A stretch of 64,000 nt of DNA from Oceaniovalibus sp. ACAM 378. GTDB taxonomy: Bacteria; Pseudomonadota; Alphaproteobacteria; Rhodobacterales; Rhodobacteraceae. The position numbers were made by a program, and so were the translations under genes. Under the pieces are notes generated by a model, which saw only the letters and a program-made list of their open reading frames with translations, searched no databases and was not told the DNA's origin. The stretch is taken from the NCBI RefSeq assembly GCF_008085915.1, contig NZ_VSJK01000002.1:186001-250000 (forward strand), given 5' to 3'. This document shows positions 1-64,000 of the stretch, piece by piece (positions within the stretch are counted from its first letter, which is position 1; the number at the start of each line of letters is the position of its first letter).

Positions 1-203
1 AGCCCGTCCTGCAACGCTTTGCCGGTCAGGGATGCGCCGAGGACCCCCGGGAAAGCGTCGGGGAACAGGGTGATCACCCGCGCCTCCCATGCGCCTTTCA
101 GGTGTGGCCGGTCCTGCATCAATTCACGCGGCTGCAACGTCGGCTGGTTCGTCAGACGGCCATGGGATCTTGCGGGGCGGTCAGTCGGAGGTGTGTCGGT
201 CAT
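1..203 (-). CDS. trmD: tRNA (guanine-N1)-methyltransferase, N-terminal part (runs off left edge)
   Basis: Reading the minus strand from the ATG at 203 gives an open frame to the window edge. After a divergent tail of about 43 residues it reads RVITLFPDAFPGVLGASLTG, the characteristic N-terminus of TrmD, which methylates G37 of several tRNAs using S-adenosylmethionine. An N-terminal extension is common in this bacterial group. An in-frame stop lies 12 codons upstream of this ATG, and it is the only ATG available there. TrmD downstream of rpsP and rimM is the usual order, although here a DUF1328 gene and a sulfotransferase-like gene intervene. Only about 67 residues are visible, so the catalytic knot is outside the window. 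Confidence 0.88.
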   Translation of the reverse strand, partial: MTDTPPTDRPARSHGRLTNQPTLQPRELMQDRPHLKGAWEARVITLFPDAFPGVLGASLTGKALQDG

Positions 204-374
204 CTCTATCGGGTATCCATCTTCGAGTATCTCGATCGGCTAGGCAGGGCCCGGGTGGCGCCCGATGGGCGTGCCACAGGGATGACGGAATTGCCAGCGG
301 TGCGCGGCAACGGCGATGCCGGAGCGCAGCGAAATGCGCCGGTCAATGCCGTCAATTTCACCGGCAAAAGTCGA

Positions 375-1205
375 TCATCCCGCGCCCTTGCCCTGCTGCA
401 TCACCGCCTCTTTCGCGGCACGCAATCGTGGGCGAGGTCCGCCAGCGCGGTTCAGGGCCAGCATCCGGTCACGCTGCGCCGTGGTTGGGCCGGGGTTGTT
501 CGGCGGCGCGGCGGTGAAGGTCCGCCACTCGTCCTGTGGTACTCCCAGCAGGCGCAGAACCGTGGCGCCGTGGCCAAGACGGTGTAGTGCTGCGTCCTCA
601 AGGGTTGAGATATGAACTGGAATTGGTGTCAGGGCGGCGGCAACTCTTGCAGCCTGCGCCGCCGGGTCCGGGGTGTCTGCGAAGCGTTTGCGAAAGGTTT
701 GCCAGTCGTCGATCAAGCGCGAACTGCGCAGCACATGCCCATAGAGCGAGCGTTGCCACGCTTCCGCCTCGCGCAGTGAATACAGAAATTCTACCCGCAC
801 ATCGGGGCCAAACCTGCGGCGCAGGCAGCGCAATATAGCGCGGGCCAAAGTGATTGCGTCGTGCGATCCGTCGGTCATCACAGCACTGCGTCGCCGGAAC
901 CCGGGCATCATCCCCGACCAACTTTCACGGGACAGGATGATGACGGGGGCATCCGGGATGCGGCGCAGGGCGGCTGCCAGGCCATGCTCGAACAACCAAA
1001 GCGTCAGGCGTGACGGTCGCTGACCATACCATCGCCCCAGATACCGGGCGCGGCCAAGGTCGGCTTTCATATGCACATCTGCATAGGGTTTCAGCGCGTA
1101 GCGGTGGCGTTCAAGAAACGTCTGAAGGCTGGTTGTCCCGGTCTTGTAGAACCCGGCATGGACGAGGACGCGCGGCGCCCTGTCACGGGCGCCGATGTCA
1201 GCCAT
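375..1205 (-). CDS. sulfotransferase-like P-loop protein
   Basis: This 276-residue protein has near its N-terminus (about residues 16-28) the stretch HAGFYKTGTTSLQ. That is the 5'-phosphosulfate loop pattern (K-T-G-T-T/S) of PAPS-dependent sulfotransferases and related glycan-modifying enzymes. A further element near residue 90 (VIILSRESWSGMM) fits the second strand and 3'-phosphate region of the fold. The rest is not recognisable, so the acceptor is unknown. It lies 18 bp downstream of the DUF1328 gene and interrupts the usual rimM-trmD neighbourhood, which suggests a lineage-specific insertion. A second, different sulfotransferase occurs at 16153-16971. Family assignment is probable. Activity is inferred. 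Confidence 0.65.
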   Translation of the reverse strand: MADIGARDRAPRVLVHAGFYKTGTTSLQTFLERHRYALKPYADVHMKADLGRARYLGRWYGQRPSRLTLWLFEHGLAAALRRIPDAPVIILSRESWSGMMPGFRRRSAVMTDGSHDAITLARAILRCLRRRFGPDVRVEFLYSLREAEAWQRSLYGHVLRSSRLIDDWQTFRKRFADTPDPAAQAARVAAALTPIPVHISTLEDAALHRLGHGATVLRLLGVPQDEWRTFTAAPPNNPGPTTAQRDRMLALNRAGGPRPRLRAAKEAVMQQGKGAG

Positions 1206-1223
1206 GGCCGGGAACCGTAGCGA

Positions 1224-1385
1224 TCAGGCGATTACAAATACGCCCAACAGCAGAAGCAGGAACAAGACGAGAACGATTCCGATCAGCAGTTTCGCACCCG
1301 TCAGTGCCGCGCCCGAAATGAAATTGAACCCCAAAAGCGCCGCGACGGCGCCAACGACCAGCAGTATGAGAATAAGTTGCAGCAT
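1224..1385 (-). CDS. DUF1328-type small membrane protein
   Basis: A 53-residue protein begins MLQLILILLVVGAVAALLGF and continues with a small Gly/Ala-rich linker and a second run of leucine and valine, giving two membrane helices. This size and pattern match the DUF1328 (YtjA-like) family of inner-membrane peptides, whose function is unknown. A good ribosome-binding site (GGAAAGGA on the minus strand) precedes the ATG. The gene sits between rimM (87 bp away) and the sulfotransferase-like gene (18 bp away), so it is probably cotranscribed with both. Lateral gene capture is not obvious from composition. Confidence 0.75.
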   Translation of the reverse strand: MLQLILILLVVGAVAALLGFNFISGAALTGAKLLIGIVLVLFLLLLLGVFVIA

Positions 1386-1472
1386 GACTGTCCTTTCCGG
1401 TTTCCGGCTGTATGGCCGGTTCGCAAAGGCAACGCCGCAGTTTGTGCCGAGGTTCCCTTGAAGGGGCCAGCG

Positions 1473-1988
1473 TCACAACAATCCGTCGGGCGGATCGGCA
1501 ACGATGCGGCGTGCGGCCAGATCGACGGTTGGCACGCCATCACGGGTAAACGGCAGCAACAGAGTGTCGCCGCCTGTGGGGCGCTTGATTTCCAGCAGAT
1601 CGTCGGCGCCGTGGTTCTGTACCGCGATTACCGTGCCCAGAGGCGCGCCGCCGGTGTCGACCACGCTCAGCCCAATCAGGTCGGCATAGTAGTATTCATC
1701 ATCCGGCAGACCGGGCAACCGCCCGCGCGGAGCGAAAAGACGGACACCGCGCAGGGCATCGGCCTGTTCCTTGGTCGAAACGCCAGATATCCGGGCGGTA
1801 AACACGCCCTTGGCCTGACCGGTCAGTTTCAGATCAAACTGGCGGGTGCCGTCCTCGGTGCTGAGCGGGGCATAATCCGCAATGGCGCCGGGATCAGCAC
1901 AAAAGCTTTTCAGCCGGATATCTCCACGCACCCCAAAGGCGCCCGAGATCGCACCGACACAGATCATCGGGGTGGTCTGGTCCGACAT
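1473..1988 (-). CDS. rimM: ribosome maturation factor RimM
   Basis: This 171-residue protein has the two RimM domains. The N-terminal barrel shows [20 protein letters not shown] (residues about 9-28), close to the family signature G.I...hGl.GelrV. The C-terminal PRC-barrel contains [20 protein letters not shown]. RimM binds ribosomal protein S19 and helps 16S rRNA 3'-domain processing in 30S assembly. Length is normal for the family. It follows rpsP by 67 bp on the same strand, the standard operon order, which supports the call. Confidence 0.95.
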
Positions 1989-2055
1989 GCGTCTGCCCCT
2001 TTCACAGGTTGCGCCGCGCCCGGAATACGGACGCGGCGGGTTCGGTAATAAAGGA

Positions 2056-2409
2056 TTATTCCTCGGCCGGGGCGGCGGCTTTTTCGGCCTTCTTGGTGGC
2101 GCGATCTACCGTTGCCTTGCTCGGGGTGCCCTTGGTCGGGTTGTTGCGCGTGGACTTTTCACGCAGGCCAGCAGCTTCGAGCATACGGGCAACACGATCT
2201 GTCGGCTGTGCACCGTGGGACAGCCAGTACTGGACCCGCTCGGCGTCCATCTTGACGCGGCTTTCATCGTCCTTGGGCAGCAGCGGGTTATAGGTGCCCA
2301 GCTTTTCCAGGAAACGCCCGTCGCGGGGCATACGCGAATCGGTCGCGACGATGGAATAATGCGGGCGCTTTTTCGATCCGCCACGGGCGAGTCTGATCTT
2401 CATGGCCAT
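2056..2409 (-). CDS. rpsP: 30S ribosomal protein S16
   Basis: The 117-residue product begins [20 protein letters not shown], the diagnostic S16 N-terminus, and continues with [20 protein letters not shown]. The first of two closely spaced ATG codons is preferred because a GGAGAAC ribosome-binding site sits 7 bases upstream of it. The C-terminus carries an Ala/Lys/Glu-rich tail (about residues 85-117), common in alphaproteobacterial S16. It is located between the chorismate mutase-like gene and rimM in a same-strand cluster with trmD and ffh. Confidence 0.97.
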
Positions 2410-2456
2410 TGGTGTTCTCCTTTGAATGGCTTGGGATGCGACGGCTGTGCCGCCGC

Positions 2457-2753
2457 TCAGGATTTATGGATTTCGTGGTGCTTGATCACTTCCTGGATGA
2501 TGAAGGCCAGGAATTTCTTGGTGAATTCGGGGTCGAGATCGGCGTCGAGAGACAGTTGCTGCAACCGCGCGATCTGGGTCGCTTCGCGGGATGGATCGGA
2601 GGGCGGCAGATCATGTTCCGCCTTCAGCCTTCCCACCGCCTGAGTGTGTTTGAACCGCTCGCCCAGAGTATAAACGAGGATCGCATCGAGACGGTCGATG
2701 CTGTCGCGATGGCTTGCCAGAAGCGATGCGGCGCGGGTCACTGGATCGGTCAT
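2457..2753 (-). CDS. chorismate mutase-like protein (AroQ class)
   Basis: This short all-helical protein of 98 residues has the AroQ pattern: [20 protein letters not shown] (the R..ID.lD..l..lL..R motif, about residues 15-34) and then [18 protein letters not shown], where K and R belong to the expected active site. Chorismate mutase converts chorismate to prephenate for Phe/Tyr synthesis. In Rhodobacterales a gene of this type regularly sits between ffh and rpsP, as here. The frame stays open further upstream into ffh, but the ATG at 2753 gives the family's usual length and start. Some such stand-alone proteins are annotated only as chorismate mutase-like, so activity is inferred. Confidence 0.85.
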
Positions 2754-2889
2754 GGGCGAAAACCTGCAACGTGAGTATGGGCGGACAGGCAAGCGGTGCC
2801 CGGCGGTGGTGTGGGATTGCGTCGGGCCGCGCTGTCGAAGGCGGACAGGCACGGGAATTCGATCACGACAGGGTTCAGGGTGCGGTCGT

Positions 2890-4374
2890 TCATTTCTTTT
2901 TTCCGAACCCGGACAGGCCCGGGGGCAGACCGCCGCCACCAAGGCCGGGAAGGCCGCCCGCGCCGCCGGGCATTTTGCCGCCCATTTGCGCCTGTGCGGC
3001 TTGCATCTCTGCCTCGGAGGGCATGCCGCCTTTGCCAAACATGCCTTTCATGGCCTGTTTCAGCATCCCGCCTTTGCCCATCTTCTTCATCATGTCGCCC
3101 ATCTGGCGCTGCATCTTCAGAAGTTTGTTCAGATCGGACACTTGCAGCCCCGAACCGCTCGCGATGCGTTTCTTGCGGCTGGCCTGAAGCAGGGCGGGAT
3201 TTGCGCGCTCCTTCTTTGTCATCGACTGGATCAGCGCGATCTGGCGGCGCAGGACAGAATCGTCAAAACCGGCATCGGCGACCTGTTTGCTCATCTTGGC
3301 CATGCCGGGCATCATGCCCATCACGCCTTCCATGCCGCCCATCTTGAGCATCTGTTCCAGTTGCATTTTCAGGTCGTTCATATTGAACTGACCCTTCTGG
3401 AACCGCCTCATCATCCGCTCGGCCTGTTCGGCCTCGATCGTTTGCTGTGCCTTTTCGACCAAAGCGACGATGTCGCCCATTCCAAGGATCCGGCCCGCCA
3501 CCCGTTCGGGCTGAAATTCTTCAAGCGCGTCGAGCTTTTCGCCGGTGCCGACATATTTAATCGGCTTGCCGGTCACCGCGCGCATGGACAGGGCCGCGCC
3601 GCCGCGTCCGTCGCCATCCATCCGGGTCAGAACGACGCCGGTGATGCCGATGCGTTCGTCAAAATTTTCGGCGGTGTGCACGGCGTCTTGTCCGGTCAAA
3701 CCGTCGACCACCAGAAGTGTTTCGCGCGGCTTGGCGATGTCACGAACTGTCGCCACTTCGTCCATCAGGGTGTCGTCGATGGACAACCGGCCTGCGGTGT
3801 CCAGCATGATCACGTCGTATCCGCCAAGCGCACCTTGGGTCTTTGCCCGTTTCGCGATGTCGGCAGGCTTTTGCCCCGCGACAATCGGCAGGGTGTCGAC
3901 ACCGATCTGCACGCCGAGGATGGCCAGCTGTTCCATTGCCGCAGGACGATTCACATCGAGCGAGGCCATCAGAACCCGCTTGTTGTCGCGGGTGGTCAGG
4001 CGGCGGGCCAGCTTGGCGGTTGTCGTCGTCTTGCCCGACCCCTGCAGGCCGACCATCAGGATCGTTGCCGGGGGATTGTCGATGCGCAGTGCACCGGGAT
4101 CGTCGCCGTCACCCTTCAGCACATGGATCAGCTCGTCATGGACGATCTTGACCACCTGTTGGCCCGGGGTGACCGATTTCGTCACGGACTGGCCGGTCGC
4201 CTTGTCCTGCACCGCTTTGACGAAATCCCGTGCCACGGGCAGCGAAACGTCGGCCTCAAGCAGTGCAACCCGCACTTCTCGCAGAGCAGTTTTCACATCG
4301 TCGTCGGAAAGGGCACCCTGTTTGGTGAGCCGGTCAAAGACGCCTGACAGGCGTTCGGACAGATTTTCAAACAT
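2890..4374 (-). CDS. ffh: signal recognition particle protein Ffh
   Basis: The start MFENLSERLSGVFDRLTKQG marks the N domain. The G domain has the GTPase loop GLQGSGKTTTTAKLA (about residues 107-121), DTAGR and TRMDGDGRGGAALS. A methionine-rich M domain follows, from about residue 300, ending in a Gly/Pro-rich tail. Ffh binds signal peptides and 4.5S RNA and delivers ribosomes to FtsY at the membrane. The 494-residue length is typical. The ATG at 4374 is chosen over an ATG 27 bases upstream because it gives the canonical N-terminus. It heads the minus-strand cluster leading to trmD. Confidence 0.97.
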   Translation of the reverse strand: MFENLSERLSGVFDRLTKQGALSDDDVKTALREVRVALLEADVSLPVARDFVKAVQDKATGQSVTKSVTPGQQVVKIVHDELIHVLKGDGDDPGALRIDNPPATILMVGLQGSGKTTTTAKLARRLTTRDNKRVLMASLDVNRPAAMEQLAILGVQIGVDTLPIVAGQKPADIAKRAKTQGALGGYDVIMLDTAGRLSIDDTLMDEVATVRDIAKPRETLLVVDGLTGQDAVHTAENFDERIGITGVVLTRMDGDGRGGAALSMRAVTGKPIKYVGTGEKLDALEEFQPERVAGRILGMGDIVALVEKAQQTIEAEQAERMMRRFQKGQFNMNDLKMQLEQMLKMGGMEGVMGMMPGMAKMSKQVADAGFDDSVLRRQIALIQSMTKKERANPALLQASRKKRIASGSGLQVSDLNKLLKMQRQMGDMMKKMGKGGMLKQAMKGMFGKGGMPSEAEMQAAQAQMGGKMPGGAGGLPGLGGGGLPPGLSGFGKKK

Positions 4375-4579
4375 GGCCAAGCCGCCTTCCGGTCGTTTCA
4401 TCTGCCCCCGGGATCAGAGGCGAAACCCCAAACGAGAAACGCACCAGTGGGCGCAACGCGCTGACTGGTGGCGATCCCGGCTGAGGCTGCGGGACCGGAA
4501 GCGTAAAAACCCCCGGAGTTGCGTCGCGATTTAAAGACCGGGACGCACAGAGTCAAGGCGGCGTGCCACCAACAAGAAA

Positions 4580-4605
4580 GGGCGCAGGGAAAAGACCCTG
4601 CGCCC
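4580..4605 (-). terminator. rho-independent terminator of the exported repeat protein gene
   Basis: A perfect 10-bp stem (GGGCGCAGGG with CCCTGCGCCC) closes a 6-base loop. Read on the minus strand it is followed by TTTCTTGTTG. It starts 23 bases past the stop codon of the gene ending at 4628. Confidence 0.8.
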
Positions 4606-4627
4606 CGGTATCACGGCAAGTGATGGA

Positions 4628-5107
4628 TTACTTGCTGTTGTCGGCAAAGATTTCGCGGGTTTGCAGCACCACCAGTTCGGCGGTTGTGTACTCTGCGGGG
4701 TTCACGTCCAGCGTGGCGGCCAGTTGAACCTTGCCCGGCGACAGCGAAGCGCGGTCGTCGGCGGTGTTGTTGCCAACGTCTTTGCTGCGTTGCGAGATCA
4801 GGAAGTCGTCATGTTCTTCGCGGGCCTGATCCAGCAGGATGGCACGGTTGAGAGCGTTCGAGGTTGAAACGCGGGCCTCGCCCTTGGAATTCAGGATCGC
4901 AAGCGCGTTGGAGCGAGCGGCGGCGCCGGACTCGGACTGTGCCTGCTGCAGCAGGATCAAATCGCTGCGGGAAAAGGCTCCGGGCTCGACACCCAAGGTG
5001 CTTGCCAGTTGTGCGTCGCCCTGGCTGACCGATTGGGCGACGGCGGGAATTGCGGCGACCGAAGTTGCGGCGACGGCGAGAGCGGCGATGATTGTGTTCA
5101 GTTTCAT
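4628..5107 (-). CDS. small exported protein with an internal duplicated motif
   Basis: A 159-residue protein starts MKLNTIIAALAVAATSVAAI followed by PAVAQ, a clear Sec signal peptide with cleavage likely after AVA or AQ. The mature part contains two copies of one motif: QGDAQLASTLGVEPGAFSRS followed by DLILLQQA (about residues 29-56), and PGKVQLAATLDVNPAEYTTA followed by ELVVLQTR (about 124-151). The shared pattern is a.vQLA.tL.V.p..y...eL..LQ. The ATG at 5107 is preferred over one far upstream because of the signal peptide and an AAGGACC ribosome-binding site. No function is recognised. A periplasmic location is inferred. It is divergent from the LysR gene. Confidence 0.75.
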   Translation of the reverse strand: MKLNTIIAALAVAATSVAAIPAVAQSVSQGDAQLASTLGVEPGAFSRSDLILLQQAQSESGAAARSNALAILNSKGEARVSTSNALNRAILLDQAREEHDDFLISQRSKDVGNNTADDRASLSPGKVQLAATLDVNPAEYTTAELVVLQTREIFADNSK

Positions 5108-5464
5108 GGTTCTGGTCCTTTTCTTGTACCGCAATTCGTGCGGCAATCGGGTGTGTCTGGGGCCTTCGGATCGGTGCCATGCGGCTGTTCCGTTGACCGT
5201 GAACAGTACATGGTATAGTGCTGTAGCGAACCAAACTGGCAGAATCATCAAGGCGGTTGTGCACATACGCACATCACGAAAAGCGGAGCAGGGGATGTAT
5301 TGTGAAATCCGCTTCTACCGCTGCGCCGGGATGGGGCAGGGCCGCATCGCATCCGGGCAATTCCATCCGATCGTTGAGCGATGGGCGCAGATATAAACTC
5401 CTTGCATGGGTGATCGAAAACCGGTCACCTTGGCAATCAACTTTTCCTGACCGCGCATAGGCAC
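5108..5464. other. 357-base divergent intergenic region
   Basis: This gap separates the minus-strand exported protein from the plus-strand LysR gene. Its composition is less GC-rich than the flanks (for example TGTGCACATACGCACATCACG near 5259-5279). It must hold promoters for both genes. The only discrete element I can support is the dyad at 5409-5429. No convincing small gene was seen. Confidence 0.5.
5409..5429. promoter_or_regulatory. LysR-type operator candidate
   Basis: GGTGA, an 11-base spacer, then TCACC forms a perfect interrupted dyad 36 bases upstream of the LysR start codon. The geometry (T-N11-A within a dyad) is the classic LysR-box arrangement, which suggests autoregulation and control of the divergent promoter. 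This is inference from position and symmetry only. Confidence 0.45.
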
Positions 5465-6352
5465 ATGTCGATCAAAACCTGGGATGAAATCCGAACCGCG
5501 TATCAGGTTGCCCGTCTGGGCACGGTCAGCGGCGCGGCAGATGTGCTGGGTGTGCATCATGCGACGGTGATCCGTCATATCGACGCGCTGGAGGGGCAGT
5601 TGGGTGTAAAGCTGTTTCAACGGCATGCACGCGGCTATACCGCGACCGAGGCGGGGACCGACCTGTTGCAGGTTGCGCAGGCGACCGATGACCAGTTCAT
5701 TCAGCTTGCAGGCCGGATTCGCGGGCGCGGCGCGTCAGTGACGGGTGAACTGGTGGTCACTTCGATTGCGATGCTGTCGCCGTTGTTGAATCCGGTGATG
5801 ATCCGGTTCCAAAGGGACCACCCCGGATTGATTGTGCGGTTTCTGACCGATGATCGGGTGTTCCGGCTGGAATACGGCGAGGCGCATGTGGCGATCCGCG
5901 CGGGTGCAGCGCCCGAGGGGGGCGACAACGTGGTGCAGCCGTTTGTCCACGACCGATTCGCTCTTTACGGCAGCAAGGATTATCTGGCGCTTAACGGCGC
6001 GCCCGAGTCGGACGAAGATCTGGCGAATCACAAATTTGTCGTGGCCGATGGGATGGACAGCAAGGCGCCGTTCTTTCGCTGGTTGTTCGATCGCGTACCA
6101 CAGGCAAGCCTGTCGTTTCGCGCGACCGATGGACGGGTGATGCGCGATGCGATTCAGATGGGGGCCGGGCTTGGGTTCCTGTCGTCCTATGAGGCGAGGC
6201 TGCTGCCTGATCTGGTACAGGTGATGCCGCCGCGCCCTGAATGGAGAGCTCAGTTGTGGCTGGTCACCCATGTGGATCTGCATCGCACGATGAAGGTGCA
6301 GAGCTTTCTGGCCTATCTCAAGGACGCCGCGAAATCCTGGCCGCTGGAGTGA
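5465..6352 (+). CDS. LysR-family transcriptional regulator
   Basis: This 295-residue protein has an N-terminal winged helix-turn-helix (about residues 8-65) containing GTVSGAADVLGVHHATVIRH and LGVKLFQRHARGYTATEAG, the LysR signature. A periplasmic-binding-type effector domain follows (about 90-290). The effector cannot be read from sequence. It lies 7 bp upstream of a DMT-family transporter on the same strand, so the transporter is the likely target or at least a cotranscribed partner. A dyad upstream suggests autoregulation. Confidence 0.9.
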   Translation: MSIKTWDEIRTAYQVARLGTVSGAADVLGVHHATVIRHIDALEGQLGVKLFQRHARGYTATEAGTDLLQVAQATDDQFIQLAGRIRGRGASVTGELVVTSIAMLSPLLNPVMIRFQRDHPGLIVRFLTDDRVFRLEYGEAHVAIRAGAAPEGGDNVVQPFVHDRFALYGSKDYLALNGAPESDEDLANHKFVVADGMDSKAPFFRWLFDRVPQASLSFRATDGRVMRDAIQMGAGLGFLSSYEARLLPDLVQVMPPRPEWRAQLWLVTHVDLHRTMKVQSFLAYLKDAAKSWPLE

Positions 6353-6359
6353 TCCGGCG

Positions 6360-7283
6360 ATGACCGAAACGGCCCGTGGACATCTGGCGATGCTGCTGTT
6401 TTCTGCGCTGGTGGCGGGGTCGTTCACTCTGGGGTCATTGGCGGCAAACGAGCTGGATCCGACGGTCTTGAACGCCGCGCGGTTCATTCTGGCAATGTGT
6501 ATCGTCGGCGCGGTCGCCCTGGCGACGACCGGGATCAATCGTGAGGCATTCCGCGCGCCTTGGCGCTATCTTTTGCTCGGCGGGCTGTTTGCCTCGTATT
6601 TCGTGCTGATGTTCGAAGGGTTGAAAACCGCGCCGCCCGTGTCTGCGGCGGCGGTTTTCACTTTGGTGCCGGTGATGGCGGCCGTGTTCGGCTGGTTGCT
6701 GCTGCGTCAGGCGATTACAGGCCGAATCGTTCTGGCGCTGTCCATTGGTGCGGTCGGCGCGCTTTGGGTTATCTTTCGCGGTGATCCGCGCCTTGCTCTG
6801 TCGCTGGATGTCGGACGCGGCGAGGCGGTGTATTTTGTCGGATGTGTTGCACATGCAGCATACACCCCATTGGTGCGCAAACTGAACCGCGGAGAGCCCG
6901 CAGTCGTCTTTACCTTCGGCATGCTGGTTGCAGGCGCGGTGCTGCTGACCGTCATTGCATGGCCGGGGATCGTTGCGACGCAGTGGGGTGAATTGCCCAC
7001 TATTGTCTGGATTACAATCGGTTACACGGCCGTATTCGCAAGCGCGGCGACGTTTGTGTTGATGCAATATGCGACCATGCGATTGCCTTCGGCAAACGTG
7101 ATGGCCTATACCTATCTGACGCCGGGATGGGTGATCGTCTGGGAAGCCGTCCGCACAGGACAATTGCCACCGCCGTGGATATCTGGCGGTATCTTGCTGA
7201 CGGGTATTGCTCTTTTCATGCTTCTGACCAAAAAGAACACAGCCGCGCGGGAAAATAAGTCAAAGGTTGCGGTGTCGCGGTGA
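6360..7283 (+). CDS. DMT-superfamily (EamA) transporter
   Basis: At 307 residues with about ten hydrophobic segments, this is an inner-membrane protein with two EamA repeats. The first includes FASYFVLMFEGLKTAPPVSA (about residues 78-97), and the C-terminal repeat includes ATMRLPSANVMAYTYLTPGW. Such carriers usually export metabolites or amino acids, but the substrate cannot be assigned. It begins 7 bp after the LysR gene and is almost certainly cotranscribed with it. The C-terminus ends in a basic cytoplasmic tail. Confidence 0.85.
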   Translation: MTETARGHLAMLLFSALVAGSFTLGSLAANELDPTVLNAARFILAMCIVGAVALATTGINREAFRAPWRYLLLGGLFASYFVLMFEGLKTAPPVSAAAVFTLVPVMAAVFGWLLLRQAITGRIVLALSIGAVGALWVIFRGDPRLALSLDVGRGEAVYFVGCVAHAAYTPLVRKLNRGEPAVVFTFGMLVAGAVLLTVIAWPGIVATQWGELPTIVWITIGYTAVFASAATFVLMQYATMRLPSANVMAYTYLTPGWVIVWEAVRTGQLPPPWISGGILLTGIALFMLLTKKNTAARENKSKVAVSR

Positions 7284-7358
7284 CGTCGCCTGTAACCTAT
7301 GGTAGTTTTTCGCGTAGTATGATTTATGACCACAAACCGGAATTTTGGTGAGGATCAA

Positions 7359-7928
7359 ATGAAGATTTCAAACATCGTCTCAACCGCTGCGGCTGGCGCT
7401 CTGGCGCTGGGCTTGTCGGTCTCGGCTGCCGCTGCCGAAACCTGTGTGATTGCACTGCCGTTTGATTTTGGCAGCGCCGCCGTTTCGACCACGAACCAGG
7501 GCCTGCTGGATATCGTCCGGTCCAAGTACAACGGCACGACCGTCGATCTGGCCGGTTATACCGACGCTGTCGGCAGCCCGGCTTCCAACCTGGTTTTGTC
7601 CCAGCGTCGGGCAAAGACGGTTTCCGATTATCTGACCTCGGGCACGACGATCAGCGTCAACAACGTGACCGGTTTCGGCGAATCGAACCTGAAGGTCGCC
7701 GACACGGGACCGAACCAGTTGAACCGTCGGGTCGAAGTTACCGTCTATGACTGTAACGCCGCAGATTTCGACGCCGTGCCGATTGGCGCGGGCCTTCTGG
7801 GCGGTGCGGGTGTTGCCGCTGGTATTCTGGGTGCGGTCATCATCGTGGGCGCCATCGGCGGTGGCGACGGTGACGGCGGTACCGGAACCGGCACCGGTAC
7901 GGGCACAGCGACAGGCACGGGCAACTGA
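7359..7928 (+). CDS. exported OmpA-domain protein with glycine-rich helix and Gly-Thr tail
   Basis: The 189-residue protein begins with a signal peptide (MKISNIVSTAAAGALALGLS, then VSAAAAE). An OmpA-like peptidoglycan-binding domain follows (about residues 28-135), with DLAGYTDAVGSPASNLVLSQ, RRAKTVSDYL and LNRRVEVTVYD. A glycine-zipper-like hydrophobic segment (VPIGAGLLGGAGVAAGILG) comes next. It ends in GGGDGDGG and about eight Gly-Thr/Ala dipeptides. The ATG at 7359 is chosen over an upstream one because it gives a clean signal peptide. The order differs from usual OmpA, where the domain is C-terminal. It is monocistronic, with a terminator behind it. Confidence 0.75.
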   Translation: MKISNIVSTAAAGALALGLSVSAAAAETCVIALPFDFGSAAVSTTNQGLLDIVRSKYNGTTVDLAGYTDAVGSPASNLVLSQRRAKTVSDYLTSGTTISVNNVTGFGESNLKVADTGPNQLNRRVEVTVYDCNAADFDAVPIGAGLLGGAGVAAGILGAVIIVGAIGGGDGDGGTGTGTGTGTATGTGN

Positions 7929-7954
7929 TCCGGGCTTTCTGAACTGAAATTCTG

Positions 7955-7985
7955 AAAACGGCGCTCCTTGATGGGGCGCCGTTTT
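7955..7985 (+). terminator. rho-independent terminator of the OmpA-domain gene
   Basis: AAAACGGCGC pairs perfectly with GCGCCGTTTT across an 11-base loop and is followed by CGTTT. It lies 26 bases after the stop codon. The A-rich left arm also makes it usable from the opposite side. Confidence 0.8.
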
Positions 7986-8228
7986 CGTTTCCGAGGACCG
8001 GGTTGTCGGAAAAAACTGCCGCCCTGCGGGGAACGGAACTGTGACATGCGAAGTTGGACCCTCAGACAGCGGTGACAAGACAGCGCACAGAGTCATCTGA
8101 CCTTAGGGTCTGAAAGACACCGTGCAAGAGTTTGCAGGTCCTGTCGCCAATACAACGGGGAGACCCGACAACGCCGGGGGCGGCACACCCACCCTCAGGT
8201 TCAACACGTAAACTGCGGAGAACAATTC

Positions 8229-8297
8229 ATGCGTAATATCATATATCTTGTCGGTCTCGTCGTTATCGTACTGGTTATCGTTCAGTTCGTGCTCTGA
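8229..8297 (+). CDS. 22-residue hydrophobic membrane peptide
   Basis: The frame ATG...TGA encodes MRNIIYLVGLVVIVLVIVQF plus VL, a single membrane-spanning helix. A CGGAGA ribosome-binding site lies 8 bases before the ATG. I remember similar tiny MRNI.YLVG... peptides from other Rhodobacterales, often unannotated, but cannot verify this here. The last 16 bases overlap the 3' end of the convergent ArsR gene. Function is unknown. Confidence 0.6.
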   Translation: MRNIIYLVGLVVIVLVIVQFVL

Positions 8298-8656
8298 TCC
8301 GGTGTGTTGGGCGGTCGGGGCAACCCGGCCCCTTCGCCGTCCAGCTCGACCGCAAGGAACCGCTCGAAGGCATCTAGATGCACGGCCTCGTACTGTCCGA
8401 ATGCCTGCATCCAGATTGACGCATCGCGCATGGCGTCCGGTTCCAACTTGCACCATTTCACGCGGCCGCGCTTTTCCTGCGTGATAAGCCCCGCATGAGC
8501 CAACACCATCAGATGTTTTGAAATTGCAGCCAGTGATGTGGAAAATGGTTCTGCCACGTCGGTCACAGCCATGTCATCCTCGAGCAGCATTGCGAGAATG
8601 GCGCGGCGGGTCGGATCGGCGAGAGCCGAGAAAACTGTGTCAAGTGGTGCGGTCAT
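8282..8656 (-). CDS. ArsR/SmtB-family transcriptional regulator
   Basis: This 124-residue winged-helix protein starts MTAPLDTVFSALADPTRRAI followed by LAMLLEDDMAVTDVAEPF and SLAAISKHLMVLAHAGLITQ, the typical ArsR DNA-binding layout. The usual metal-binding ELCVCDL motif is absent: the recognition region reads DMAVTDVAEPF. It therefore belongs to the metal-independent, self-sufficient type often paired with SRPBCC-domain proteins, though no such partner is adjacent. The start at 8656 is preferred over one 15 bases upstream. Its 3' end overlaps the convergent membrane micro-ORF. Confidence 0.87.
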   Translation of the reverse strand: MTAPLDTVFSALADPTRRAILAMLLEDDMAVTDVAEPFSTSLAAISKHLMVLAHAGLITQEKRGRVKWCKLEPDAMRDASIWMQAFGQYEAVHLDAFERFLAVELDGEGAGLPRPPNTPDQSTN

Positions 8657-8827
8657 GGCTCGATCAAGCACTCGGGCGCGTCATCGTCAACCATTTGGTT
8701 GAATATGCCGGTTGCGCGTCCCGCGACGTCCGAAGGGCAGATGTCGCCATATGCGGCAATCGCGACATTCAGTTAGATACATATATAACAATAGGTTAGC
8801 TTGTTGATCCGGCGCTCTTTCGCGCGC

Positions 8828-8856
8828 TTGACTTGCCCCCGTCCGGTTCATAGTGT
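8828..8856 (+). promoter_or_regulatory. candidate promoter of the F0 ATP synthase operon
   Basis: TTGACT and TAGTGT are separated by 17 bases, a good sigma-70 fit, ending 27 bases before the atpI start codon. Matched by eye only. Confidence 0.4.
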
Positions 8857-8883
8857 CCGCTCAACCGCTGAGAGGGGGCTGCC

Positions 8884-9228
8884 GTGGCCAAAGATCCGCA
8901 TGCCGAGCGTTTGAAGGCGCTGGACGACAGGATCGTTGCCGCCAAAAAGGCGCACGGCCCCAAGAAGCGTTCGGATGAGCATTATTCGACAGCCAATACG
9001 GCATGGCGGATGGTGATTGAGCTTGTGGCCGGTCTGGGGATCGGTTTTGGCATCGGATATGGGCTGGATGTGCTGTTTGACACCTTGCCTATCTTCCTGC
9101 TGCTGTTTACGGGGCTGGGGTTGGCTGCCGGTGTGAAGACGATGATGCGCACGGCGAGAGAGCTGCAGGACGACGCGATACGCACGCAGGGCATCGGTGA
9201 TGACCTGCCGGAAAAGAAGGACGACTGA
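8884..9228 (+). CDS. atpI: ATP synthase protein I (AtpI)
   Basis: The 114-residue protein has a charged N-terminus, then two membrane helices with glycine-rich GLGIGFGIGYGLDVLFDTLP and LFTGLGLAAGVKTMMRTARE. That is the AtpI/DUF pattern of the small protein that precedes F0 genes and aids assembly of the c ring or Mg2+ handling. Translation starts at GTG, since no ATG lies in frame nearby. It is 3 bases from atpB, so it is the first gene of the F0 operon. Confidence 0.9.
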   Translation: MAKDPHAERLKALDDRIVAAKKAHGPKKRSDEHYSTANTAWRMVIELVAGLGIGFGIGYGLDVLFDTLPIFLLLFTGLGLAAGVKTMMRTARELQDDAIRTQGIGDDLPEKKDD

Positions 9229-9231
9229 GGC

Positions 9232-9978
9232 ATGGCGAGCGACGGCGGAAGCGGGCTTAGCATTCACCCGATGGATCAGTTCATCGTCCAGCCCCTGTTC
9301 GGGGACGGGCCGGTGGGCATGTTCACCATAACTAACGTCACGCTCTGGCTGGCGCTTTCGGTGGTCGCGGTTCTGGCGCTCATGGTATTGGGCACCCGGG
9401 GGCGCGCAGTTGTGCCCGGCCGTACGCAATCGGTGGCCGAACTGGCCTATGGTTTCGTGTACAAGATGGTCGAGGACGTGTCGGGCAAGGAGGGGCTGAA
9501 GTTTTTCCCCTATATCATGACGCTGTTCCTGTTCATCGTCTTTGCCAACTTTCTGGGCCTGCTCCCCATGTCGTTTGCCACCACCAGCCATATCGCGGTG
9601 ACCGCGCTTCTGGCGATGGGGGTTTTCCTGACCGTCACTATTCTGGGTTTCGTAAAGAACGGATCAAAGTTCCTCGGCCTGTTCTGGGTGTCCAGCGCGC
9701 CCTTGGCCCTGCGTCCGGTTCTCGCAATCATCGAGCTGATCTCGTACTTTGTGCGGCCCGTTAGCCACTCCATCCGTCTTGCGGGCAATATCATGGCCGG
9801 GCACGCGGTTTTGAAGGTGTTCGCAGGGTTCGCGGCCGTCGGCGCGATCGCCCCCATCGCGATCTTCGGGATGATTGGCGTCTATGCGCTCGAACTGCTG
9901 GTTGCCTTTATCCAGGCTTATGTTTTCACGATCCTGACCTGTGTGTACCTCAAGGATGCGCTGCATCCCGGACACTGA
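9232..9978 (+). CDS. atpB: F0F1 ATP synthase subunit a
   Basis: This 248-residue integral membrane protein carries the subunit a signature with the essential arginine in [20 protein letters not shown] (about residues 179-198). Earlier it has the conserved [14 protein letters not shown] region. Subunit a provides the proton half-channels that drive rotation of the c ring. N-terminal start [20 protein letters not shown] with VTLWLAL is typical for Rhodobacterales. It follows atpI by 3 bases. Confidence 0.96.
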
Positions 9979-10035
9979 CGGTCAGCCCGACACAACAACA
10001 CATCAATACCTAAATTCATCGTAAGGAGAGACGAC

Positions 10036-10272
10036 ATGGAAGGCGATATCGCACAAATGGGCCAATTCATCGGTGCCGGCCTGGCCGCCATCGGTTCGGG
10101 TGCAGCAGCTATCGGTGTGGGCCACGTGGCAGGAAACTTCCTGTCGGGTGCTTTGCGCAACCCGTCGGCCGCCGCCGGTCAGACCGCGATTCTGTTCATC
10201 GGCATCGCATTCGCAGAAGCGCTGGGGATCTTCTCGTTCCTCGTTGCGCTGCTGCTGATGTTTGCCGTCTGA
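10036..10272 (+). CDS. atpE: F0F1 ATP synthase subunit c
   Basis: At 78 residues this has the two-helix hairpin of the proteolipid. Helix 1 is glycine-rich ([20 protein letters not shown]). The loop is RNP ([10 protein letters not shown]). Helix 2 carries the proton-carrying glutamate in [21 protein letters not shown] strong ribosome-binding site (AAGGAGAG) precedes the ATG, consistent with the high copy number of c subunits. It lies 57 bp after atpB. Confidence 0.97.
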
Positions 10273-10347
10273 TCCAGCCTGATCCTTGCGACCGGGTGGG
10301 CAGCATTGTCTGCCCGGTGCATTTTTTGAGGTGTCACGGGGGACCAT

Positions 10348-10899
10348 ATGGCAACCGAAACAGCGGGTCACGGGGTCGAAACCGTCGGCCAGGAAATCGA
10401 AGCCGGCATGCCGCAGCTTGATTTCTCTACGTTCCCAAACCAGATTTTCTGGCTTCTGGTGGCGTTGTTCGCCATCTATTTCATCCTGTCGCGCATTGCG
10501 CTGCCCCGGATCGGCGCCGTTCTGGCCGAACGTCAGGGCACGATCACAAATGACATCGCTGCCGCAGAAGAGTTGAAGCTGCGCGCTGTCGATGCGGAAA
10601 AAGCCTATGACAAGGCGCTGGCCGATGCTCGCACCGAAGCAGGGCGTATCGTGGCAGCGACCAAGGCCGATATCCAAGGCGAACTGGACAACGTGATTGC
10701 GAAAGCCGATGCCGAAATCGCCGCAAAATCGGCCGAGTCGGAAAAAGCGATCAACGAAATCCGCGCCGGGGCGATCAAAAGCGTCGAAGAAGTTGCCACA
10801 GACACCGTTGCGGCAATCGTTGTGGCGCTGGGTGGCCAAGCCGACAAGGCCGCAGTCGACAGTGCCGTCAAATCCCGCCTGAAAGGGGACGCGCGATGA
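10348..10899 (+). CDS. F0F1 ATP synthase subunit b' (second b-type subunit)
   Basis: This 183-residue protein has an acidic N-terminus of about 28 residues, one membrane helix ([20 protein letters not shown]) and a long Ala/Glu/Lys coiled-coil stalk. It is the divergent b' that pairs with b as a heterodimeric peripheral stalk in photosynthetic and alphaproteobacterial ATP synthases. Its last four bases overlap the start of the b subunit gene (ATGA), so the two are translationally coupled, fitting 1:1 assembly. It is often called atpG or atpF2, so I leave the symbol blank. Confidence 0.93.
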
Positions 10900-11450
10900 C
10901 CAGACTTGCCCTTGCTCTGACCATGTTCGCGTCACCCGCTCTTGCGGCGACTGGACCGTTCTTTTCCCTGCGCAACACAGATTTTGTTGTGCTGATTGCC
11001 TTCGTACTGTTCCTCGGGGTGCTTGTCTATTTCAAGGTGCCGCCGATCATTGCGGGTTTGCTGGACAAGCGGTCGGACGAAATCCGCGCCAATCTGAACG
11101 AGGCACGCAGCCTGCGCGAAGAGGCACAGACGCTGCTCGCCTCGTATGAGCGCAAGCATGCCGAGGTTCAGGCCCAGGCAGACCGCATTGTCTCTGCCGC
11201 CAAGGTCGAGGCTGACGAAGCCGCCACCAAGGCGAAAGCTGATCTTGATCTGTCGCTCAAGCGCCGGATCAAGGCTGCGGAAGAACAGATCGAATCGGCG
11301 CAGGCGGCCGCGGTGCGCGACGTGCGTGACCGTGCCATCCAGGTGGCGATTGCCGCAGCGGGCGAGGTTCTGGCCAAGGATATGAGTGCATCAAGGTCAA
11401 GTGCGCTGATCGACGAATCAATCGAGACGGTCGCGGCCAAACTCCACTGA
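10896..11450 (+). CDS. atpF: F0F1 ATP synthase subunit b
   Basis: The 184-residue product has an N-terminal hydrophobic, signal-like stretch ([20 protein letters not shown]). A membrane helix follows ([20 protein letters not shown]), with the family KVP motif, then a long charged helical stalk. Subunit b with b' holds the F1 stator against rotation. It ends the operon and is followed by a terminator. The F1 genes are not in the window, consistent with separate F0 and F1 operons in this group. Confidence 0.95.
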
Positions 11451-11475
11451 CAAGGCCTGCATGCGCAGGTGGATG

Positions 11476-11503
11476 AACCCCGGCCCAAGTGGCTGGGGTT
11501 TTT
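11476..11503 (+). terminator. rho-independent terminator of the F0 operon
   Basis: AACCCCGGCC pairs with GGCTGGGGTT (one G-T wobble) around a 5-base loop, and is followed by TTTCGTTTTC. It lies 25 bases after atpF. Confidence 0.8.
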
Positions 11504-11534
11504 CGTTTTCAGCCGCTTGTGAATGGAACAAGGC

Positions 11535-12302
11535 TCATCGCCGCTCGGCATGGTCCAATCGCTGGCGGGCGATCGCTTCATTCCGGTCGGCCCTCTGCTG
11601 TTCGACAAGCGCGGTCTGAACAAAGTCCAGATGCGATTCCATTGCAGCCCGCGCCGCCGGCCCATCGCGCGCCTGCATCGCCGTGTTGATATCCCGGTGC
11701 TGGTTCAGCAGCGTCTCGCGGGTTGTGTGCTGGCCAAACATGATCTGCCGGTTATACACGACGCCCTCGCGCAGAACCGCATTCATTGCACGCATCATAT
11801 GCAGCATGACCAGATTGTGCCCTGCTTCGATGATGGCGAGGTGGAAATCGGCGTCCAACCCCGCCTCACGAGCCGGATCGGCGGCGGTATGGGCCTGTTC
11901 CATCCGGTGCAATGTGGCAGCGATGACCTTCAGATCCGTGGGCGTGGCCTGCCGTGCGGCCCGTTCGGCGGCCATTCCTTCGATATCGCGACGAAAGGCG
12001 ATATAGTCGAAAACCGCTTCGGTGTGGGTGGCAAACAGCTGCGCAAGTGCCGGCGTGAAGGCCGGACCGATCAGATCGGCAACAAATACGCCCGACCCTG
12101 CCCGGCTGGTCAAAAGCCCGCGCGCCTGAAGCTCGGCCACGGCGTCGCGCAGCGACGGGCGAGATACGCCCATCCGGTCAGCCAGATCCCTTTCGGACGG
12201 CAAACGTTCACCGGGGCGCAGGATGCCCCGAAGAATCAGCAGTTCGATCTGTCGAACAACGGCAGAAGACAGCTTTTCCGGCTGAACCTTGTGAAACGGC
12301 AT
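11535..12302 (-). CDS. FadR-type GntR-family transcriptional regulator
   Basis: This 255-residue regulator has an N-terminal GntR winged helix (about residues 10-75) with LILRGILRPGERLPSERDLA and MGVSRPSLRDAVAELQARGL. An all-helical FCD domain follows (about 90-235), with metal/ligand residues in DADFHLAIIEAGHN and NQHRDINTAM. The N-terminus resembles the PdhR/LldR branch. Those regulate pyruvate, lactate or glycolate use, but no such target is adjacent, so the effector is open. It is convergent with the ATP synthase operon. A dyad just upstream suggests autoregulation. Confidence 0.9.
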   Translation of the reverse strand: MPFHKVQPEKLSSAVVRQIELLILRGILRPGERLPSERDLADRMGVSRPSLRDAVAELQARGLLTSRAGSGVFVADLIGPAFTPALAQLFATHTEAVFDYIAFRRDIEGMAAERAARQATPTDLKVIAATLHRMEQAHTAADPAREAGLDADFHLAIIEAGHNLVMLHMMRAMNAVLREGVVYNRQIMFGQHTTRETLLNQHRDINTAMQARDGPAARAAMESHLDFVQTALVEQQRADRNEAIARQRLDHAERR

Positions 12303-12322
12303 GGGCAGACACCTGTTGAATT

Positions 12323-12339
12323 GGTCAAATGATATGACC
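12323..12339. promoter_or_regulatory. dyad upstream of the GntR gene, candidate operator
   Basis: GGTCA, a 7-base spacer and TGACC form a perfect inverted repeat 21-37 bases upstream of the GntR start codon. The half-site GGTC is like that of FadR-family regulators, although the spacing is wider than the classical FadR/PdhR operators I know. Autoregulation is inferred. Confidence 0.4.
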
Positions 12340-12414
12340 GCTTTCAGTCCCCGCCAAGGTCAATAGGCCAGCCAGCGAAAAAGGCCCGTTAACGAAAATG
12401 ACCAGCCAACGAAA

Positions 12415-12439
12415 AAGGCCGGGCGCGGGGCCCGGCCTT
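12415..12439 (-). terminator. rho-independent terminator of the OmpA lipoprotein gene
   Basis: AAGGCCGGGC pairs with GCCCGGCCTT across a 5-base loop. On the minus strand it is followed by TTTCGTTGG. It lies 19 bases past the stop. A second copy of the flanking phrase GCCA(G/A)CGAAAAAGGCC occurs 36 bases away (12369-12384 and 12405-12420), a short direct repeat. Confidence 0.8.
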
Positions 12440-12457
12440 CGACAGATTGCCGACCGA

Positions 12458-13111
12458 TCAGTTGGTCGGGCGGATCACGATATCGACGCGACGGTTCTGT
12501 GCGCGCGTGGAAGCGGACAGGTTCGACGCGACAGGGCGGTCTTCGCCGTAACCGATGGCGCGAAGGCGTGACGACGAAACCCCATTCGACGCAAGGATCG
12601 CGGTGACCGCCTGTGCCCGACGCTGGGACAGGTCCAGGTTATAGGCGCTGGCACCGGTGTTGTCGGTATGGCCCTGAACTTCGACCACTGAATTGGGATA
12701 GCGGTTCAGGTTGGCAGCCAGCACGCCCAGATCGCCACGCAGCCCGCCCGATACCGAAGCGCTGTCGGTGGCGAACAGGATGTCCTGCGGCATGCGCACG
12801 ATCAGTTCGTTGCCATTGTTCACGACATCGATGGAGCCGTTCGAGAAGTCGCCGCGCAGTTCGGCGGCCTGCTTGTCCAGAACGTTGCCGATGACGGCAC
12901 CACCGGCGGCACCAATCGCGGCACCCAGGGCGGCATTCTTCAGGCGGTCACTGCCGCTTTCGCGGGTTCCGCCCAACACAGCGCCGATGGCGGCACCAGT
13001 CAGGGCACCGGAACGGGTGCGGTTGGGATCACCGGTAACGGGATCGGTACAGGCAGTCAGTCCCAGCAGACCCGCAGATGCGGTCAGCAGGGCGATTTTT
13101 GTGATGGTCAT
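12458..13111 (-). CDS. OmpA-family outer-membrane lipoprotein with glycine zipper
   Basis: The 217-residue precursor starts with a lipoprotein signal (MTITKIALLTASAGLLGLTA then C21, lipobox LTAC). A glycine-zipper region follows (about residues 40-85, GALTGAAIGAVLGGT and GAAIGAAGGAVIGNVLD), then a full OmpA peptidoglycan-binding domain (about 110-217, VVEVQGHTDNTGASAYNLDL, SQRRAQAV, RAQNRRVDIVI). It should tether the outer membrane to peptidoglycan (Pal/YiaD-like). The ATG at 13111 is chosen because it gives the correct signal peptide. It is monocistronic and terminated by a hairpin. Confidence 0.88.
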   Translation of the reverse strand: MTITKIALLTASAGLLGLTACTDPVTGDPNRTRSGALTGAAIGAVLGGTRESGSDRLKNAALGAAIGAAGGAVIGNVLDKQAAELRGDFSNGSIDVVNNGNELIVRMPQDILFATDSASVSGGLRGDLGVLAANLNRYPNSVVEVQGHTDNTGASAYNLDLSQRRAQAVTAILASNGVSSSRLRAIGYGEDRPVASNLSASTRAQNRRVDIVIRPTN

Positions 13112-13250
13112 GTCAGTCCTCGTTCGAAGTTCGGCACATCTCAACGCGTGTCATATGATATGCGGTTCCATGTCGCACCGTAGAAATCGGCCATCGGCGG
13201 AACACCGCCCGCACATCTTTGTGATAGGGCTGGTGCATTCAAGCGACAGG

Positions 13251-14096
13251 TTACAGGGCGGTGAGGGCCGATTCATGGGCCAGCATCGCACGTTTCACCG
13301 GTAGACCCCAATGATAACCGCCCAATTCACCGGATTTGCGCAATGCACGATGACAGGGAATCAGCCAACTGATCGGGTTTCGCCCGACCGCGGTCCCGAC
13401 AGCGCGCACCGCTTTGGGGTTGCCAATGCTGTTTGCGATCTCGCCATAGGTTGTGACATGGCCGGTGGGGATGGTCAGCAACGCCTCCCATACTTTCAAC
13501 TGGAACGGCGCACCGATCAGGAAAAGCGGCGTTTTTTCATTGGTTTGCGATGCTCCGAACGCCGAATTGGCCCAAGGACGCAACCTGTCGGGATCTTCCA
13601 CAAAAGTCGCATCGGGCCAGCGGGCGATAAGATCGTCCATCGCCGCCGCTTCGCCGGTTTCGGCGGCGAAGGCGATGCCGCAAAGACCTTTGTCGGTGCC
13701 CATGACAAGGGCCGGGCCAAAGGGACTGTCGAACCTGCCCCAGAACACGCATAATCCGTCGCCATGCCGGGCATAGCTGCCGGGGCTCATCGCCTCCCAT
13801 GTCACGAAAAGATCGTGCAGGCGCGAGTTTCCGGACAAGCCCACGGCATCGGCGGTTGCCAGGGTGGTAAACCGTTCGCGCAACAAGGTACGGGCATGGC
13901 CCAGCCGCAGATACTGCTGGAATCGCTTTGGCGAAATTCCGACCCAGCGGGAAAAGACCCGCTGAAAATGGGCAGGTGACAGGTTCATCTCGGCGGCGAT
14001 GTCGTCAAGCGTGAGAGTGCGCCCATCGTCGCCGTCAAGCCGGTCGATGGCCCGGCGGATAAGCGGCCAGTAATAGCTCTGTTCGGGATCTGACAT
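13251..14096 (-). CDS. bifunctional AraC-type regulator / methylated-DNA-cysteine methyltransferase
   Basis: The 281-residue protein fuses an AraC-type helix-turn-helix (about residues 27-110, TLDDIAAEMNLSPAHFQRVF and GISPKRFQQYL) to an O6-alkylguanine-DNA alkyltransferase domain (about 115-281). The second domain contains the acceptor cysteine C248 in WLIPCHRALRKSGELGGYHW and the recognition helix YGEIANSIGNPKAVRAVG. It lacks the N-terminal Zn/phosphotriester-sensing domain of E. coli Ada, so it can repair O6-methylguanine but would not sense damage the Ada way. The start at 14096 is preferred over one 15 bases upstream. It is divergent from nth, so two DNA repair genes share an upstream region. 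Confidence 0.9.
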   Translation of the reverse strand: MSDPEQSYYWPLIRRAIDRLDGDDGRTLTLDDIAAEMNLSPAHFQRVFSRWVGISPKRFQQYLRLGHARTLLRERFTTLATADAVGLSGNSRLHDLFVTWEAMSPGSYARHGDGLCVFWGRFDSPFGPALVMGTDKGLCGIAFAAETGEAAAMDDLIARWPDATFVEDPDRLRPWANSAFGASQTNEKTPLFLIGAPFQLKVWEALLTIPTGHVTTYGEIANSIGNPKAVRAVGTAVGRNPISWLIPCHRALRKSGELGGYHWGLPVKRAMLAHESALTAL

Positions 14097-14269
14097 GCGG
14101 CTTCCTTTCATCTGCCTCTGTTTATCCCTTTACGCGTTGCGGTGCGATCCGGAACCTGCGGCTTCGTTGCTATGATCTGCGATGGAAATTCGTGTCACTC
14201 GCCGGGATATTTGCACGCCAGAGGGGCGGGGGGCTTGCCTGCCATATGCCGGCGTTGCATGACAGCGGT

Positions 14270-14914
14270 ATGGCAAAGCAACTGTCCTTTCCGGTGATGT
14301 ACGAGATTTTCGCCCGCTTCCGGTCCGCCGAGCCCGAGCCGAAAGGCGAGCTTGAGCACGTCAATGCCTTTACCCTTGTCGTGGCTGTCGCTCTCAGCGC
14401 GCAGGCAACCGATGCAGGGGTGAACCGCGCGACGCGGGGCTTGTTTGCGGTCGCCGATACGCCCGAAAAAATGCTGGCGCTGGGGATTGATGGCGTTACC
14501 GAATATATCAAGACCATCGGCCTGTTTCGCAACAAGGCCAAGAACGTGATCGCAATGAGCCGTATTCTGGTCGAAGACTTTGGCGGCGTTGTTCCGTCGT
14601 CGCGTGCGGCCCTGCAATCCTTGCCCGGAGTGGGGCGCAAGACCGCGAATGTTGTTCTGAACATGTGGTTCCGGTATCCGGCACAGGCGGTCGACACGCA
14701 TATCTTCCGGCTTGGCAACCGCAGCGGCATCGCGCCGGGAAAGACAGTCGAAATCGTCGAACGCGCGATTGAAGACAATGTTCCCGCCGAATTTCAACAG
14801 CACGCCCATCACTGGATGATCCTGCACGGGCGGTATACATGCGTGGCGCGCAAGCCCAAATGTGGCGCCTGCCTGATCCGCGACCTGTGCGCATACGAGG
14901 AAAAAACGACATGA
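14270..14914 (+). CDS. nth: endonuclease III
   Basis: This 214-residue DNA glycosylase/AP lyase removes oxidised pyrimidines. It shows the helix-hairpin-helix with catalytic lysine (SLPGVGRKTANVVLNMWF), the catalytic aspartate in AVDTHIFRLGNRSG, and the C-terminal [4Fe-4S] cluster CVARKPKCGACLIRDLC (C-x6-C-x2-C-x5-C). The ATG at 14270 gives the normal length. In-frame ATGs at 14246 and 14192 would add 8 or 26 non-conserved residues. Its stop overlaps the start of the PfkB gene (ATGA). Confidence 0.94.
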   Translation: MAKQLSFPVMYEIFARFRSAEPEPKGELEHVNAFTLVVAVALSAQATDAGVNRATRGLFAVADTPEKMLALGIDGVTEYIKTIGLFRNKAKNVIAMSRILVEDFGGVVPSSRAALQSLPGVGRKTANVVLNMWFRYPAQAVDTHIFRLGNRSGIAPGKTVEIVERAIEDNVPAEFQQHAHHWMILHGRYTCVARKPKCGACLIRDLCAYEEKTT

Positions 14915-15906
14915 AGAAATTTCAGGTTGTCGGCATCGGCAACGCAATGGTGGATGTTCTGGCGTCCTGCGATGATGATTTTCTGTCGGACAACGGCATC
15001 GAAAAGGGCATCATGCAGCTGACCGACCGGGAACGTGGTGTCGAGCTGTATTCGCGGATCGGCCCGGCGCGCGAAGTCAGCGGCGGCTCGGCGGCCAATA
15101 CTATCGCGGGAATTGCCCATCTGGGCGGGCGCTCTGCCTATGTCGGCAAGGTGAAAGATGACCAGTTGGGCGCGATCTTTGCCCATGACCTGCGGGCGCA
15201 GGGGGTGGTCTATGACACCGCCATGGCAGAACCGGGGGCCGAGGCCGAAACCGGGCGCTGCATCATCCTTGTGACGCCGGATGGTGAGCGGTCAATGAAC
15301 ACCTATCTGGGCGTGACCGAGTTTTTGGCGCCCTCGGATATCGACGAAGGCCAAGTGGCCGAGGCCGACTGGATCTATCTGGAGGGTTATCGGTTCGATG
15401 GTCCGCAAAGCCACGCGGCCTTTGCCAAGGCAATCGACGCCTGCACCGGGGCGGGGGGCCGCGTTGCCCTGACGCTGAGCGATCCGTTCTGTGTCGAGCG
15501 TCACCGCGATGCCTTTCGCGCAATGATCCGCGATCACGTCGATCTGCTGTTTTGCAACCGGGCCGAGATACTGTCGATGTATCAGACCGATGATTTCGAC
15601 GAGGCGCTGACCCGCGCTGGGTCCGAGGTCGCCATGGTCGCCTGTACCGACAGCGAGAACGGCGCCTATGTTCTGACCGGCGGGCAGCGCGTGCATGTGC
15701 CTGCAACCAAGGTCGATGTCGTCGATGCCACGGGGGCGGGCGATCTGTTTGCCGGTGCGTTTCTTTGGGCACAGGCCGAAGGCATGAACCCCGAGATTTG
15801 CGCAAGGGCAGGCTGTATCGCAGCGGGCGAGGTGATCTCGCACATCGGGGCGCGGCCCGAGACCGACCTGAAAACCCTGTTCGCGAAACACGGCTTGCAC
15901 GCCTGA
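14911..15906 (+). CDS. PfkB-family sugar/adenosine kinase
   Basis: This 331-residue kinase opens KKFQVVGIGNAMVDVLASCD and has the substrate motif SGGSAANTIAGIAHLGGRSA (residues about 51-70). The C-terminal PfkB signature DVVDATGAGDLFAGAFLWA carries the catalytic aspartate. The adenosine-kinase-like subgroup is common in alphaproteobacteria, but the substrate (adenosine, ribose or another sugar) cannot be fixed from motifs alone. Start is by ATGA overlap with nth, implying translational coupling. Confidence 0.87.
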   Translation: MKKFQVVGIGNAMVDVLASCDDDFLSDNGIEKGIMQLTDRERGVELYSRIGPAREVSGGSAANTIAGIAHLGGRSAYVGKVKDDQLGAIFAHDLRAQGVVYDTAMAEPGAEAETGRCIILVTPDGERSMNTYLGVTEFLAPSDIDEGQVAEADWIYLEGYRFDGPQSHAAFAKAIDACTGAGGRVALTLSDPFCVERHRDAFRAMIRDHVDLLFCNRAEILSMYQTDDFDEALTRAGSEVAMVACTDSENGAYVLTGGQRVHVPATKVDVVDATGAGDLFAGAFLWAQAEGMNPEICARAGCIAAGEVISHIGARPETDLKTLFAKHGLHA

Positions 15907-16152
15907 GGTGACGGAACGTGTCATCGGGTTTCATGTGAGAAGAATCCTGCCCCCACTGCCCTGATCCCGATTTCGATCCTGTCGGATTGCGAAATGCTCG
16001 GGGGGGCGCGGGTTCAGGGCTTCAACCGCCGCCCTGCCTTGCTGGCGGGGCGGGAAAAGATCCCTCGGCGAACGGCCATTGCGCGGTGTTTGTCACCAAA
16101 AGCGACGCTCTGGACGGAAACCGGGCGTTTCGCGGTATGAGGTCAGGCCCGG

Positions 16153-16971
16153 TCAATCACCCAGTTTCGCATGGACCTCGTCCAGGTCGATTTCACCGGT
16201 GGGCATCTTGTTGGCTGGGTTCTCAAAGTCATAGCGAAACAGCCGGAAATCGCGTTTGTACACTTCGTACATCAGGTGCATCGTCAGGTCGTCAAAGTAA
16301 TCCTCGACCGGGTGGGCGCGCTTGGGGCCGTGGCCTTCGGATTCATTGAACCGCGGAATGGCCGACAGATCGACGGGGTGCGGCGTTTCGGCCCCGTCCA
16401 GCACCGCCTGCATCCCGGCGTTGAAATCTTCGGTCCAGAAGATCCGGTCATACCGCCCGCCGTTGACCACAAAGGTCGCAAGGTGGCCCGACATGGCTGA
16501 CCAGTGGATGTCAGGCTCCATCGGTTTGCGCCAGCGGATCGTGTCGCGCACAAACAGCATGAACCGGCGGAAACTGGCAATCTGGTCGAAATCACCGGTG
16601 CCGTCTGGTCCACCCACGTCGATTCCATATTTCTGAACCAGCAGCGGCACCAGATTGCCGCGATAGCGTTTGCCGTTGCGCTGGACGCCGCAGATCTTGT
16701 CAAAAAACGACGACAACACCCGGGTATAGGGATTGCGAACACAGGTAAAAGTCGGTGACGTGCCCGCCTTGACGTTGGCGGTGATCAACGGCTGGCTGTC
16801 CTCTTGCGCCCATTTGTGCAGACCGCTGGTGGCGTCATGAATATCGCCGTCATAGAACTGCCCGTGATCCGAGTAATACATGATCTGTCCGATGGTAGAG
16901 CAGGCGCATTTGGGCACCACACGGTAAACCATGCTTTCGCTTGTCGTCATCCATGTCCCGGGAAAGCCCAT
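16153..16971 (-). CDS. carbohydrate sulfotransferase, family 2 type
   Basis: The 272-residue protein carries the 5'-phosphosulfate loop near its N-terminus (MVYRVVPKCACSTIGQIMYY, about residues 14-33) and the 3'-phosphate-binding motif SPTFTCVRNPYTRVLSSFFD. That combination is typical of the Sulfotransfer_2 family, whose animal members sulfate chondroitin, dermatan or HNK-1 glycans using PAPS. A GAGGAT ribosome-binding site supports the ATG at 16971. It is divergent from a GT14-like glycosyltransferase gene 147 bp away. The shared promoter region suggests that both act on one surface glycan. Confidence 0.8.
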   Translation of the reverse strand: MGFPGTWMTTSESMVYRVVPKCACSTIGQIMYYSDHGQFYDGDIHDATSGLHKWAQEDSQPLITANVKAGTSPTFTCVRNPYTRVLSSFFDKICGVQRNGKRYRGNLVPLLVQKYGIDVGGPDGTGDFDQIASFRRFMLFVRDTIRWRKPMEPDIHWSAMSGHLATFVVNGGRYDRIFWTEDFNAGMQAVLDGAETPHPVDLSAIPRFNESEGHGPKRAHPVEDYFDDLTMHLMYEVYKRDFRLFRYDFENPANKMPTGEIDLDEVHAKLGD

Positions 16972-17118
16972 GTGCCGTCATCCTCGCCTTTTACAGCCTT
17001 ATATGTGACAACTGCGTGGGAAGGCAGAGAAAAAACCGCCACAACCCTGTCACCTCATATGGTTTTCAGAGTATCCGGTTAAAGCAATCACAATCCGGAC
17101 CTGTTCACTGTTTCAACA

Positions 17119-18696
17119 ATGGCTCGAATCGCGTTCATCCTACTGTGTCACAAAGATCCGGACGCCGTCATTCAGCAGGCGCGCCGACTGACGGCTGTTG
17201 GCGATTTCATGTCGATCCATTTCGACGCCCGGGCTGGCCGTGCCGACTATGATCGGATTCACGAGGCGCTGAAGGACAACCCCAGAGTCGTCTTTGTGCG
17301 CAGACGGATCAAATGCGGCTGGGGAACGTGGAGCCTTGTCAAGGCGACGTTGCTGGCGGTGCGTGCCGCGGTCGAAGCGTTTCCGCGCGCCACGCATTTC
17401 TATATGCTGTCAGGCGATTGCATGGCGATCAAATCGGCGGAATACGCGCACGGATTTCTGGATGCGGAAGACGCCGATTATATTGAATCCGTCGATTATT
17501 TCGACAGCGGTTGGATCAAGACGGGGTTCCGCGAAGAACGGTTGATCTATCGCCACTTCTTTAACGAACGCACACACAAGTGGTTGTTCTACAAATCCTA
17601 TGAGTTGCAAAAGCGGCTGGGGCTGGCGCGCGGGGTTCCGGCCGACCTGCAAATGATGATCGGCAGCCAGTGGTGGTGCCTGCGCCGTCGTACGATCGAG
17701 GTGGTCTTGGATCTTGCCCGCCGTCGCCGCGACATAATGCGGTTCTTTCGCACCACCTGGATTCCGGATGAGACATTTTTCCAGACTCTGGTGCGGCATC
17801 TGGTGCCGGAAAAGGAAATCCGTTCACGCACCCTGACGTTCCTGATCTTTACCGACTACGGGATGCCGGTGGTTTTTTACAACGATCACTATGATCTGCT
17901 GCTGGCGCAGGATTACCTGTTCGCGCGCAAGATCAGCCCGGGCGCCGCGACGTTGAAGGAAAAATTGGGCGATCTTTATTCCGCGCGGGGTACGGCGTTC
18001 CAGATCAGCAATGAAGGGCGCAGTCTGTTCAATTTCATGACCGGGCGCGGCCGCGAGGGGCGACGGTTCGCGCCGCGATTCTGGGAAACCGAATCGACCC
18101 TGGGCCGGGAACGCGAGCTGATGATCGTGATCAGCAAGAAGTGGCATGTGGGCAAGCGTCTGCTGGAGCGGATTCGCAATGTGACCGACGTGCCCGCCAT
18201 CGACTATTTGTTCGACGAGGACGGCGCGCATCTGCCCGATCTGGGCGGCATTCAGAAAACGATGGAAAAGCGCACCCGCCACCGCCGCGCCCTGATGCGG
18301 ATGCTGTTCGATTACTATGAATCCGACCGTCTGGTGATCTGCCTTGATCCCGACAATATCGACCTGTTGCGTGATTTCCAAACTGACCGTTCGGTCACTC
18401 GACTGCTTGAAGTTCAATGCCAGTTCACCGACGAATATCTGCTGGGCCATGCAAAACGCGTCGGTCTGGCGGGCGAAAGAACACCGCAGGAAACCATCGA
18501 CACCCTGCTGCCGACCATCCGCGCCGACGTCGCCCACGAAAGCGATATTCTGCGCGATGCCGGGTTCGACGCGCTTTATCAACTTACTCAGGGTGCACCG
18601 GATGCGGTGAATGCCGCCGCTCTGACCGCATTCCTGTCGATTTCACCGGAGGCTGCGATGCGGCTTGCCAGTGACGACCAGCTTTTCGACGACTGA
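17119..18696 (+). CDS. GT14-like (core-2/I-branching) glycosyltransferase with C-terminal DUF5927/5928-type domain
   Basis: The 525-residue protein has an N-terminal domain (about 1-265) of the Branch/GT14 type. It shows AFILLCHKDPDAVIQQARRL, VVFVRRRIKCGWGTWSLVKA, YMLSGDCMAIKSAEYAHGFL and MMIGSQWWCLRRRTIEVVLD, matching bacterial relatives of beta-1,6-GlcNAc transferases and xylosyltransferases. The C-terminal half (about 300-525) matches what I remember as the DUF5927/DUF5928 extension of Rhodobacterales, function unknown. It starts VMIVISKKWHVGKRLLE-like (near residue 334) with a P-loop-poor alpha/beta pattern. There is no signal peptide, so it acts in the cytosol. It is divergent from the sulfotransferase gene. 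Confidence 0.75.
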   Translation: MARIAFILLCHKDPDAVIQQARRLTAVGDFMSIHFDARAGRADYDRIHEALKDNPRVVFVRRRIKCGWGTWSLVKATLLAVRAAVEAFPRATHFYMLSGDCMAIKSAEYAHGFLDAEDADYIESVDYFDSGWIKTGFREERLIYRHFFNERTHKWLFYKSYELQKRLGLARGVPADLQMMIGSQWWCLRRRTIEVVLDLARRRRDIMRFFRTTWIPDETFFQTLVRHLVPEKEIRSRTLTFLIFTDYGMPVVFYNDHYDLLLAQDYLFARKISPGAATLKEKLGDLYSARGTAFQISNEGRSLFNFMTGRGREGRRFAPRFWETESTLGRERELMIVISKKWHVGKRLLERIRNVTDVPAIDYLFDEDGAHLPDLGGIQKTMEKRTRHRRALMRMLFDYYESDRLVICLDPDNIDLLRDFQTDRSVTRLLEVQCQFTDEYLLGHAKRVGLAGERTPQETIDTLLPTIRADVAHESDILRDAGFDALYQLTQGAPDAVNAAALTAFLSISPEAAMRLASDDQLFDD

Positions 18697-18714
18697 CCAA
18701 AAAGGAATACGCCG

Positions 18715-19095
18715 ATGTTTGCAACCTATGACGACCAGAACATCTTTGCCCGCATCCTGCGCGGTGAAATCCCGAACACGACAGTGATGGAAACCGATCA
18801 CACGCTGGCGTTCCGCGATATCAACCCTCTGGCACCGGAGCATGTGCTGGTGATCCCCAAGGGCGCCTATATCTCCCACGACGATTTTGCCCTCAACGCT
18901 GGCGAGGCCGAGATTGTCGATTTCATCCGCGTCACGGGCCGGATCTGTGCCGAACTGGGCGTTCAGCCTTCCACCCAGGGGGCAGGATACCGGATTATTT
19001 CGAATGCAGGAACGGATGGGGTGCAGGATGTGCCACACTACCACCTGCATATCCTTGCCGGGCGCCCGCTGGGCCGGATGCTTTCGGCGGGTTGA
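18715..19095 (+). CDS. HIT-family nucleotide-binding hydrolase (HinT-like)
   Basis: This 126-residue protein reads IFARILRGEIPNTTVMETDH at the N-terminus and ends with the histidine triad VPHYHLHILAGRPLGRMLSA (H-x-H-x-H). That is the HinT subgroup, which hydrolyses adenosine 5'-phosphoramidates. An AAAAAGGAA ribosome-binding site precedes the ATG. It starts 18 bases after the glycosyltransferase gene and is probably cotranscribed with it, though HinT genes have housekeeping roles elsewhere. Confidence 0.93.
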   Translation: MFATYDDQNIFARILRGEIPNTTVMETDHTLAFRDINPLAPEHVLVIPKGAYISHDDFALNAGEAEIVDFIRVTGRICAELGVQPSTQGAGYRIISNAGTDGVQDVPHYHLHILAGRPLGRMLSAG

Positions 19096-19304
19096 ACGCG
19101 CGGCACGGGTCGCCGGGGCTGGCCTTGCCGCCCTGCCGGGATTTCTGAGCGCGACGTAAGGCGCGCTCGGCGAGCATCGCTGCGATCTGCTCGCAAGGAT
19201 GACGGCATTTTCATCGGCAGGACGGGAAATCGGGATGACGGCAGTTTGAAATCTGCGATACTGCGTCGCAGATTGACGACACCCGCATGTCCGAGGAGAA
19301 TGCC

Positions 19305-20381
19305 ATGGCCGATCTCGATGCCCAGGTCCGCAAAAGTCAGGCGCAGGTCGCCGATACCCAAGCCAAGATCACTGAAATTACCAGCCGGATCGAAACGGCA
19401 CGTCAGAAAATGGCGTCCGGCACAGATGTGACCGTCGAGATCGAGAACGCCACTCTGGACGATGTACATGCCCATACAGAGGCGATGAATGCGAATATCG
19501 CCGAACTGATCATGGGGCTTGATGACGTGACCTCGGGGTTTTCGAAAGACTTCGCTGAAATGCGCGACAAGACCGGTTGGGAAAGCTTCGTCGGCATCTT
19601 TTCCGAAGGCAAATCCGAATCCCTGCGGCAGGAACGGATGCGGACTGCATCGGTTGACGAAAAGTTGCAGGATCTGATCTCCAAGTCCGACATCATCGTG
19701 CGCCTTCTAGAGGGCCAGCTTGCCGTGCTGAACGAACAGAAGACGCGGGTCGAGGTCAACCTGACCGAAACGCTGGACGACCGCGAGTTCACAGTCGGCG
19801 AGCTTGAAGCGCTGCGGGTCGATATTCTGGCCATGGACCCGAAGATCATCGCGCTGGAAAACCGGATCAGCGTCGAACAGGACGCCGCCGCCCGCACCCG
19901 TCTGGAAACTGAACTCGCCGGATTGAACCAGAGCTATAATGAAATGGTGCAGCAGGAACAGGTCAAGCTGGCCAAGTCGCAGACGCTGGAACGCTATATC
20001 GAAAAGGGCAAGACCTGGGTCGATTCGCTGCAAAATCAGGCGGCGACGCAGATGGTCTTGATTAACAAGTTGCAGACCGACACGAAACAGCGTGTCGTAT
20101 TGTATGACGCCCTGACAAAATCGCTGAAGACCGCGCAGCAGCAGGATGTCGCACACCGGATCAACGAGATCGGTGTGCAGACCGATCAGGAGGCGCAGAC
20201 CGCCATGGCGCAGATCGGCGCGGCAACCAACAGCCGGATGGGTGACATGCTGGAGGCGCACGAGGATCATATGGTCTTTGCGCGAAAGGTTCTGGAGCAA
20301 AAGCAAAAGGCCGACGAACGGTTCGCCCGACGCTTTGCCTCGATCGTCGAAAAGCACGACAAGAACCTGTATGGTGAATGA
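19305..20381 (+). CDS. long coiled-coil protein, first gene of the AAA+/DUF1523 locus (TelA-like?)
   Basis: The 358-residue protein is almost entirely helical and highly charged, with long heptad-like stretches (about residues 1-45, 115-240 and 270-350). It has no signal peptide or membrane helix. The layout, with a helical core around GKTWVDSLQNQAATQMVLIN and TDTKQRVVLYDALTKSLKTA, recalls TelA/toxic-anion-resistance proteins, but I could not match a signature and treat that as tentative. The ATG at 19305 is chosen because a GAGGAGAA ribosome-binding site lies 5 bases upstream, covering the codons after an earlier in-frame ATG at 19287. It heads a co-directional run ending at 27089. Confidence 0.75.
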   Translation: MADLDAQVRKSQAQVADTQAKITEITSRIETARQKMASGTDVTVEIENATLDDVHAHTEAMNANIAELIMGLDDVTSGFSKDFAEMRDKTGWESFVGIFSEGKSESLRQERMRTASVDEKLQDLISKSDIIVRLLEGQLAVLNEQKTRVEVNLTETLDDREFTVGELEALRVDILAMDPKIIALENRISVEQDAAARTRLETELAGLNQSYNEMVQQEQVKLAKSQTLERYIEKGKTWVDSLQNQAATQMVLINKLQTDTKQRVVLYDALTKSLKTAQQQDVAHRINEIGVQTDQEAQTAMAQIGAATNSRMGDMLEAHEDHMVFARKVLEQKQKADERFARRFASIVEKHDKNLYGE

Positions 20382-20397
20382 CCTGTGCAGGCGGCGA

Positions 20398-20445
20398 AAT
20401 TTCCTTGAAGTAAGGAAATTGAAAAATTTCTCGCAGGAGAAATTT
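20398..20445. repeat. two adjacent perfect 9-bp hairpins
   Basis: AATTTCCTT (20398-20406) pairs with AAGGAAATT (20412-20420). AAATTTCTC (20424-20432) pairs with GAGAAATTT (20437-20445). The stems are AT-rich in a GC-rich neighbourhood and occupy the 75-base gap between two genes of one apparent operon. Neither is followed by a clear T tract in either direction, so mRNA processing or partial attenuation seems as likely as termination. Confidence 0.7.
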
Positions 20446-20456
20446 GGGGGCCGGCG

Positions 20457-21596
20457 ATGAGCGAGGGCGTGACCGGTGCCGATCTGTCGCGCGATCATGT
20501 CGGGCTGACCGATACATTGGTCGCGCGCCGGTACTTCCGCAAGTTTGAAGCGATCTCGTCGCATCTGGCACGCGTCGCAGCCGCGATGGAGTCCGAGGGT
20601 ATCTTTTCGCGCGGCGAGGTCGAGGTTCTGGGCGATTACGTTCAGCGGATTGCCAATACGTTTCGCGCTCTGGGCATGAAATATCTGATGACCGGGCGTG
20701 ATACCGGCACCTCATTTGGCAGCCTTGCGATGGACCGGACCGAAAGCGGGTTTCCGGTGTTCCGCGAGCTGCTGACCATGGGCAGCGATTTCGCGCAGGC
20801 GGCCGCACATCTTGATTCAACCCCCGACCGGGAAGGGTTGACCGAGCAGATGCTTGGACGGATTCTGCGAGACCTCGAGATTCCGACCCGGCTGCAATTC
20901 GCCATGGCTCAGCGGGTCTATTATGAAACACTGTTGGCACAGTCATTGTTCTGGGCGCAGAACGATCCGCGCGCGATCTGGCTGGGCGGGGTGGAGGGCA
21001 GGCGGCGGTTCTTGCTGCACTGGGCGGTCTATGACACCGAGGTCAACCTGCCGGTCGTCTATCTGATGGAGATCGAGGATTCGGGGCGCGTGTCGCTTCC
21101 CAAGGATGCGGCGCGCTGGCCGGCGGTTCAGGCGCATTTGACGGCTCAGTCGATGGGCGGGCTGAAACTGTTGACTATCGCCAATGGGTTCGACCGGGAT
21201 TTCGACGATCTGCACCCCAAACGGTTGCGCCGCCTGCACATCGGGCCAATGTATTCGCGAGCCTATACCCAGCAGTCCGGGCCAATTCATGAGATTCTGG
21301 AAGAGGCTCATGCACCGGATGAGCAGGACTGGTGTCTGGTCTGGACGACCGAGGAACTGGAGAGCGGACGGGTGGAGCGTGAGTCCAAGGGATGGTTCGG
21401 TTCGGTCGAACGTGAGGTGTTCACGCTGGATCCCTTCGGGACGCGCGGCATAGACACCGGCGCGACACGGACCGACAGATCGATCATTCTGCCGCAGCTC
21501 TTGTTTCAGGTGTTGTCCGAGAAGAATCCGCCGGGGTTTCGGTCGGTGCGCAAATTCGTCGTTTCCGCCAATGGGCGCGTTCTGAGCCACCGATAG
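20457..21596 (+). CDS. conserved-looking protein of unknown function in the AAA+ locus
   Basis: The 379-residue product is soluble-looking, with no signal peptide or membrane segment. The N-terminal half is helical (ARRYFRKFEAISSHLARVAA). The middle holds aromatic-rich strands (WLGGVEGRRRFLLHWAVYDT, VYLMEIEDSGRV). The C-terminal part (about 285-379) includes DWCLVWTTEELESGRVERES and SIILPQLLFQVLSEKNPPGF. I do not recognise the family. It follows the coiled-coil gene by 75 bases and precedes the AAA+ ATPase gene by 63, so a shared role with the ATPase (adaptor or substrate) is the likeliest inference. Confidence 0.75.
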   Translation: MSEGVTGADLSRDHVGLTDTLVARRYFRKFEAISSHLARVAAAMESEGIFSRGEVEVLGDYVQRIANTFRALGMKYLMTGRDTGTSFGSLAMDRTESGFPVFRELLTMGSDFAQAAAHLDSTPDREGLTEQMLGRILRDLEIPTRLQFAMAQRVYYETLLAQSLFWAQNDPRAIWLGGVEGRRRFLLHWAVYDTEVNLPVVYLMEIEDSGRVSLPKDAARWPAVQAHLTAQSMGGLKLLTIANGFDRDFDDLHPKRLRRLHIGPMYSRAYTQQSGPIHEILEEAHAPDEQDWCLVWTTEELESGRVERESKGWFGSVEREVFTLDPFGTRGIDTGATRTDRSIILPQLLFQVLSEKNPPGFRSVRKFVVSANGRVLSHR

Positions 21597-21626
21597 ATCG
21601 GCGCGAGTGTTCGGGCGCAGCGCAGT

Positions 21627-21648
21627 GAGTATTTTTGCAAAGAAGAAA
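21627..21648 (+). repeat. GAGTATTTTTGCAAAGAAGAAA intergenic motif, copy 1
   Basis: One of at least four copies in this window of a motif GAGTATTT-N4/5-AAAGAAGAA (others at 31254-31274 minus, 33206-33226 minus and 60504-60525; a degenerate one at 59583). It lies between the 379-residue gene and the AAA+ ATPase gene, just ahead of an AGGAGG ribosome-binding site. Confidence 0.65.
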
Positions 21649-21659
21649 CAGGAGGTTCT

Positions 21660-23597
21660 GTGAGCCTGTCAGCCGATACAATGGAACTGCGTGAGGCGGA
21701 TATTCGCAAGCACTATGTCGCCGCGCTGGCGATGCTGGCGGGGTTCGACCACATGCCGCGGATCGCCGCCGCGAAGAGGGACGTAAGGACCGATGAGCGT
21801 TCGCCGGGGATCGGCACGCGCCGGCGGTTCCGCTCCACCACGCCCGGGCTGGTGACGCGGTCGACCGCGCGGGCGGAAGGTGTGCGGATCATTGAACGGG
21901 TCGAATCCGTAGGGGGTGATGAGTTGCCCTCGCCCGTGCAGGCGGCGGTATTGCAGGGGTTGCGGCGCGGGCTTGCCATCGCTTTGGCGGTGGGGGAGCA
22001 GTTTGCAGAACGCACCGGGCTGGATGCGTTGAAGCGCGACAATCTGGCGGGCGTGCTCTCAGCGGGAAAATCGGCCGGGTTTTCGGAACTTCTGTCGGCT
22101 GAATCCCTGGTGGTCCTGTCGGTGTTCGGCAATGCGGTGTCGGTTCTTTTGGCCGCCCATGCGGGTGAACTGACGGTCGAGATCGGCGAGGTCGAAGAGG
22201 TGCTGACCGACAACGCGCCGCTGGCCCTGCACGGCGCGCTATGGGAGTTGGATCAGGACATCTCTGCTTTCGGCGTGGAAGACGACGGCCGGGTGGTGGC
22301 GACAGTTCTGGCCTTTGCCGAGGCGCTGATGCGCCGGGTGGAGCAGCGTGCGGCAACGGCGCCGCAAATTGCCGGGTTCACTGGCGCAAGCTGGCGGGTC
22401 GAGGCCGACGATCTGACCATCCACGGATTCACGCCGTCGCGCCGGGGCAAGGGCACGGCCCTGACCATGACGTTCAAACAACCCAACGAGGTGGTGGGCA
22501 ACCACATCGCCAAATATCAGGCGATGAAGCTGTCGAAGATGCTGATGGCTTATGATTTTGACCGGCGGCTGAACCCCTTTGCCGAGCTCGGTGGTTTCAT
22601 CTTTACCTTCATGGGGGACGGCGCGCCGGGCACCGGTAAAACGACGCTGATTCAAATGATGGCGGGGCTGATTTCCGGCTATTGCGAGGTGGCGGGATAT
22701 CCGTTCCGATATCAAAACCTGTCGACCGACAATATCGACAGCTATCAGGGCAAGTCCGGTCAGAACGCCAAGGCTTTCATCACTTCTATCATCGACCCGG
22801 GCGTCATCGGCTTTGGAACCATCGACGACATCGACCAACTGGCGGGAAAGCGCGGTGACCGGCAGTCCAGCGCCGGACAGTTGGAAATCACCGCCGTCCT
22901 GATGGAAAGTTTCGCGGGGGCCAATACTGTGGTGCGCGGCAACTGTACCTTCGGCATGTTCTCGAATTATCCCGAAAACGTCGACGATGCCCTGCGCCAA
23001 AGGGCGGGTGCGCGGTTTCTAGTCGACGGGCCGCAGAGCCGGGACGATTACATCGACATCCTGCATCTGCTGATCGGCAAGAACCACAAAATTCCCCTGG
23101 GCGATCACCAGTTGTTTGCAGCGCAGGAAATCCGGCAGGCGGTCGCTGCGAGTTTCGAAAGCCATGGTCGCCCGAAAGAGGATGGGTTGATTGCGGTCTG
23201 GGACCGGACCGAGAAAGCCCTTGGGCGGCTGGATACTATCGCCAAGCTGGGCAGTTATCTGAAAGCGATACAAGAGGCCGATCATCGTTTTACCGGGCGG
23301 GCGATCAAGAACATCACCGATGCGGTCAAGGTGCGGGCGATGGATTTCGAGCTGCCGGACGAATGGATGGAGAACCCCGACCTGTTCCTGTTCAAAGCCT
23401 ATGACCACAAGGTGGCGATGATCCGCGACATGGCCCGGCCAATTACCGTTGAGATGGTGATTCAGGAAATCAACCGCTACGCCGACAGTGAGTTCCGCTA
23501 TGCCGACAAGTCGGACGAGGTCGCGATTGCCAATATGGTGCGTGACTTTGGCCTGACCGAGATCGCCAAGCGGCGGTATCTGGAGTCGAAGGGATGA
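21660..23597 (+). CDS. AAA+ ATPase, core of the unknown membrane locus
   Basis: The 645-residue protein has an N-terminal helical region of about 240 residues, then a beta-rich linker and a AAA+ module. Walker A is GDGAPGTGKTTLIQMMAG (GAPGTGKT at about 321-328). The Walker B-like strand is GVIGFGTIDDIDQLAGKR (DDID instead of the usual DExD). A sensor/arginine-finger region reads SNYPENVDDALRQRAGARF. The module resembles the classical (FtsH/spastin-like) clade, without a protease domain. Translation starts at GTG 21660, supported by AGGAGG 5 bases upstream. The stop overlaps the start of a 40-residue ORF (ATGA). Partners are probably the adjacent membrane proteins. Confidence 0.85.
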   Translation: MSLSADTMELREADIRKHYVAALAMLAGFDHMPRIAAAKRDVRTDERSPGIGTRRRFRSTTPGLVTRSTARAEGVRIIERVESVGGDELPSPVQAAVLQGLRRGLAIALAVGEQFAERTGLDALKRDNLAGVLSAGKSAGFSELLSAESLVVLSVFGNAVSVLLAAHAGELTVEIGEVEEVLTDNAPLALHGALWELDQDISAFGVEDDGRVVATVLAFAEALMRRVEQRAATAPQIAGFTGASWRVEADDLTIHGFTPSRRGKGTALTMTFKQPNEVVGNHIAKYQAMKLSKMLMAYDFDRRLNPFAELGGFIFTFMGDGAPGTGKTTLIQMMAGLISGYCEVAGYPFRYQNLSTDNIDSYQGKSGQNAKAFITSIIDPGVIGFGTIDDIDQLAGKRGDRQSSAGQLEITAVLMESFAGANTVVRGNCTFGMFSNYPENVDDALRQRAGARFLVDGPQSRDDYIDILHLLIGKNHKIPLGDHQLFAAQEIRQAVAASFESHGRPKEDGLIAVWDRTEKALGRLDTIAKLGSYLKAIQEADHRFTGRAIKNITDAVKVRAMDFELPDEWMENPDLFLFKAYDHKVAMIRDMARPITVEMVIQEINRYADSEFRYADKSDEVAIANMVRDFGLTEIAKRRYLESKG

Positions 23598-23716
23598 GCG
23601 AATGCGCGGTCATGCCGATCGATCCCGTTCTGACGTCTTCGGCTGTGACGGACAGGCTGAGTTCGGACCATATGAGCTTGGGCGGGGGGCGGCGCGACGC
23701 ATGGGTCCAATCCTGA
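23594..23716 (+). CDS. 40-residue coupled micro-ORF behind the AAA+ gene
   Basis: It starts in the ATGA overlap with the ATPase stop, and its TGA at 23714-23716 lies 16 bases inside the next membrane-protein gene. The product (MSECAVMPIDPVLTSSAVTD then RLSSDHMSLGGGRRDAWVQS) is not recognised. It may be a real peptide or simply a translational bridge delivering ribosomes to the next start at 23701. A remnant of a longer gene is also possible. Confidence 0.35.
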   Translation: MSECAVMPIDPVLTSSAVTDRLSSDHMSLGGGRRDAWVQS

Positions 23717-24018
23717 TTTTTGTCGGCACGGTGATCGCCGCCTCTGTGGTGGCGAGCCTTACTGCTGTATCGGCGCTGGCCGAAACCGGCGTTGACACTC
23801 GGCTGGGGCAGTTTCGCGCGACGGTCCTGGGAGTTGCGATCTGTTTCGTTGCCGCCTTCGTCCTGTTTGCCTTGACCGACCCCGACCCTCTATCCTGGCC
23901 TGAGACGACCACCGAATATCTGCGCCGTACCCTTGGGATAACGATATTTGCCGGTTTTATCTGGCTGCCGGTGTTTCTGGGGGTGTTTGCCACACTTGTA
24001 CGGCGGCGGCGGGCATGA
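23701..24018 (+). CDS. small membrane protein of the AAA+ locus (first of three)
   Basis: The 105-residue protein has about three hydrophobic segments: MGPILIFVGTVIAASVVASL, ATVLGVAICFVAAFVLFALT and GITIFAGFIWLPVFLGVFAT. It ends in a basic RRRRA tail. The start at 23701 is inferred, since the frame is open 33 codons further upstream but that stretch is polar and unlike a membrane N-terminus. Its stop overlaps the next start (ATGA). Function is unknown. Confidence 0.65.
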   Translation: MGPILIFVGTVIAASVVASLTAVSALAETGVDTRLGQFRATVLGVAICFVAAFVLFALTDPDPLSWPETTTEYLRRTLGITIFAGFIWLPVFLGVFATLVRRRRA

Positions 24019-24344
24019 CCGGCCTGTTGATCCCTGCGGTTCTTTTGATCCTTGCTGCGGCGGCAATCCCCTTTGCCATGGCGCGGGTATTGCCCGAAGG
24101 TATCGCGGGACTGGTCGTGAATGGTGCGATTTCGGCGCTGGTGCTGACCGGGATGTCTGCGGCCTATTTCCTGTGGGCCTATGGTCGGACCGACACCCGC
24201 GTGGTTGACCTGCTCGGTGCCGCTCCGGGGGCGACGCTGGTGTATTTCCTGCGGCTTGGGGTTCAGGCGGGGCTGATCTGGGCGCCGGTCATGATCCTGA
24301 GCCTGAGTGCGCAACCCAAACGCTGGAAGACAGTACAATGGTAA
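24015..24344 (+). CDS. small membrane protein of the AAA+ locus (second of three)
   Basis: A 109-residue hydrophobic protein with three likely helices (MTGLLIPAVLLILAAAAIPF, NGAISALVLTGMSAAYFLWA, LRLGVQAGLIWAPVMILSLS) and a short basic C-terminus. It starts in an ATGA overlap with its predecessor, and its final 7 bases overlap the next gene. The chain of overlaps argues for coordinated synthesis of the three membrane proteins. No family is recognised. Confidence 0.7.
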   Translation: MTGLLIPAVLLILAAAAIPFAMARVLPEGIAGLVVNGAISALVLTGMSAAYFLWAYGRTDTRVVDLLGAAPGATLVYFLRLGVQAGLIWAPVMILSLSAQPKRWKTVQW

Positions 24345-24742
24345 ATTCCGGCGCCGACGGGTTCTGGACTGGCGGAACGCCACATTTACTGTCGCTTGGG
24401 GCGCGAATTGCGCGGTCGGGAGCGGATCCGGGGCCTGAGATGATCCCGATGATCAGCATTGCAGGGCTGGTGGTGCTGGGCCTGATCCTGGGCATGAATG
24501 CCCTGCGCCGATGGTCATTCTGGCCCCGTCTCGCCGTGATCTTGGTCGTTCTGTCGGTCTGTGGCGCGCTTGCCGCAGTGGGTGCCTATGTGGCCAACGG
24601 GGTGCAGGTGGGGGCGGCGCTGACCGCCGATCCTCTGGGCGGTGCGATCTGGTTCTTGGCGGCAGGGGTGCAACTGGCCCTGCCGGGGTGTATCGTCGCG
24701 GCGGTCGCGTTGTGGTGGCGGCAGAGGGGCAGGGCGGCGTGA
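24338..24742 (+). CDS. small membrane protein of the AAA+ locus (third of three)
   Basis: The 134-residue protein has a polar N-terminus of about 34 residues followed by three helices (MIPMISIAGLVVLGLILGMN, LAVILVVLSVCGALAAVGAY, LAAGVQLALPGCIVAAVALW) and an Arg-rich end. The start at 24338 is favoured by the 7-base overlap with the previous gene. The ATG at 24440, directly ahead of the first helix, is an alternative. Function is unknown. Confidence 0.65.
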   Translation: MVNSGADGFWTGGTPHLLSLGARIARSGADPGPEMIPMISIAGLVVLGLILGMNALRRWSFWPRLAVILVVLSVCGALAAVGAYVANGVQVGAALTADPLGGAIWFLAAGVQLALPGCIVAAVALWWRQRGRAA

Positions 24743-24797
24743 TACAGGTTCGGCAATCACAGGCGAGAGCGGTGCATCGGGTCCGGAAGGGAAACGC

Positions 24798-26162
24798 ATG
24801 AGACGGCTGATCGAAAAGGGGCTGATGTTCGGCGGGCTGGTGTCTGTGGATTCACCCGCTTTGGTCGAACGCTATAACCGCGCGTTAAGGCAACTGACCG
24901 GCAAAACCACAGGGCTGGATTCCTTTCATATTGATCTGTCGGGCTATTCCCCCGAGATCGGCGATGAGTTGGGCGATATCCGGTATCTGAACGCCAATGG
25001 TGTGAACCGGCAGTTCATTTTGCTGTCCAGCGAACAGAAACACGCGCCGCTGCTGAACATGTCGTTTTCCACCAGTCGCCCGATCCTTGTTCAGTTCATC
25101 GAAGCCAACGAAAGCGAGCTTTTTGCCCTGACCGCCCGGGACGCCGTGGCGGGTGAACTGGCCAATTCCGTGTTCGACGTGTCGCGCCCCGCCCGCCTGT
25201 TCGACATACGCCGCATCACGATCGAGGCGGACACCACCGGCTCTCATGTCGCTGATGCCCGCAAGCTGGCCGACAAGGTGCAAGAGTTCCGCACGCGGCA
25301 GGATGCCTGGTGGGACGACGTGCTGATTGCTGAAATGATCGGTCTGGCGAAACACACCGGCGACGTGACGCGCCACCCTGTCGCGCTGAAACAGATGGTG
25401 TTCGAGCACGGCAATTTCTGGACCTCGCATTTCGGTGGTTCCTATGTCTTTCACAAGGTCAAACGGCCCTTTGTGCTGACCGCCTCGCCCGACGCATTCA
25501 CCAGCGACGATGGCGTCAGGGTGCCGGCTCTGGGGCTGGACCAGCCCAATGCCATCGCCCGCGCGCTAGAGGAGAACGGGCTGGTTGAACCCATCGTTAA
25601 GGCGCGCAATGTGGATGCCGCCGCGATCCTGCGCCAGAAAATGGACTTTATCCTGATCGATGCCGCCGCGACGCTGGAAATCGACATGGCGGATGCCACG
25701 CGCAGCGATCTGCGTGCCGTGGCCCGGCGGCTGGGTGCGGCGCTGCCCGATGCGTTCACTGGGCTTGGCGATCTGTTGCGCTGGGTCGAGGGCGGCGGCA
25801 CCTGGCCACGCATCACATCAGAGCATCCGGCGTATTTCTATACCTTCCGCGCCGCACCCGGCGCCGACCGCGATCTGGTGAACATGCTGCTGGCCGAACT
25901 GGCGCCACTGGATGTGCGGCAGTTGTTCATCTGCCACAAGGAACTGTTCTATCGGTTGTATGCCACATGGTCGGACGCGCGGCGGCAATATGTGGCGGAT
26001 TTTCTGGAACGCGAGTATCAGGTCGACAAGGCAGGAACGCGCGCCGCTCTGTTTGGCGACGAACCGGGGATGGAGGATGTTGTGCCCGCCGCAACCCTCG
26101 GGGCAAAGCCGCGCGTCGGTCAGATCCGCCGCGTTGGCCCCTGGGGCTCAGCAAGGAGCTAA
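24798..26162 (+). CDS. DUF6638-like protein of the AAA+ locus
   Basis: This 454-residue protein starts MRRLIEKGLMFGGLVSVDSP and contains LTGKTTGLDSFHIDLSGYSP, GDELGDIRYLNANGVNRQFI and DVRQLFICHKELFYRLYATW. I recall proteins with this N-terminus as the DUF6638 family of Rhodobacterales, but the number is from memory. It has no signal peptide or strong membrane helix. The ATG at 24798 is chosen over a long upstream extension because of the GGAAGG ribosome-binding site. The extension would also overlap the preceding membrane-protein gene. It lies between membrane-protein genes, so it is presumably a cytosolic partner of the AAA+ ATPase. Confidence 0.78.
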   Translation: MRRLIEKGLMFGGLVSVDSPALVERYNRALRQLTGKTTGLDSFHIDLSGYSPEIGDELGDIRYLNANGVNRQFILLSSEQKHAPLLNMSFSTSRPILVQFIEANESELFALTARDAVAGELANSVFDVSRPARLFDIRRITIEADTTGSHVADARKLADKVQEFRTRQDAWWDDVLIAEMIGLAKHTGDVTRHPVALKQMVFEHGNFWTSHFGGSYVFHKVKRPFVLTASPDAFTSDDGVRVPALGLDQPNAIARALEENGLVEPIVKARNVDAAAILRQKMDFILIDAAATLEIDMADATRSDLRAVARRLGAALPDAFTGLGDLLRWVEGGGTWPRITSEHPAYFYTFRAAPGADRDLVNMLLAELAPLDVRQLFICHKELFYRLYATWSDARRQYVADFLEREYQVDKAGTRAALFGDEPGMEDVVPAATLGAKPRVGQIRRVGPWGSARS

Positions 26163-26165
26163 CTC

Positions 26166-26435
26166 ATGGTGTTTGCAATCGCACGATTGGGGCTGATGGG
26201 GTTCGTGATCCTGTCGATCATCTATGTTCTTGTCTCGATCTATTCCCGGTCGGTCCGGCGTGAGCGACTTGAAAATCGGTGGGAAGCCGAAGAGATCGGC
26301 GGCGACCGCGAGGAATATGTAAAGAACGGTCTGGCGGAATATGACAGTTCGGTCCGTCGCAAATTGATTCTGGGTGTCTATGTAGTACCTGTGATCGTGG
26401 TCGGCACGCTGATCTATGTGATTAATTTCTGGTAA
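26166..26435 (+). CDS. two-helix membrane protein of the AAA+ locus
   Basis: The 89-residue protein has an N-terminal helix (ARLGLMGFVILSIIYVLVSI), a charged cytoplasmic loop of about 40 residues (SVRRERLENRWEAEEIGGDR) and a C-terminal helix (LILGVYVVPVIVVGTLIYVI). Its AAGGAG ribosome-binding site lies inside the end of the DUF6638-like gene, 3 bases away. It probably sits next to the DUF1523 protein in the membrane. Function is unknown. Confidence 0.75.
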   Translation: MVFAIARLGLMGFVILSIIYVLVSIYSRSVRRERLENRWEAEEIGGDREEYVKNGLAEYDSSVRRKLILGVYVVPVIVVGTLIYVINFW

Positions 26436-26444
26436 GGATTCGAA

Positions 26445-27089
26445 ATGCGCTATGTGAAATGGGCCTTGGTGATCGTGTTGATTTCGGTCGTCGGCGGGTT
26501 CCTGCATTACACCTTGCCGCAGCAGGATATCGTTCGCGTTGTCGGCACCGAAGTACGGCGCGTCGATGTGAACGAGAACAGCATTTTCTGGGCGCAGACC
26601 GATGTGGGCAACAATCCGACGACGGTAAACCGCGATGTGCGGTTCATCGAAACGATCCGCGACAATGGCAAACCCATGGTGTACCGGAACGAGGATACGG
26701 GGTGGGGCTGGCCGCCGTATTTCAAGTTGAATTCATCCAACCTTCAGGCGACGACAAGCGATCTGGTCTCGACCCGCAACGATCCGCAGTGGGTGGTGGT
26801 GCGCCACTATGGCTGGCGCAACGAATTCCTGTCGATCTTTCCCAACGCTGTCGGCGTCCGCGCGGTGGATGGCCCGGATGTGCGGCTGATCCCTTGGCTG
26901 AACATCATTCTGCTGGTGCTGCTGTTGGTGTTGATCCTGACAATCCGCGCCATGTGGCGCCAGTTTCGCCAGCGCACGGTCGATCCGATGGTGCAGGATG
27001 CGGGTGAAACCTGGGATCGGGTTGATGCCTATGCCGACGAAAAACGTGGGCGCTTCGGTCGGTGGCTGGACAGCTGGAAGAAGAAATAG
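26445..27089 (+). CDS. DUF1523 family membrane protein
   Basis: The 214-residue protein has an N-terminal membrane anchor (RYVKWALVIVLISVVGGFLH). An extracytoplasmic beta-rich domain follows, with QDIVRVVGTEVRRVDVNENS and TGWGWPPYFKLNSSNLQATT. A second helix near the C-terminus (IILLVLLLVLILTIRAMWRQ) and a charged cytoplasmic tail complete it. These features match the DUF1523 family, uncharacterised and mostly alphaproteobacterial. It ends the AAA+ locus 9 bases after the two-helix gene. Confidence 0.82.
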   Translation: MRYVKWALVIVLISVVGGFLHYTLPQQDIVRVVGTEVRRVDVNENSIFWAQTDVGNNPTTVNRDVRFIETIRDNGKPMVYRNEDTGWGWPPYFKLNSSNLQATTSDLVSTRNDPQWVVVRHYGWRNEFLSIFPNAVGVRAVDGPDVRLIPWLNIILLVLLLVLILTIRAMWRQFRQRTVDPMVQDAGETWDRVDAYADEKRGRFGRWLDSWKKK

Positions 27090-27134
27090 CGGCGCTGTTC
27101 GACACTCCGTCCGCGATGGGCGCGTGAAATCCTG

Positions 27135-27665
27135 TTAGAACAGCGGGTTTTCACGCGTCAGGATGACGAAATTGTCACCCTTGAAGAAAACGCTCTGCAT
27201 TGCGCTAAATCCGGTCCGGTCCGCCAGTCTGAGCGATGCTGCATGTTCCGGCGCAAGGATACAATGTGTACGCGGTGCTTTCAGCACGGTATCCGCCCAG
27301 CGCAGCATGCGGTTCACCGCCTCGGCGGCAAATCCCTGACCCTGTGCGTTGGGCAGGAACGCCCAGCCCGCTTCGGGTGCAAGCGACCGCATCGGTTCGA
27401 TCTGACGTTTATAGTCGGCCAGACCGACACAGCCCAGAAATGCGCCCGCCCGGTCGGTCACCGCGAAATACCCATAGTCCATGAAGCGCCAGTGGCCTTC
27501 ATAGCGCAACAGGCGCTGCCATGATGTTTCCGAGGTCTGAACTTCGCCGGTGATATGTTCGGTCACCCGCGGATCGGCCCAAAGCGCGGCGGTATCGGCA
27601 AAGTCGTCCACGGTATGTCCGCGCAGGATCAGGCGATCGGTGGTCAGCGTGGGTGCTTTGGTCAT
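27135..27665 (-). CDS. GNAT-family N-acetyltransferase (RimJ/RimL-like)
   Basis: This 176-residue protein starts TKAPTLTTDRLILRGHTVDD (typical of RimJ/RimL-type GNATs) and has the acetyl-CoA loop region AGWAFLPNAQGQGFAAEAVN, followed by LRWADTVLKAPRTHCILAPE. It transfers an acetyl group from acetyl-CoA to an unknown amine. The ATG at 27665 gives the family start, while an upstream ATG would add 27 unconserved residues. It lies 53 bases after the desaturase gene on the same strand and is convergent to the AAA+ locus. Confidence 0.9.
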   Translation of the reverse strand: MTKAPTLTTDRLILRGHTVDDFADTAALWADPRVTEHITGEVQTSETSWQRLLRYEGHWRFMDYGYFAVTDRAGAFLGCVGLADYKRQIEPMRSLAPEAGWAFLPNAQGQGFAAEAVNRMLRWADTVLKAPRTHCILAPEHAASLRLADRTGFSAMQSVFFKGDNFVILTRENPLF

Positions 27666-27718
27666 TTTGGTGCAGACGCTTTCGGAAAGCGGAACTCGGC
27701 ACCAAGGAGACCCGAGGT

Positions 27719-28771
27719 TCAGGCCTGACGCAAGGCGCGTTCGCACCGAAACGACAGCAACCGACGTGACTCTTCATCCCACAGGTGCAACCGGACGCAT
27801 CGCAGGCTTTCACGGATGGTCAGGCGTTGGGTGGTAGCCAGTTCGGCATGATCGCGCAACACTTCGGTCAGGCGATAGAACGGGATGCGGGCATAAAGGT
27901 GATGCACGTGATGCACGCCGATATTGCCAGAGAACCAGCGCAGAACCGGCGGCAGATCGTAATGTGACGATCCGTGCAGCGCCGCGTCGTGCAGTTGCCA
28001 GTCGGGATCGGAATCCCACTGGGTTTCTTCAAACTGGTGCTGCACATAAAACAGCCAGACACCGGCCGATGCGGCGACAAGGGAGGTGGGCAGGAAAATC
28101 AGGACCAGAGGCCGCCAGCCGCCAAACCAGGCAATCGCGCAAAGCCCCGCAACAATCAGCAGGTTGGTCAGCATCGCACTGGCCCAATATTTGCCGAATC
28201 TCATCAGGCCCAGTGGAAGACGGTTCTGCAACAGGAACAGATATCCCGGCCCAAGCCCAAACAGGATCGCCGGGTGACGATACACGCGATAGTGCAGCCG
28301 CCACAGGGGCGACAGCGCCCGGTATTCGGCCACAGTCAGAGTGTGAACGTCGCCGATCCCGCGCTTGTCCAGGTTGCCCGCGGCGGAATGGTGAATCGCA
28401 TGGGTGCGCCGCCAGACGTCATAGGGGGTCAGCGTCAATACGCCGAGCGCGCGCCCGATCCAGTCAGACACGTGACGGTTGCGGAAAAATCCGCCATGAC
28501 CGCAATCATGTTGGATGATGAACAGGCGTACCAGGAAACCGCCGTTCAGCATCGCCAAAGCGACCGAAGCCCAGGGAGCTATATCAATAAGGGCCCATGC
28601 CAGCGCCCAAAGCGCGAAAAACGGCACAAGGCTGACCGCGAGCTCAAAGCTGCTGCGGGCATGATTCGGGTCGCGGTATTTCGCGAGCACCTGAATCCAG
28701 TTTCGTGCAGGGGTGCGCTCGGATGGCTGCGCAGAGTCCTGCGAGAAGGTCGATTTTGTCTGTTCGTTCAT
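27719..28771 (-). CDS. membrane fatty-acid desaturase
   Basis: The 350-residue integral membrane enzyme has the three diiron histidine boxes: HDCGH (about 88-92), HAIHH (about 124-128) and HHVHH (about 287-291). Four or more membrane helices lie between them. This is the DesA/omega-6 (delta-12) type of acyl-lipid desaturase, which introduces double bases into membrane acyl chains using O2 and an electron carrier. The start at 28771 (MNEQTKSTFS) is chosen because the upstream extension is not family-like. Regiospecificity is not readable from sequence. Confidence 0.9.
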   Translation of the reverse strand: MNEQTKSTFSQDSAQPSERTPARNWIQVLAKYRDPNHARSSFELAVSLVPFFALWALAWALIDIAPWASVALAMLNGGFLVRLFIIQHDCGHGGFFRNRHVSDWIGRALGVLTLTPYDVWRRTHAIHHSAAGNLDKRGIGDVHTLTVAEYRALSPLWRLHYRVYRHPAILFGLGPGYLFLLQNRLPLGLMRFGKYWASAMLTNLLIVAGLCAIAWFGGWRPLVLIFLPTSLVAASAGVWLFYVQHQFEETQWDSDPDWQLHDAALHGSSHYDLPPVLRWFSGNIGVHHVHHLYARIPFYRLTEVLRDHAELATTQRLTIRESLRCVRLHLWDEESRRLLSFRCERALRQA

Positions 28772-28910
28772 GTCTGGTCTGTCACGCCTGCTCGGGCACG
28801 CGATGTGTCCCGCGGCTGGACCAGTGCAATATGTCAAAATCATTGGCAAGTCGAGTGTTCAGGTTAGCGACGCAACGACATTGGCAAAACCGGCGCTGAA
28901 AATCCCGTGA

Positions 28911-31250
28911 TCAGCCCTCGCCGAAGGGGATCCAGACGGTTTTCACTTCGCAGGACTGCCCGAGGAATTCGCGGGTGGACGGATCGGTCCAGTCGCGGTT
29001 CCGGGCGTGGTTGACCCATGTGCGCTTCAGATCGCGCGCCGCCTCGGTTTCGATCGTCTGCGACAGGTCGGATGAAGAAAAGCTCCAGACCGCGCCCACA
29101 TCCATGTGCCCGGCCAGATGCGGCGCCAGTTCGGTGTGCGACCCGGTCAGGATGTTAACCACGCCGGGCGGCACGTCTGATGTTTCCAGCACCTGATAGA
29201 AATCTGTCGCCGCCAGCGGAAAAGGCTCGGACGCCACGGTGACGGTCCGGTTGCCCATGGCCAGAGCGGGTGCGATGACCGACACAAGCCCCAGCAGCGG
29301 CGCGTCATCCGGCGCGAACTGACCGATCACGCCCACGGGTTCATTCATCGCCAGCGCCACGGCGCGCATCGGAACGCCTCGCGCGGCGCCGTCGTGTTTG
29401 TCCGCCCAAGCGGCCCAGTGGAACAGGCGGTCGATGCTCGCCTCTACCTCTCCTTCGGCCTGCGCCTGCCGTGCGCCACTCATCGCGCTGAGCCGTGCGG
29501 CGAATTCAGCTGCCCGGGCCGACAGGTTCTCGGCGATGTAATACAGGATCTGCGCGCGCAAATGGCCGGTGGTGCGCGACCACCCTTTTGCCGCCTGCGC
29601 CGCCTCAACCGCGTTGCGGATATCCTTGCGGTTGGCCAGACTCACATGGCCCAGCAGCGCGCCCTTGCCGGACCAAACGGCGCGGGAATACCCGCCGTCG
29701 GGTCGCGCCTGTTTGCCGCCGATATACAGCTTCGCCGTTCGGTCCAGACCGGTCACCACTGCCGACTTCGGCGCGGCCACAGGCGGCACGGGTTTCAACG
29801 GCTTGCCGGTGATCGCGGGGCGGGAATAGGCCGCAAGCCCCTCCCATCCGCCTTCGCGCCCGAACCCTGATTCGCGCACACCGCCAAACGGGGCCGCAGC
29901 ATCCAGCAGGTTGGTGCTGTTGATCCAGACGACGCCGCTGACCAGCTTTGGCGCGATGTCCAGTGCCAGGTTCACATTCTCGGTCCATAAGGTCGCCGCC
30001 AGCCCATAGCGGGTGTTGTTGGCCAATTCGACAGCCTCGGCCGGGGTGCGGAACGTGGTCGAGACAAGGACCGGGCCGAATATCTCCTCCTGCATCAGCG
30101 GATCGGCGGGGGACAGGCCGGTGATCAGCGTCGGCGGATAGAAACAGCCCGCCGGCAGATCGCAGGCGGCGCGGTAAATATCGCCGCGCGATGCATCAAC
30201 CAGCCGGGCGATGGCGTCCCGCTGAACAGGATGCACGATCGCACCCACGTCGATGCACTTGTCCAGAGGATCGCCCAACCGCAGCTTGTCCATCCGCACG
30301 CGCAGGCGGTGATGGAAATCCTCTGCGATATTCTCTTGCACCAACAGGCGCGACCCGGCACAGCAGACCTGCCCGCCGTTGAACCAGATCGCATCGACCA
30401 ACCCTTCAATCGCACTGTCGATATCGGCATCGTCGAACACGATGAAAGGCGATTTGCCCCCCAGTTCCAGCGTCAACGCCTTGCCGGTCCCCGCCGTCGC
30501 GGCGCGAATCTGGCGGCCCACTCCGGTTGATCCGGTAAAGGCGATCTTGTCGATATCGGGATGTGCGACGATCATTTCGCCCACAGCGCCGTCGCCGGTG
30601 ACGATGTTGATCACCCCCGGCGGAACCCCGGCCTGCGCGCAGAGATCGGCGAACAAAAGGGTGGTCAACGGCGTGTATTCCGCAGGTTTCAGCACCACGG
30701 TGTTGCCCATCGCGAGGGCGGGCGCCACCTTCCAGGCCAGCATCAGCAGCGGAAAATTCCATGGCACGATCTGGCCGCAGACCCCAAAGGGCACCCGGCC
30801 GGGCAGTTCGCTGTCGGCCAGTTGCGCCATCCCGGCGTGATAATAGAAATGCCGCGCCACCAAGGGCACATCGATGTCACGGCTTTCGCGCACCGGTTTG
30901 CCGGAATCCAGACTTTCCAGAACCGCGAACAGCCGCGCCTGTTTTTGCACCATCCGGGCCAGCGCATAGAGCACCCGCGCCCGCGCCGCCCCCGATTTCG
31001 CCCAAGACCCCTGCGCCCGCCGCGCCGCCGCCACAGCAGCATCCACATCACCCGCACTGGCCTGTGTCACCTGTGCCAGACTCTGATCGCGCGCTGGATT
31101 GCGAACCTCGAACAAGTCGCCCGGCGCAGTCCATGCCCCGCCGATGAACAGGCCGAACGACCGGTCGCTGCCAAGCCATGCCATCGCCTCGGCCTCGCTT
31201 TCGGGGGCGGGGCCGTATTCCATGCTCTGAAAGATATCCGAAACGCTCAT
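28911..31250 (-). CDS. double-domain aldehyde dehydrogenase, second domain apparently inactive
   Basis: At 779 residues this carries a complete N-terminal ALDH domain (about 35-490). It has PWNFPLLMLAWKVAPALAMG, the general base in LELGGKSPF (E262) and the nucleophile in NGGQVCCAGSR (C296). A second, shorter ALDH-like domain (about 500-779) has the NAD-fold parts (DAPLLGLVSVIAPALAMGNR) but neither the E..GGK nor the GQ.C motif. The family oxidises aldehydes with NAD(P)+. Adjacent deoC releases acetaldehyde, so acetaldehyde is the likely substrate. The frame shows no interruption, so the degenerate domain is probably structural, not a decay product. Confidence 0.85.
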   Translation of the reverse strand: MSVSDIFQSMEYGPAPESEAEAMAWLGSDRSFGLFIGGAWTAPGDLFEVRNPARDQSLAQVTQASAGDVDAAVAAARRAQGSWAKSGAARARVLYALARMVQKQARLFAVLESLDSGKPVRESRDIDVPLVARHFYYHAGMAQLADSELPGRVPFGVCGQIVPWNFPLLMLAWKVAPALAMGNTVVLKPAEYTPLTTLLFADLCAQAGVPPGVINIVTGDGAVGEMIVAHPDIDKIAFTGSTGVGRQIRAATAGTGKALTLELGGKSPFIVFDDADIDSAIEGLVDAIWFNGGQVCCAGSRLLVQENIAEDFHHRLRVRMDKLRLGDPLDKCIDVGAIVHPVQRDAIARLVDASRGDIYRAACDLPAGCFYPPTLITGLSPADPLMQEEIFGPVLVSTTFRTPAEAVELANNTRYGLAATLWTENVNLALDIAPKLVSGVVWINSTNLLDAAAPFGGVRESGFGREGGWEGLAAYSRPAITGKPLKPVPPVAAPKSAVVTGLDRTAKLYIGGKQARPDGGYSRAVWSGKGALLGHVSLANRKDIRNAVEAAQAAKGWSRTTGHLRAQILYYIAENLSARAAEFAARLSAMSGARQAQAEGEVEASIDRLFHWAAWADKHDGAARGVPMRAVALAMNEPVGVIGQFAPDDAPLLGLVSVIAPALAMGNRTVTVASEPFPLAATDFYQVLETSDVPPGVVNILTGSHTELAPHLAGHMDVGAVWSFSSSDLSQTIETEAARDLKRTWVNHARNRDWTDPSTREFLGQSCEVKTVWIPFGEG

Positions 31251-31253
31251 AGC

Positions 31254-31274
31254 TTCTTCTTTGCAAAAATACTC
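31254..31274 (-). repeat. GAGTATTTTTGCAAAGAAGAA motif, copy 2
   Basis: On the minus strand this motif ends 3 bases before the ALDH start codon, so its AAGAAG part may double as the ribosome-binding site. It belongs to the same family as the copies at 21627 and 60504. Confidence 0.65.
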
Positions 31275-31301
31275 AAATTCCCCGCCCCGCCAAGATCCCC
31301 G

Positions 31302-32282
31302 TCAGCCGATCCCATGGCGATACCCCGCCGAATACCGGCCCGTCACATGATGCTCCAACTGCCGCTCGATATCCCCCAAAAGCGACGAGGCCCCAAAGCG
31401 GAACAGATCGGGCTGCAACCAGCGATCACCCAACTCGTCCTTGATCAGCGACAGATAGACCAGGGCGTCCTTGGCCTTCGATATCCCCCCGGCGGGCTTG
31501 TAGCCTACCATGAAACCCGTGTCGTTGTGATAGGCGCGGATCGCCCGGATCATCGTCAGCGACACCGGCAAGGTCGCGTTCACATTTTCCTTGCCGGTCG
31601 AGGTCTTGATGAAATCCGCCCCGGCCATCATGCAGATCAGCGATGCGCGGGCGACGTTGCGCAGCGTGCCAAGCTCTCCGGTGGCCAGAATCGCCTTGAT
31701 ATGGGCGGGGCCACAGGCGGCGCGGAACGCCTGTACCTCGTCATACAGGGCCTGCCAATTGCTGGTCAGGACGTGGCGGCGGGAAATCACGATGTCGATC
31801 TCTTTCGCCCCGGCCTTTACCGACTCGCCGATCTCGGCCAGCCGCAGGTGAAACGGCGACAGCCCGGCGGGAAAACCGGTGGACACGGCAGCCACGGGCA
31901 CGCCCGTTCCCTCCAGCGCCTGCACCGCCGTCTCGACCATGTCGTGATAGACGCAGACCGCCCCAGTGGTGATTCCGGTGACGCCCAGTGCGTCCAGAAT
32001 GTCGGCGCGCACCGGATTGGCCGCCTTGGCGCACAGCCGCTGCACCCGTGCCGGCGTATCGTCGCCCGACAGGGTTGTCAGATCCATGCAGGTGATCGCC
32101 CGCAGCAGCCAGGCCGCCTGATGGTTCTTCTTGACCGAGCGCCTCCCGGGCAGGGTCGCGGCCCGGCGTTCAATCGCGCTGGTGTTGGCCTGCACCGCGC
32201 GCACCCGGTCCATATCCAGCGCCATGCCGGGATTACGCGGCAGGGCGATCTGCGGCAGGTGTGTGGCGGTCTGGACGGTCAT
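31302..32282 (-). CDS. deoC: deoxyribose-phosphate aldolase
   Basis: The 326-residue enzyme has the DeoC active site: FIKTSTGKENVNATLPVSLT with the Schiff-base lysine, and FMVGYKPAGGISKAKDALVY with the second catalytic lysine. It cleaves 2-deoxyribose-5-phosphate into glyceraldehyde-3-phosphate and acetaldehyde. It is the longer eukaryote-like/alphaproteobacterial form with an N-terminal extension of about 70 residues. The ATG at 32282 fits the family. The ALDH gene follows 51 bases downstream and probably consumes the acetaldehyde. It is divergent from rpe. Confidence 0.94.
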   Translation of the reverse strand: MTVQTATHLPQIALPRNPGMALDMDRVRAVQANTSAIERRAATLPGRRSVKKNHQAAWLLRAITCMDLTTLSGDDTPARVQRLCAKAANPVRADILDALGVTGITTGAVCVYHDMVETAVQALEGTGVPVAAVSTGFPAGLSPFHLRLAEIGESVKAGAKEIDIVISRRHVLTSNWQALYDEVQAFRAACGPAHIKAILATGELGTLRNVARASLICMMAGADFIKTSTGKENVNATLPVSLTMIRAIRAYHNDTGFMVGYKPAGGISKAKDALVYLSLIKDELGDRWLQPDLFRFGASSLLGDIERQLEHHVTGRYSAGYRHGIG

Positions 32283-32491
32283 CGGCGCTTTCCATGCGGG
32301 GGCGAGAAGCAGGCGGGAAACGGATGGGCAAAACGTGCCATGGGGCCGGAGGTTTGACAAGGTTCGACAATCCAACCCGGATTTCGGCCCCACCCGAATT
32401 TCCGCGCCCGCGAGATCTGTTCATCTTGCCGTACAGGCTGTATCGCAATGGCGTCCAGATCAAACAAGCCCGACCAAACAAAGGTGATGCC

Positions 32492-33187
32492 ATGACCTTC
32501 GACCGTTCACCAAAGCTTGCCCCGTCGATCCTGTCGGCTGATTTCGCCAATTTCGGCGCCGAGATCCGCGCGATCGAGGAACAGGGCGCCGATTGGGTGC
32601 ATGTGGATGTGATGGACGGGCATTTCGTGCCCAACCTCACCTTCGGCCCGGCGCTATGCGCCGCGATCCGCCCGCATATCCGCACGGTGATGGACGTGCA
32701 CCTGATGATTGCCCCCGTCGATCCCTATATCGAGGCCTTCTCCAAAGCGGGCGCCGATGTGATTTCCGCCCATGTCGAATCCGGACCGCATATCCACCGC
32801 ACATTGCAGGCGATCCGCGGCGCGGGCTGCCGTGCTGGCGTGGCGATCAACCCGGGCACCCCCGCCGAGGCAGTGGAAAACCTGCTCGATATGGTCGATC
32901 TGATCAATGTGATGACGGTGAACCCCGGCTTTGGCGGCCAGAAATTCATCGAGTCGCAATATGAAAAGATCCGCCGCCTGCGGGCGATGATCGGCGACCG
33001 TCCCGTGCATATCGAAATCGACGGCGGAATCGACGCAACCACGGCCCCCCGCGCCATCGCGGCCGGGGCGGATATCCTTGTCGCAGGCAGCGCGATCTTT
33101 TCCGGCGGATCCGTCGAGCGTCCCGCAGTCTATGGCGAAAACATGAACCGTTTGCGCAAAGCGATCACCGCCGGAAATCCGGGCTGA
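32492..33187 (+). CDS. rpe: ribulose-phosphate 3-epimerase
   Basis: The 231-residue TIM-barrel enzyme begins KLAPSILSADFANFGAEIRA. It shows the metal-site segments HVDVMDGHFVPNLTFGPALC, VMDVHLMIAPVDPYIEAFSK, MTVNPGFGGQKFIESQYEKI and IEIDGGIDATTAPRAIAAGA. It interconverts ribulose-5-P and xylulose-5-P in the pentose phosphate pathway or Calvin cycle. The ATG at 32492 matches the family start. An open frame extends 77 codons upstream but lies in the divergent promoter region shared with deoC. Confidence 0.97.
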   Translation: MTFDRSPKLAPSILSADFANFGAEIRAIEEQGADWVHVDVMDGHFVPNLTFGPALCAAIRPHIRTVMDVHLMIAPVDPYIEAFSKAGADVISAHVESGPHIHRTLQAIRGAGCRAGVAINPGTPAEAVENLLDMVDLINVMTVNPGFGGQKFIESQYEKIRRLRAMIGDRPVHIEIDGGIDATTAPRAIAAGADILVAGSAIFSGGSVERPAVYGENMNRLRKAITAGNPG

Positions 33188-33561
33188 CCGGCGCACTCCT
33201 GCGCCTTCTTCTTTGTCCAAATACTCATCTATCGCGCCGCAGGCGCGTCCCGTCGTTCTACGCCACAGGCGCGTCCCCTCCGCCGGAGGACCGGGCCGGC
33301 TTCCCGGTTGGACACGGTTTCCCGCGATCGCAGTTGCAAACTGACGAGGGGGTTTTGTCGATCCGCGCGGGGCAAATGGCAACACGCCCGCCCCCCCGGA
33401 TTGAACGAAAACCGGCACAGCACGGGCCTCGGCGAAACCGCCCTGACCGCCGTCAGCTCGGGCCGTCGGATCGTCCCACAGCGAAACTGAACCGGGCGGG
33501 GGCGATGACAAGTTCCGTCACACGTCGGCGGATTGTTGCGCATTGGCGAGCGGCAGTTAAT
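33188..33561. other. 374-base gap with repeat motifs, no gene
   Basis: This gap contains the GAGTATTT..AAAGAAGAA motif in minus orientation (33206-33226). Two near-identical phrases follow, GCGCCGCAGGCGCGTCCC and CGCCACAGGCGCGTCCC (about 33233-33278). The caspase frame is open through part of it, but that stretch is Arg/Pro-rich and unlike a signal peptide, so I do not include it. The promoter of the caspase gene should be at its right end. Confidence 0.5.
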
Positions 33562-35580
33562 ATGCACCGCATGAAATGTTTGATCCCCCTCGTGGCGCTG
33601 GGCGCCTTCACGCTTCCCTCGCCCGGCTGGAGCGAGGTCCGCGCACTGTTGATCGGGGTTGGCGACTATCAATATCTTGATGTCGATCTGCGCGGTCCAG
33701 TCAACGATGTCGGGCTGATGGCGCGGGCCCTGATGGCGCGGGGCGCCGACCGGGTGACCGTGTTGGCCGATCCGGGGGCACGCTTGCCGGACGGCGCGAT
33801 GCCTGCCGGGGTGGCGACGCGGGCGGCGGTTCTTGAAGGTCTGAGCGCGCTGGCCGATGGCGTGGGGCCCGGGGATACGGTGATCTTCTATTTCTCCGGC
33901 CACGGATCGCAGGCCCCCGACATGAACGGCGACAAGGCGGTCGGATACGATGAAATCCTGCTGCCCGCCGATGCCCGGGGCTGGAGCGGCGCAATCGGCG
34001 CGGTCGAAGACGCGATCGTCGAAGATGAATTCCAACCGTTTTTCCAGGCGATCCTCGATACGGGCGCCAAACTGGTCGCCATCCTTGATGCCTGCTGTGC
34101 GGCCACCGGGTTTCGCGCGGTGACGGGGGGCGGCGGGGTCGACCGTTTCGTCCCGCCTTCGGTGCTGGGCCTGCCCGAGGAGCAACCGCAAGGGAGCGAG
34201 GAGGCCACCGGGCATATCGCCCCGCCATTGACCGGCGATTTCGCGTTTCTGTATTCTTCCCAGCCCGACGAACGCTCGTTTGAATATCCACTGGGCGACA
34301 AGTCCAATCCAGCCAACTGGTTCGGTCATTTTACCCGGTCCCTTTCCAATGTGCTGACCGAAGTGCCGGAACTGACCTGGGCGCAGGCGCTGGCCGGTGC
34401 CATGGACGGGATGCAGGCCGGCAATCCGATCGCCGTCCAGACCCCCGACGGCGAAGGCACGGCGCTTGAGTCGCCGGTTTTCGGCACGGGGCGCGCCGGT
34501 GCGCGGCGGGTGCTGACCGAGGGACTGGCGCTTCAGGCCGGGCTGTTGTCGGGCTTTGCCGATGGCGCCGTCTTTGATGTCTTTGCAGATGCCATGATGC
34601 CCGATCCGGTTGCGCAGGCCGTGCTGCGCGCGCCCGGGGCAGACAGCGGCAAACTTGACCTGCTGGCGGGTGACATGCCGAGCAAGGGATATGCGCGGCA
34701 GGTGCAGCCGGGGTTGCCATCGCCCTTCCGTCTGTCATCGCCCGTGGTGCGGGATGGCGCAGATTACGCGCCGATCCTGGGGGAACTGGCGGCGCTCGCG
34801 GCGGCGGGTCTGCCCGAAGGCGTCGTCTGGAACGCCGCCGAACCCGATGCGGTCATCGTGCTCAGCGATGGCAAACTGGCGTTGACCGGGCCTGACGGTG
34901 TGCTCGACCCGCTGGGGCCGGGCAGCAGCCCGCGGATGGACAAGGAACCGGCGGCATTTTTCGACCGGGCCACCCGGGCGCACCGGTTGCGCCGCGCGTT
35001 GGTGCTGGCCGAAACCGGCGGGCCGGTTGGATTCACCCTGCCCGGTTCCGGTCTGTCGCAGATCATCGAACGTCAGCAGGGCGCGCCGACCGACGGCAAA
35101 TGCGACGAACCCAGCGCCGGAGTTGAGGCCTTTTCGCCGGTTCAGCCCGTCACCGATTGCGACCGGCTTTGGCTGTCTCTGACGAACGACAGCAAGACGG
35201 CGCAGGATGTTACTGTGCTTTATATTGATCGGGATTTTCATATCAGCGTTCTCTGGCCCGATCCTGGGCTGAGCAACCGCATCGGGTTTGGCGAAACACG
35301 TGAGATCGGTATGGTGATCCGCGCCGCCGATCGCCTGCCGGGGCAGGAAGAGATCATCGTGCTGGCTGTACCTGCCCGACCGGGCAGCCCAAGCACGGTG
35401 CTCAGCGCCCTGGCTGATCCGTCTGCCGCCCGCGCAGGTCCGGGCGCTCCGGCGCTGCAGATATACCTCGAAGCGGCAGCAGACCCCGCCGCGACCTATC
35501 GCAATCTCGGATTCACCGGCGCGCCGGCGCCCCTGAAAGTTACGCGGACCCGGCTGAATCTGGTGTCGGCGCCGCGATGA
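33562..35580 (+). CDS. exported caspase-family (peptidase C14-like) protein
   Basis: The 672-residue protein has an N-terminal signal peptide (MHRMKCLIPLVALGAFTLPS) and a caspase p20-like domain (about 26-240). The domain has RALLIGVGDYQYLDVDLRGP, the catalytic histidine in DTVIFYFSGHGSQAPD (H114) and the catalytic cysteine in LVAILDACCAATGF (C178). A long C-terminal region (about 380-672) contains a beta-rich segment like those in DUF4384-type proteins (LWLSLTNDSKTAQDVTVLYI and FHISVLWPDPG). Such orthocaspases cleave after Arg/Lys or, in several bacterial systems, serve as immune or regulated-death proteases. Secretion makes a periplasmic role more likely. A trypsin-like remnant lies directly downstream. 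Confidence 0.85.
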   Translation: MHRMKCLIPLVALGAFTLPSPGWSEVRALLIGVGDYQYLDVDLRGPVNDVGLMARALMARGADRVTVLADPGARLPDGAMPAGVATRAAVLEGLSALADGVGPGDTVIFYFSGHGSQAPDMNGDKAVGYDEILLPADARGWSGAIGAVEDAIVEDEFQPFFQAILDTGAKLVAILDACCAATGFRAVTGGGGVDRFVPPSVLGLPEEQPQGSEEATGHIAPPLTGDFAFLYSSQPDERSFEYPLGDKSNPANWFGHFTRSLSNVLTEVPELTWAQALAGAMDGMQAGNPIAVQTPDGEGTALESPVFGTGRAGARRVLTEGLALQAGLLSGFADGAVFDVFADAMMPDPVAQAVLRAPGADSGKLDLLAGDMPSKGYARQVQPGLPSPFRLSSPVVRDGADYAPILGELAALAAAGLPEGVVWNAAEPDAVIVLSDGKLALTGPDGVLDPLGPGSSPRMDKEPAAFFDRATRAHRLRRALVLAETGGPVGFTLPGSGLSQIIERQQGAPTDGKCDEPSAGVEAFSPVQPVTDCDRLWLSLTNDSKTAQDVTVLYIDRDFHISVLWPDPGLSNRIGFGETREIGMVIRAADRLPGQEEIIVLAVPARPGSPSTVLSALADPSAARAGPGAPALQIYLEAAADPAATYRNLGFTGAPAPLKVTRTRLNLVSAPR

Positions 35581-35614
35581 ATGCGTTTTTCGACCAAGTG
35601 GAGAGGAGCCCCTG

Positions 35615-35992
35615 ATGTCATCCCGCAATTCTATTTTGACCGAAACCATTTTGTTGGCTGCCTGTGCCACGGTCGCAGCGGGACAGGAATGAATCGCCCC
35701 GACTGATCCGGCGATCCAATCACCCTCTGCCTTGGCCGAAAGCAGGTAAAAGGAAACCCAGCGGATCGAATCCGGAAAAACGGCGGAAACCTCGCGAGGC
35801 GGGTGATCGGCGGCGAAGTCGCAAGCTCCGGCGCCTGCCCCGGCAAGTTGGGCGGCTGACCCGTCGGCCCCGAGGCACAGGTCTGCGGCGGCACGATTGT
35901 CCGAGATTGGGCATCGGAGAATATACGAAGACTTCATGCGGTGTGGCGGGTGATCCGCGATGTTGACTTTCAGTCGGCCGGGACGACACGCC
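35615..35992 (+). pseudogene. degraded trypsin-like (S1A) serine protease gene
   Basis: A strong GAGAGGAG ribosome-binding site precedes an ATG at 35615 that encodes a lipoprotein-like or signal-like leader (MSSRNSILTETILLAACATV AAGQE), cut by a stop at 35690. In another frame, from about 35761, the sequence reads LARRVIGGEVASSGACP, then a stop at 35857, then EAQVCGGTIVRDW. This matches the S1 activation site (R-VIGGEVA..GA.P) followed by the CGGTlI...W segment that normally precedes TAAHC. At least one frameshift, in-frame stops and loss of the rest mark it as a remnant. It starts 34 bases after the caspase gene. Confidence 0.5.
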
Positions 35993-36027
35993 GTCCCGTC
36001 CAGAGCTGCAAAATCAGCCTGAAAAGC

Positions 36028-36063
36028 AAAAACCCCCGAAAACCAAGGTTTTCAAGGGGTTTT
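36028..36063 (-). terminator. terminator downstream of tRNA-Leu
   Basis: On the minus strand AAAACCCC pairs with GGGGTTTT around an inner hairpin (GAAAACC/GGTTTTC), followed by TTGCTTTT. It lies 12 bases beyond the tRNA 3' end. Confidence 0.75.
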
Positions 36064-36074
36064 AAGCTTTGTCT

Positions 36075-36160
36075 TGGTGCCCAGGAGAGGACTCGAACCT
36101 CCACACCGTTGCCAGTACTAGCACCTGAAGCTAGCGCGTCTACCATTCCGCCACCTGGGC
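36075..36160 (-). tRNA. tRNA-Leu (anticodon CAG)
   Basis: The minus strand folds into a class II tRNA. Acceptor GCCCAGG pairs with CCTGGGC. The D-region is GGCGGAATGGTAGACGC. The anticodon arm is CTAGC-TTCAGGT-GCTAG, giving CAG. A long variable arm (TACTGGCAACGGTG) and T-arm GGAGGTTCGAGTCCTC follow, with an encoded 3' CCA. The long variable arm and CAG anticodon identify leucine. The anticodon lies at 36125-36127. Confidence 0.95.
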
Positions 36161-36351
36161 CACCGTGATCGGCGATGTACGGCAGGGTCTTGGGGCTGTC
36201 AACGCCATTCTCGCTAATATTCGGGGAACTTAGGGCTGTGGGGTGGTGCGCATGGGGCGGCGTGACGGATTCCGCCTTGTGTGCAGGGGATGGCATCCTT
36301 AAACCTGCATTGGCCGGAACAATGCAGGCCGGAACAGTGCGGGACAGTGAA

Positions 36352-37341
36352 ATGTCGAACCTTGTGACGATCTTTGGCGGCTCGGGTTTCGTCGGGCGAT
36401 ATGTTGCCCGACGCATGGCCCATGCGGGATGGCGCGTGCGGGTCGCCGTGCGCCGCCCGAACGAGGCGAATTTCGTCCGCACTTATGGCGTTGTCGGACA
36501 GGTCGATCCGGTGTTCTGCAACATCCGCGACGACGATTCGGTCCAGCGTGTTATGCATGGCGCGGATGCGGTGGTGAATTGCGTCGGGATCCTGGCCGAG
36601 AGCGGCAAGCAGTCTTTTGATGCGGTGCTGACTGAAGGCGCCGGGCGCATTGCCCGGATCGCGGCCAAGTCGGGCGTGGCGCGTATGGTGCATGTATCGG
36701 CCATCGGTGCGGATCCGGACAGCGACAGCGGCTATGCCCGGTCCAAGGCGGCGGGTGAGGCGGAAGTGCTGAGCCACATGCCGGATGCGATGATCCTGCG
36801 GCCCTCGGTCATTTTTGGCCCCGAGGATGAGTTTTTCAACCGGTTCGCCGGGATGACCCGTTTCGGTCCGATCCTGCCGTTGATCGGGGCGGATACCCGG
36901 TTTCAGCCGATCTATGTCGATGATGTGGCCCATGCGGCCGAACTTGGCGTGACCGGGGCGGCGTCCGGGGGCATCTATGAGCTGGGTGGACCCGATGTTC
37001 TGACCCTGCGCGAGTTGATGGCTGAAATGCTGGAGGTGATCCAGCGTCGGCGTCTGGTGGTTAACGTGCCCTTTCCACTGGCGCGGCTGATGGGGTCGAC
37101 GTTCGATATGATGGGCCGGTTCTCGGGCGGTCTGATTTCCGGGCCGGTGACGCGCGATCAGGTCATCAACCTTGCCCATGACAACATTGTGGGTGACGGG
37201 GTAAAAACGATGGCCGACCTGGGTATTTTCCCGACGGCCACCGATATGGTTCTGCCTGAATATCTGTGGCGGTTCCGCCACACCGGGCAGTACGCGGCGA
37301 TCAAGGACTCCGCCCGCACCCTGCGCCGCCGTCAGGAATAG
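36352..37341 (+). CDS. complex I NDUFA9-like NAD(P)-binding protein (atypical SDR)
   Basis: This 329-residue protein starts [20 protein letters not shown], a Rossmann loop (GGSGFVG). It continues with [40 protein letters not shown] and [20 protein letters not shown]. That is the pattern of the NDUFA9/39-kDa subunit family of atypical short-chain dehydrogenases, which in mitochondria is an accessory subunit of complex I. The bacterial partner is uncertain. The ATG at 36352 gives the family start. Its 3' end overlaps the convergent uppP gene by 10 bases. Confidence 0.88.
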
Positions 37342-38135
37342 GCGATCCACAACAGCACCACGCCCAGGATTATGCGATAGATCACATAGGGCGTAAAACT
37401 GACCGATTTCAGCAGCCGCATCATCAGTGCCAGCGCCACAAGGGCGGCGACAAAGGCGAATGCGGCGCCAATGGCCGCGTTGGTCATCAGCTCGGTGTCT
37501 GCCTCGCCAATAACTTCGGCCCCCAGCAAAATCCCCGAGGCCAGGATCGTCGGAATCGACATCAGCATGGCCAGCCGCGCGGCATCGGGGCGGGCATAGC
37601 CCAGCATTCGCGCCGCCGAAACAGTGATGCCTGACCGCGACGTGCCGGGAATCAGCGCAATCGTCTGCCACAGCCCCATCACCAACGCATGCCGCAGCGT
37701 CCAGTCCTGCGCATGTTCGGTTTCGGCGCCTTTCTGATCGGTCCAGTACAGCACGATGCCAAAGATGATCATCGTCCAGCCGATAACGGCGGTTGAACGG
37801 AGCATCTCGTCCAGCCCGGACAGTTTCAGCGCCAGCCCGGCCAGAATGACCGGCACGGTTGCGATGATCAGACAGAGCGCCAGCCATGCGCCCGGCGTAT
37901 CCACTTTGCCGCGGATCAGCCGGGGCAGGCCGCCCAGCCCCATGCGCACGTCTGACCAGAAGTACAGGATGACAGCACCCAGTGTACCAACATGCACGGC
38001 GACATCAATGGCCTGTCCCTGGTCGGCCATGCCGGTAAGATTCGGCAAAAGAATAAGGTGACCCGAGGATGAAACTGGCAGAAATTCGGTTAATCCCTGA
38101 ATAACCGCGATGATAAACAGATGGAACAAGGTCAT
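37332..38135 (-). CDS. uppP: undecaprenyl-diphosphate phosphatase
   Basis: This 267-residue polytopic membrane protein has the BacA/UppP motifs [20 protein letters not shown] (about residues 11-30) and [20 protein letters not shown] (about 156-175). These carry the catalytic E, S, H and R residues. It recycles undecaprenyl pyrophosphate to the monophosphate carrier for peptidoglycan synthesis and confers bacitracin resistance. The start at 38135 fits the family. It is divergent from gltD, with a 215-base AT-richer gap between. Confidence 0.95.
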
Positions 38136-38350
38136 ATGGTCGGCACTTTCTGGTGGTCGAGTTGGCGCTATCGCGTTGATATTATGTCTTATCGTGAAAA
38201 TTGAGGCCGAACCGGCTGCAATTCCCAAGAAAGCTTGCTCCCTGCGGATGGTGTGGTTGAAAAAAACGTAATTTAGGTCAGCATGTCTGCCTTTTATTTT
38301 TATGACGACTACTTTACACCCGCAGATCTGGAGTAACCGAGGATCGGACG

Positions 38351-39784
38351 ATGGCCAAGAACGTCATGTTGAAATTCGTGGAAGTCGGCCGTGACATGCC
38401 GTCGAAACGTCCGCCCGATCTGCGGCGGCACGATTTCGGAGAGATATATGGCGAATATGCCCGCGAGAAAGCTGCCGAACAATCGGGGCGCTGTTCCCAA
38501 TGCGGTGTCCCCTATTGCCAGACCCATTGCCCCCTGCACAACAACATTCCCGACTGGCTGCGCCTGACTGCCGAAGGGCGGTTGCAGGAAGCCTATGAGC
38601 TTAGCCAGGCGACCAACACCTTCCCCGAGATCTGTGGCCGGATCTGCCCGCAGGATCGCCTGTGCGAAGGCAACTGCGTGATTGAACAGGCGGGACATGG
38701 CACCGTCACCATTGGATCGGTCGAAAAGTTCCTCACCGATACCGCCTTTGAACAGGGCTGGGTCAAACCGATCACCAATCCGGGCGAACGCGGCGAATCC
38801 GTGGGGATCATCGGTGCCGGGCCGGGCGGAATGGCAGCGGCGGATATGCTGCGCCGGGCCGGGGTGCAGGTGACGATATACGACAGGTACGACCGTGCCG
38901 GCGGCTTGATGACCTATGGTATTCCGGGGTTCAAGCTGGAGAAAGACATCGTCATGCAACGGGTCGCGCAGCTGGAACAGGGCGGTGTGAACTTTGTGCT
39001 GAACTGCGATGTGGGCGTCGATATCTCGTTTGATGCGATCCGGGGCAAACACGACGCGGTGCTGATCGCAACGGGTGTGTACAAAACCCGCGAGTTGGGC
39101 GGGCCGGGGTCGGGCGCTGCCGGGATCGTGCGCGCCATTGATTATCTGACGGCCAGCAACCGCAAGAGTTTCGGCGATGATGTGGCAGAATTCGACAATG
39201 GCCAACTGGATGCCAAGGGTCGCAAGGTCGTGGTGATTGGCGGTGGCGACACGGCGATGGATTGCGTGCGCACGGCGGTTCGTCAGGGGGCGGAATCAGT
39301 CAAGTGTCTGTACCGCCGCGACCGTGCCAACATGCCCGGCAGCCAGCGCGAAGTGGCAAATGCCGAAGAAGAAGGCGTTGAATTCGTCTGGCTGAGCGCA
39401 CCACACGGGTTCGCCGGGGAGACGGTGACCGGAGTGATGACCCAGCGCATGCGCCTTGGCGAACCGGATGCAACCGGGCGTCAGATGCCCGAACTGATCG
39501 ACGGCTCGGACTATGTGGAAAATGCCGATCTGGTGATCAAGGCGCTGGGATTCGAACCCGAGGATCTGCCCACGCTCTGGGGGGTTGAGGGGCTTGAGGT
39601 CAGCCGCTGGGGCACCGTGATCGCCGATTTCAAGACTCATGAAACCAGCATCGAAGGTGTCTATGCCTGCGGCGACATCCAGCGCGGCGCATCTCTTGTT
39701 GTCTGGGCGATCCGCGACGGACGCGAGGCGGCCGAGGCGATGCTTGACTATGTATCGGGCGCGGCAAGCATCGCCGCAGAATAA
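38351..39784 (+). CDS. gltD: glutamate synthase (NADPH) small subunit
   Basis: The 477-residue protein has the N-terminal cysteine cluster region CSQCGVPYCQTHCPLHNNIP (about 50-69) and ICGRICPQDRLCEGNC for two [4Fe-4S] clusters. An FAD site follows (SVGIIGAGPGGMAAADMLRR), then an NADPH-binding site (GRKVVVIGGGDTAMDCVRTA). It feeds electrons from NADPH to the large subunit for glutamate formation from 2-oxoglutarate and glutamine. gltB follows downstream with a small GFA-family gene in between. Confidence 0.96.
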   Translation: MAKNVMLKFVEVGRDMPSKRPPDLRRHDFGEIYGEYAREKAAEQSGRCSQCGVPYCQTHCPLHNNIPDWLRLTAEGRLQEAYELSQATNTFPEICGRICPQDRLCEGNCVIEQAGHGTVTIGSVEKFLTDTAFEQGWVKPITNPGERGESVGIIGAGPGGMAAADMLRRAGVQVTIYDRYDRAGGLMTYGIPGFKLEKDIVMQRVAQLEQGGVNFVLNCDVGVDISFDAIRGKHDAVLIATGVYKTRELGGPGSGAAGIVRAIDYLTASNRKSFGDDVAEFDNGQLDAKGRKVVVIGGGDTAMDCVRTAVRQGAESVKCLYRRDRANMPGSQREVANAEEEGVEFVWLSAPHGFAGETVTGVMTQRMRLGEPDATGRQMPELIDGSDYVENADLVIKALGFEPEDLPTLWGVEGLEVSRWGTVIADFKTHETSIEGVYACGDIQRGASLVVWAIRDGREAAEAMLDYVSGAASIAAE

Positions 39785-39874
39785 ACTGTAAGATTCCTGC
39801 GGCAAACCGTTCAATTCAGGGCCGATCACGCCACTCGCACCGGCACAGTTGAAGCCTTCATTGTGGAACAGAAA

Positions 39875-40315
39875 ATGACGATGTCAGACACGTTGAATGG
39901 CCAGTGCCTTTGCGGTGCCGTGACGGTAACGGCGAAACCCGGTGATGACGGGCTGCATGCCTGCCATTGCACCATGTGCCGCCGCTGGACCGGATCGGCC
40001 TTTGTGGGCATGGCGATTGCGCCGGGTGATCTGACCGCCAACGGTCCGATCAAGACCTATGTATCGTCGGAATGGGCCGAACGGTCGTTCTGTGACACCT
40101 GCGGTTCGACGCTTTGGTACAGGGTGACGCTGCCGGGGCACGAATTCAATCATGTCGCGGCCGGATTGTTCGATGATGCCGGAGGGCAGGCCCTGACCAA
40201 GGAAGTCTTTATCGACAGTAAACCGGACGGATACGCTTTCGCCGGAGATCACACACTGGTCACGAAAGAAGAAATGCTGGCGATCTTCGCCAAAATCGGA
40301 GGGAAGACCGAATGA
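39875..40315 (+). CDS. GFA-family zinc protein between gltD and gltB
   Basis: The 146-residue protein has the family's cysteine motifs GQCLCGAVTV (C-x-C), CHCTMCRRWTGSAFVGMAIA (C-x-C-x2-C) and RSFCDTCGSTLWYRV (C-x2-C). These bind zinc in the glutathione-dependent formaldehyde-activating (Gfa/CENP-V) fold. The family name comes from Gfa, but most members have unknown substrates. Start codons at 39863 (GTG), 39875 and 39881 are all possible, and 39875 has the best-placed GGAA. Its stop overlaps the gltB start (ATGA), so it is translationally coupled to glutamate synthase. Confidence 0.85.
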   Translation: MTMSDTLNGQCLCGAVTVTAKPGDDGLHACHCTMCRRWTGSAFVGMAIAPGDLTANGPIKTYVSSEWAERSFCDTCGSTLWYRVTLPGHEFNHVAAGLFDDAGGQALTKEVFIDSKPDGYAFAGDHTLVTKEEMLAIFAKIGGKTE

Positions 40316-43300
40316 CCATCTATAACGACGCATGGGTTGCCGCCGAAGAAGCGAAACGCGCATGGATCGCCGAAAACGGACTGTATCGCGACGATGATGA
40401 ACACGCATCCTGCGGTGTGGGGCTTGTGGTGGCGATTGACGGCAAGGCCCGCCGTCAGGTTGTCGAGCACGGGATTTCCGCGCTCAAGGCGATTTGGCAC
40501 CGAGGCGCAGTGGACGCCGATGGGCGCACGGGCGACGGTGCGGGTATCCATGTTCAGATCCCGGTCGCGTTCTTTTATGACCAGATCAAGCGGACCGGCC
40601 ACATTCCGCGCGACAATCAAATGATGGCGGTGGGTCAGGTGTTCCTGCCGCGCACCGACTTTGGCGCGCAGGAAATCTGCCGCACCATCGTGGAAACCGA
40701 AGTCCTGCGCATGGGCTACTACATCTATGGCTGGCGGCACGTTCCGGTGGACATCAGCGTTCTGGGCGAAAAGGCCAACGCCACCCGCCCCGAGATCGAA
40801 CAGATCCTGATTTCCAACGCCAAAGGCGTTGATGAGGAAACGTTCGAGCGCGAATTATACGTCATCCGCCGCCGTATCGAAAAAGCATCCGCCGCCGCCG
40901 GTGTGGGAACGCTTTACCTTGCTTCGCTGTCGTGCCGCTCGATCATCTACAAGGGGATGATGTTGGCGCAGGATGTGGCGAATTTCTATCCCGATCTGCA
41001 GGATGAACGGTTCGAGTCGGCTTTCGCGATCTATCACCAGCGGTATTCGACCAACACTTTCCCCCAGTGGTGGCTGGCGCAACCCTTCCGCATGCTGGCG
41101 CACAACGGCGAGATCAACACGCTGAAGGGCAACCTGAACTGGATGAAATCGCACGAAATCCGGATGGCCAGCAGCACCTTTGGCGACATGGCCGAAGACA
41201 TCAAACCGATCGTCGCGCTGGGTTCGTCGGATTCTGCCGCTCTGGATGCAGTGTTCGAGGTTCTGGTACGCTCGGGCCGTTCCGCACCGATGGCGAAAAC
41301 CCTGTTGGTGCCGGAAAGCTGGAGCAAACAGGCCGAGGAACTGCCCCAGGCCTGGCGCGACATGTATTCCTATTGCAATTCGGTCATGGAGCCCTGGGAC
41401 GGTCCCGCTGCTCTGGCGATGACTGACGGACGTTGGGTCTGCGCCGGGCTGGACCGTAACGGGCTGCGGCCCATGCGTTATGTGGTGACGGGCGACGGGC
41501 TGGTGATTGCGGGTTCCGAGGCCGGGATGGTCCCGATCGACGAGGCGCGCGTGATCGAAAAGGGCGCTCTTGGCCCGGGTCAGATGCTGGCCGTCGACAT
41601 GACCAAGGGCATTTTATTCAATGACCGCGACATCAAGAACAAACTGGCGGCAGCACTGCCGTTCGGCGATTGGGTCGGCAAGATCAAAGAGCTGGAATCC
41701 ACACTGACCGCGCTGCCGGAAACACCGGTTTTCACGGGTGCCGATCTGCGCCGCCGACAGGGTGCCGCCGGATATACCATCGAAGAGCTGGAGCAGATCC
41801 TTGCTCCCATGGCCGAAGATGGCAAAGAGGCCATCGGCTCGATGGGTGACGACACGCCCAGTGCGGTTCTGTCGCAAAAATACCGCCCGTTGAGCCATTT
41901 CTTCCGCCAGAACTTTAGCCAGGTGACCAATCCGCCCATCGACTCCCTGCGCGAACATCGGGTGATGAGCCTGAAAACGCGGTTCGGCAATCTCAAGAAC
42001 GTGCTGGACGAGGACAGCAGCCAGACCGAAATCATCGTGTTGGAAAGCCCGTTTGTGGCCAACGCCGAATTTGACGAGTTGACGCGCCATTTCGACAGTA
42101 TGGTGACGGTGATCGACTGCACTTTCACGCCGGGGCCGGGCGCGCTGTCCGAGGGGCTTGCGCGGATCCGGGCCGAGGCCGAGGATGCGGTGCGGTCCGG
42201 CTCGGGCCATCTGGTGCTAAGCGATCAGGGGTCGGGCGCCGACCGGGTTGCGATGCCGATGATCCTGGCGACCAGCGCGGTTCATTCTTGGCTGACACGG
42301 CAGGGGCTGCGCACCTTCTGTTCGCTGAACCTGCGCAGTGGCGAATGTATTGATCCGCATTATTTCGCGGTATTGATCGGCTGTGGTGCGACCACGGTGA
42401 ACCCTTATCTTGCGCAGGATTCCATTGCCGACCGAATTAACCGCGGTCTGATTGACGGCACTTTGGCCGAGGCCGTGGCGCGTTATCGCAGCGCCATTGA
42501 TCAGGGCTTGCTCAAGATCATGTCGAAAATGGGAATTTCGGTCGTGTCGTCCTATCGCGGCGGGCTGAATTTTGAGGCGGTGGGGCTGAGCCGTGCCATG
42601 TGCGCCGAATACTTCCCCGGCATGCACAGCCGGATTTCAGGTATCGGTGTCAGTGGCATCCAGATAAAAGCCGAAGCGGTGCACGCACAGGGCTGGCGCA
42701 GCGATGTGCTGCCGATCGGCGGATTTTACAAGGCGCGGCAGTCCGGCGAAACCCACGCATGGGAGGCGACGAGCATGCATATGCTGCAAACCGCCTGTGA
42801 CCGCGCGTCCTATCAGATGTGGAAACAGTATTCGGCCAAGATGCGGTCGAATCCGCCGATTCACCTGCGCGATCTGCTGGACTTCAAGCCGATGGGCAAA
42901 CCGGTGCCGCTCGAAGAGGTGGAAAGCATTACCGCGATCCGCAAACGGTTTGTGACGCCGGGCATGTCGCTGGGTGCGCTTTCTCCCGAGGCACACAAGA
43001 CGCTGAACGTGGCGATGAACCGGATCGGTGCAAAATCCGACAGCGGAGAGGGCGGTGAAGACCCGGCGCATTTCGTCCCCGAGGCGAATGGCGACAATCC
43101 ATCGGCGAAGATCAAACAAGTGGCCTCCGGCCGGTTTGGCGTGACAGCCGAATACCTGAACCAGTGCGAAGAGCTGGAAATCAAGGTTGCACAGGGCGCC
43201 AAGCCGGGCGAGGGCGGCCAACTGCCCGGGATGAAGGTGACAGAACTGATCGCACGGTTGCGCCTGTCGACGCCGGGCGTCACCCTGATTTCGCCACCGC

Positions 43301-44838
43301 CGCACCACGACATCTATTCAATCGAGGATCTGGCGCAGCTGATTTATGATCTGAAACAGATCAACCCGCGTGCCAAGGTGACGGTGAAGCTGGTGGCGTC
43401 GTCCGGTGTCGGCACCATCGCCGCCGGGGTCGCAAAGGCCAAGGCAGACGTGATCCTGATTTCGGGTCACAATGGCGGCACGGGGGCATCCCCGGCCAGC
43501 AGCATCAAATATGCCGGGCTGCCGTGGGAAATGGGTCTGACCGAGGCGCATCAGGTGTTGGCGATGAACAACCTGCGCGGGCGGGTCACCCTGCGCACCG
43601 ATGGCGGGCTGCGCACGGGCCGCGATATCGTGATGGCAGCAATGATGGGGGCCGAGGAATATGGCATCGGCACCGCCGCGCTGATCGCCATGGGGTGCAT
43701 CATGGTGCGCCAGTGTCAGTCCAATACCTGCCCGGTGGGCGTCTGTACTCAGGACGAAACCCTGCGCGCCAAATTCACCGGAAATGCCGACAAGGTGGTG
43801 AACCTGATCGGGTTCTATGCGCAGGAAGTGCGGGAAATCCTTGCCTCTATCGGCGCGCGCTCCCTGGACGATGTGATCGGGCGGGCGGATCTTCTCAGTC
43901 AGGTGTCGCGTGGGTCGGCCCATCTGGACGATCTCGATCTGAACCCGCTGCTGATCACTGTCGATGGGGCGCAGAGCATCGTCTATGACCGCAACAAGGA
44001 GCGTAACGCGGTGCCAGACACTCTGGATGCCGAAATCGTCAAGGATGCGGCGCGGTTCCTGGAAGATGGCGAAAAGATGCAGCTGTCCTATGCCGTGCAG
44101 AACACCCACCGCAGCGTCGGCACCCGCACCTCCAGCCATATCGTGCGAAGGTTCGGGATGCGCAATCAGTTGCAGCCCGATCACCTCACGGTCAAATTGT
44201 CGGGCAGCGCGGGTCAGTCTCTGGGCGCTTTTGCCGCGCCGGGGCTGAAGATTGAGGTCAGCGGCGATGCCAACGACTATGTCGGCAAGGGGCTGTCGGG
44301 GGGCATCATCGTCGTGCGTCCACCCATGGCATCAGCGTTGGTCGCGGCCGACAACACGATCATCGGCAATACAGTGCTGTACGGCGCCACGAATGGTTAT
44401 CTGTTCGCGGCGGGACGTGCGGGCGAACGGTTTGCGGTCCGGAACAGCGGCGCAAAGGTGGTGATCGAAGGTTGCGGCTCCAACGGCTGTGAGTACATGA
44501 CGGGCGGCGTGGCGGTTATTCTCGGGTCAATCGGTGCGAACTTCGGCGCGGGAATGACCGGCGGGATGGCGTATCTCTATGATCCCGAAGGCCGGGCCGC
44601 ACAGCTGATCAACCTTGAATCGCTGGTCACCTGCCCGGTCACGGTGGATCACTGGATGGAGCAGCTCGAATCGCTGATCGAACGGCATTTTGCGGAAACC
44701 GGCAGCCGTCGCGCGGCCAAGATCCTGCAAAATTGGGACGAGACCCGGCACCATTTCCTGCAGATCTGTCCGAAGGAGATGTTGGCCCATCTGCCGTACC
44801 CGCTGAGCATAGAGGCGCGGGCCATCCCGGCGGAATAG
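40312..44838 (+). CDS. gltB: glutamate synthase (NADPH) large subunit
   Basis: The 1508-residue protein begins with a propeptide leading to the N-terminal nucleophile (DDDEHASCGVGLVVAIDGK, C34 exposed after processing). It has the class II amidotransferase domain (to about residue 430), the central domain, and the FMN-binding synthase domain with the [3Fe-4S] cluster (ALIAMGCIMVRQCQSNTCPV then GVC). A C-terminal beta-helix (GSNGCEYMTGGVAVILGSIG) completes the family layout. It combines glutamine and 2-oxoglutarate into two glutamates, with gltD supplying electrons. Length is standard. Confidence 0.97.
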   Translation: MTIYNDAWVAAEEAKRAWIAENGLYRDDDEHASCGVGLVVAIDGKARRQVVEHGISALKAIWHRGAVDADGRTGDGAGIHVQIPVAFFYDQIKRTGHIPRDNQMMAVGQVFLPRTDFGAQEICRTIVETEVLRMGYYIYGWRHVPVDISVLGEKANATRPEIEQILISNAKGVDEETFERELYVIRRRIEKASAAAGVGTLYLASLSCRSIIYKGMMLAQDVANFYPDLQDERFESAFAIYHQRYSTNTFPQWWLAQPFRMLAHNGEINTLKGNLNWMKSHEIRMASSTFGDMAEDIKPIVALGSSDSAALDAVFEVLVRSGRSAPMAKTLLVPESWSKQAEELPQAWRDMYSYCNSVMEPWDGPAALAMTDGRWVCAGLDRNGLRPMRYVVTGDGLVIAGSEAGMVPIDEARVIEKGALGPGQMLAVDMTKGILFNDRDIKNKLAAALPFGDWVGKIKELESTLTALPETPVFTGADLRRRQGAAGYTIEELEQILAPMAEDGKEAIGSMGDDTPSAVLSQKYRPLSHFFRQNFSQVTNPPIDSLREHRVMSLKTRFGNLKNVLDEDSSQTEIIVLESPFVANAEFDELTRHFDSMVTVIDCTFTPGPGALSEGLARIRAEAEDAVRSGSGHLVLSDQGSGADRVAMPMILATSAVHSWLTRQGLRTFCSLNLRSGECIDPHYFAVLIGCGATTVNPYLAQDSIADRINRGLIDGTLAEAVARYRSAIDQGLLKIMSKMGISVVSSYRGGLNFEAVGLSRAMCAEYFPGMHSRISGIGVSGIQIKAEAVHAQGWRSDVLPIGGFYKARQSGETHAWEATSMHMLQTACDRASYQMWKQYSAKMRSNPPIHLRDLLDFKPMGKPVPLEEVESITAIRKRFVTPGMSLGALSPEAHKTLNVAMNRIGAKSDSGEGGEDPAHFVPEANGDNPSAKIKQVASGRFGVTAEYLNQCEELEIKVAQGAKPGEGGQLPGMKVTELIARLRLSTPGVTLISPPPHHDIYSIEDLAQLIYDLKQINPRAKVTVKLVASSGVGTIAAGVAKAKADVILISGHNGGTGASPASSIKYAGLPWEMGLTEAHQVLAMNNLRGRVTLRTDGGLRTGRDIVMAAMMGAEEYGIGTAALIAMGCIMVRQCQSNTCPVGVCTQDETLRAKFTGNADKVVNLIGFYAQEVREILASIGARSLDDVIGRADLLSQVSRGSAHLDDLDLNPLLITVDGAQSIVYDRNKERNAVPDTLDAEIVKDAARFLEDGEKMQLSYAVQNTHRSVGTRTSSHIVRRFGMRNQLQPDHLTVKLSGSAGQSLGAFAAPGLKIEVSGDANDYVGKGLSGGIIVVRPPMASALVAADNTIIGNTVLYGATNGYLFAAGRAGERFAVRNSGAKVVIEGCGSNGCEYMTGGVAVILGSIGANFGAGMTGGMAYLYDPEGRAAQLINLESLVTCPVTVDHWMEQLESLIERHFAETGSRRAAKILQNWDETRHHFLQICPKEMLAHLPYPLSIEARAIPAE

Positions 44839-44858
44839 CCCGCGGAAAATGCGGATCA

Positions 44859-44885
44859 CCGGCCCCGCCAACACTACGGGGCCGG
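44859..44885 (+). terminator. hairpin downstream of gltB, possible terminator
   Basis: CCGGCCCC pairs perfectly with GGGGCCGG across an 11-base loop, 20 bases past the gltB stop. No T tract follows, so intrinsic termination is uncertain. Confidence 0.4.
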
Positions 44886-44936
44886 CACACTGGCAGGGAT
44901 GCTTGACCACAACTCCAGTTGGTTGGACAAGAGGCT

Positions 44937-45653
44937 GTGGCACGGGCAAAGAAATCAGCGAAACGATCAAAGAAGGCGGGCTTTCGGCCCGTCCGATGGC
45001 TGTTGCGTTGGTCATTCCGGGGACTTGTGCTCGCGCTGGCGGTGCTGTTGCTCGCGGTGGCGTTCTTTGCCGTCTTCAATCCGCCCTCGACCCCCTATAT
45101 GCGCAGCGAACGGGCACGACTGGGCAGCCTGGATTTCCAGTGGGTCCCGTTTGAGGCGATTGCGCCAGTGATGGCGCGTTCGGCGGTGGCGGCAGAGGAT
45201 GCGAATTTCTGCGCCCATTGGGGGTTTGACATGGCCGCGATCCGGCTGGCGCTGGAGGCCGGGCGCAACCGGGGCGCATCGACCATTTCCCAGCAGGTGG
45301 TCAAGAATGTCTTCCTGTGGCAGGGGCGGTCGTGGCTCAGAAAGGCGCTTGAGGCCGGGATCACACCGACGATGGAACTGATCTGGAGCAAGCGGCGGAT
45401 TGTCGAGATGTATCTGAACATCGCTGAATTCGACGAAGGTGTGTTTGGCGTCGACGCGGCGGCGCATCATTACTTTGGCGTCGGTCCGGGCAAACTCAGC
45501 CCGTTGCAGGCGGCGCGGCTGGCGGCGATCCTGCCGAACCCGAAAGAACGGTCGGCGAGCAAGCCCACCGATTTCGTGCGCCGCCGCACGGCGTCGATCC
45601 GCGACGGCGCGGCAACCATTGCCGCCGATGGACGCGCCGCCTGTTTTGAATAA
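44937..45653 (+). CDS. mtgA: monofunctional peptidoglycan transglycosylase
   Basis: The product (about 238 residues) has a basic N-terminus, one membrane anchor (GLVLALAVLLLAVAFFAVFN) and a GT51 domain. The domain shows the catalytic glutamate in ARSAVAAEDANFCAHWGFDM, the motif GASTISQQVVKNVFLWQGRS, and KRRIVEMYLNIAEFDEGVFG with the second glutamate. It polymerises lipid II into glycan strands. The start is uncertain. GTG at 44937 follows AAGAGG closely, and TTG at 44919 is an alternative with no clear ribosome-binding site. Confidence 0.92.
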   Translation: MARAKKSAKRSKKAGFRPVRWLLRWSFRGLVLALAVLLLAVAFFAVFNPPSTPYMRSERARLGSLDFQWVPFEAIAPVMARSAVAAEDANFCAHWGFDMAAIRLALEAGRNRGASTISQQVVKNVFLWQGRSWLRKALEAGITPTMELIWSKRRIVEMYLNIAEFDEGVFGVDAAAHHYFGVGPGKLSPLQAARLAAILPNPKERSASKPTDFVRRRTASIRDGAATIAADGRAACFE

Positions 45654-45783
45654 CGACAGCGGCAATTCCAGAGCATTTCGCCCCCTGCATGCAGGTCTGC
45701 GCCATTGCACGGTTGAAAACCCGCGCCGATCACGGCATTGAGGATCAAGGCGCTGAGCCTGAATTCAACCCCGGCAGTTTTCA

Positions 45784-46449
45784 ATGAATCGCTTGTTCCA
45801 TTTTCCGCTTTCTCCGTTTTCCCGCAAGGTCCGGCTGAGCCTTGCTGAAAAGCGGATCGAAGTTGAACTGGTCGAAGAACGGTACTGGGAGCAGGATCCC
45901 GATTTCCTGCGCCGCAATCCGGCGGGCAAGATACCGGTTCTGCGCCATGGCAGTCTGACCCTGTCGGACAGCGTCGCGATCTGCGAATATCTGGAAGAAA
46001 CCCACCCCGAACCGCCGTTGATGCCCTCTGACCCCGAAGGCCGGTACGAGGTGCGCCGTCTGGTCGCCTGGTTCGATGACAAGTTTTACAACGAAGTGAC
46101 GAACAAGCTGTTGTATGAACGGGTCAACAAAAAGGTCATGGGGCTTGGGTATCCCGACAGCGGCAATATCAAAGCCGGGGCAAAGGCGATCAAATACCAT
46201 CTTGATTATATGGCATGGATTCTGGAGCAGCGCCGGTGGCTGGCCGGCGATGCGATGACATTGGCCGATTTCGCCGCCGCCGCGCAGCTTTCATGCCTCG
46301 ATTATATCAGCGATGTGGACTGGAACCGCAGCGAGGCGGTGAAGGACTGGTATGCCAAGATAAAGTCGCGGCCGGCGTTCCGCTCAATCCTGGCGGATCA
46401 GATTTCCGGTTTCCGCCCACCGGCGCATTACTCTGATCTGGATTTCTGA
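45784..46449 (+). CDS. glutathione S-transferase family protein
   Basis: The 221-residue protein has an N-terminal thioredoxin-like domain with the conserved cis-proline and SNAIL-like helix ([20 protein letters not shown] then [12 protein letters not shown], about residues 47-78). A helical C-terminal domain follows, containing [20 protein letters not shown]. The N-terminal [14 protein letters not shown] stretch places serine where the catalytic residue is expected. Family membership is firm, while substrate is unknown. It stands between mtgA and queG on the same strand. Confidence 0.93.
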
Positions 46450-46522
46450 TGGCACGCACAGGACCGGGGGTCGTCTGTCTCGGGACCCCCAGAAAAGCAT
46501 CCAAACCAAAGTTGGAAGCAGG

Positions 46523-47626
46523 ATGTCCAGCGCACTGAAATCTGCCCTGATCGAAGAGGCGTTGGCGGATGGTTTCGTCAGTGCGGGCATCTGCCGCCCC
46601 GACGCGATTCCCGCAGCGCGAGCGCGGCTGGATGCCTATGTCGGTGCCGGACGGCATGGGCAGATGGGGTGGATGGCCGAACGCATGGGGTGGCGCGGCG
46701 ATCCGGCGGCATTGTGGCCCGAAGCGCGTTCGGTGGTGATGCTGGCCGAAAGCTATGCCCCCGAACATGATCCCCTGGCGGTGCTCGAGGAACGGGACAG
46801 GGCGGCGATCAGTGTCTATGCCCACGGGCGCGATTACCACGACATCGTTAAAAAGCGGCTTAAACGGGTTGGGCGCTGGCTGCTGGAGACCGCGGAAAAG
46901 CGCGGCTATCGCAACCGCGAGACGGGCGCCTGGGTGGCGCTGGAGATTGATCCGGAACAGCCCCAGATTAAAGTCTTTGTCGACACCGCACCGGTGATGG
47001 AAAAACCTCTGGCGCAGGCGGCCGGTCTGGGTTGGCAAGGCAAACACACCAATCTGTTAAGTCGCGATTTCGGCAACTGGGTGTTTCTGGGTGCGATCTT
47101 TACCACGCTCGATCTGCCTGCCGATTTGCCCGAACAGGAACACTGTGGCAGCTGCACGGCATGTCTCGACATTTGCCCGACGCGCGCGTTTCCGGCGCCG
47201 TTCCAACTGGATGCGCGGCGCTGCATCTCGTATCTGACGATCGAGCATAAGGGGCCGGTCGACCCGGAGCTGCGCCCGGCACTGGGCAACCGCATCTATG
47301 GCTGCGACGACTGTCTGGCGGTCTGTCCCTGGAACAAGTTCGCCGTCGCGGCATCGGATATGCGGTATCTGGGCGATGGGGTCGCGCCGGCTCTGGCCGA
47401 TCTGGCGACGCTGGACGATACCGGGTTCCGCGCAAGGTTTTCCGGCAGTCCGGTCAAGCGGATCGGACGTGACCGGTTCGTGCGCAACGTCTGCTATGCC
47501 ATCGGCAATTCGGGCGATCCGGCGCTGTCTGTGGTGCTTGAACCCTTGCTGATGGATTCCGATGCTGCCGTTGCCGATGCCGCGCGGTGGGCTAAGATGC
47601 AGTTGATGGGCAATCGAGGCGAATAA
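46523..47626 (+). CDS. queG: epoxyqueuosine reductase
   Basis: The 367-residue cobalamin-dependent enzyme has two [4Fe-4S] cluster motifs, [16 protein letters not shown] (about 209-224) and [14 protein letters not shown] (about 257-270). It also has the substrate region [20 protein letters not shown] and a C-terminal HEAT-like tail. It reduces epoxyqueuosine to queuosine in tRNA. It is immediately followed (no gap) by the App1-type gene. Confidence 0.94.
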
Positions 47627-48646
47627 ATGCAGGGGCGGATCCTCTTACATAAGCTGGCCGTCGGGGTTGAGGGGCTGATCGACAGGGCAATGCGTCGCCC
47701 GGGGGCGCGCCCGATGCTGGACGGTTACCGGGGCTTTGCAACGCCCGACCGTCTGATCCTGCGCGGCCGGGTTTTAAGCGCGCAACGCCGCACCGCACCT
47801 CTGCCGGATCAGGGGCGCTGGGCGAATTTCCGGCAGATGGTGTCGTTGTTCATGACCGACGAGGTTGCCGGGGTGACCGTGCGCGCAGGTCGCGAAACCG
47901 GCCAGAGCGACGGCGAGGGGTATATCTGGCTCGACATCCCGCGCGAGGGCCAGACCCCCGGTTGGCATCAGGTCGAGGTGATGATCGACGGCGATGACGA
48001 CAGCGCCACCCCCTTTGCCGTGATGGTCCCGTCGAGGGACGCAAAGATCGGCATTATTTCCGACATTGACGACACGATCGTCCAGACTGGATCCTGGTCA
48101 TTGCCGCGCAACCTGTGGACCACCCTGTCGGGCAGCACGCTGAGCCGCAAGGTGCATCCGGACGCCGTGGTTCTGATGGACCATCTGCACGCTCATGGGC
48201 GTAATCCGGTGTTCTATGTCAGCTCCAGCCCATGGAATCTGCATTATTTTCTCGACAAGCTCTTTACCCGCGCCGGACTGGTCGCCGGGCCGATGTTCCT
48301 GCGCGATCTGGGCGTGGGCGAAAATCATTTCCTGACCGGCAGCCACGCCGATCACAAGGGTGCCGCCATTGAGCGCATTCTGGCGGCCAACCCCGACCTG
48401 CCGTTTATTCTGGTGGGCGATACGGGGCAGCAGGATGCCCATGTCTATCATTCGGTCTGCGAACGCGCGGGGGGGCAGATCGCTGCCGTTGTGTTGCGTG
48501 AACACGGGGCGCGGGGCCGGGCCGGGTCCGACGATGCCAGCCGCAATGCGATGGCAGCCATGCGGCGCATGGGTGTCGTGGTGGAAAACGGTAAGGATTT
48601 CAACCAGGCGCCCGAAGCCTTGGCAAGGGCCGGGATCGCTGTATAG
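47627..48646 (+). CDS. App1-type (DUF2183) phosphatidate phosphatase-like protein
   Basis: The 339-residue protein has a C-terminal HAD-like catalytic domain starting with IGIISDIDDTIVQTGSWSLP (DIDDT at about 146-150, the DxDxT motif). PVFYVSSSPWNLHYFLDKLF and PFILVGDTGQQDAHVYHSVC follow. That is the pattern of yeast App1, an Mg2+-dependent phosphatidate phosphatase, and its bacterial relatives. The N-terminal part (about 1-135) is an Ig-like beta region. It starts right after the queG stop codon. The substrate in bacteria is unproven. Confidence 0.85.
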   Translation: MQGRILLHKLAVGVEGLIDRAMRRPGARPMLDGYRGFATPDRLILRGRVLSAQRRTAPLPDQGRWANFRQMVSLFMTDEVAGVTVRAGRETGQSDGEGYIWLDIPREGQTPGWHQVEVMIDGDDDSATPFAVMVPSRDAKIGIISDIDDTIVQTGSWSLPRNLWTTLSGSTLSRKVHPDAVVLMDHLHAHGRNPVFYVSSSPWNLHYFLDKLFTRAGLVAGPMFLRDLGVGENHFLTGSHADHKGAAIERILAANPDLPFILVGDTGQQDAHVYHSVCERAGGQIAAVVLREHGARGRAGSDDASRNAMAAMRRMGVVVENGKDFNQAPEALARAGIAV

Positions 48647-48674
48647 GTCGTGGTGACCCGGCTGAAAGGCTCCG

Positions 48675-49598
48675 ATGTTCATTTTTCGCGCGATCCTGTT
48701 CAAACTCGCCTCGGTTGTCCTGATGGTATGCATGACGGCAATGATCAAATTTGCCAGCGCCGAAGTGCCGCCGGGTCAGGCGGTTTTCTTTCGGTCGTTC
48801 TTTGCGATTCCGGTAATTCTGATCTGGGTGATCTGGCGGGGAGATCTGGGCTCGGGGCTGAAAACGGTTCAGCCGATGGGCCATGTATGGCGCGGTCTGG
48901 TCGGCACGACAGCGATGGGGCTGGGGTTTGCCGGGCTCGCATATCTGCCATTGGCCGAGGCGCAGGCGATCCAGTACACCGCGCCGTTGCTTGTGGTGAT
49001 CTTTGCGGCGATGTTTTTGGGTGAACAGGTGCGCGCCTTCCGTCTGACCGCCGTTGCTTTGGGCATGACCGGCGTTCTGATCGTGCTGTCGCCCCGGTTG
49101 AACACATTGTCCGGCGACGTGGTTGGATCGGGGGCGGCGTTCGGCGCAATGCTGGTGCTGTTTTCGGCTGTGTTTGCCGCGCTGGCGCAGGTGTTCGTGC
49201 GCAAGATGGTCCATACCGAACGAACCAGCGCCATCGTCTTCTGGTTTTCGGTGACCGCCAGCGTGATGGCGCTGTTCACGCTGCCGTTCGGATGGGTATG
49301 GCCCAGCCCGACCGTGCTGGTGATGCTGATCTGTGCCGGGCTGTTCGGTGGGGTGGGGCAGATTTTCCTGACCACCAGTTTCCGCCTTGCGCCGGTTTCG
49401 GTGGTGGCGCCGTTCGAATACTTATCGATGCTGCTTACGGTCGCGATCGGGTACTGGGCATTCGACGAGGTTCCGACCCTGATCATGCTGGCGGGTGTCG
49501 CGCTGGTGATCGCCGCGGGCGTCTTGATCATCTGGCGCGAAAGGCAATTGGGGCTTGAGCGCGCAAAAGCAAGAAGAGCACTCACTCCACAGGGGTGA
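48675..49598 (+). CDS. DMT-superfamily (EamA) transporter
   Basis: This 307-residue protein with about ten membrane helices and two EamA repeats shows AVFFRSFFAIPVILIWVIWR, GLAYLPLAEAQAIQYTAPLL and FRLAPVSVVAPFEYLSMLLT. It resembles the RhaT/YdcZ-like exporters of unknown solute common in roseobacters. It is 28 bases downstream of the App1-type gene. A tandem repeat begins directly at its stop codon. Confidence 0.86.
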   Translation: MFIFRAILFKLASVVLMVCMTAMIKFASAEVPPGQAVFFRSFFAIPVILIWVIWRGDLGSGLKTVQPMGHVWRGLVGTTAMGLGFAGLAYLPLAEAQAIQYTAPLLVVIFAAMFLGEQVRAFRLTAVALGMTGVLIVLSPRLNTLSGDVVGSGAAFGAMLVLFSAVFAALAQVFVRKMVHTERTSAIVFWFSVTASVMALFTLPFGWVWPSPTVLVMLICAGLFGGVGQIFLTTSFRLAPVSVVAPFEYLSMLLTVAIGYWAFDEVPTLIMLAGVALVIAAGVLIIWRERQLGLERAKARRALTPQG

Positions 49599-49792
49599 GG
49601 CGCGTCCGGCAAACGATCCGGGGGATCGTTTCAGCGCCGAACGGGCGGAGCCCTGGGCCGAAGGCAGGCGCGTCCGGCAAACGATCCGGGGGATTGTTTC
49701 AGCGCCGAACGGGCGGAGCCCCGGGCCGAAGGCAGGCGCGTCTGGCAAGCGATCCGGGGGATTGTTTCAGGGGGAGCCCCGGGCCGAGGGCA
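49599..49792. repeat. 68-bp tandem repeat, three copies
   Basis: Units begin GGCGCGTCCGGCAAACGATC at 49599, 49667 and 49735. The third has a deletion of about 10 bp, and a fourth begins GGCGCA at 49793. Each unit contains an inverted repeat (AACGATC-CGGGG-GATCGTT, GATT in later copies) and the phrase GCGCCGAACGGGCGGAGCCC (missing part in copy 3). There are no unique spacers, so it is not CRISPR. It lies directly behind the DMT transporter gene. Confidence 0.9.
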
Positions 49793-49897
49793 GGCGCATA
49801 TCTGGTCCCGGCGGACGGATCACAGTCACCGCTTCGTGCATTGATCGAATTGTGTTAAGATGCTCGCGATTTCCTGTCCCGCAACGAGGAGACTGCG

Positions 49898-50092
49898 ATG
49901 TCGAGACATATCATTGATGCGCCTCCCAGCGCCGCACAGCCGCCGCGCCTGTCCCGGTATCTGAAGCTGGCCAGACAGTCCGGTGAACCGCGCCCGTCGG
50001 CCATATTCGGGCGAACGCCCCGCTTCCGGGATGGTGACCGGAAGTTGGAACAATTCACGCGAATTGACCGAGCGGGCCCGGGACGGGTCTGA
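49898..50092 (+). CDS. small basic protein, hypothetical
   Basis: The 64-residue frame has a well-placed AGGAGA ribosome-binding site 6 bases before its ATG. The product (MSRHIIDAPPSAAQPPRLSR then YLKLARQSGEPRPSAIFGRT) is basic, proline-rich and soluble, with no recognised family. It is convergent with ilvE, ending 3 bases from it. An alternative is chance openness in GC-rich DNA, but the ribosome-binding site favours expression. Confidence 0.45.
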   Translation: MSRHIIDAPPSAAQPPRLSRYLKLARQSGEPRPSAIFGRTPRFRDGDRKLEQFTRIDRAGPGRV

Positions 50093-50095
50093 TCG

Positions 50096-50965
50096 TCAGC
50101 TGCGTACCAGTTTTTCGTATGCAGCCGAAATCTCGCGGGTGATGCCGCCCACTTCGAAGTTAAAGTCGCCGATCTTGCCGACCGGGGTGACTTCTGCTGC
50201 GGTGCCAGTCAGCCAGCATTGCTCGAAACCTTCCAGTTCCTCGGGCATGATGTGGCGTTCGTGCACTTTGATCTGACGGTCGTTCAGCAGGCCGATGACG
50301 GTCTGCCGGGTGATCCCGTTCAAAAAGCAATCGGGATCGGGGGTGTGCACTTCGCCGTCCTTGACGAAGAAGATGTTCGCTCCCGTCGCTTCGGCCACAT
50401 AACCGCGATAATCGAACATCATCGCGTCGCTGCATCCCTTCGCTTCGGCGGCGTGTTTCGCCATGGTGCAGATCATGTAGAGACCGGCCGCCTTGGCGTG
50501 GCTGGGTGCGGTTTCGGGGCTGGGGCGTTTCCACTTGGCGATGTCAAGCTGGGCGCCCTTGGTTTTGGCATCGCCATAATAGTTGCCCCATTCCCAGGCG
50601 GCGACGGCCATACGCACCGGGTTGCGCGATGCGGCCACGCCCATGTCTTCCCCCGCGCCGCGCCATGCCACGGCACGCACATAGGCGTCGGTAAATCCAT
50701 TGGCGACCAGGACTTCCTGTTTCGCCGTTTCAATCTCGTCCACCGTCCAGGGGATTTCAAAGTCGAGACAAGAGGCGGAGTAGCGCAGACGCTCGGAATG
50801 TCGGCGGGATTCGAAGATCTTGCCGTTATAGCATCGCTCGCCCTCGAACACCGAACTGGCATAATGCATGGCGTGGGTCAGGAGGTGCACATTGGCATCG
50901 CGCCAATCCACCATTTTACCGTCCATCCAGATCTTTCCGTCGCGATCATCGTATGCGCCTGCCAT
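50096..50965 (-). CDS. ilvE: branched-chain amino acid aminotransferase
   Basis: This 289-residue class IV PLP enzyme shows KIWMDGKMVDWRDANVHLLT and HAMHYASSVFEGERCYNGKI. The lysine-bearing segment is PSHAKAAGLYMICTMAKHAA. The signature region includes GYVAEATGANIFFVKDGEVH and TPDPDCFLNGITRQTVIGLL. It transaminates Leu, Ile and Val. The start at 50965 (MAGAYDDRDG) gives the family length; the frame is open upstream but not conserved. It is divergent from the MarR gene. Confidence 0.94.
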   Translation of the reverse strand: MAGAYDDRDGKIWMDGKMVDWRDANVHLLTHAMHYASSVFEGERCYNGKIFESRRHSERLRYSASCLDFEIPWTVDEIETAKQEVLVANGFTDAYVRAVAWRGAGEDMGVAASRNPVRMAVAAWEWGNYYGDAKTKGAQLDIAKWKRPSPETAPSHAKAAGLYMICTMAKHAAEAKGCSDAMMFDYRGYVAEATGANIFFVKDGEVHTPDPDCFLNGITRQTVIGLLNDRQIKVHERHIMPEELEGFEQCWLTGTAAEVTPVGKIGDFNFEVGGITREISAAYEKLVRS

Positions 50966-51156
50966 GGCTGCGGCTCCTGTTCTGTTGCACTTTTGGGTGC
51001 GGGTTCCGAATATTGCGCCGCTAGGTCCGAAGCGGATGTAATATTGCGAAAATTGCGCAGAATCGCTAACAGTCGGGCCTTGGAATGTCAACAACGCTGA
51101 CATAACCTGTGCTGGATTTTCGGGATACTTCGAAATGGGCCGGAAGGGGCGAACCG

Positions 51157-51654
51157 ATGGGCGAACAACGACCGGGCAACGAAAGCCTGCTGTTCCTGAC
51201 CGACGAACAATTGCGCCGGGGGATCGAGGCGATGTTCTTTGCCTATCGCGGGTTCACCGCCGATCCCGACATCATCCTGGCTGACCGGGGGTATGGACGG
51301 GCGCATCACCGGGCGGTACATTTTATCAACCGTACCCCTGGCACATCGGTGAACAACCTGCTTGCCATCCTCGGGGTTACGAAACAATCGCTGAACCGTG
51401 TGTTGCGCACATTGGTCGAGGATGGTCTGGTGACCAGCAAAATTGGCACACGCGACAGAAGGGAGCGGCATTTGTTTCTGACCGACACCGGCAAGCAACT
51501 GGAACAGGCCCTGTCCCAGGCGCAGCGCGGGCGACTGCGTGCGGCCTATCGTGCCGCCGGGCCGGAAGCGGTGGCAGGTTTCCGTCAGGTGCTTGAGGCG
51601 ATGATGGATCCGGATCAGCATCGCAGGTTTGTGGCGCCGGGTGGCAGGGCATGA
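51157..51654 (+). CDS. MarR-family regulator, PetP-like
   Basis: The 165-residue protein has a MarR winged helix (about 60-125) with HHRAVHFINRTPGTSVNNLL, LGVTKQSLNRVLRTLVEDGL and the wing GTRDRRERHLFLTDTGKQLE. An OmpR-type response regulator gene overlaps its stop (ATGA). This MarR-OmpR pair has the organisation of petP-petR of Rhodobacter, where it lies upstream of the cytochrome bc1 genes. Here the downstream gene is livJ instead. The ATG at 51157 is supported by GGAAGGGG. The petP identity is inferred from the arrangement. Confidence 0.82.
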   Translation: MGEQRPGNESLLFLTDEQLRRGIEAMFFAYRGFTADPDIILADRGYGRAHHRAVHFINRTPGTSVNNLLAILGVTKQSLNRVLRTLVEDGLVTSKIGTRDRRERHLFLTDTGKQLEQALSQAQRGRLRAAYRAAGPEAVAGFRQVLEAMMDPDQHRRFVAPGGRA

Positions 51655-52355
51655 CGGCGGCGACCGATATTCATCTGCTGATCGTCGATGACGACGAGCG
51701 GATTCGCGGGTTGTTGCAGAAATTCCTGATGCGCAACGGGTTCTTTGTCTCTGCCGCACGGGATGCCGCACATGCGCGGCGTCTTCTGGAAGGGCTGGAT
51801 TTCGATCTGATGGTTCTGGATGTGATGATGCCGGGCGAAGACGGTATCGCCTTCACCCGGTCCCTGCGCCAGAAAATGACCGTTCCGATCCTCTTGCTCA
51901 CCGCGCGCGGCGAAACCGGCGACCGGATCACCGGGCTTGAGGCTGGCGCTGACGATTATCTGGCCAAACCGTTCGAGCCCAAGGAATTGCTGCTCAGGAT
52001 CAACGCGATTCTGCGGCGGGTGCCGGCGGAACAGTCGGCACCGGACGCGCCAAAGGTGCTGTACCTCGGGCCGGTACGCTATGACATCGAACGGGGCGAA
52101 ATGTGGTCGGGCACCGATCAGGTGCGGCTGACGGCGACGGAAAGTCAGCTGATGCGCATCTTTTCCGCCCAGCCGGGCGAGGTGATCACCCGCACGCAAT
52201 TGGTCGACGATCTGGGGCGCGGCAATGGCGGGGCGCAGGACCGCGCCATCGACGTGCAGATCACCCGCCTGCGCCGCAAGATTGAAACCGATCCGAAACA
52301 GCCAAGATACCTGCAAACTGTGCGCGGCGCGGGATACATGCTGGCGCCGGACTGA
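51651..52355 (+). CDS. OmpR-family response regulator, PetR-like
   Basis: The 234-residue protein has a receiver domain with acidic triad DDDERIRGLL (about 13-22), the phospho-acceptor D57 in DLMVLDVMMPGEDG and K107-region ADDYLAKPFEPKELLLR. A winged-helix effector domain follows (about 140-234, DRAIDVQITRLRRKIETDPK then QPRYLQTVRGAGYML). No histidine kinase is adjacent. It starts inside the MarR stop codon (ATGA). The pair resembles petP-petR, so PetR is the likely name, but I leave the symbol blank because the bc1 operon is not adjacent. Confidence 0.85.
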   Translation: MTAATDIHLLIVDDDERIRGLLQKFLMRNGFFVSAARDAAHARRLLEGLDFDLMVLDVMMPGEDGIAFTRSLRQKMTVPILLLTARGETGDRITGLEAGADDYLAKPFEPKELLLRINAILRRVPAEQSAPDAPKVLYLGPVRYDIERGEMWSGTDQVRLTATESQLMRIFSAQPGEVITRTQLVDDLGRGNGGAQDRAIDVQITRLRRKIETDPKQPRYLQTVRGAGYMLAPD

Positions 52356-52620
52356 GGGCGGTGACGGGATGATTGCCCCGGACCGGCAGTTTGCGCGACG
52401 CGCAAATTCGTTCCCGCGCGAAGATCTGACCCCCTGCAGCGATGCGACAGGGCGGGGCAACGGCCTTTGCGCCTGCCGATCGCCCTTGGTCGCATAAATT
52501 CGGACCCGGACGGAGCGTTTTTAGCGGTTCTCCCGTCCAGACGTGCGTGGGTCTTTCCTTTTAATTCTGCGCCGCTTAGGCTCCGATCCGGACCATTGTT
52601 CCACTAAAGGGAGAGAAACC

Positions 52621-53805
52621 ATGAAAAAACTGCTGATGGCCAGCGCGGCAGCGGCCCTGATGGCGGGTGCCGCCCATGCCGAAGACGTAAAGCTTGGAAT
52701 TCTGTTCGGGTTCACCGGCCCGCTGGAATCGCTTTCGCCGGATATGGCTGCGGGCGCTGAATTCGCGATCAAGGAAATCAATGATGCCGGTGGCGTTCTT
52801 GACGGTCAGATGGTCAGCGCCGTTCGCGGCGACACCGGATGTATCGACTCGAGCCTTGCCGTCGCATCCGCCGAGCGGCTGATCACCTCGGACAAAGTCA
52901 ATGGTATCGTTGGCGGCATGTGCTCCGGCGAGACCGGAGCGGTCTTGCAGAACGCGGCGATTCCGAACGGCGTCGTGATGATTTCGCCCTCGGCCACTTC
53001 GCCGGCACTCAGCACCGTCGAGGACAACGGGTTGTTCTTCCGCACCTCGCCCTCGGACGCCCGTCAGGGTCAGGTGATGGCGGACATCCTTAACGATCGC
53101 GGCATCAGCTCGGTCGCCGTGACCTATACCAACAACGACTATGGCAAGGGCTTGGCCGACGCGTTTGAGGAATCCTTCACCAAGGACGGCGGCACAGTGA
53201 CGATGAACGCCGCACATGAGGACGGCAAGGCGGATTATTCCGCCGAAGTTGGCGCGCTTGCTTCGGCTGGCGGCGATGTTCTGGTTGTGGTCGGCTATAT
53301 CGATCAGGGCGGCGCAGGGATGATCAGCGGCGCACTGGATTCCGGCGCATTTGATACGTTCATGTATCCCGACGGAATGGTGTCGGAAACGCTGGAAACG
53401 AACTTTGGCAGCCTGACCGAAGGCTCTTTTGGCCAGCTTCCAAGCGCTTCGGGCGACGGACCGGACCTGTACAACGAATTGGGCAAGGCCGCGGGCTTTG
53501 ATCCGACCGGCACGTTCTCGCCGGAATCCTATGACGCTGCGGCGCTGATCCTGCTGGCGATGCAGGCGGCCGGTTCCACCGATCCGAACGTCTATAAGGA
53601 CAAGGTGATGGATGTGGCCAACGCGCCGGGCGAAAAGATCCTGCCGGGCGAACTGGGCAAAGCGCTGCAAATCCTGAAGGATGGCGGCGAAGTCGATTAT
53701 GTCGGCGCCTCTGCGGTCGAACTGATCGGCAACGGCGAAAGTGCCGGCACCTATCGCGAGATCGAGATGAAAGGCGGCAAGATGGAAACGATCGGCTATC
53801 GCTGA
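52621..53805 (+). CDS. branched-chain amino acid ABC transporter, substrate-binding protein
   Basis: The 394-residue precursor has a signal peptide (MKKLLMASAAAALMAGAAHA) and a type I periplasmic-binding fold. The fold shows KLGILFGFTGPLESLSPDMA, CIDSSLAVASAERLITSDKV and VVGYIDQGGAGMISGALDSG. It is LivJ/LivK-like and would deliver ligand to the LivHMGF permease encoded downstream. The exact ligand (branched-chain amino acids, other amino acids or amides) cannot be read from sequence. A terminator-like hairpin follows it. Confidence 0.9.
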   Translation: MKKLLMASAAAALMAGAAHAEDVKLGILFGFTGPLESLSPDMAAGAEFAIKEINDAGGVLDGQMVSAVRGDTGCIDSSLAVASAERLITSDKVNGIVGGMCSGETGAVLQNAAIPNGVVMISPSATSPALSTVEDNGLFFRTSPSDARQGQVMADILNDRGISSVAVTYTNNDYGKGLADAFEESFTKDGGTVTMNAAHEDGKADYSAEVGALASAGGDVLVVVGYIDQGGAGMISGALDSGAFDTFMYPDGMVSETLETNFGSLTEGSFGQLPSASGDGPDLYNELGKAAGFDPTGTFSPESYDAAALILLAMQAAGSTDPNVYKDKVMDVANAPGEKILPGELGKALQILKDGGEVDYVGASAVELIGNGESAGTYREIEMKGGKMETIGYR

Positions 53806-53828
53806 TCGTTTGAATCCCGCTTGAACGT

Positions 53829-53858
53829 CCGGTCCGGGTCAACACCCGGGCCGGGTTT
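53829..53858 (+). terminator. hairpin after the binding-protein gene
   Basis: CCGGTCCGGGT pairs with ACCCGGGCCGG (one wobble) around CAAC, followed by GTTTCTC. It probably reduces read-through from the abundant binding-protein gene into the permease genes. Confidence 0.7.
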
Positions 53859-53939
53859 CTCAGACGTCAACACTTGCCGATGTGGAGTTTACGCCTCACG
53901 CAGCCGCACCCGCGACGGGGTGACCCACGGTTCAATTTG

Positions 53940-53967
53940 TTGCACTGTGAATGCGAAGCTCTATAGA
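53940..53967 (+). promoter_or_regulatory. candidate promoter ahead of livG
   Basis: TTGCAC and TATAGA are spaced by 16 bases, about 125 bases upstream of the livG start and downstream of the hairpin. This suggests separate initiation for the permease genes. By-eye match only. Confidence 0.35.
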
Positions 53968-54092
53968 CGGGCACAACAGGACAGGGTCCGCAATGGCGCC
54001 TCACCCGACCGGGCGGCGTCTGACGACGGAACTGACATAAAACCGCCCGCGCCGCAACGCGGTGACAGGGCGGAACGACAGGGGGACGATGG

Positions 54093-54875
54093 ATGATCGT
54101 GGTCGAAGATCTCCACAAGCATTTCGGTGGCTTTCATGCTGTCGACGGTGCCAGCCTTTCCTTTGCGGAGGGCGCGATTACCGGGCTGATCGGACCGAAC
54201 GGCGCGGGCAAGACCACGCTGTTCAACGTGATCGCCGGGGTGCACAAGCCGACATCGGGGCGTGTGACCATGGCCGGAGAAGATATCACCGGACTGCCGC
54301 CGCATGATCTGTTCCACAAGGGCGTTCTGCGGACGTTCCAGGTTGCCCATGAATTCCATTCGATGAGCTGTCGCGAGAACCTGATGATGGTGCCGGGCGG
54401 GCAATCGGGCGAGCGGCTGTGGAACACATGGTTCGGGCGCAAGCGTATCGCCGAAGAGGAGCGCGCGCTCAGGGCGAAAGCGGACGAGGTGCTGGATTTC
54501 CTGACCATCGGGCATCTTGCCGACCAGAAGGCGGGGCAGATTTCGGGCGGACAGAAAAAGCTGCTGGAACTGGGCCGCACGATGATGGTCGATGCACGGA
54601 TCGTGTTTCTGGACGAAGTCGGCGCGGGTGTGAACCGCACTCTGCTGAACGTGATCGGCGATGCGATCATCCGTCTGAACAAGGAACGCGGCTATACTTT
54701 CGTCGTCATCGAGCACGACATGGATTTCATTGCCCGCCTTTGCGATCCGGTGATCTGCATGGCCGAGGGGCGCGTTCTGGCCGCCGGCACGCTGGATCAG
54801 ATCAAGGCGAATGAGCAGGTGATCGAGGCCTATCTCGGCACCGGGCTGAAGAACCGTGAAAAGGTCGGCGCATGA
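54093..54875 (+). CDS. livG: LivG-type ABC transporter ATP-binding protein
   Basis: The 260-residue ATPase has Walker A (GLIGPNGAGKTTLFNVIAG), a signature loop QISGGQKKLLELGRTM and a Walker B strand ending VFLDEVGAGV. The usual DEP is DEV here. The insertion after Walker A, with AHEFHSMSCRENLMMVPGGQ, is LivG-like. It powers transport together with LivF. Its stop overlaps a 36-residue ORF (ATGA). Confidence 0.9.
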   Translation: MIVVEDLHKHFGGFHAVDGASLSFAEGAITGLIGPNGAGKTTLFNVIAGVHKPTSGRVTMAGEDITGLPPHDLFHKGVLRTFQVAHEFHSMSCRENLMMVPGGQSGERLWNTWFGRKRIAEEERALRAKADEVLDFLTIGHLADQKAGQISGGQKKLLELGRTMMVDARIVFLDEVGAGVNRTLLNVIGDAIIRLNKERGYTFVVIEHDMDFIARLCDPVICMAEGRVLAAGTLDQIKANEQVIEAYLGTGLKNREKVGA

Positions 54876-54982
54876 GCGGCGCGATTTGCCAAGACGGTTT
54901 GGCCACACTGCGTTTCTTTGTCGGGGGCGTTGCTCGTGCCGGGGCGACCCTCGCGGTAAATCTGGAGCCAGAGCAAGCATGA
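54872..54982 (+). CDS. 36-residue ORF bridging livG and livF
   Basis: The frame begins in the ATGA overlap with livG (54872-54875) and ends with a TGA at 54980-54982 that overlaps the livF ATG at 54979 (another ATGA). The product (MSGAICQDGLATLRFFVGGV then ARAGATLAVNLEPEQA) is unrecognised. It exactly fills the apparent gap between the genes, so translational coupling is the simplest explanation. Confidence 0.4.
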   Translation: MSGAICQDGLATLRFFVGGVARAGATLAVNLEPEQA

Positions 54983-55803
54983 GCAGCGATCCTTACGGCG
55001 ACCGGGGCAACAAGGACGTCTCTGTTGCCAACCCCAAAGGCACCGGAACCGCGCACCCCGTAAAACGCGGCGGCAGCGCCCATCCGGCACCCGGCGGTCC
55101 ATTTCTGATCGCCGAGGGCATGACCGGCGGCTATGGCACCGGGCCGGATATCCTGCACGACTGCACCATCGCCGTGGAAAAGGGCGAGATCGCGGTGATC
55201 GTCGGGCCGAACGGCGCCGGTAAATCCACAGCGATGAAAGCGGTGTTCGGCATGCTCGACCTGCGGGCGGGGCATGTGCGTCTGGATGGTCAGGACATCA
55301 CCGCACTGTCGCCCCAGGACCGGGTGGCGCGGGGCATGGGGTTCGTGCCGCAGACCAGCAATATCTTCACCTCGATGACAGTTGAGGAGAATCTGGAAAT
55401 GGGTGCGTTTATCCGCACTGACGATTTTTCCGACACGATGGAGCAGATATTCGACCTGTTCCCGATCCTGCGCGAAAAACGCCGCCAGCCCGCCGGAGAG
55501 CTTTCGGGTGGCCAGCGCCAACAGGTGGCCGTGGGCCGCGCGCTGATGACCAAGCCGAAACTGCTGATGCTGGATGAACCGACCGCCGGTGTCAGCCCGA
55601 TCGTCATGGACGAGTTGTTTGACCGTATCATCGAAGTGGCGCGCACCGGCATCCCGATCCTGATGGTTGAACAGAACGCCCGTCAGGCGCTGGAGATCGC
55701 CGACAAGGGCTATGTCATGGTGCAGGGGGCCAACGCATATACCGGCACCGGCAAAGAGCTTTTGGTCAACGAGGATGTCCGCAAGAGTTTCCTTGGGGGA
55801 TGA
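54979..55803 (+). CDS. livF: LivF-type ABC transporter ATP-binding protein
   Basis: This 274-residue ATPase has Walker A (VIVGPNGAGKSTAMKAVFGM), signature ELSGGQRQQVAVGRAL and Walker B KLLMLDEPTAGVSP. The LivF C-terminus includes VEQNARQALEIADKGYVMVQ. An N-terminal extension of about 40 polar residues precedes the core and is longer than in most LivF. The start is fixed by the ATGA overlap with the bridging ORF; the open frame upstream has no such support. Its stop shares bases with the next micro-ORF start. Confidence 0.9.
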   Translation: MSSDPYGDRGNKDVSVANPKGTGTAHPVKRGGSAHPAPGGPFLIAEGMTGGYGTGPDILHDCTIAVEKGEIAVIVGPNGAGKSTAMKAVFGMLDLRAGHVRLDGQDITALSPQDRVARGMGFVPQTSNIFTSMTVEENLEMGAFIRTDDFSDTMEQIFDLFPILREKRRQPAGELSGGQRQQVAVGRALMTKPKLLMLDEPTAGVSPIVMDELFDRIIEVARTGIPILMVEQNARQALEIADKGYVMVQGANAYTGTGKELLVNEDVRKSFLGG

Positions 55804-55856
55804 TGATGCGCAACCGTTTTCAATTTACCTGTTACCGCACTGGGGCGACTGACTGA
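55803..55856 (+). CDS. 17-residue ORF bridging livF and livH
   Basis: It begins at the final A of the livF TGA (TGATG) and encodes MMRNRFQFTCYRTGATD. Its own TGA at 55854-55856 shares its A with the livH ATG (TGATG again). It fills the 52-base gap completely. It is probably a ribosome-delivery bridge rather than a functional peptide. Confidence 0.35.
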   Translation: MMRNRFQFTCYRTGATD

Positions 55857-56866
55857 TGGATCTTCTCAACGCCTTCGTCTCGCTTGCAAACTATGTGCTG
55901 ATCCCCGGCATCGCCTATGGCAGTCAGCTGGCGCTTGGTGCGCTGGGGGTTACGCTGGTTTATGGCATCCTGCGGTTCTCGAATTTCGCCCATGGCGACA
56001 CGATGGCCTTTGGCGCGATGATCACCGTTCTCATGACATGGTGGTTGCAATCTCTGGGGGTCAGTCTTGGGCCGTTGCCCACCGCGCTGCTGGCGCTGCC
56101 TTTCGGGATTGCCGGGTGTATCCTTTTGCTTCTGGCCACGGACCGGGCGGTTTATCACTTCTACCGCGAGAAGAAGGCAAAGCCGGTGATCCTGGCAATC
56201 GTGTCGCTTGGCGTGATGTTCATCATGAACGGCATCGTCCGGTTCATCATCGGCCCCGACGATCAACGGTTTCTGGACGGCGAGAGGTTCCTGATTTCCG
56301 CGGGGGATTTCAAAAAGATGACCGGGCTGGAAGAGGGGCTTGCGATCAAGACCACGCAGGTCATCACGGTAATCACTGCGATCATCGTGGTCTCTCTGCT
56401 GTTCTGGTTCCTGAACCGCACGCGGTCCGGAAAATCCATGCGCGCCTATTCCGACAACGAAGATCTGGCGCTGCTGTCGGGGATCAACCCCGAACGGGTG
56501 GTGATGCTGACCTGGGTCATCGTCGGGGCGCTGGCGACCGTGGCGGGGGTACTTTACGGGCTCGACAAATCCTTCAAGCCGTTCACCTATTTTCAGCTTT
56601 TACTGCCGATCTTTGCCAGTGCGATTGTCGGAGGCCTAGGCAGTCCGGTGGGCGCAATCGCGGGGGGCTTTGTGATCGCCTTTTCCGAGGTGACGATCAC
56701 CTATGCCTGGAAAAAGGTACTGGGATACATGATGCCCGACAGTCTGGCACCTGACGGGTTGGTGCAGCTTTTAAGCACTGATTACAAATTTGCGGTCAGT
56801 TTCGCGATCCTGCTGATCGTGCTGCTGTTCAAGCCAACGGGATTGTTCAAGGGGCAGTCGGTATGA
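55856..56866 (+). CDS. livH: LivH-type ABC transporter permease
   Basis: The 336-residue polytopic protein has the family opening PGIAYGSQLALGALGVTLVY and GILRFSNFAHGDTMAFGAMI. The later EAA-like region reads VVGGLGSPVGAIAGGFVIAF, with about eight membrane helices. It forms half of the translocation pathway with LivM. Its start overlaps the bridging ORF, and its stop overlaps livM (ATGA). Confidence 0.92.
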   Translation: MDLLNAFVSLANYVLIPGIAYGSQLALGALGVTLVYGILRFSNFAHGDTMAFGAMITVLMTWWLQSLGVSLGPLPTALLALPFGIAGCILLLLATDRAVYHFYREKKAKPVILAIVSLGVMFIMNGIVRFIIGPDDQRFLDGERFLISAGDFKKMTGLEEGLAIKTTQVITVITAIIVVSLLFWFLNRTRSGKSMRAYSDNEDLALLSGINPERVVMLTWVIVGALATVAGVLYGLDKSFKPFTYFQLLLPIFASAIVGGLGSPVGAIAGGFVIAFSEVTITYAWKKVLGYMMPDSLAPDGLVQLLSTDYKFAVSFAILLIVLLFKPTGLFKGQSV

Positions 56867-58167
56867 ACGATATCGTCAGAAATGTCGGCCTGTTCGCCAT
56901 CGTCGGCGTGTTGATCCTGCTGACCGGTTTCCTGCAAAGCTGGAACGCGGCGCTGCTGATCCTCAACATGGGGCTGATTTCCGCTGTCATGGCGCTGGGG
57001 GTAAACCTGCAATGGGGGTTTGCCGGGTTGTTCAATATCGGCGTGATGGGCTTTGTGGCCCTTGGCGGGCTGGCGACAGTTCTGGTGTCGATGCCGCCCA
57101 CGACCGAGGCTTGGGCCGTCGGCGGTCTGCGGGTGATGCTTGGTCTTGTGCTGGGGGCTGCAACCATCATCGCCGGGGTTCTGACCTATCGGACGATGAA
57201 GCCGGGCCGGGCGCGGGCAATCGCGATGATTGTCGTGCTGGTCGCCGGATTTTTCATCTTTCGCGCCGTTCTGGACCCGGGTGTCGAACTGATCGAGGCG
57301 GTTAACCCGGCGGCAACCGGATATCTTGGCGGGTTGGGCCTGCCGGTGATCGTCGCCTGGCCCGTGGGCGGTGTTCTGGCGGCAGGCGTGGCTTGGCTGA
57401 TCGGCAAGACGGCGCTTGGGCTGCGCTCGGACTATCTTGCCATTGCGACGCTGGGGATCGCCGAAATCATCATTGCCGTGCTCAAGAACGAGGATTGGAT
57501 GTCGCGGGGCGTGAAGAACGTGATCGGCATTCCGCGCCCGGTCCCGTTCGAGATCGATCTGCAGAACGATCCGGGCTTTGTCGAACGGGCCGCGGGGATC
57601 GGATTTGACCCGGTGATGGCCTCGACGCTTTATGTCAAACTGCTCTATGCTGGGCTGTTTCTTGTGGTGCTGGTGGTATTGCTGTGGTTGGCGCAGATGG
57701 CGCTGGCCAGCCCGTGGGGGCGGATGCTGCGCGCGATCCGCGACAATGAGGTTTCGGCCGAAGCCATGGGCAAGGATGTCAAAAAGCGGCATTTGCAGGT
57801 GTTTATTCTTGGCAGCGCCATTTGTGGCATCGCAGGCGCGATGATGACCACGCTGGACGGGCAGTTGACGCCAAGCAGTTACCAGCCGCTGCGTTTCACA
57901 TTTCTGGTCTGGGTGATGGTGATTGTCGGCGGGTCGGGCAACAATTTCGGTGCTGTGCTGGGCGGATTCCTGATCTGGTTCCTTTGGGTCCAGGTCGAGC
58001 CGATGGGACGGCTGTTGATGGATTTGATCACCGCAGGAATGGCAGATGGCTATTGGCTCAAGGAGCATCTGATTGAATCGGCGGCGCATATGCGGTTGCT
58101 GACCATGGGGATTGTCCTGCTGCTGGTGCTGCGGTTCAGCCCAAGGGGATTGATCCCCGAGAAATAA
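56863..58167 (+). CDS. livM: LivM-type ABC transporter permease
   Basis: The 434-residue permease has the conserved MALGVNLQWGFAGLFNIGVM stretch and GLRSDYLAIATLGIAEIIIA. The C-terminal IVGGSGNNFGAVLGGFLIWF contains the coupling region. It is longer than typical LivM because of extra N-terminal helices (about residues 70-180). It ends the liv operon. Confidence 0.92.
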   Translation: MNDIVRNVGLFAIVGVLILLTGFLQSWNAALLILNMGLISAVMALGVNLQWGFAGLFNIGVMGFVALGGLATVLVSMPPTTEAWAVGGLRVMLGLVLGAATIIAGVLTYRTMKPGRARAIAMIVVLVAGFFIFRAVLDPGVELIEAVNPAATGYLGGLGLPVIVAWPVGGVLAAGVAWLIGKTALGLRSDYLAIATLGIAEIIIAVLKNEDWMSRGVKNVIGIPRPVPFEIDLQNDPGFVERAAGIGFDPVMASTLYVKLLYAGLFLVVLVVLLWLAQMALASPWGRMLRAIRDNEVSAEAMGKDVKKRHLQVFILGSAICGIAGAMMTTLDGQLTPSSYQPLRFTFLVWVMVIVGGSGNNFGAVLGGFLIWFLWVQVEPMGRLLMDLITAGMADGYWLKEHLIESAAHMRLLTMGIVLLLVLRFSPRGLIPEK

Positions 58168-58406
58168 GGGCGCTGGAGCCGGGCTGCGGCAAAATTGTCT
58201 TATGCGGTTGCCCGAGCAGGGCCTGCGCCGGGAGGGTGCAGCGGCTTCCGGGTTTGGCGCTGTTGTGTTAGATATCAGATCCGGTTCGAGAAAAAACCGC
58301 AACTTCAAAGCACTGGGCTTGCTTTATCCCTGATCGTTCCGCGCTGATGAAATCTGAATGACATCGGCGGGGATCATGAGGGGCTAAGATCGGGGGTGGC
58401 TTGCAA

Positions 58407-59327
58407 ATGATCTATTACGCGCATGACGATGGGTTGAAACACGAAAATCCACCGGGCCATCCCGAACAGGTTGCACGGCTTGAAGCAGTTCGTGCCGCGA
58501 TGGCGGGGATGGATCTGGATCGGCGTGCAGCGCCTCTATGCGATGATCAGGAAATTCTGCGATGTCACCCGCAGACCTATCTGGACCGGGTGATCGCCAC
58601 CTCGCCGAGGGAAGGCTGGCGCTCGCTGGATCCCGATACATCAATGTCGCCGGGCACCTTGACGGCGGCACGTCGCGCGGTCGGCGGCTGCGTCGCGGCG
58701 GTGGATGCGGTTCTGGGCGGCGAATCACGGACCGCCTTTGTCGGCTGTCGCCCACCGGGGCACCATGCCGAAACGGCAACGGCCATGGGGTTCTGCCTGT
58801 TCGGCAACATCGCCATCGCCGCGAAACGGGCGCTGGATCATCACGGGCTGTCCCGCGTCGCCATCGTTGATTTCGATGTGCATCACGGCAACGGCACACA
58901 GGATCTTTTGTGGGACGAGGCGCGCGCGCTTTTCGTGTCGTCGCACCAGATGCCGCTGTTTCCCGGTTCGGGGCACTCGCGTGAGGTCGGGGCCCATGAA
59001 AACGTGCTGAATCTGCCGCTGGACGAGGGCACCGGATCGGCCGAGATGCGGCGCGTGTACGAGGATTCCGCCTTTCCCGCGCTGCGTGAATTTGCGCCGG
59101 AACTTATTCTTGTTTCCGCTGGATTTGACGCCCACCGGGCCGATCCGCTGGCGGGGCTGAACTGGTCCACCGAAGATTTCGGCTGGATCACCGGACGGCT
59201 GTGCGATCTGGCCGATGACCTGTGTGACGGGCGCATCGTCTCGACACTTGAGGGCGGATATGATCTGGCGGCGCTGGGCGCGTCCGTGGCGGCCCATGTG
59301 AAGGTTCTGAAGGAGCGGAGCGGATGA
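58407..59327 (+). CDS. histone deacetylase superfamily amidohydrolase
   Basis: This 306-residue zinc hydrolase shows HPEQVARLEAVRAAMAGMDL, the catalytic pair in FVGCRPPGHHAETATAMGFC and metal ligands in AIVDFDVHHGNGTQDLLWDE. SAGFDAHRADPLAGLNWSTE follows near the C-terminus. Bacterial relatives deacetylate acetylpolyamines or other acetylated small molecules, or activate acetyl-CoA synthetase as AcuC does. Its stop overlaps xseB (ATGA). The ATG at 58407 is chosen, preceded by a GGGGGTGG stretch. Confidence 0.92.
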   Translation: MIYYAHDDGLKHENPPGHPEQVARLEAVRAAMAGMDLDRRAAPLCDDQEILRCHPQTYLDRVIATSPREGWRSLDPDTSMSPGTLTAARRAVGGCVAAVDAVLGGESRTAFVGCRPPGHHAETATAMGFCLFGNIAIAAKRALDHHGLSRVAIVDFDVHHGNGTQDLLWDEARALFVSSHQMPLFPGSGHSREVGAHENVLNLPLDEGTGSAEMRRVYEDSAFPALREFAPELILVSAGFDAHRADPLAGLNWSTEDFGWITGRLCDLADDLCDGRIVSTLEGGYDLAALGASVAAHVKVLKERSG

Positions 59328-59566
59328 GCGATCAGACAGTCGGAGAGATGAGTTTCGAACAGGCGATGGCCGAACTTGAAAAAGTGGTCGGCCAATTGGA
59401 ATCGGGCAATGTGCCGCTGGACGAGTCGATCACGCTGTATGAACGCGGCGCGGCCCTCAAGGCGCGCTGCGAGGCAAAGCTGAAGGAAGCCGAGGAAAAG
59501 GTGGCCGCGATCACTCTGGACCGCGACGGCCAGCCGACGGGAACCACCCCGTTCGACGATGCCTGA
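59324..59566 (+). CDS. xseB: exodeoxyribonuclease VII small subunit
   Basis: The 80-residue protein contains SFEQAMAELEKVVGQLESGN and VPLDESITLYERGAALKARC, the diagnostic XseB helices. It is the small subunit of exonuclease VII, several copies of which pack around XseA. It is coupled to the HDAC-like gene by ATGA and precedes ispA by 49 bases, the standard order in this group. Confidence 0.96.
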   Translation: MSDQTVGEMSFEQAMAELEKVVGQLESGNVPLDESITLYERGAALKARCEAKLKEAEEKVAAITLDRDGQPTGTTPFDDA

Positions 59567-59615
59567 GGCGGACGTTTTCCTTGAGTATCTTCAGCAATAA
59601 AATGTGCGTGTTGGC

Positions 59616-60491
59616 ATGAACCGGTTTCATCGGCGTCTGACCGAAAGTGCGGCTGCGGTGCAGGGCCGCCTTGACCTTGCGCTGTCCCGGCTGGCCGATG
59701 TGCCGGTGGTTGATGCCATGCGCTGGGCCTGTCACGGCGGCAAGGGGCTGCGCGGCTTTCTGGTGACCGAAGGCGCGGCGCTGTACGGTGTACCGATGGA
59801 CCGCGCGGTGACGGCGGCGGCGGCGATCGAGGCCTTGCACGCCTACTCGCTGGTCCATGACGATCTGCCCTGTATGGACGACGACGCTCTGCGGCGTGGC
59901 CGGCCCACGGTGCATGTGAAATGGGATCAGGCGGTGGCGGTTCTGGCTGGCGATGCGCTCCAGTCGCTGGCCTTTGATCTTTTGGCTGATCCGGCGTGTC
60001 ATCGCGATGCTGCGGTGCGGGTCTCTCTGATCGGATCGCTGGCGCGAGCGGCGGGGGCACAGGGGATGGTGCTGGGTCAAGCGCTGGACATCGCGGCAGA
60101 AAGTGCCGCAACGCCGCTGACCCTGACACAGATCGAAGCCTTGCAGGCGGGCAAGACCGGGGCGCTGATCCGCTGGTCGGGCGAGGCCGGTGCGCTGCTC
60201 GCCGGGGCCGATCCTGCGCCTATGGCGCGCTATGCGACGGCGCTGGGGCTGGCGTTTCAGATTGCCGACGACCTGCTGGATGCAACCGGCGATGCTGCTG
60301 CAATGGGCAAGGCGGCAGGCAAGGACGCGGGCGCGGGCAAGGCGACATTCGTGTCCCTGCTGGGTGTCGAGGGCGCAAGGGCGCGTGCAAGGGCGCTCGT
60401 CGACGAGGCCTGCGAGGCGCTGGCGTCTTTTGGAGAGCGGGCCGAGGCACTGCGCGGCTGTGCCGCCTTTGTCGTGGAACGAGATCGCTGA
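59616..60491 (+). CDS. ispA: farnesyl diphosphate synthase
   Basis: This 291-residue prenyl synthase has the first aspartate-rich motif YSLVHDDLPCMDDDALRRGR (about 78-97). The second is in AFQIADDLLDATGDAAAMGK (about 216-235). The usual GGKRLRP motif reads GGKGLRGFLV, a form I have seen in this bacterial group. It condenses IPP with DMAPP and GPP to C15 diphosphate for carotenoids and quinones. The start at ATG 59616 is preferred to GTG 59604. Confidence 0.95.
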   Translation: MNRFHRRLTESAAAVQGRLDLALSRLADVPVVDAMRWACHGGKGLRGFLVTEGAALYGVPMDRAVTAAAAIEALHAYSLVHDDLPCMDDDALRRGRPTVHVKWDQAVAVLAGDALQSLAFDLLADPACHRDAAVRVSLIGSLARAAGAQGMVLGQALDIAAESAATPLTLTQIEALQAGKTGALIRWSGEAGALLAGADPAPMARYATALGLAFQIADDLLDATGDAAAMGKAAGKDAGAGKATFVSLLGVEGARARARALVDEACEALASFGERAEALRGCAAFVVERDR

Positions 60492-60503
60492 CGGCGGGAA
60501 TTT

Positions 60504-60525
60504 GAGTATTTATACAAAGAAGAAA
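60504..60525 (+). repeat. GAGTATTTATACAAAGAAGAAA motif, copy 3
   Basis: It lies in the 132-base gap between ispA and dxs, in the same orientation as both genes. It matches copies at 21627 and 31254. A degenerate relative (GAGTATCTTCAGCAATAAAA) sits at 59583, before ispA. Confidence 0.6.
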
Positions 60526-60623
60526 CCCAAGGCGATGCGAAGTTCGGAACCGGTGCGAAGGACCGGACTTTCGCGCTGTTCGCGCCGGGCGCGGCTGCTA
60601 TGGTGCGGCACGAGGAGAATTCG

Positions 60624-62540
60624 ATGACGGCCAAACCGCAAACCCCCCTTCTGGACCGGATCGCCGGACCTGCCGATATGCGTCACCTGTCCGATCCAGA
60701 CCTGAAACGGCTGGCGGGCGAGTTGCGGGCCGAGGTGATCCATGCGGTCAGCCAGACCGGCGGGCATCTGGGCGCGGGATTGGGTGTCGTCGAATTGACC
60801 GTGGCCCTGCATGCGGTGTTCGATACGCCGAGGGACCGGTTGATCTGGGACGTGTCGCATCAGTCTTATCCCCACAAGGTGCTGACCGGGCGGCGCGACC
60901 GGATGCTGACGATCCGCCAGAAGGACGGGTTGTCGGGTTTTACCAAACGCAGCGAATCGCCCTATGATCCGTTTGGCGCGGCCCATTCCAGCACGTCGAT
61001 TTCCGCCGCGCTGGGGTTTGCTGTGGCGCGTGATCTGGGCGGCGCACCCGATCCCGCATTGGGCGATGCGATTGCGGTGATCGGCGACGGGGCGATGTCG
61101 GCGGGCATGGCTTTCGAAGCGCTGAACAACGCCGGGCATATGGGAAAGCGGCTGATCGTGATCCTGAACGACAACGAGATGAGCATCGCGCCGCCTGTGG
61201 GTGCCATGTCCGCCTATCTGTCGCGTCTATATGCCGGGGCACCATTTCAAGAGTTCAAAGCGCTGGCCAAGGGAGCGGTGTCATTCCTGCCGCCGCCATT
61301 TCAAGAGGGTGCGCGGCGGGCCAAGGAGCTGCTGAAGGGCCTGGCCGTGGGCGGCACCCTGTTTGGCGAGCTGGGGTTTTCATATGTCGGGCCGATCGAC
61401 GGGCATGATCTGGACCAGTTGCTGCCGGTGCTGCGCACGGTGCACGACCGGGCGACCGGGCCGGTCCTGATCCATGTCATCACCAAAAAGGGCAAGGGCT
61501 ATGCTCCTGCTGAAGGTGCCCCTGACAAGGGGCACGGTGTCGGCAAGTTTGATGTGGCGACCGGAGAGCAGGCCAAGGCGAAAAGCAACGCGCCGTCCTA
61601 TACCTCGGTCTTTGCGCGGGCGCTGATCGAACACGCCGCCAATGACGACAAGGTGGTTGCGGTGACGGCGGCGATGCCGGACGGCACCGGGCTGAACCTG
61701 TTTGCCGAGCGTTATCCCAGCCGGTGTTTCGACGTCGGGATCGCCGAACAGCATGGCGTGACCTTCTGCGCCGGGCTGGCTGCGGGCGGGATGAAACCGT
61801 TCTGCGCGATCTATTCGACGTTCCTGCAGCGCGGCTACGATCAGGTGGTGCATGATGTGGCGATCCAGCGGTTGCCGGTCCGTTTTGCCATCGACCGTGC
61901 CGGGTTGGTGGGGGCCGACGGGGCCACTCATGCGGGCGCCTTTGACATCGCCTTTCTTGCGAACCTGCCCGGTTTCGTCGTCATGGCCGCCGCAGACGAG
62001 GCCGAGTTGGTGCATATGGTTGCCACTGCTGTGGCCTATGACGACGGGCCCATCGCGTTCCGCTTTCCCCGGGGCGAGGGCACTGGGGTGACGATGCCCG
62101 AACGGGGCGTTCCTCTGGAGATCGGCAAAGGGCGGATGATCCGGCAGGGGTCGGGCGTTGCCATCCTGTCGTTCGGCACCCGGTTGTCCGAGGTCGAGAC
62201 GGCCTGCGAATCGCTGGCGGCGCAGGGCATCACGCCCACCATCGCCGACGCAAGGTTTGCCAAGCCGCTGGACCGTGAGCTGATTCTGGCACTGGCGCGC
62301 GATCATGAGGCGCTGATTACCATCGAGGAAGGTGCAATCGGCGGTTTTGGATCGCACGTTGCGCAACTGTTGGCCGAAGAGGGCGTCTTCGACGGTGGCT
62401 TAAAATTCCGCTCCATGGTCTTGCCCGACACGTTTATCGATCAGGCATCTCCGGCTGACATGTATGCAATGGCCGGGCTGAACGCCGCAGATATCGAGCG
62501 CAAGGTGTTGGACGTGGCTGGGGCAGGGACACCGGAATAA
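60624..62540 (+). CDS. dxs: 1-deoxy-D-xylulose-5-phosphate synthase
   Basis: The 638-residue thiamine-diphosphate enzyme has [20 protein letters not shown], the TPP motif [20 protein letters not shown] with ILNDNEMSI, and [20 protein letters not shown]. It joins pyruvate and glyceraldehyde-3-P in the first step of the MEP isoprenoid pathway. Together with ispA upstream it forms an isoprenoid gene pair. The ATG at 60624 is preceded by GAGGAGA, which fixes the start over an upstream ATG at 60600. Confidence 0.96.
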
Positions 62541-62641
62541 GTGGGATACCGGACCGAGGATTTATTGCTCCGGTAATTTGGGCTCTTGCGAATGGCGCTG
62601 AAGGTGCCATCTTTGGGCTGTATCGCCCGGGCGATTGAAAA

Positions 62642-63520
62642 TCAGGCCGGGCTCTGATCCTTGGAATTGTCCGCCAGCAGCGCAGCCAGCCCGGCGCGAT
62701 AGTCGGGATAGAGCAATTGCACCCCCAGCGCGGTCTTGATGCGGGTATTATCCACCCGTTTGCTTTCGGCGTAGAAACTGCGCGCCATTTTCGACATTTC
62801 GGCGGTTTCGAAAGGCTCGGCAGGGGGCACCGGCAGGCCCAACAGCCGTGCGGCGTGGGCGATCACGTCTTCAGGCGGGGCGGGATCGTCGTCACACAGG
62901 TTATAGACGGCACTGGGATCGGGTCGGTCGATCGAGGCTGCCAAAACCCGGGCAATATCATCCACATGGATTCGGGAAAACACCTGCCCGGGTTTGATGA
63001 TCCGCCGTGCCGTGCCGTTTCTTACCTTGGCGAAGGGGCCGCGCCCGGGACCATAGATGCCAGCCAACCGGAAGATCATCAGCGGCAGGTCATTTGCGTC
63101 GGCCAATGCCCGCCATGCGGTTTCCGCCTGAACCCGTAACTGTCCCCGTTGGGTCGACGGTGTGAGCGGTGACGTTTCGTCCACCCAGCCACCGCCCTGA
63201 TCGCCATAAACGCCGGTGGTGGACAGATACCCGATCCAGCGCAGATTTTTCGCCTCCGCGATATCATCGGCAAGCGCGGCGAGCACCGGATCTCCGTCTT
63301 GACCGGGCGCGACCGACAGCAACAGGTGGGTTGCGGTGGACAGGGCGGGGCGCGGGTCTTCGCCGGGCCAGACCAGCGGGGCGATGCCGGTGTCCCGCAG
63401 GATCGCCACCTTGTCGGCGCTGCGGGTCGTGCCGGTGATCCGCCAGCCCTGTGGCAACAGCAGTCGGGCCAACGCTTGGGCGCAATAGCCCTGTCCGAAA
63501 CTGAGGAGATGCGGTGTCAT
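62642..63520 (-). CDS. SDR/NAD-dependent epimerase-like protein (YeeZ-like)
   Basis: This 292-residue protein opens MTPHLLSFGQGYCAQALARL, a Rossmann loop of GxGxxxxxLA type. It has the motifs LRWIGYLSTTGVYGDQGGGW (the Y of YxxxK-like chemistry), LPLMIFRLAGIYGPGRGPFA and QVFSRIHVDDIARVLAASID. It is an extended SDR related to YeeZ-type nucleoside-diphosphate-sugar epimerases, with substrate unknown. It is convergent with dxs. Confidence 0.85.
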   Translation of the reverse strand: MTPHLLSFGQGYCAQALARLLLPQGWRITGTTRSADKVAILRDTGIAPLVWPGEDPRPALSTATHLLLSVAPGQDGDPVLAALADDIAEAKNLRWIGYLSTTGVYGDQGGGWVDETSPLTPSTQRGQLRVQAETAWRALADANDLPLMIFRLAGIYGPGRGPFAKVRNGTARRIIKPGQVFSRIHVDDIARVLAASIDRPDPSAVYNLCDDDPAPPEDVIAHAARLLGLPVPPAEPFETAEMSKMARSFYAESKRVDNTRIKTALGVQLLYPDYRAGLAALLADNSKDQSPA

Positions 63521-64000
63521 GACGGGTAGCTAAGCTGCGAAGACGGCGGCATGCAACCCCGGAGGCCCCACCTGAAAGACGCTTTCCCGAGGATCGATTT
63601 GGCGGGCGGGGTGTACGGCTCGTCCGGGATGTCAGCGGCGCAGATGCGGGCCTAGTCGAGGGGCTGCAGATGCGGGTGTAGCAGGAGATGGCGCAGTTGT
63701 TGATCGCCGGCGCTCGAAAATCGTTCCGTCACCCACAAGACGTGATTCTAAAAGCTCGGTGGGATGATTGCGCGGGCCCGCCGGATCGAAAGCTTCGCCT
63801 GCGGAAATCTGAAGCTCCTAAAGTTGCGCGGATTTCTATTTGGCCTTCCGTGATTGCGTCAAATGCGCGCAGCACCGGGTGAAATCGGCGATTAATGCGG
63901 CGAGAACATCAATTTATGCCGCAAACAATGATGGTGCGAGAATGGTACGAGGGTCGTCCGTACATACAAATTCTAACGGTATGTGTTGCAACCTCAATTT
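63521..64000. other. 480-base right-edge region without a supportable gene
   Basis: No frame here shows a convincing ribosome-binding site plus family motif. The longest (63688-63882, 64 residues) contains the phrase SFRHPQDVILKARW, faintly like the N-terminal region of IS6-type transposases. That is too weak to call. The last 300 bases are less GC-rich than the rest of the window, which may mark the approach of an accessory region. A short near-repeat TGGTGCGAGAA/TGGTACGAGG occurs at about 63931-63951. Confidence 0.4.

Follow-up and report, generated by a model that had tools for sequence, protein, structure and literature searches.

The described systems closest to the locus analysed here are the classical AAA+ proteins and the ESCRT-III/Vps4 and PspA systems. 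Its ATPase (gene C) resembles VCP-like/Cdc48, Vps4, Fidgetin-like and TRIP13 proteins in the Walker A motif, the aromatic pore loop (a loop of this type being the substrate-gripping element), the sensor Asn and the arginines of the second region of homology. C differs from the classical AAA+ unfoldases in its unmatched N-terminal ~300 aa, in an Asp (Asp390) in Walker B and in its four-gene setting with A, B and a DUF6638 protein. The locus is like ESCRT-III/Vps4 and PspA in its proposed logic (a helical protein and an AAA+ ATPase near the membrane); the sequence of A has no significant similarity to PspA, and neither system is known to us to contain a counterpart of B or G. For ESCRT-III, a section of PMC8281802 describes the MIM that ties the helical protein to Vps4, an arrangement resembled by the proposed tie between a C-terminal part of A and C. 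The paper treats two points as undecided: the help of an ATPase to Vipp1, and a role of PspF towards PspA like that of Vps4.

TelA (PF05816) resembles A in size and helicity, with a profile similarity that was not significant. The families to which G, I and the Rhizobiaceae-type partner protein belong (DUF6638, DUF1523 and DUF2333, respectively) are named without a function. The literature search returned no paper on DUF6638 and none joining DUF6638 with DUF1523; DUF1523 itself came up in four papers and DUF2333 in one, which reports a DUF2333 gene in an hcp3/T6SS-linked cluster.

Gene content of the locus

The window (the whole stretch of DNA analysed, 64,000 nucleotides of Oceaniovalibus sp. 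ACAM 378) contains the locus at 19305-27089, which is filled by nine + strand ORFs, as the first-pass annotation had described (Table 1). The same one-strand order (A-B-C-...-G-H-I) was found again in 69 of the 71 relatives with both flanks complete and, because of this recurrence, is not attributed to chance. Pfam matches over cut-off were obtained for C (AAA, PF00004: 42.9 bits, curated cut-off 21.2, E 8e-11), G (DUF6638: 681.8 bits, cut-off 27, E 5e-205) and I (DUF1523: 243.4 bits, cut-off 23, E 1e-72); A, B, D, E, F and H had no such match.

Table 1. Genes of the locus, with positions in the window
Gene	Coordinates	Strand	Description
A	19305..20381	+	358 aa, soluble, probably coiled-coil, helical; core
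B	20457..21596	+	379 aa, N-terminal half helical, C-terminal half beta-rich; core
C	21660..23597	+	645 aa classical AAA+ ATPase (putative activity), GTG start; core
D	23701..24018	+	3-helix membrane protein; start moved from 23602 (probable); variable accessory
E	24015..24344	+	3-helix membrane protein; accessory
F	24338..24742	+	3-helix membrane protein; rare accessory, start uncertain
G	24798..26162	+	454 aa, DUF6638 (PF20343); core
H	26166..26435	+	89 aa two-helix membrane protein; accompanies DUF1523
I	26445..27089	+	DUF1523 (PF07509); membrane helices 3-21 and 149-167 flank a middle domain

The later start of D is probably correct, because three of its four relatives (L035, L057 and L059) have their start at about residue 31-37 of the longer D ORF; the relative in L036 has a longer ORF than the other three. 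In L035, the D-like ORF begins directly after C and no counterpart of the micro-ORF at 23594 was seen, which casts doubt on the stop/start overlap annotated at 23594-23597. The relatives of E agree with the overlap at 24015-24018, whereas that at 24338-24344 is present in the sequence but depends on the less certain start of F. Gaps of <10 bases, also reported in the first pass, were found for G-H (3 bases) and H-I (9 bases) but not for A-B (75), B-C (63) and F-G (55); among relatives, the A-B gap ranged from -4 to 797. The exact patterns of the hairpins between A and B were absent from the other loci compared, and promoter and terminator scans of the locus gave chance level only.

The conserved core and its distribution

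The conserved unit is A, B, C and G, and is smaller than the nine genes of the locus. When the own family was surveyed (80 genomes, one per genus), A, C and G were present in the identical 37 genomes; these three genes were scored in whole genomes, whereas the co-occurrence of B was taken from loci. A was found in all 26 of the phylum genomes carrying G. The order A-B-C-G was kept at 9/9 distant loci examined and in genome G211, and was present by annotation in Vibrio and Sinorhizobium (S. meliloti) records, for which the underlying homologies were confirmed in one Vibrio and in the Sinorhizobium record. Tree distances of the core genes correlated more strongly with one another (r 0.59-0.75) than with those of the adjacent DUF1523 gene (r 0.36-0.57), values that include shared species history and, for I, may be lowered by its faster evolution. 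As a separate observation, SMc02733 of S. meliloti is given as a ChvI-bound fragment in an excerpt of a published table; it was not used as evidence on the core genes.

Rare co-occurrence in other genomes had been named beforehand as the result that would count against a common system; the opposite was found, with the core co-inherited. An AAA+ system with no assigned function, as proposed in the first-pass annotation, is supported by this co-inheritance. Its broader claim of a single machine made of all nine genes did not hold: D, E and F vary among relatives (F is rare), H was not recognised in distant loci, and DUF1523 was present in 33 of the 43 family genomes lacking A and C. At 13 core-less DUF1523 loci, H was present in eight and E in three. 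DUF1523 is separable from the core, of which it is a possible membrane partner.

An anti-phage or mobile-element defence system would be in keeping with the patchy presence of the core (37/80 genera) and with a copy in another class, in which A and C have 68-72% identity, suggesting transfer. This explanation is nevertheless very improbable: an aldehyde dehydrogenase flank common to 48/71 core-bearing and 8/13 core-less loci suggests a fixed site, the sequence is strongly conserved, PADLOC-DB 2023 gave weak matches and no specific model, the phage collection had no match and none was confirmed in viral contigs.

The ATPase and its proposed helical partner

Across 92 C proteins (80 of them drawn from one scan of close relatives), the following residues were invariant: Walker A G319-G321 and P323-T328 (position 322 alone was not kept throughout), the pore loop Y362-Q363-G364 (YQG), the Walker B pair Asp389-Asp390, N436, R446, R448 and R452. 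N436 is the sensor-1 Asn and the three arginines are those of the second region of homology. Asp389-Asp390 aligned with the DE of VCP-like ATPases, so that Asp390 replaces the catalytic Glu; the Vibrio C also aligned to VCP-like ATPases, its pore loop falling on KYYG. Since membership of the classical AAA+ family depends on the domain, the Walker B Asp was counted as a variant within it, and ATPase activity is putative. To our knowledge, an Asp fixed at this catalytic position would be unusual for a natural AAA+ enzyme; a literature search for Walker B Glu-to-Asp variants returned no paper combining all four terms.

Outside the AAA domain, the first ~300 aa of C matched no Pfam family, and no MIT domain was listed among Pfam families up to E 1, a threshold that a diverged one could escape. 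Single C sequences matched classical AAA proteins, including Vps4; the C profile matched nothing at 1e-4. PDB sequence searches with the profiles of A, B and G gave nothing credible. B and G have no similarity to each other, and Foldseek gave no match at E 0.001 or better with either model. For B (predicted structure, pLDDT 83.3), residues 179-342 may share the tunnelling-fold (T-fold), with a best Z of 5.9 over 92 residues (rmsd 3.8) and a best Foldseek E of 0.5. The VIA structure comparison gave weak matches for B and almost none for G, which is not proof of new folds.

In A, the residues invariant among ten divergent A proteins (54 in total) were most concentrated at positions 271-300, which hold 11 of them. 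Four genomes that have neither C nor G retain a diverged A in which 20-21 of these positions are missing; the absence of C was called with a search that scored 5/5 genomes carrying the system. Because most of the stretch is missing where C is missing, we infer that ~270-300 may be the contact of A with the machine. All four genomes belong to one family (three to one genus), and the loss is perhaps one event. Their A proteins are diverged throughout, 301-330 is also poorly conserved and, in the A of G611, another 44 positions between 151 and 240 are missing; the loss of 271-300 is therefore not the sole change.

The identity of A was also addressed by profile-profile comparison. The earlier TelA and PspA profiles were made with the longest open frame across the locus middle, possibly the wrong frame (23/32 and 17/28 rows kept after the length filter); for the frame-checked profiles, frames were taken from match coordinates (31/32 TelA rows and 24 of 29 listed PspA rows). 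Against PspA, A scored a probability of 16.8, then 7.5 with frame-checked rows (reversed A, 0.6); against TelA, 0.15 and 1.2, then 13.0 over 142 columns with frame-checked rows (reversed A, 0.3). TelA and PspA, two distinct Pfam families, scored 4.8 against each other in the frame-checked comparison. None of these values for A was significant, and neither TelA nor PspA was adopted as its identity. Likewise, A proteins had no Pfam match to PspA_IM30 (PF04012) or TelA (PF05816), and PF04012 had no match in the own genome.

These comparisons bear on two explanations. A true bacterial relative of ESCRT-III/Vps4, in which A would be a PspA/ESCRT-III protein that has diverged very far and C would be its Vps4, would account for the excess of the PspA probabilities over reversed A and for Vps4 being among the proteins matched by C, and PMC11237479 describes AAA+ ATPases in bacterial PspA/Snf7 neighbourhoods; with probabilities far below significance, a score of 4.8 even between TelA and PspA, no Pfam PspA match for A and no MIT domain listed for C, we consider it improbable. 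We give similarly little credence to a chemical-stress module of the TelA/Ter kind with A as a very distant TelA: A is of similar size and of helical appearance (judged by eye), and the frame-checked TelA score exceeded that of reversed A, but a separate TelA is encoded elsewhere in the genome and no Ter family was found by Pfam at the locus.

Possible membrane association and the proposed machine

The membrane gene after G is DUF1523 at the own locus and DUF2333 (PF10095) in Rhizobiaceae-type loci, and one or the other follows G in 8/9 distant loci, which makes membrane attachment of the core plausible. Neither was recognised in L154, and in Vibrio G is immediately followed by mfd rather than a membrane protein; together with the separable DUF1523, this means that the core may be linked to the membrane only indirectly. 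The membrane-bound machine of the first-pass annotation is favoured by the gene after G but not by A, B and G, which have no membrane helix, or by C, with only one weak hydrophobic stretch.

The same observations are relevant to a soluble chaperone or complex-assembly machine, in which C would act in the cytosol, much as TRIP13/Pch2 or MoxR-type AAA+ proteins do, and remodel B, G or a client of the host, with A as scaffold and the membrane proteins as mere neighbours. The absence of membrane helices from A, B and G, the separable DUF1523 and the Vibrio mfd agree with it, as does the best PADLOC match of C (TRIP13, E 1.5e-5). This match is weak and lies within the AAA domain (residues 321-504) common to classical AAA proteins, and two different membrane-protein families take the place after G in Rhodobacteraceae-type and Rhizobiaceae-type loci; we regard the soluble machine as somewhat unlikely.

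Our preferred reading, held tentatively and at less than even confidence, is that A-B-C-G is one ATP-driven machine in which C remodels A with B and G, probably near the inner membrane. Judging from its motifs, C would assemble into a classical AAA+ hexameric ring, gripping and threading a polypeptide via its Tyr-Gln-Gly pore loop. The helical A would be the substrate, engaged through the invariant stretch ~270-300, and B and G may be adaptors or scaffolds. Gene position suggests that the cycle would run next to DUF1523 (DUF2333 in Rhizobiaceae-type loci), on the inner membrane or close to it. By dismantling A assemblies, the machine would reset a membrane-apposed or cytoskeleton-like structure, as Vps4 resets ESCRT-III. 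Envelope stress or membrane remodelling, as first suggested, would be a conceivable role.

A more specific version is unlikely as a whole: a proteobacterial helical-protein/AAA+ membrane-remodelling system, of an origin independent of ESCRT-III/Vps4, in which C would disassemble A polymers via a dedicated C-terminal stretch and use Asp for the catalytic Glu, with DUF6638 and B as obligate co-factors and an interchangeable DUF1523/DUF2333 dock.

For the Vipp1/PspA question, a helical-protein/AAA+ pair of independent origin would be worth comparing, and the stretch of A missing alongside C offers a short sequence on which binding could be tested. Function-less families (DUF6638, DUF1523 and DUF2333, with A and B) are brought into a single context, with a hypothesis open to testing. 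The four genes A-B-C-G, almost always found together, look like a new ATP-powered machine, whose target would be a long helical protein and whose site is perhaps the cell membrane.

Gene content and intergenic elements

The observation of a nine-gene AAA+ locus in the first-pass annotation was right; the accompanying micro-ORF was unsupported. Among the nine genes, only C (AAA), G (DUF6638) and I (DUF1523) exceeded the Pfam cut-off, and no NCBIfam family scored above its cut-off. Membrane helices were predicted by hydropathy in D, E and F (three each) and in H and I (two each), with none in A, B or G and a single weak stretch in C. With tblastn, D, E and F were detected in 3, 21 and 2 of 71 close-relative loci, respectively, and the C-G spacing ranged from 34 to 2104 bases (77 loci), which marks these small membrane genes as variable.

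Features of the locus and other elements in the window
Feature	Description	Position	Strand	Basis
A to I	nine genes	19305-27089	+	ORFs in sequence
A	358 aa, helical	19305-20381	+	ORF
B	379 aa	20457-21596	+	ORF
C	AAA+ ATPase, 645 aa	21660-23597	+	ORF
D	small membrane protein	23701 (probable start)-24018	+	ORF
E	small membrane protein	24015-24344	+	ORF
F	small membrane protein	24338-24742	+	ORF
G	DUF6638	24798-26162	+	ORF
H	two-helix membrane protein, 89 aa	26166-26435	+	ORF
I	DUF1523	26445-27089	+	ORF
A-B hairpins	two adjacent, perfect	20398-20445		sequence
GAGTATTTT	B-C gap	21627		sequence
ffh sRNA and a tRNA	outside the locus	4434-4485 and 36078-36160	-	Rfam

The hairpins between A and B, AATTTCCTT...AAGGAAATT and AAATTTCTC...GAGAAATTT, had a folding z of -1.77, and among 238 loci their exact patterns were found only in L001 and L131, both of which are the window itself. 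The element GAGTATTTT lies inside the B-C gap in 11 of 79 loci, out of 29 occurrences altogether in those loci on both strands; it is thus concentrated in this gap and may be an intergenic repeat belonging to the family.

Linked inheritance of the A-B-C-G core

For the comparison of close relatives, one genome per species was scanned and the best 80 of at least 558 relatives of C were taken (73-84% identity), of which the 71 loci with full flanks were compared. A, B, C, G, H and I had identical order and strand in 69 of these; one of the remaining two carried C alone and the other A, B and C alone. Tree distances (72 loci) intercorrelated at 0.59-0.75 among A, B, C and G and at 0.36-0.57 with I, shared species history contributing to both ranges.

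In the own family, sampled at one genome per genus (80 genomes), strong matches to A and to C occurred in an identical set of 37, with a single extra weak match each (G355 for A, G318 for C). G was found in the same 37, in G332, where it lies close to a contig edge without A and C, and partially in G355. In the latter (locus L144, contig C173), fragments of A and G adjoin H and I, neither B nor C is matched, and we read this as an eroding copy. DUF1523 was present in 70 of the 80 genomes: all 37 core-bearing genomes and 33 of the remaining 43, among them G332 and G355. Approximately 12 kb was examined from each of 13 genomes without A or C, selected for having DUF1523, and no gene of the core was found there. 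H was present in 8 of these loci and E in 3; a shared aldehyde dehydrogenase occurred in 8 of them and in 48 of 71 core-bearing loci. Outside the 13, the G347 and G318 loci likewise hold I but no core gene. From the co-occurrence pattern and the core-less loci, the core is a presence/absence block at an apparently fixed site, and H and I can stand without it.

At phylum level, DUF6638 was found in 26 of 398 genomes (12 outside the own family); A was found in 30 of 393, every one of the 26 with DUF6638 being among them. Nine distant loci were compared: seven of the 12, selected for G, and two plasmid-collection records, selected for C (C occurs in ten such records, of which five were inspected). 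A-B-C-G was complete and in order in all nine. The membrane gene after G was DUF1523 in two (L181, L182) and DUF2333 in six (L183-L187, L153); neither was recognised in L154. In G211, A-B-C-G-DUF1523 had identities of 42, 37, 53, 34 and 32%, respectively. L181 belongs to another class, and the 68-72% identity of its A and C suggests transfer. The first-pass annotation had grouped all nine genes as a single membrane-bound machine: an AAA+ system with linked genes stands, and the grouping was trimmed from nine genes to four core genes with a changeable membrane partner.

In Sinorhizobium meliloti Ak57 (L152), A-B-C is followed by an endonuclease-like gene (DUF559) and an ISRm16 transposase (11106-12851), then G and DUF2333. 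Neighbouring genes shared with S. meliloti, thymidine kinase among them, mark family f160 as probably Rhizobiaceae. Vibrio parahaemolyticus carries A-B-C-G (identity 33% for A, 26% for B and 38% for C; DUF6638 match) followed by mfd, and the same arrangement is annotated in V. vulnificus. In both Vibrio records (L150 and L151, ~0.93 Mb), the annotated mfd (transcription-repair coupling factor) lies directly after G on the same strand, at 12283-15744.

Conserved motifs of C and a stretch of A absent from four genomes that lack C

The sequence of C matches those of classical AAA proteins (i-AAA protease, Fidgetin-like, Vps4). In an alignment of 92 orthologues (80 came from the close-relative scan), Y362-Q363-G364, D389-D390, N436, R446, R448 and R452 were invariant, as was Walker A except at position 322. 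The Vibrio C matched VCP-like ATPases best, its YQG aligning with their KYYG pore loop and its DDID with their DEID. The pore loop favours threading of a substrate by C; the roles of these motifs are those generally known for AAA+ proteins. A constant Asp at the catalytic position is, to our knowledge, unusual; the enzyme may be slow, or may work normally via another residue.

At phylum level, four genomes carry a diverged A but no G. No C was found in them by a search that scored in 5/5 genomes carrying the system, and profile searches of the four loci with B, C and G gave no match. Here A adjoins a DUF2333 gene (Pfam match in 3/4) and thymidine kinase (2/4). In an alignment with 91 normal A proteins, each of the four lacked 20-21 positions inside 271-300, the A window richest in invariant residues (11/54 of those invariant in ten divergent A proteins). 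The gap falls at 270-291 in three proteins and at ~281-302, as placed by the aligner, in G611, which lacks a further 44 positions within 151-240. Because the four proteins are diverged throughout and are also weak at 301-330, the loss at 271-300 is the clearest change, yet not the sole one. We infer from these alignments that this stretch contacts C (or B or G). Three of the genomes are of one genus and the fourth of the same family, so the loss of the stretch with C may be a single event.

Remote relatives and proposed mechanism

The predicted structures of B (pLDDT 83.3, pTM 0.82) and G (pLDDT 80.3, pTM 0.73) were usable, and their comparison with the PDB gave no confident match; B residues 179-342 weakly resembled tunnelling-fold proteins (best Z 5.9). 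The profile probability of A was 16.8 against PspA (7.5 with checked frames) and 13.0 against TelA with checked frames, neither of them significant; the controls gave 4.8 (TelA against PspA) and 0.3-0.6 (reversed A). A separate TelA gene is present in the own genome (L123, G000:C7:37992-38978), and TelA was found in 13/13 own-family genomes of that search.

The main text of a PSP survey (PMC11237479) contains neither DUF1523 nor DUF2333. No paper naming DUF6638 was found among those searched, and the passages that name DUF2333 give no function for the family. The closest working analogy is ESCRT-III/Vps4, to which the system is not assigned because the A-PspA similarity is not significant. In the proposed mechanism, C would grip A with the assistance of B and G, at the inner membrane beside DUF1523 or DUF2333.
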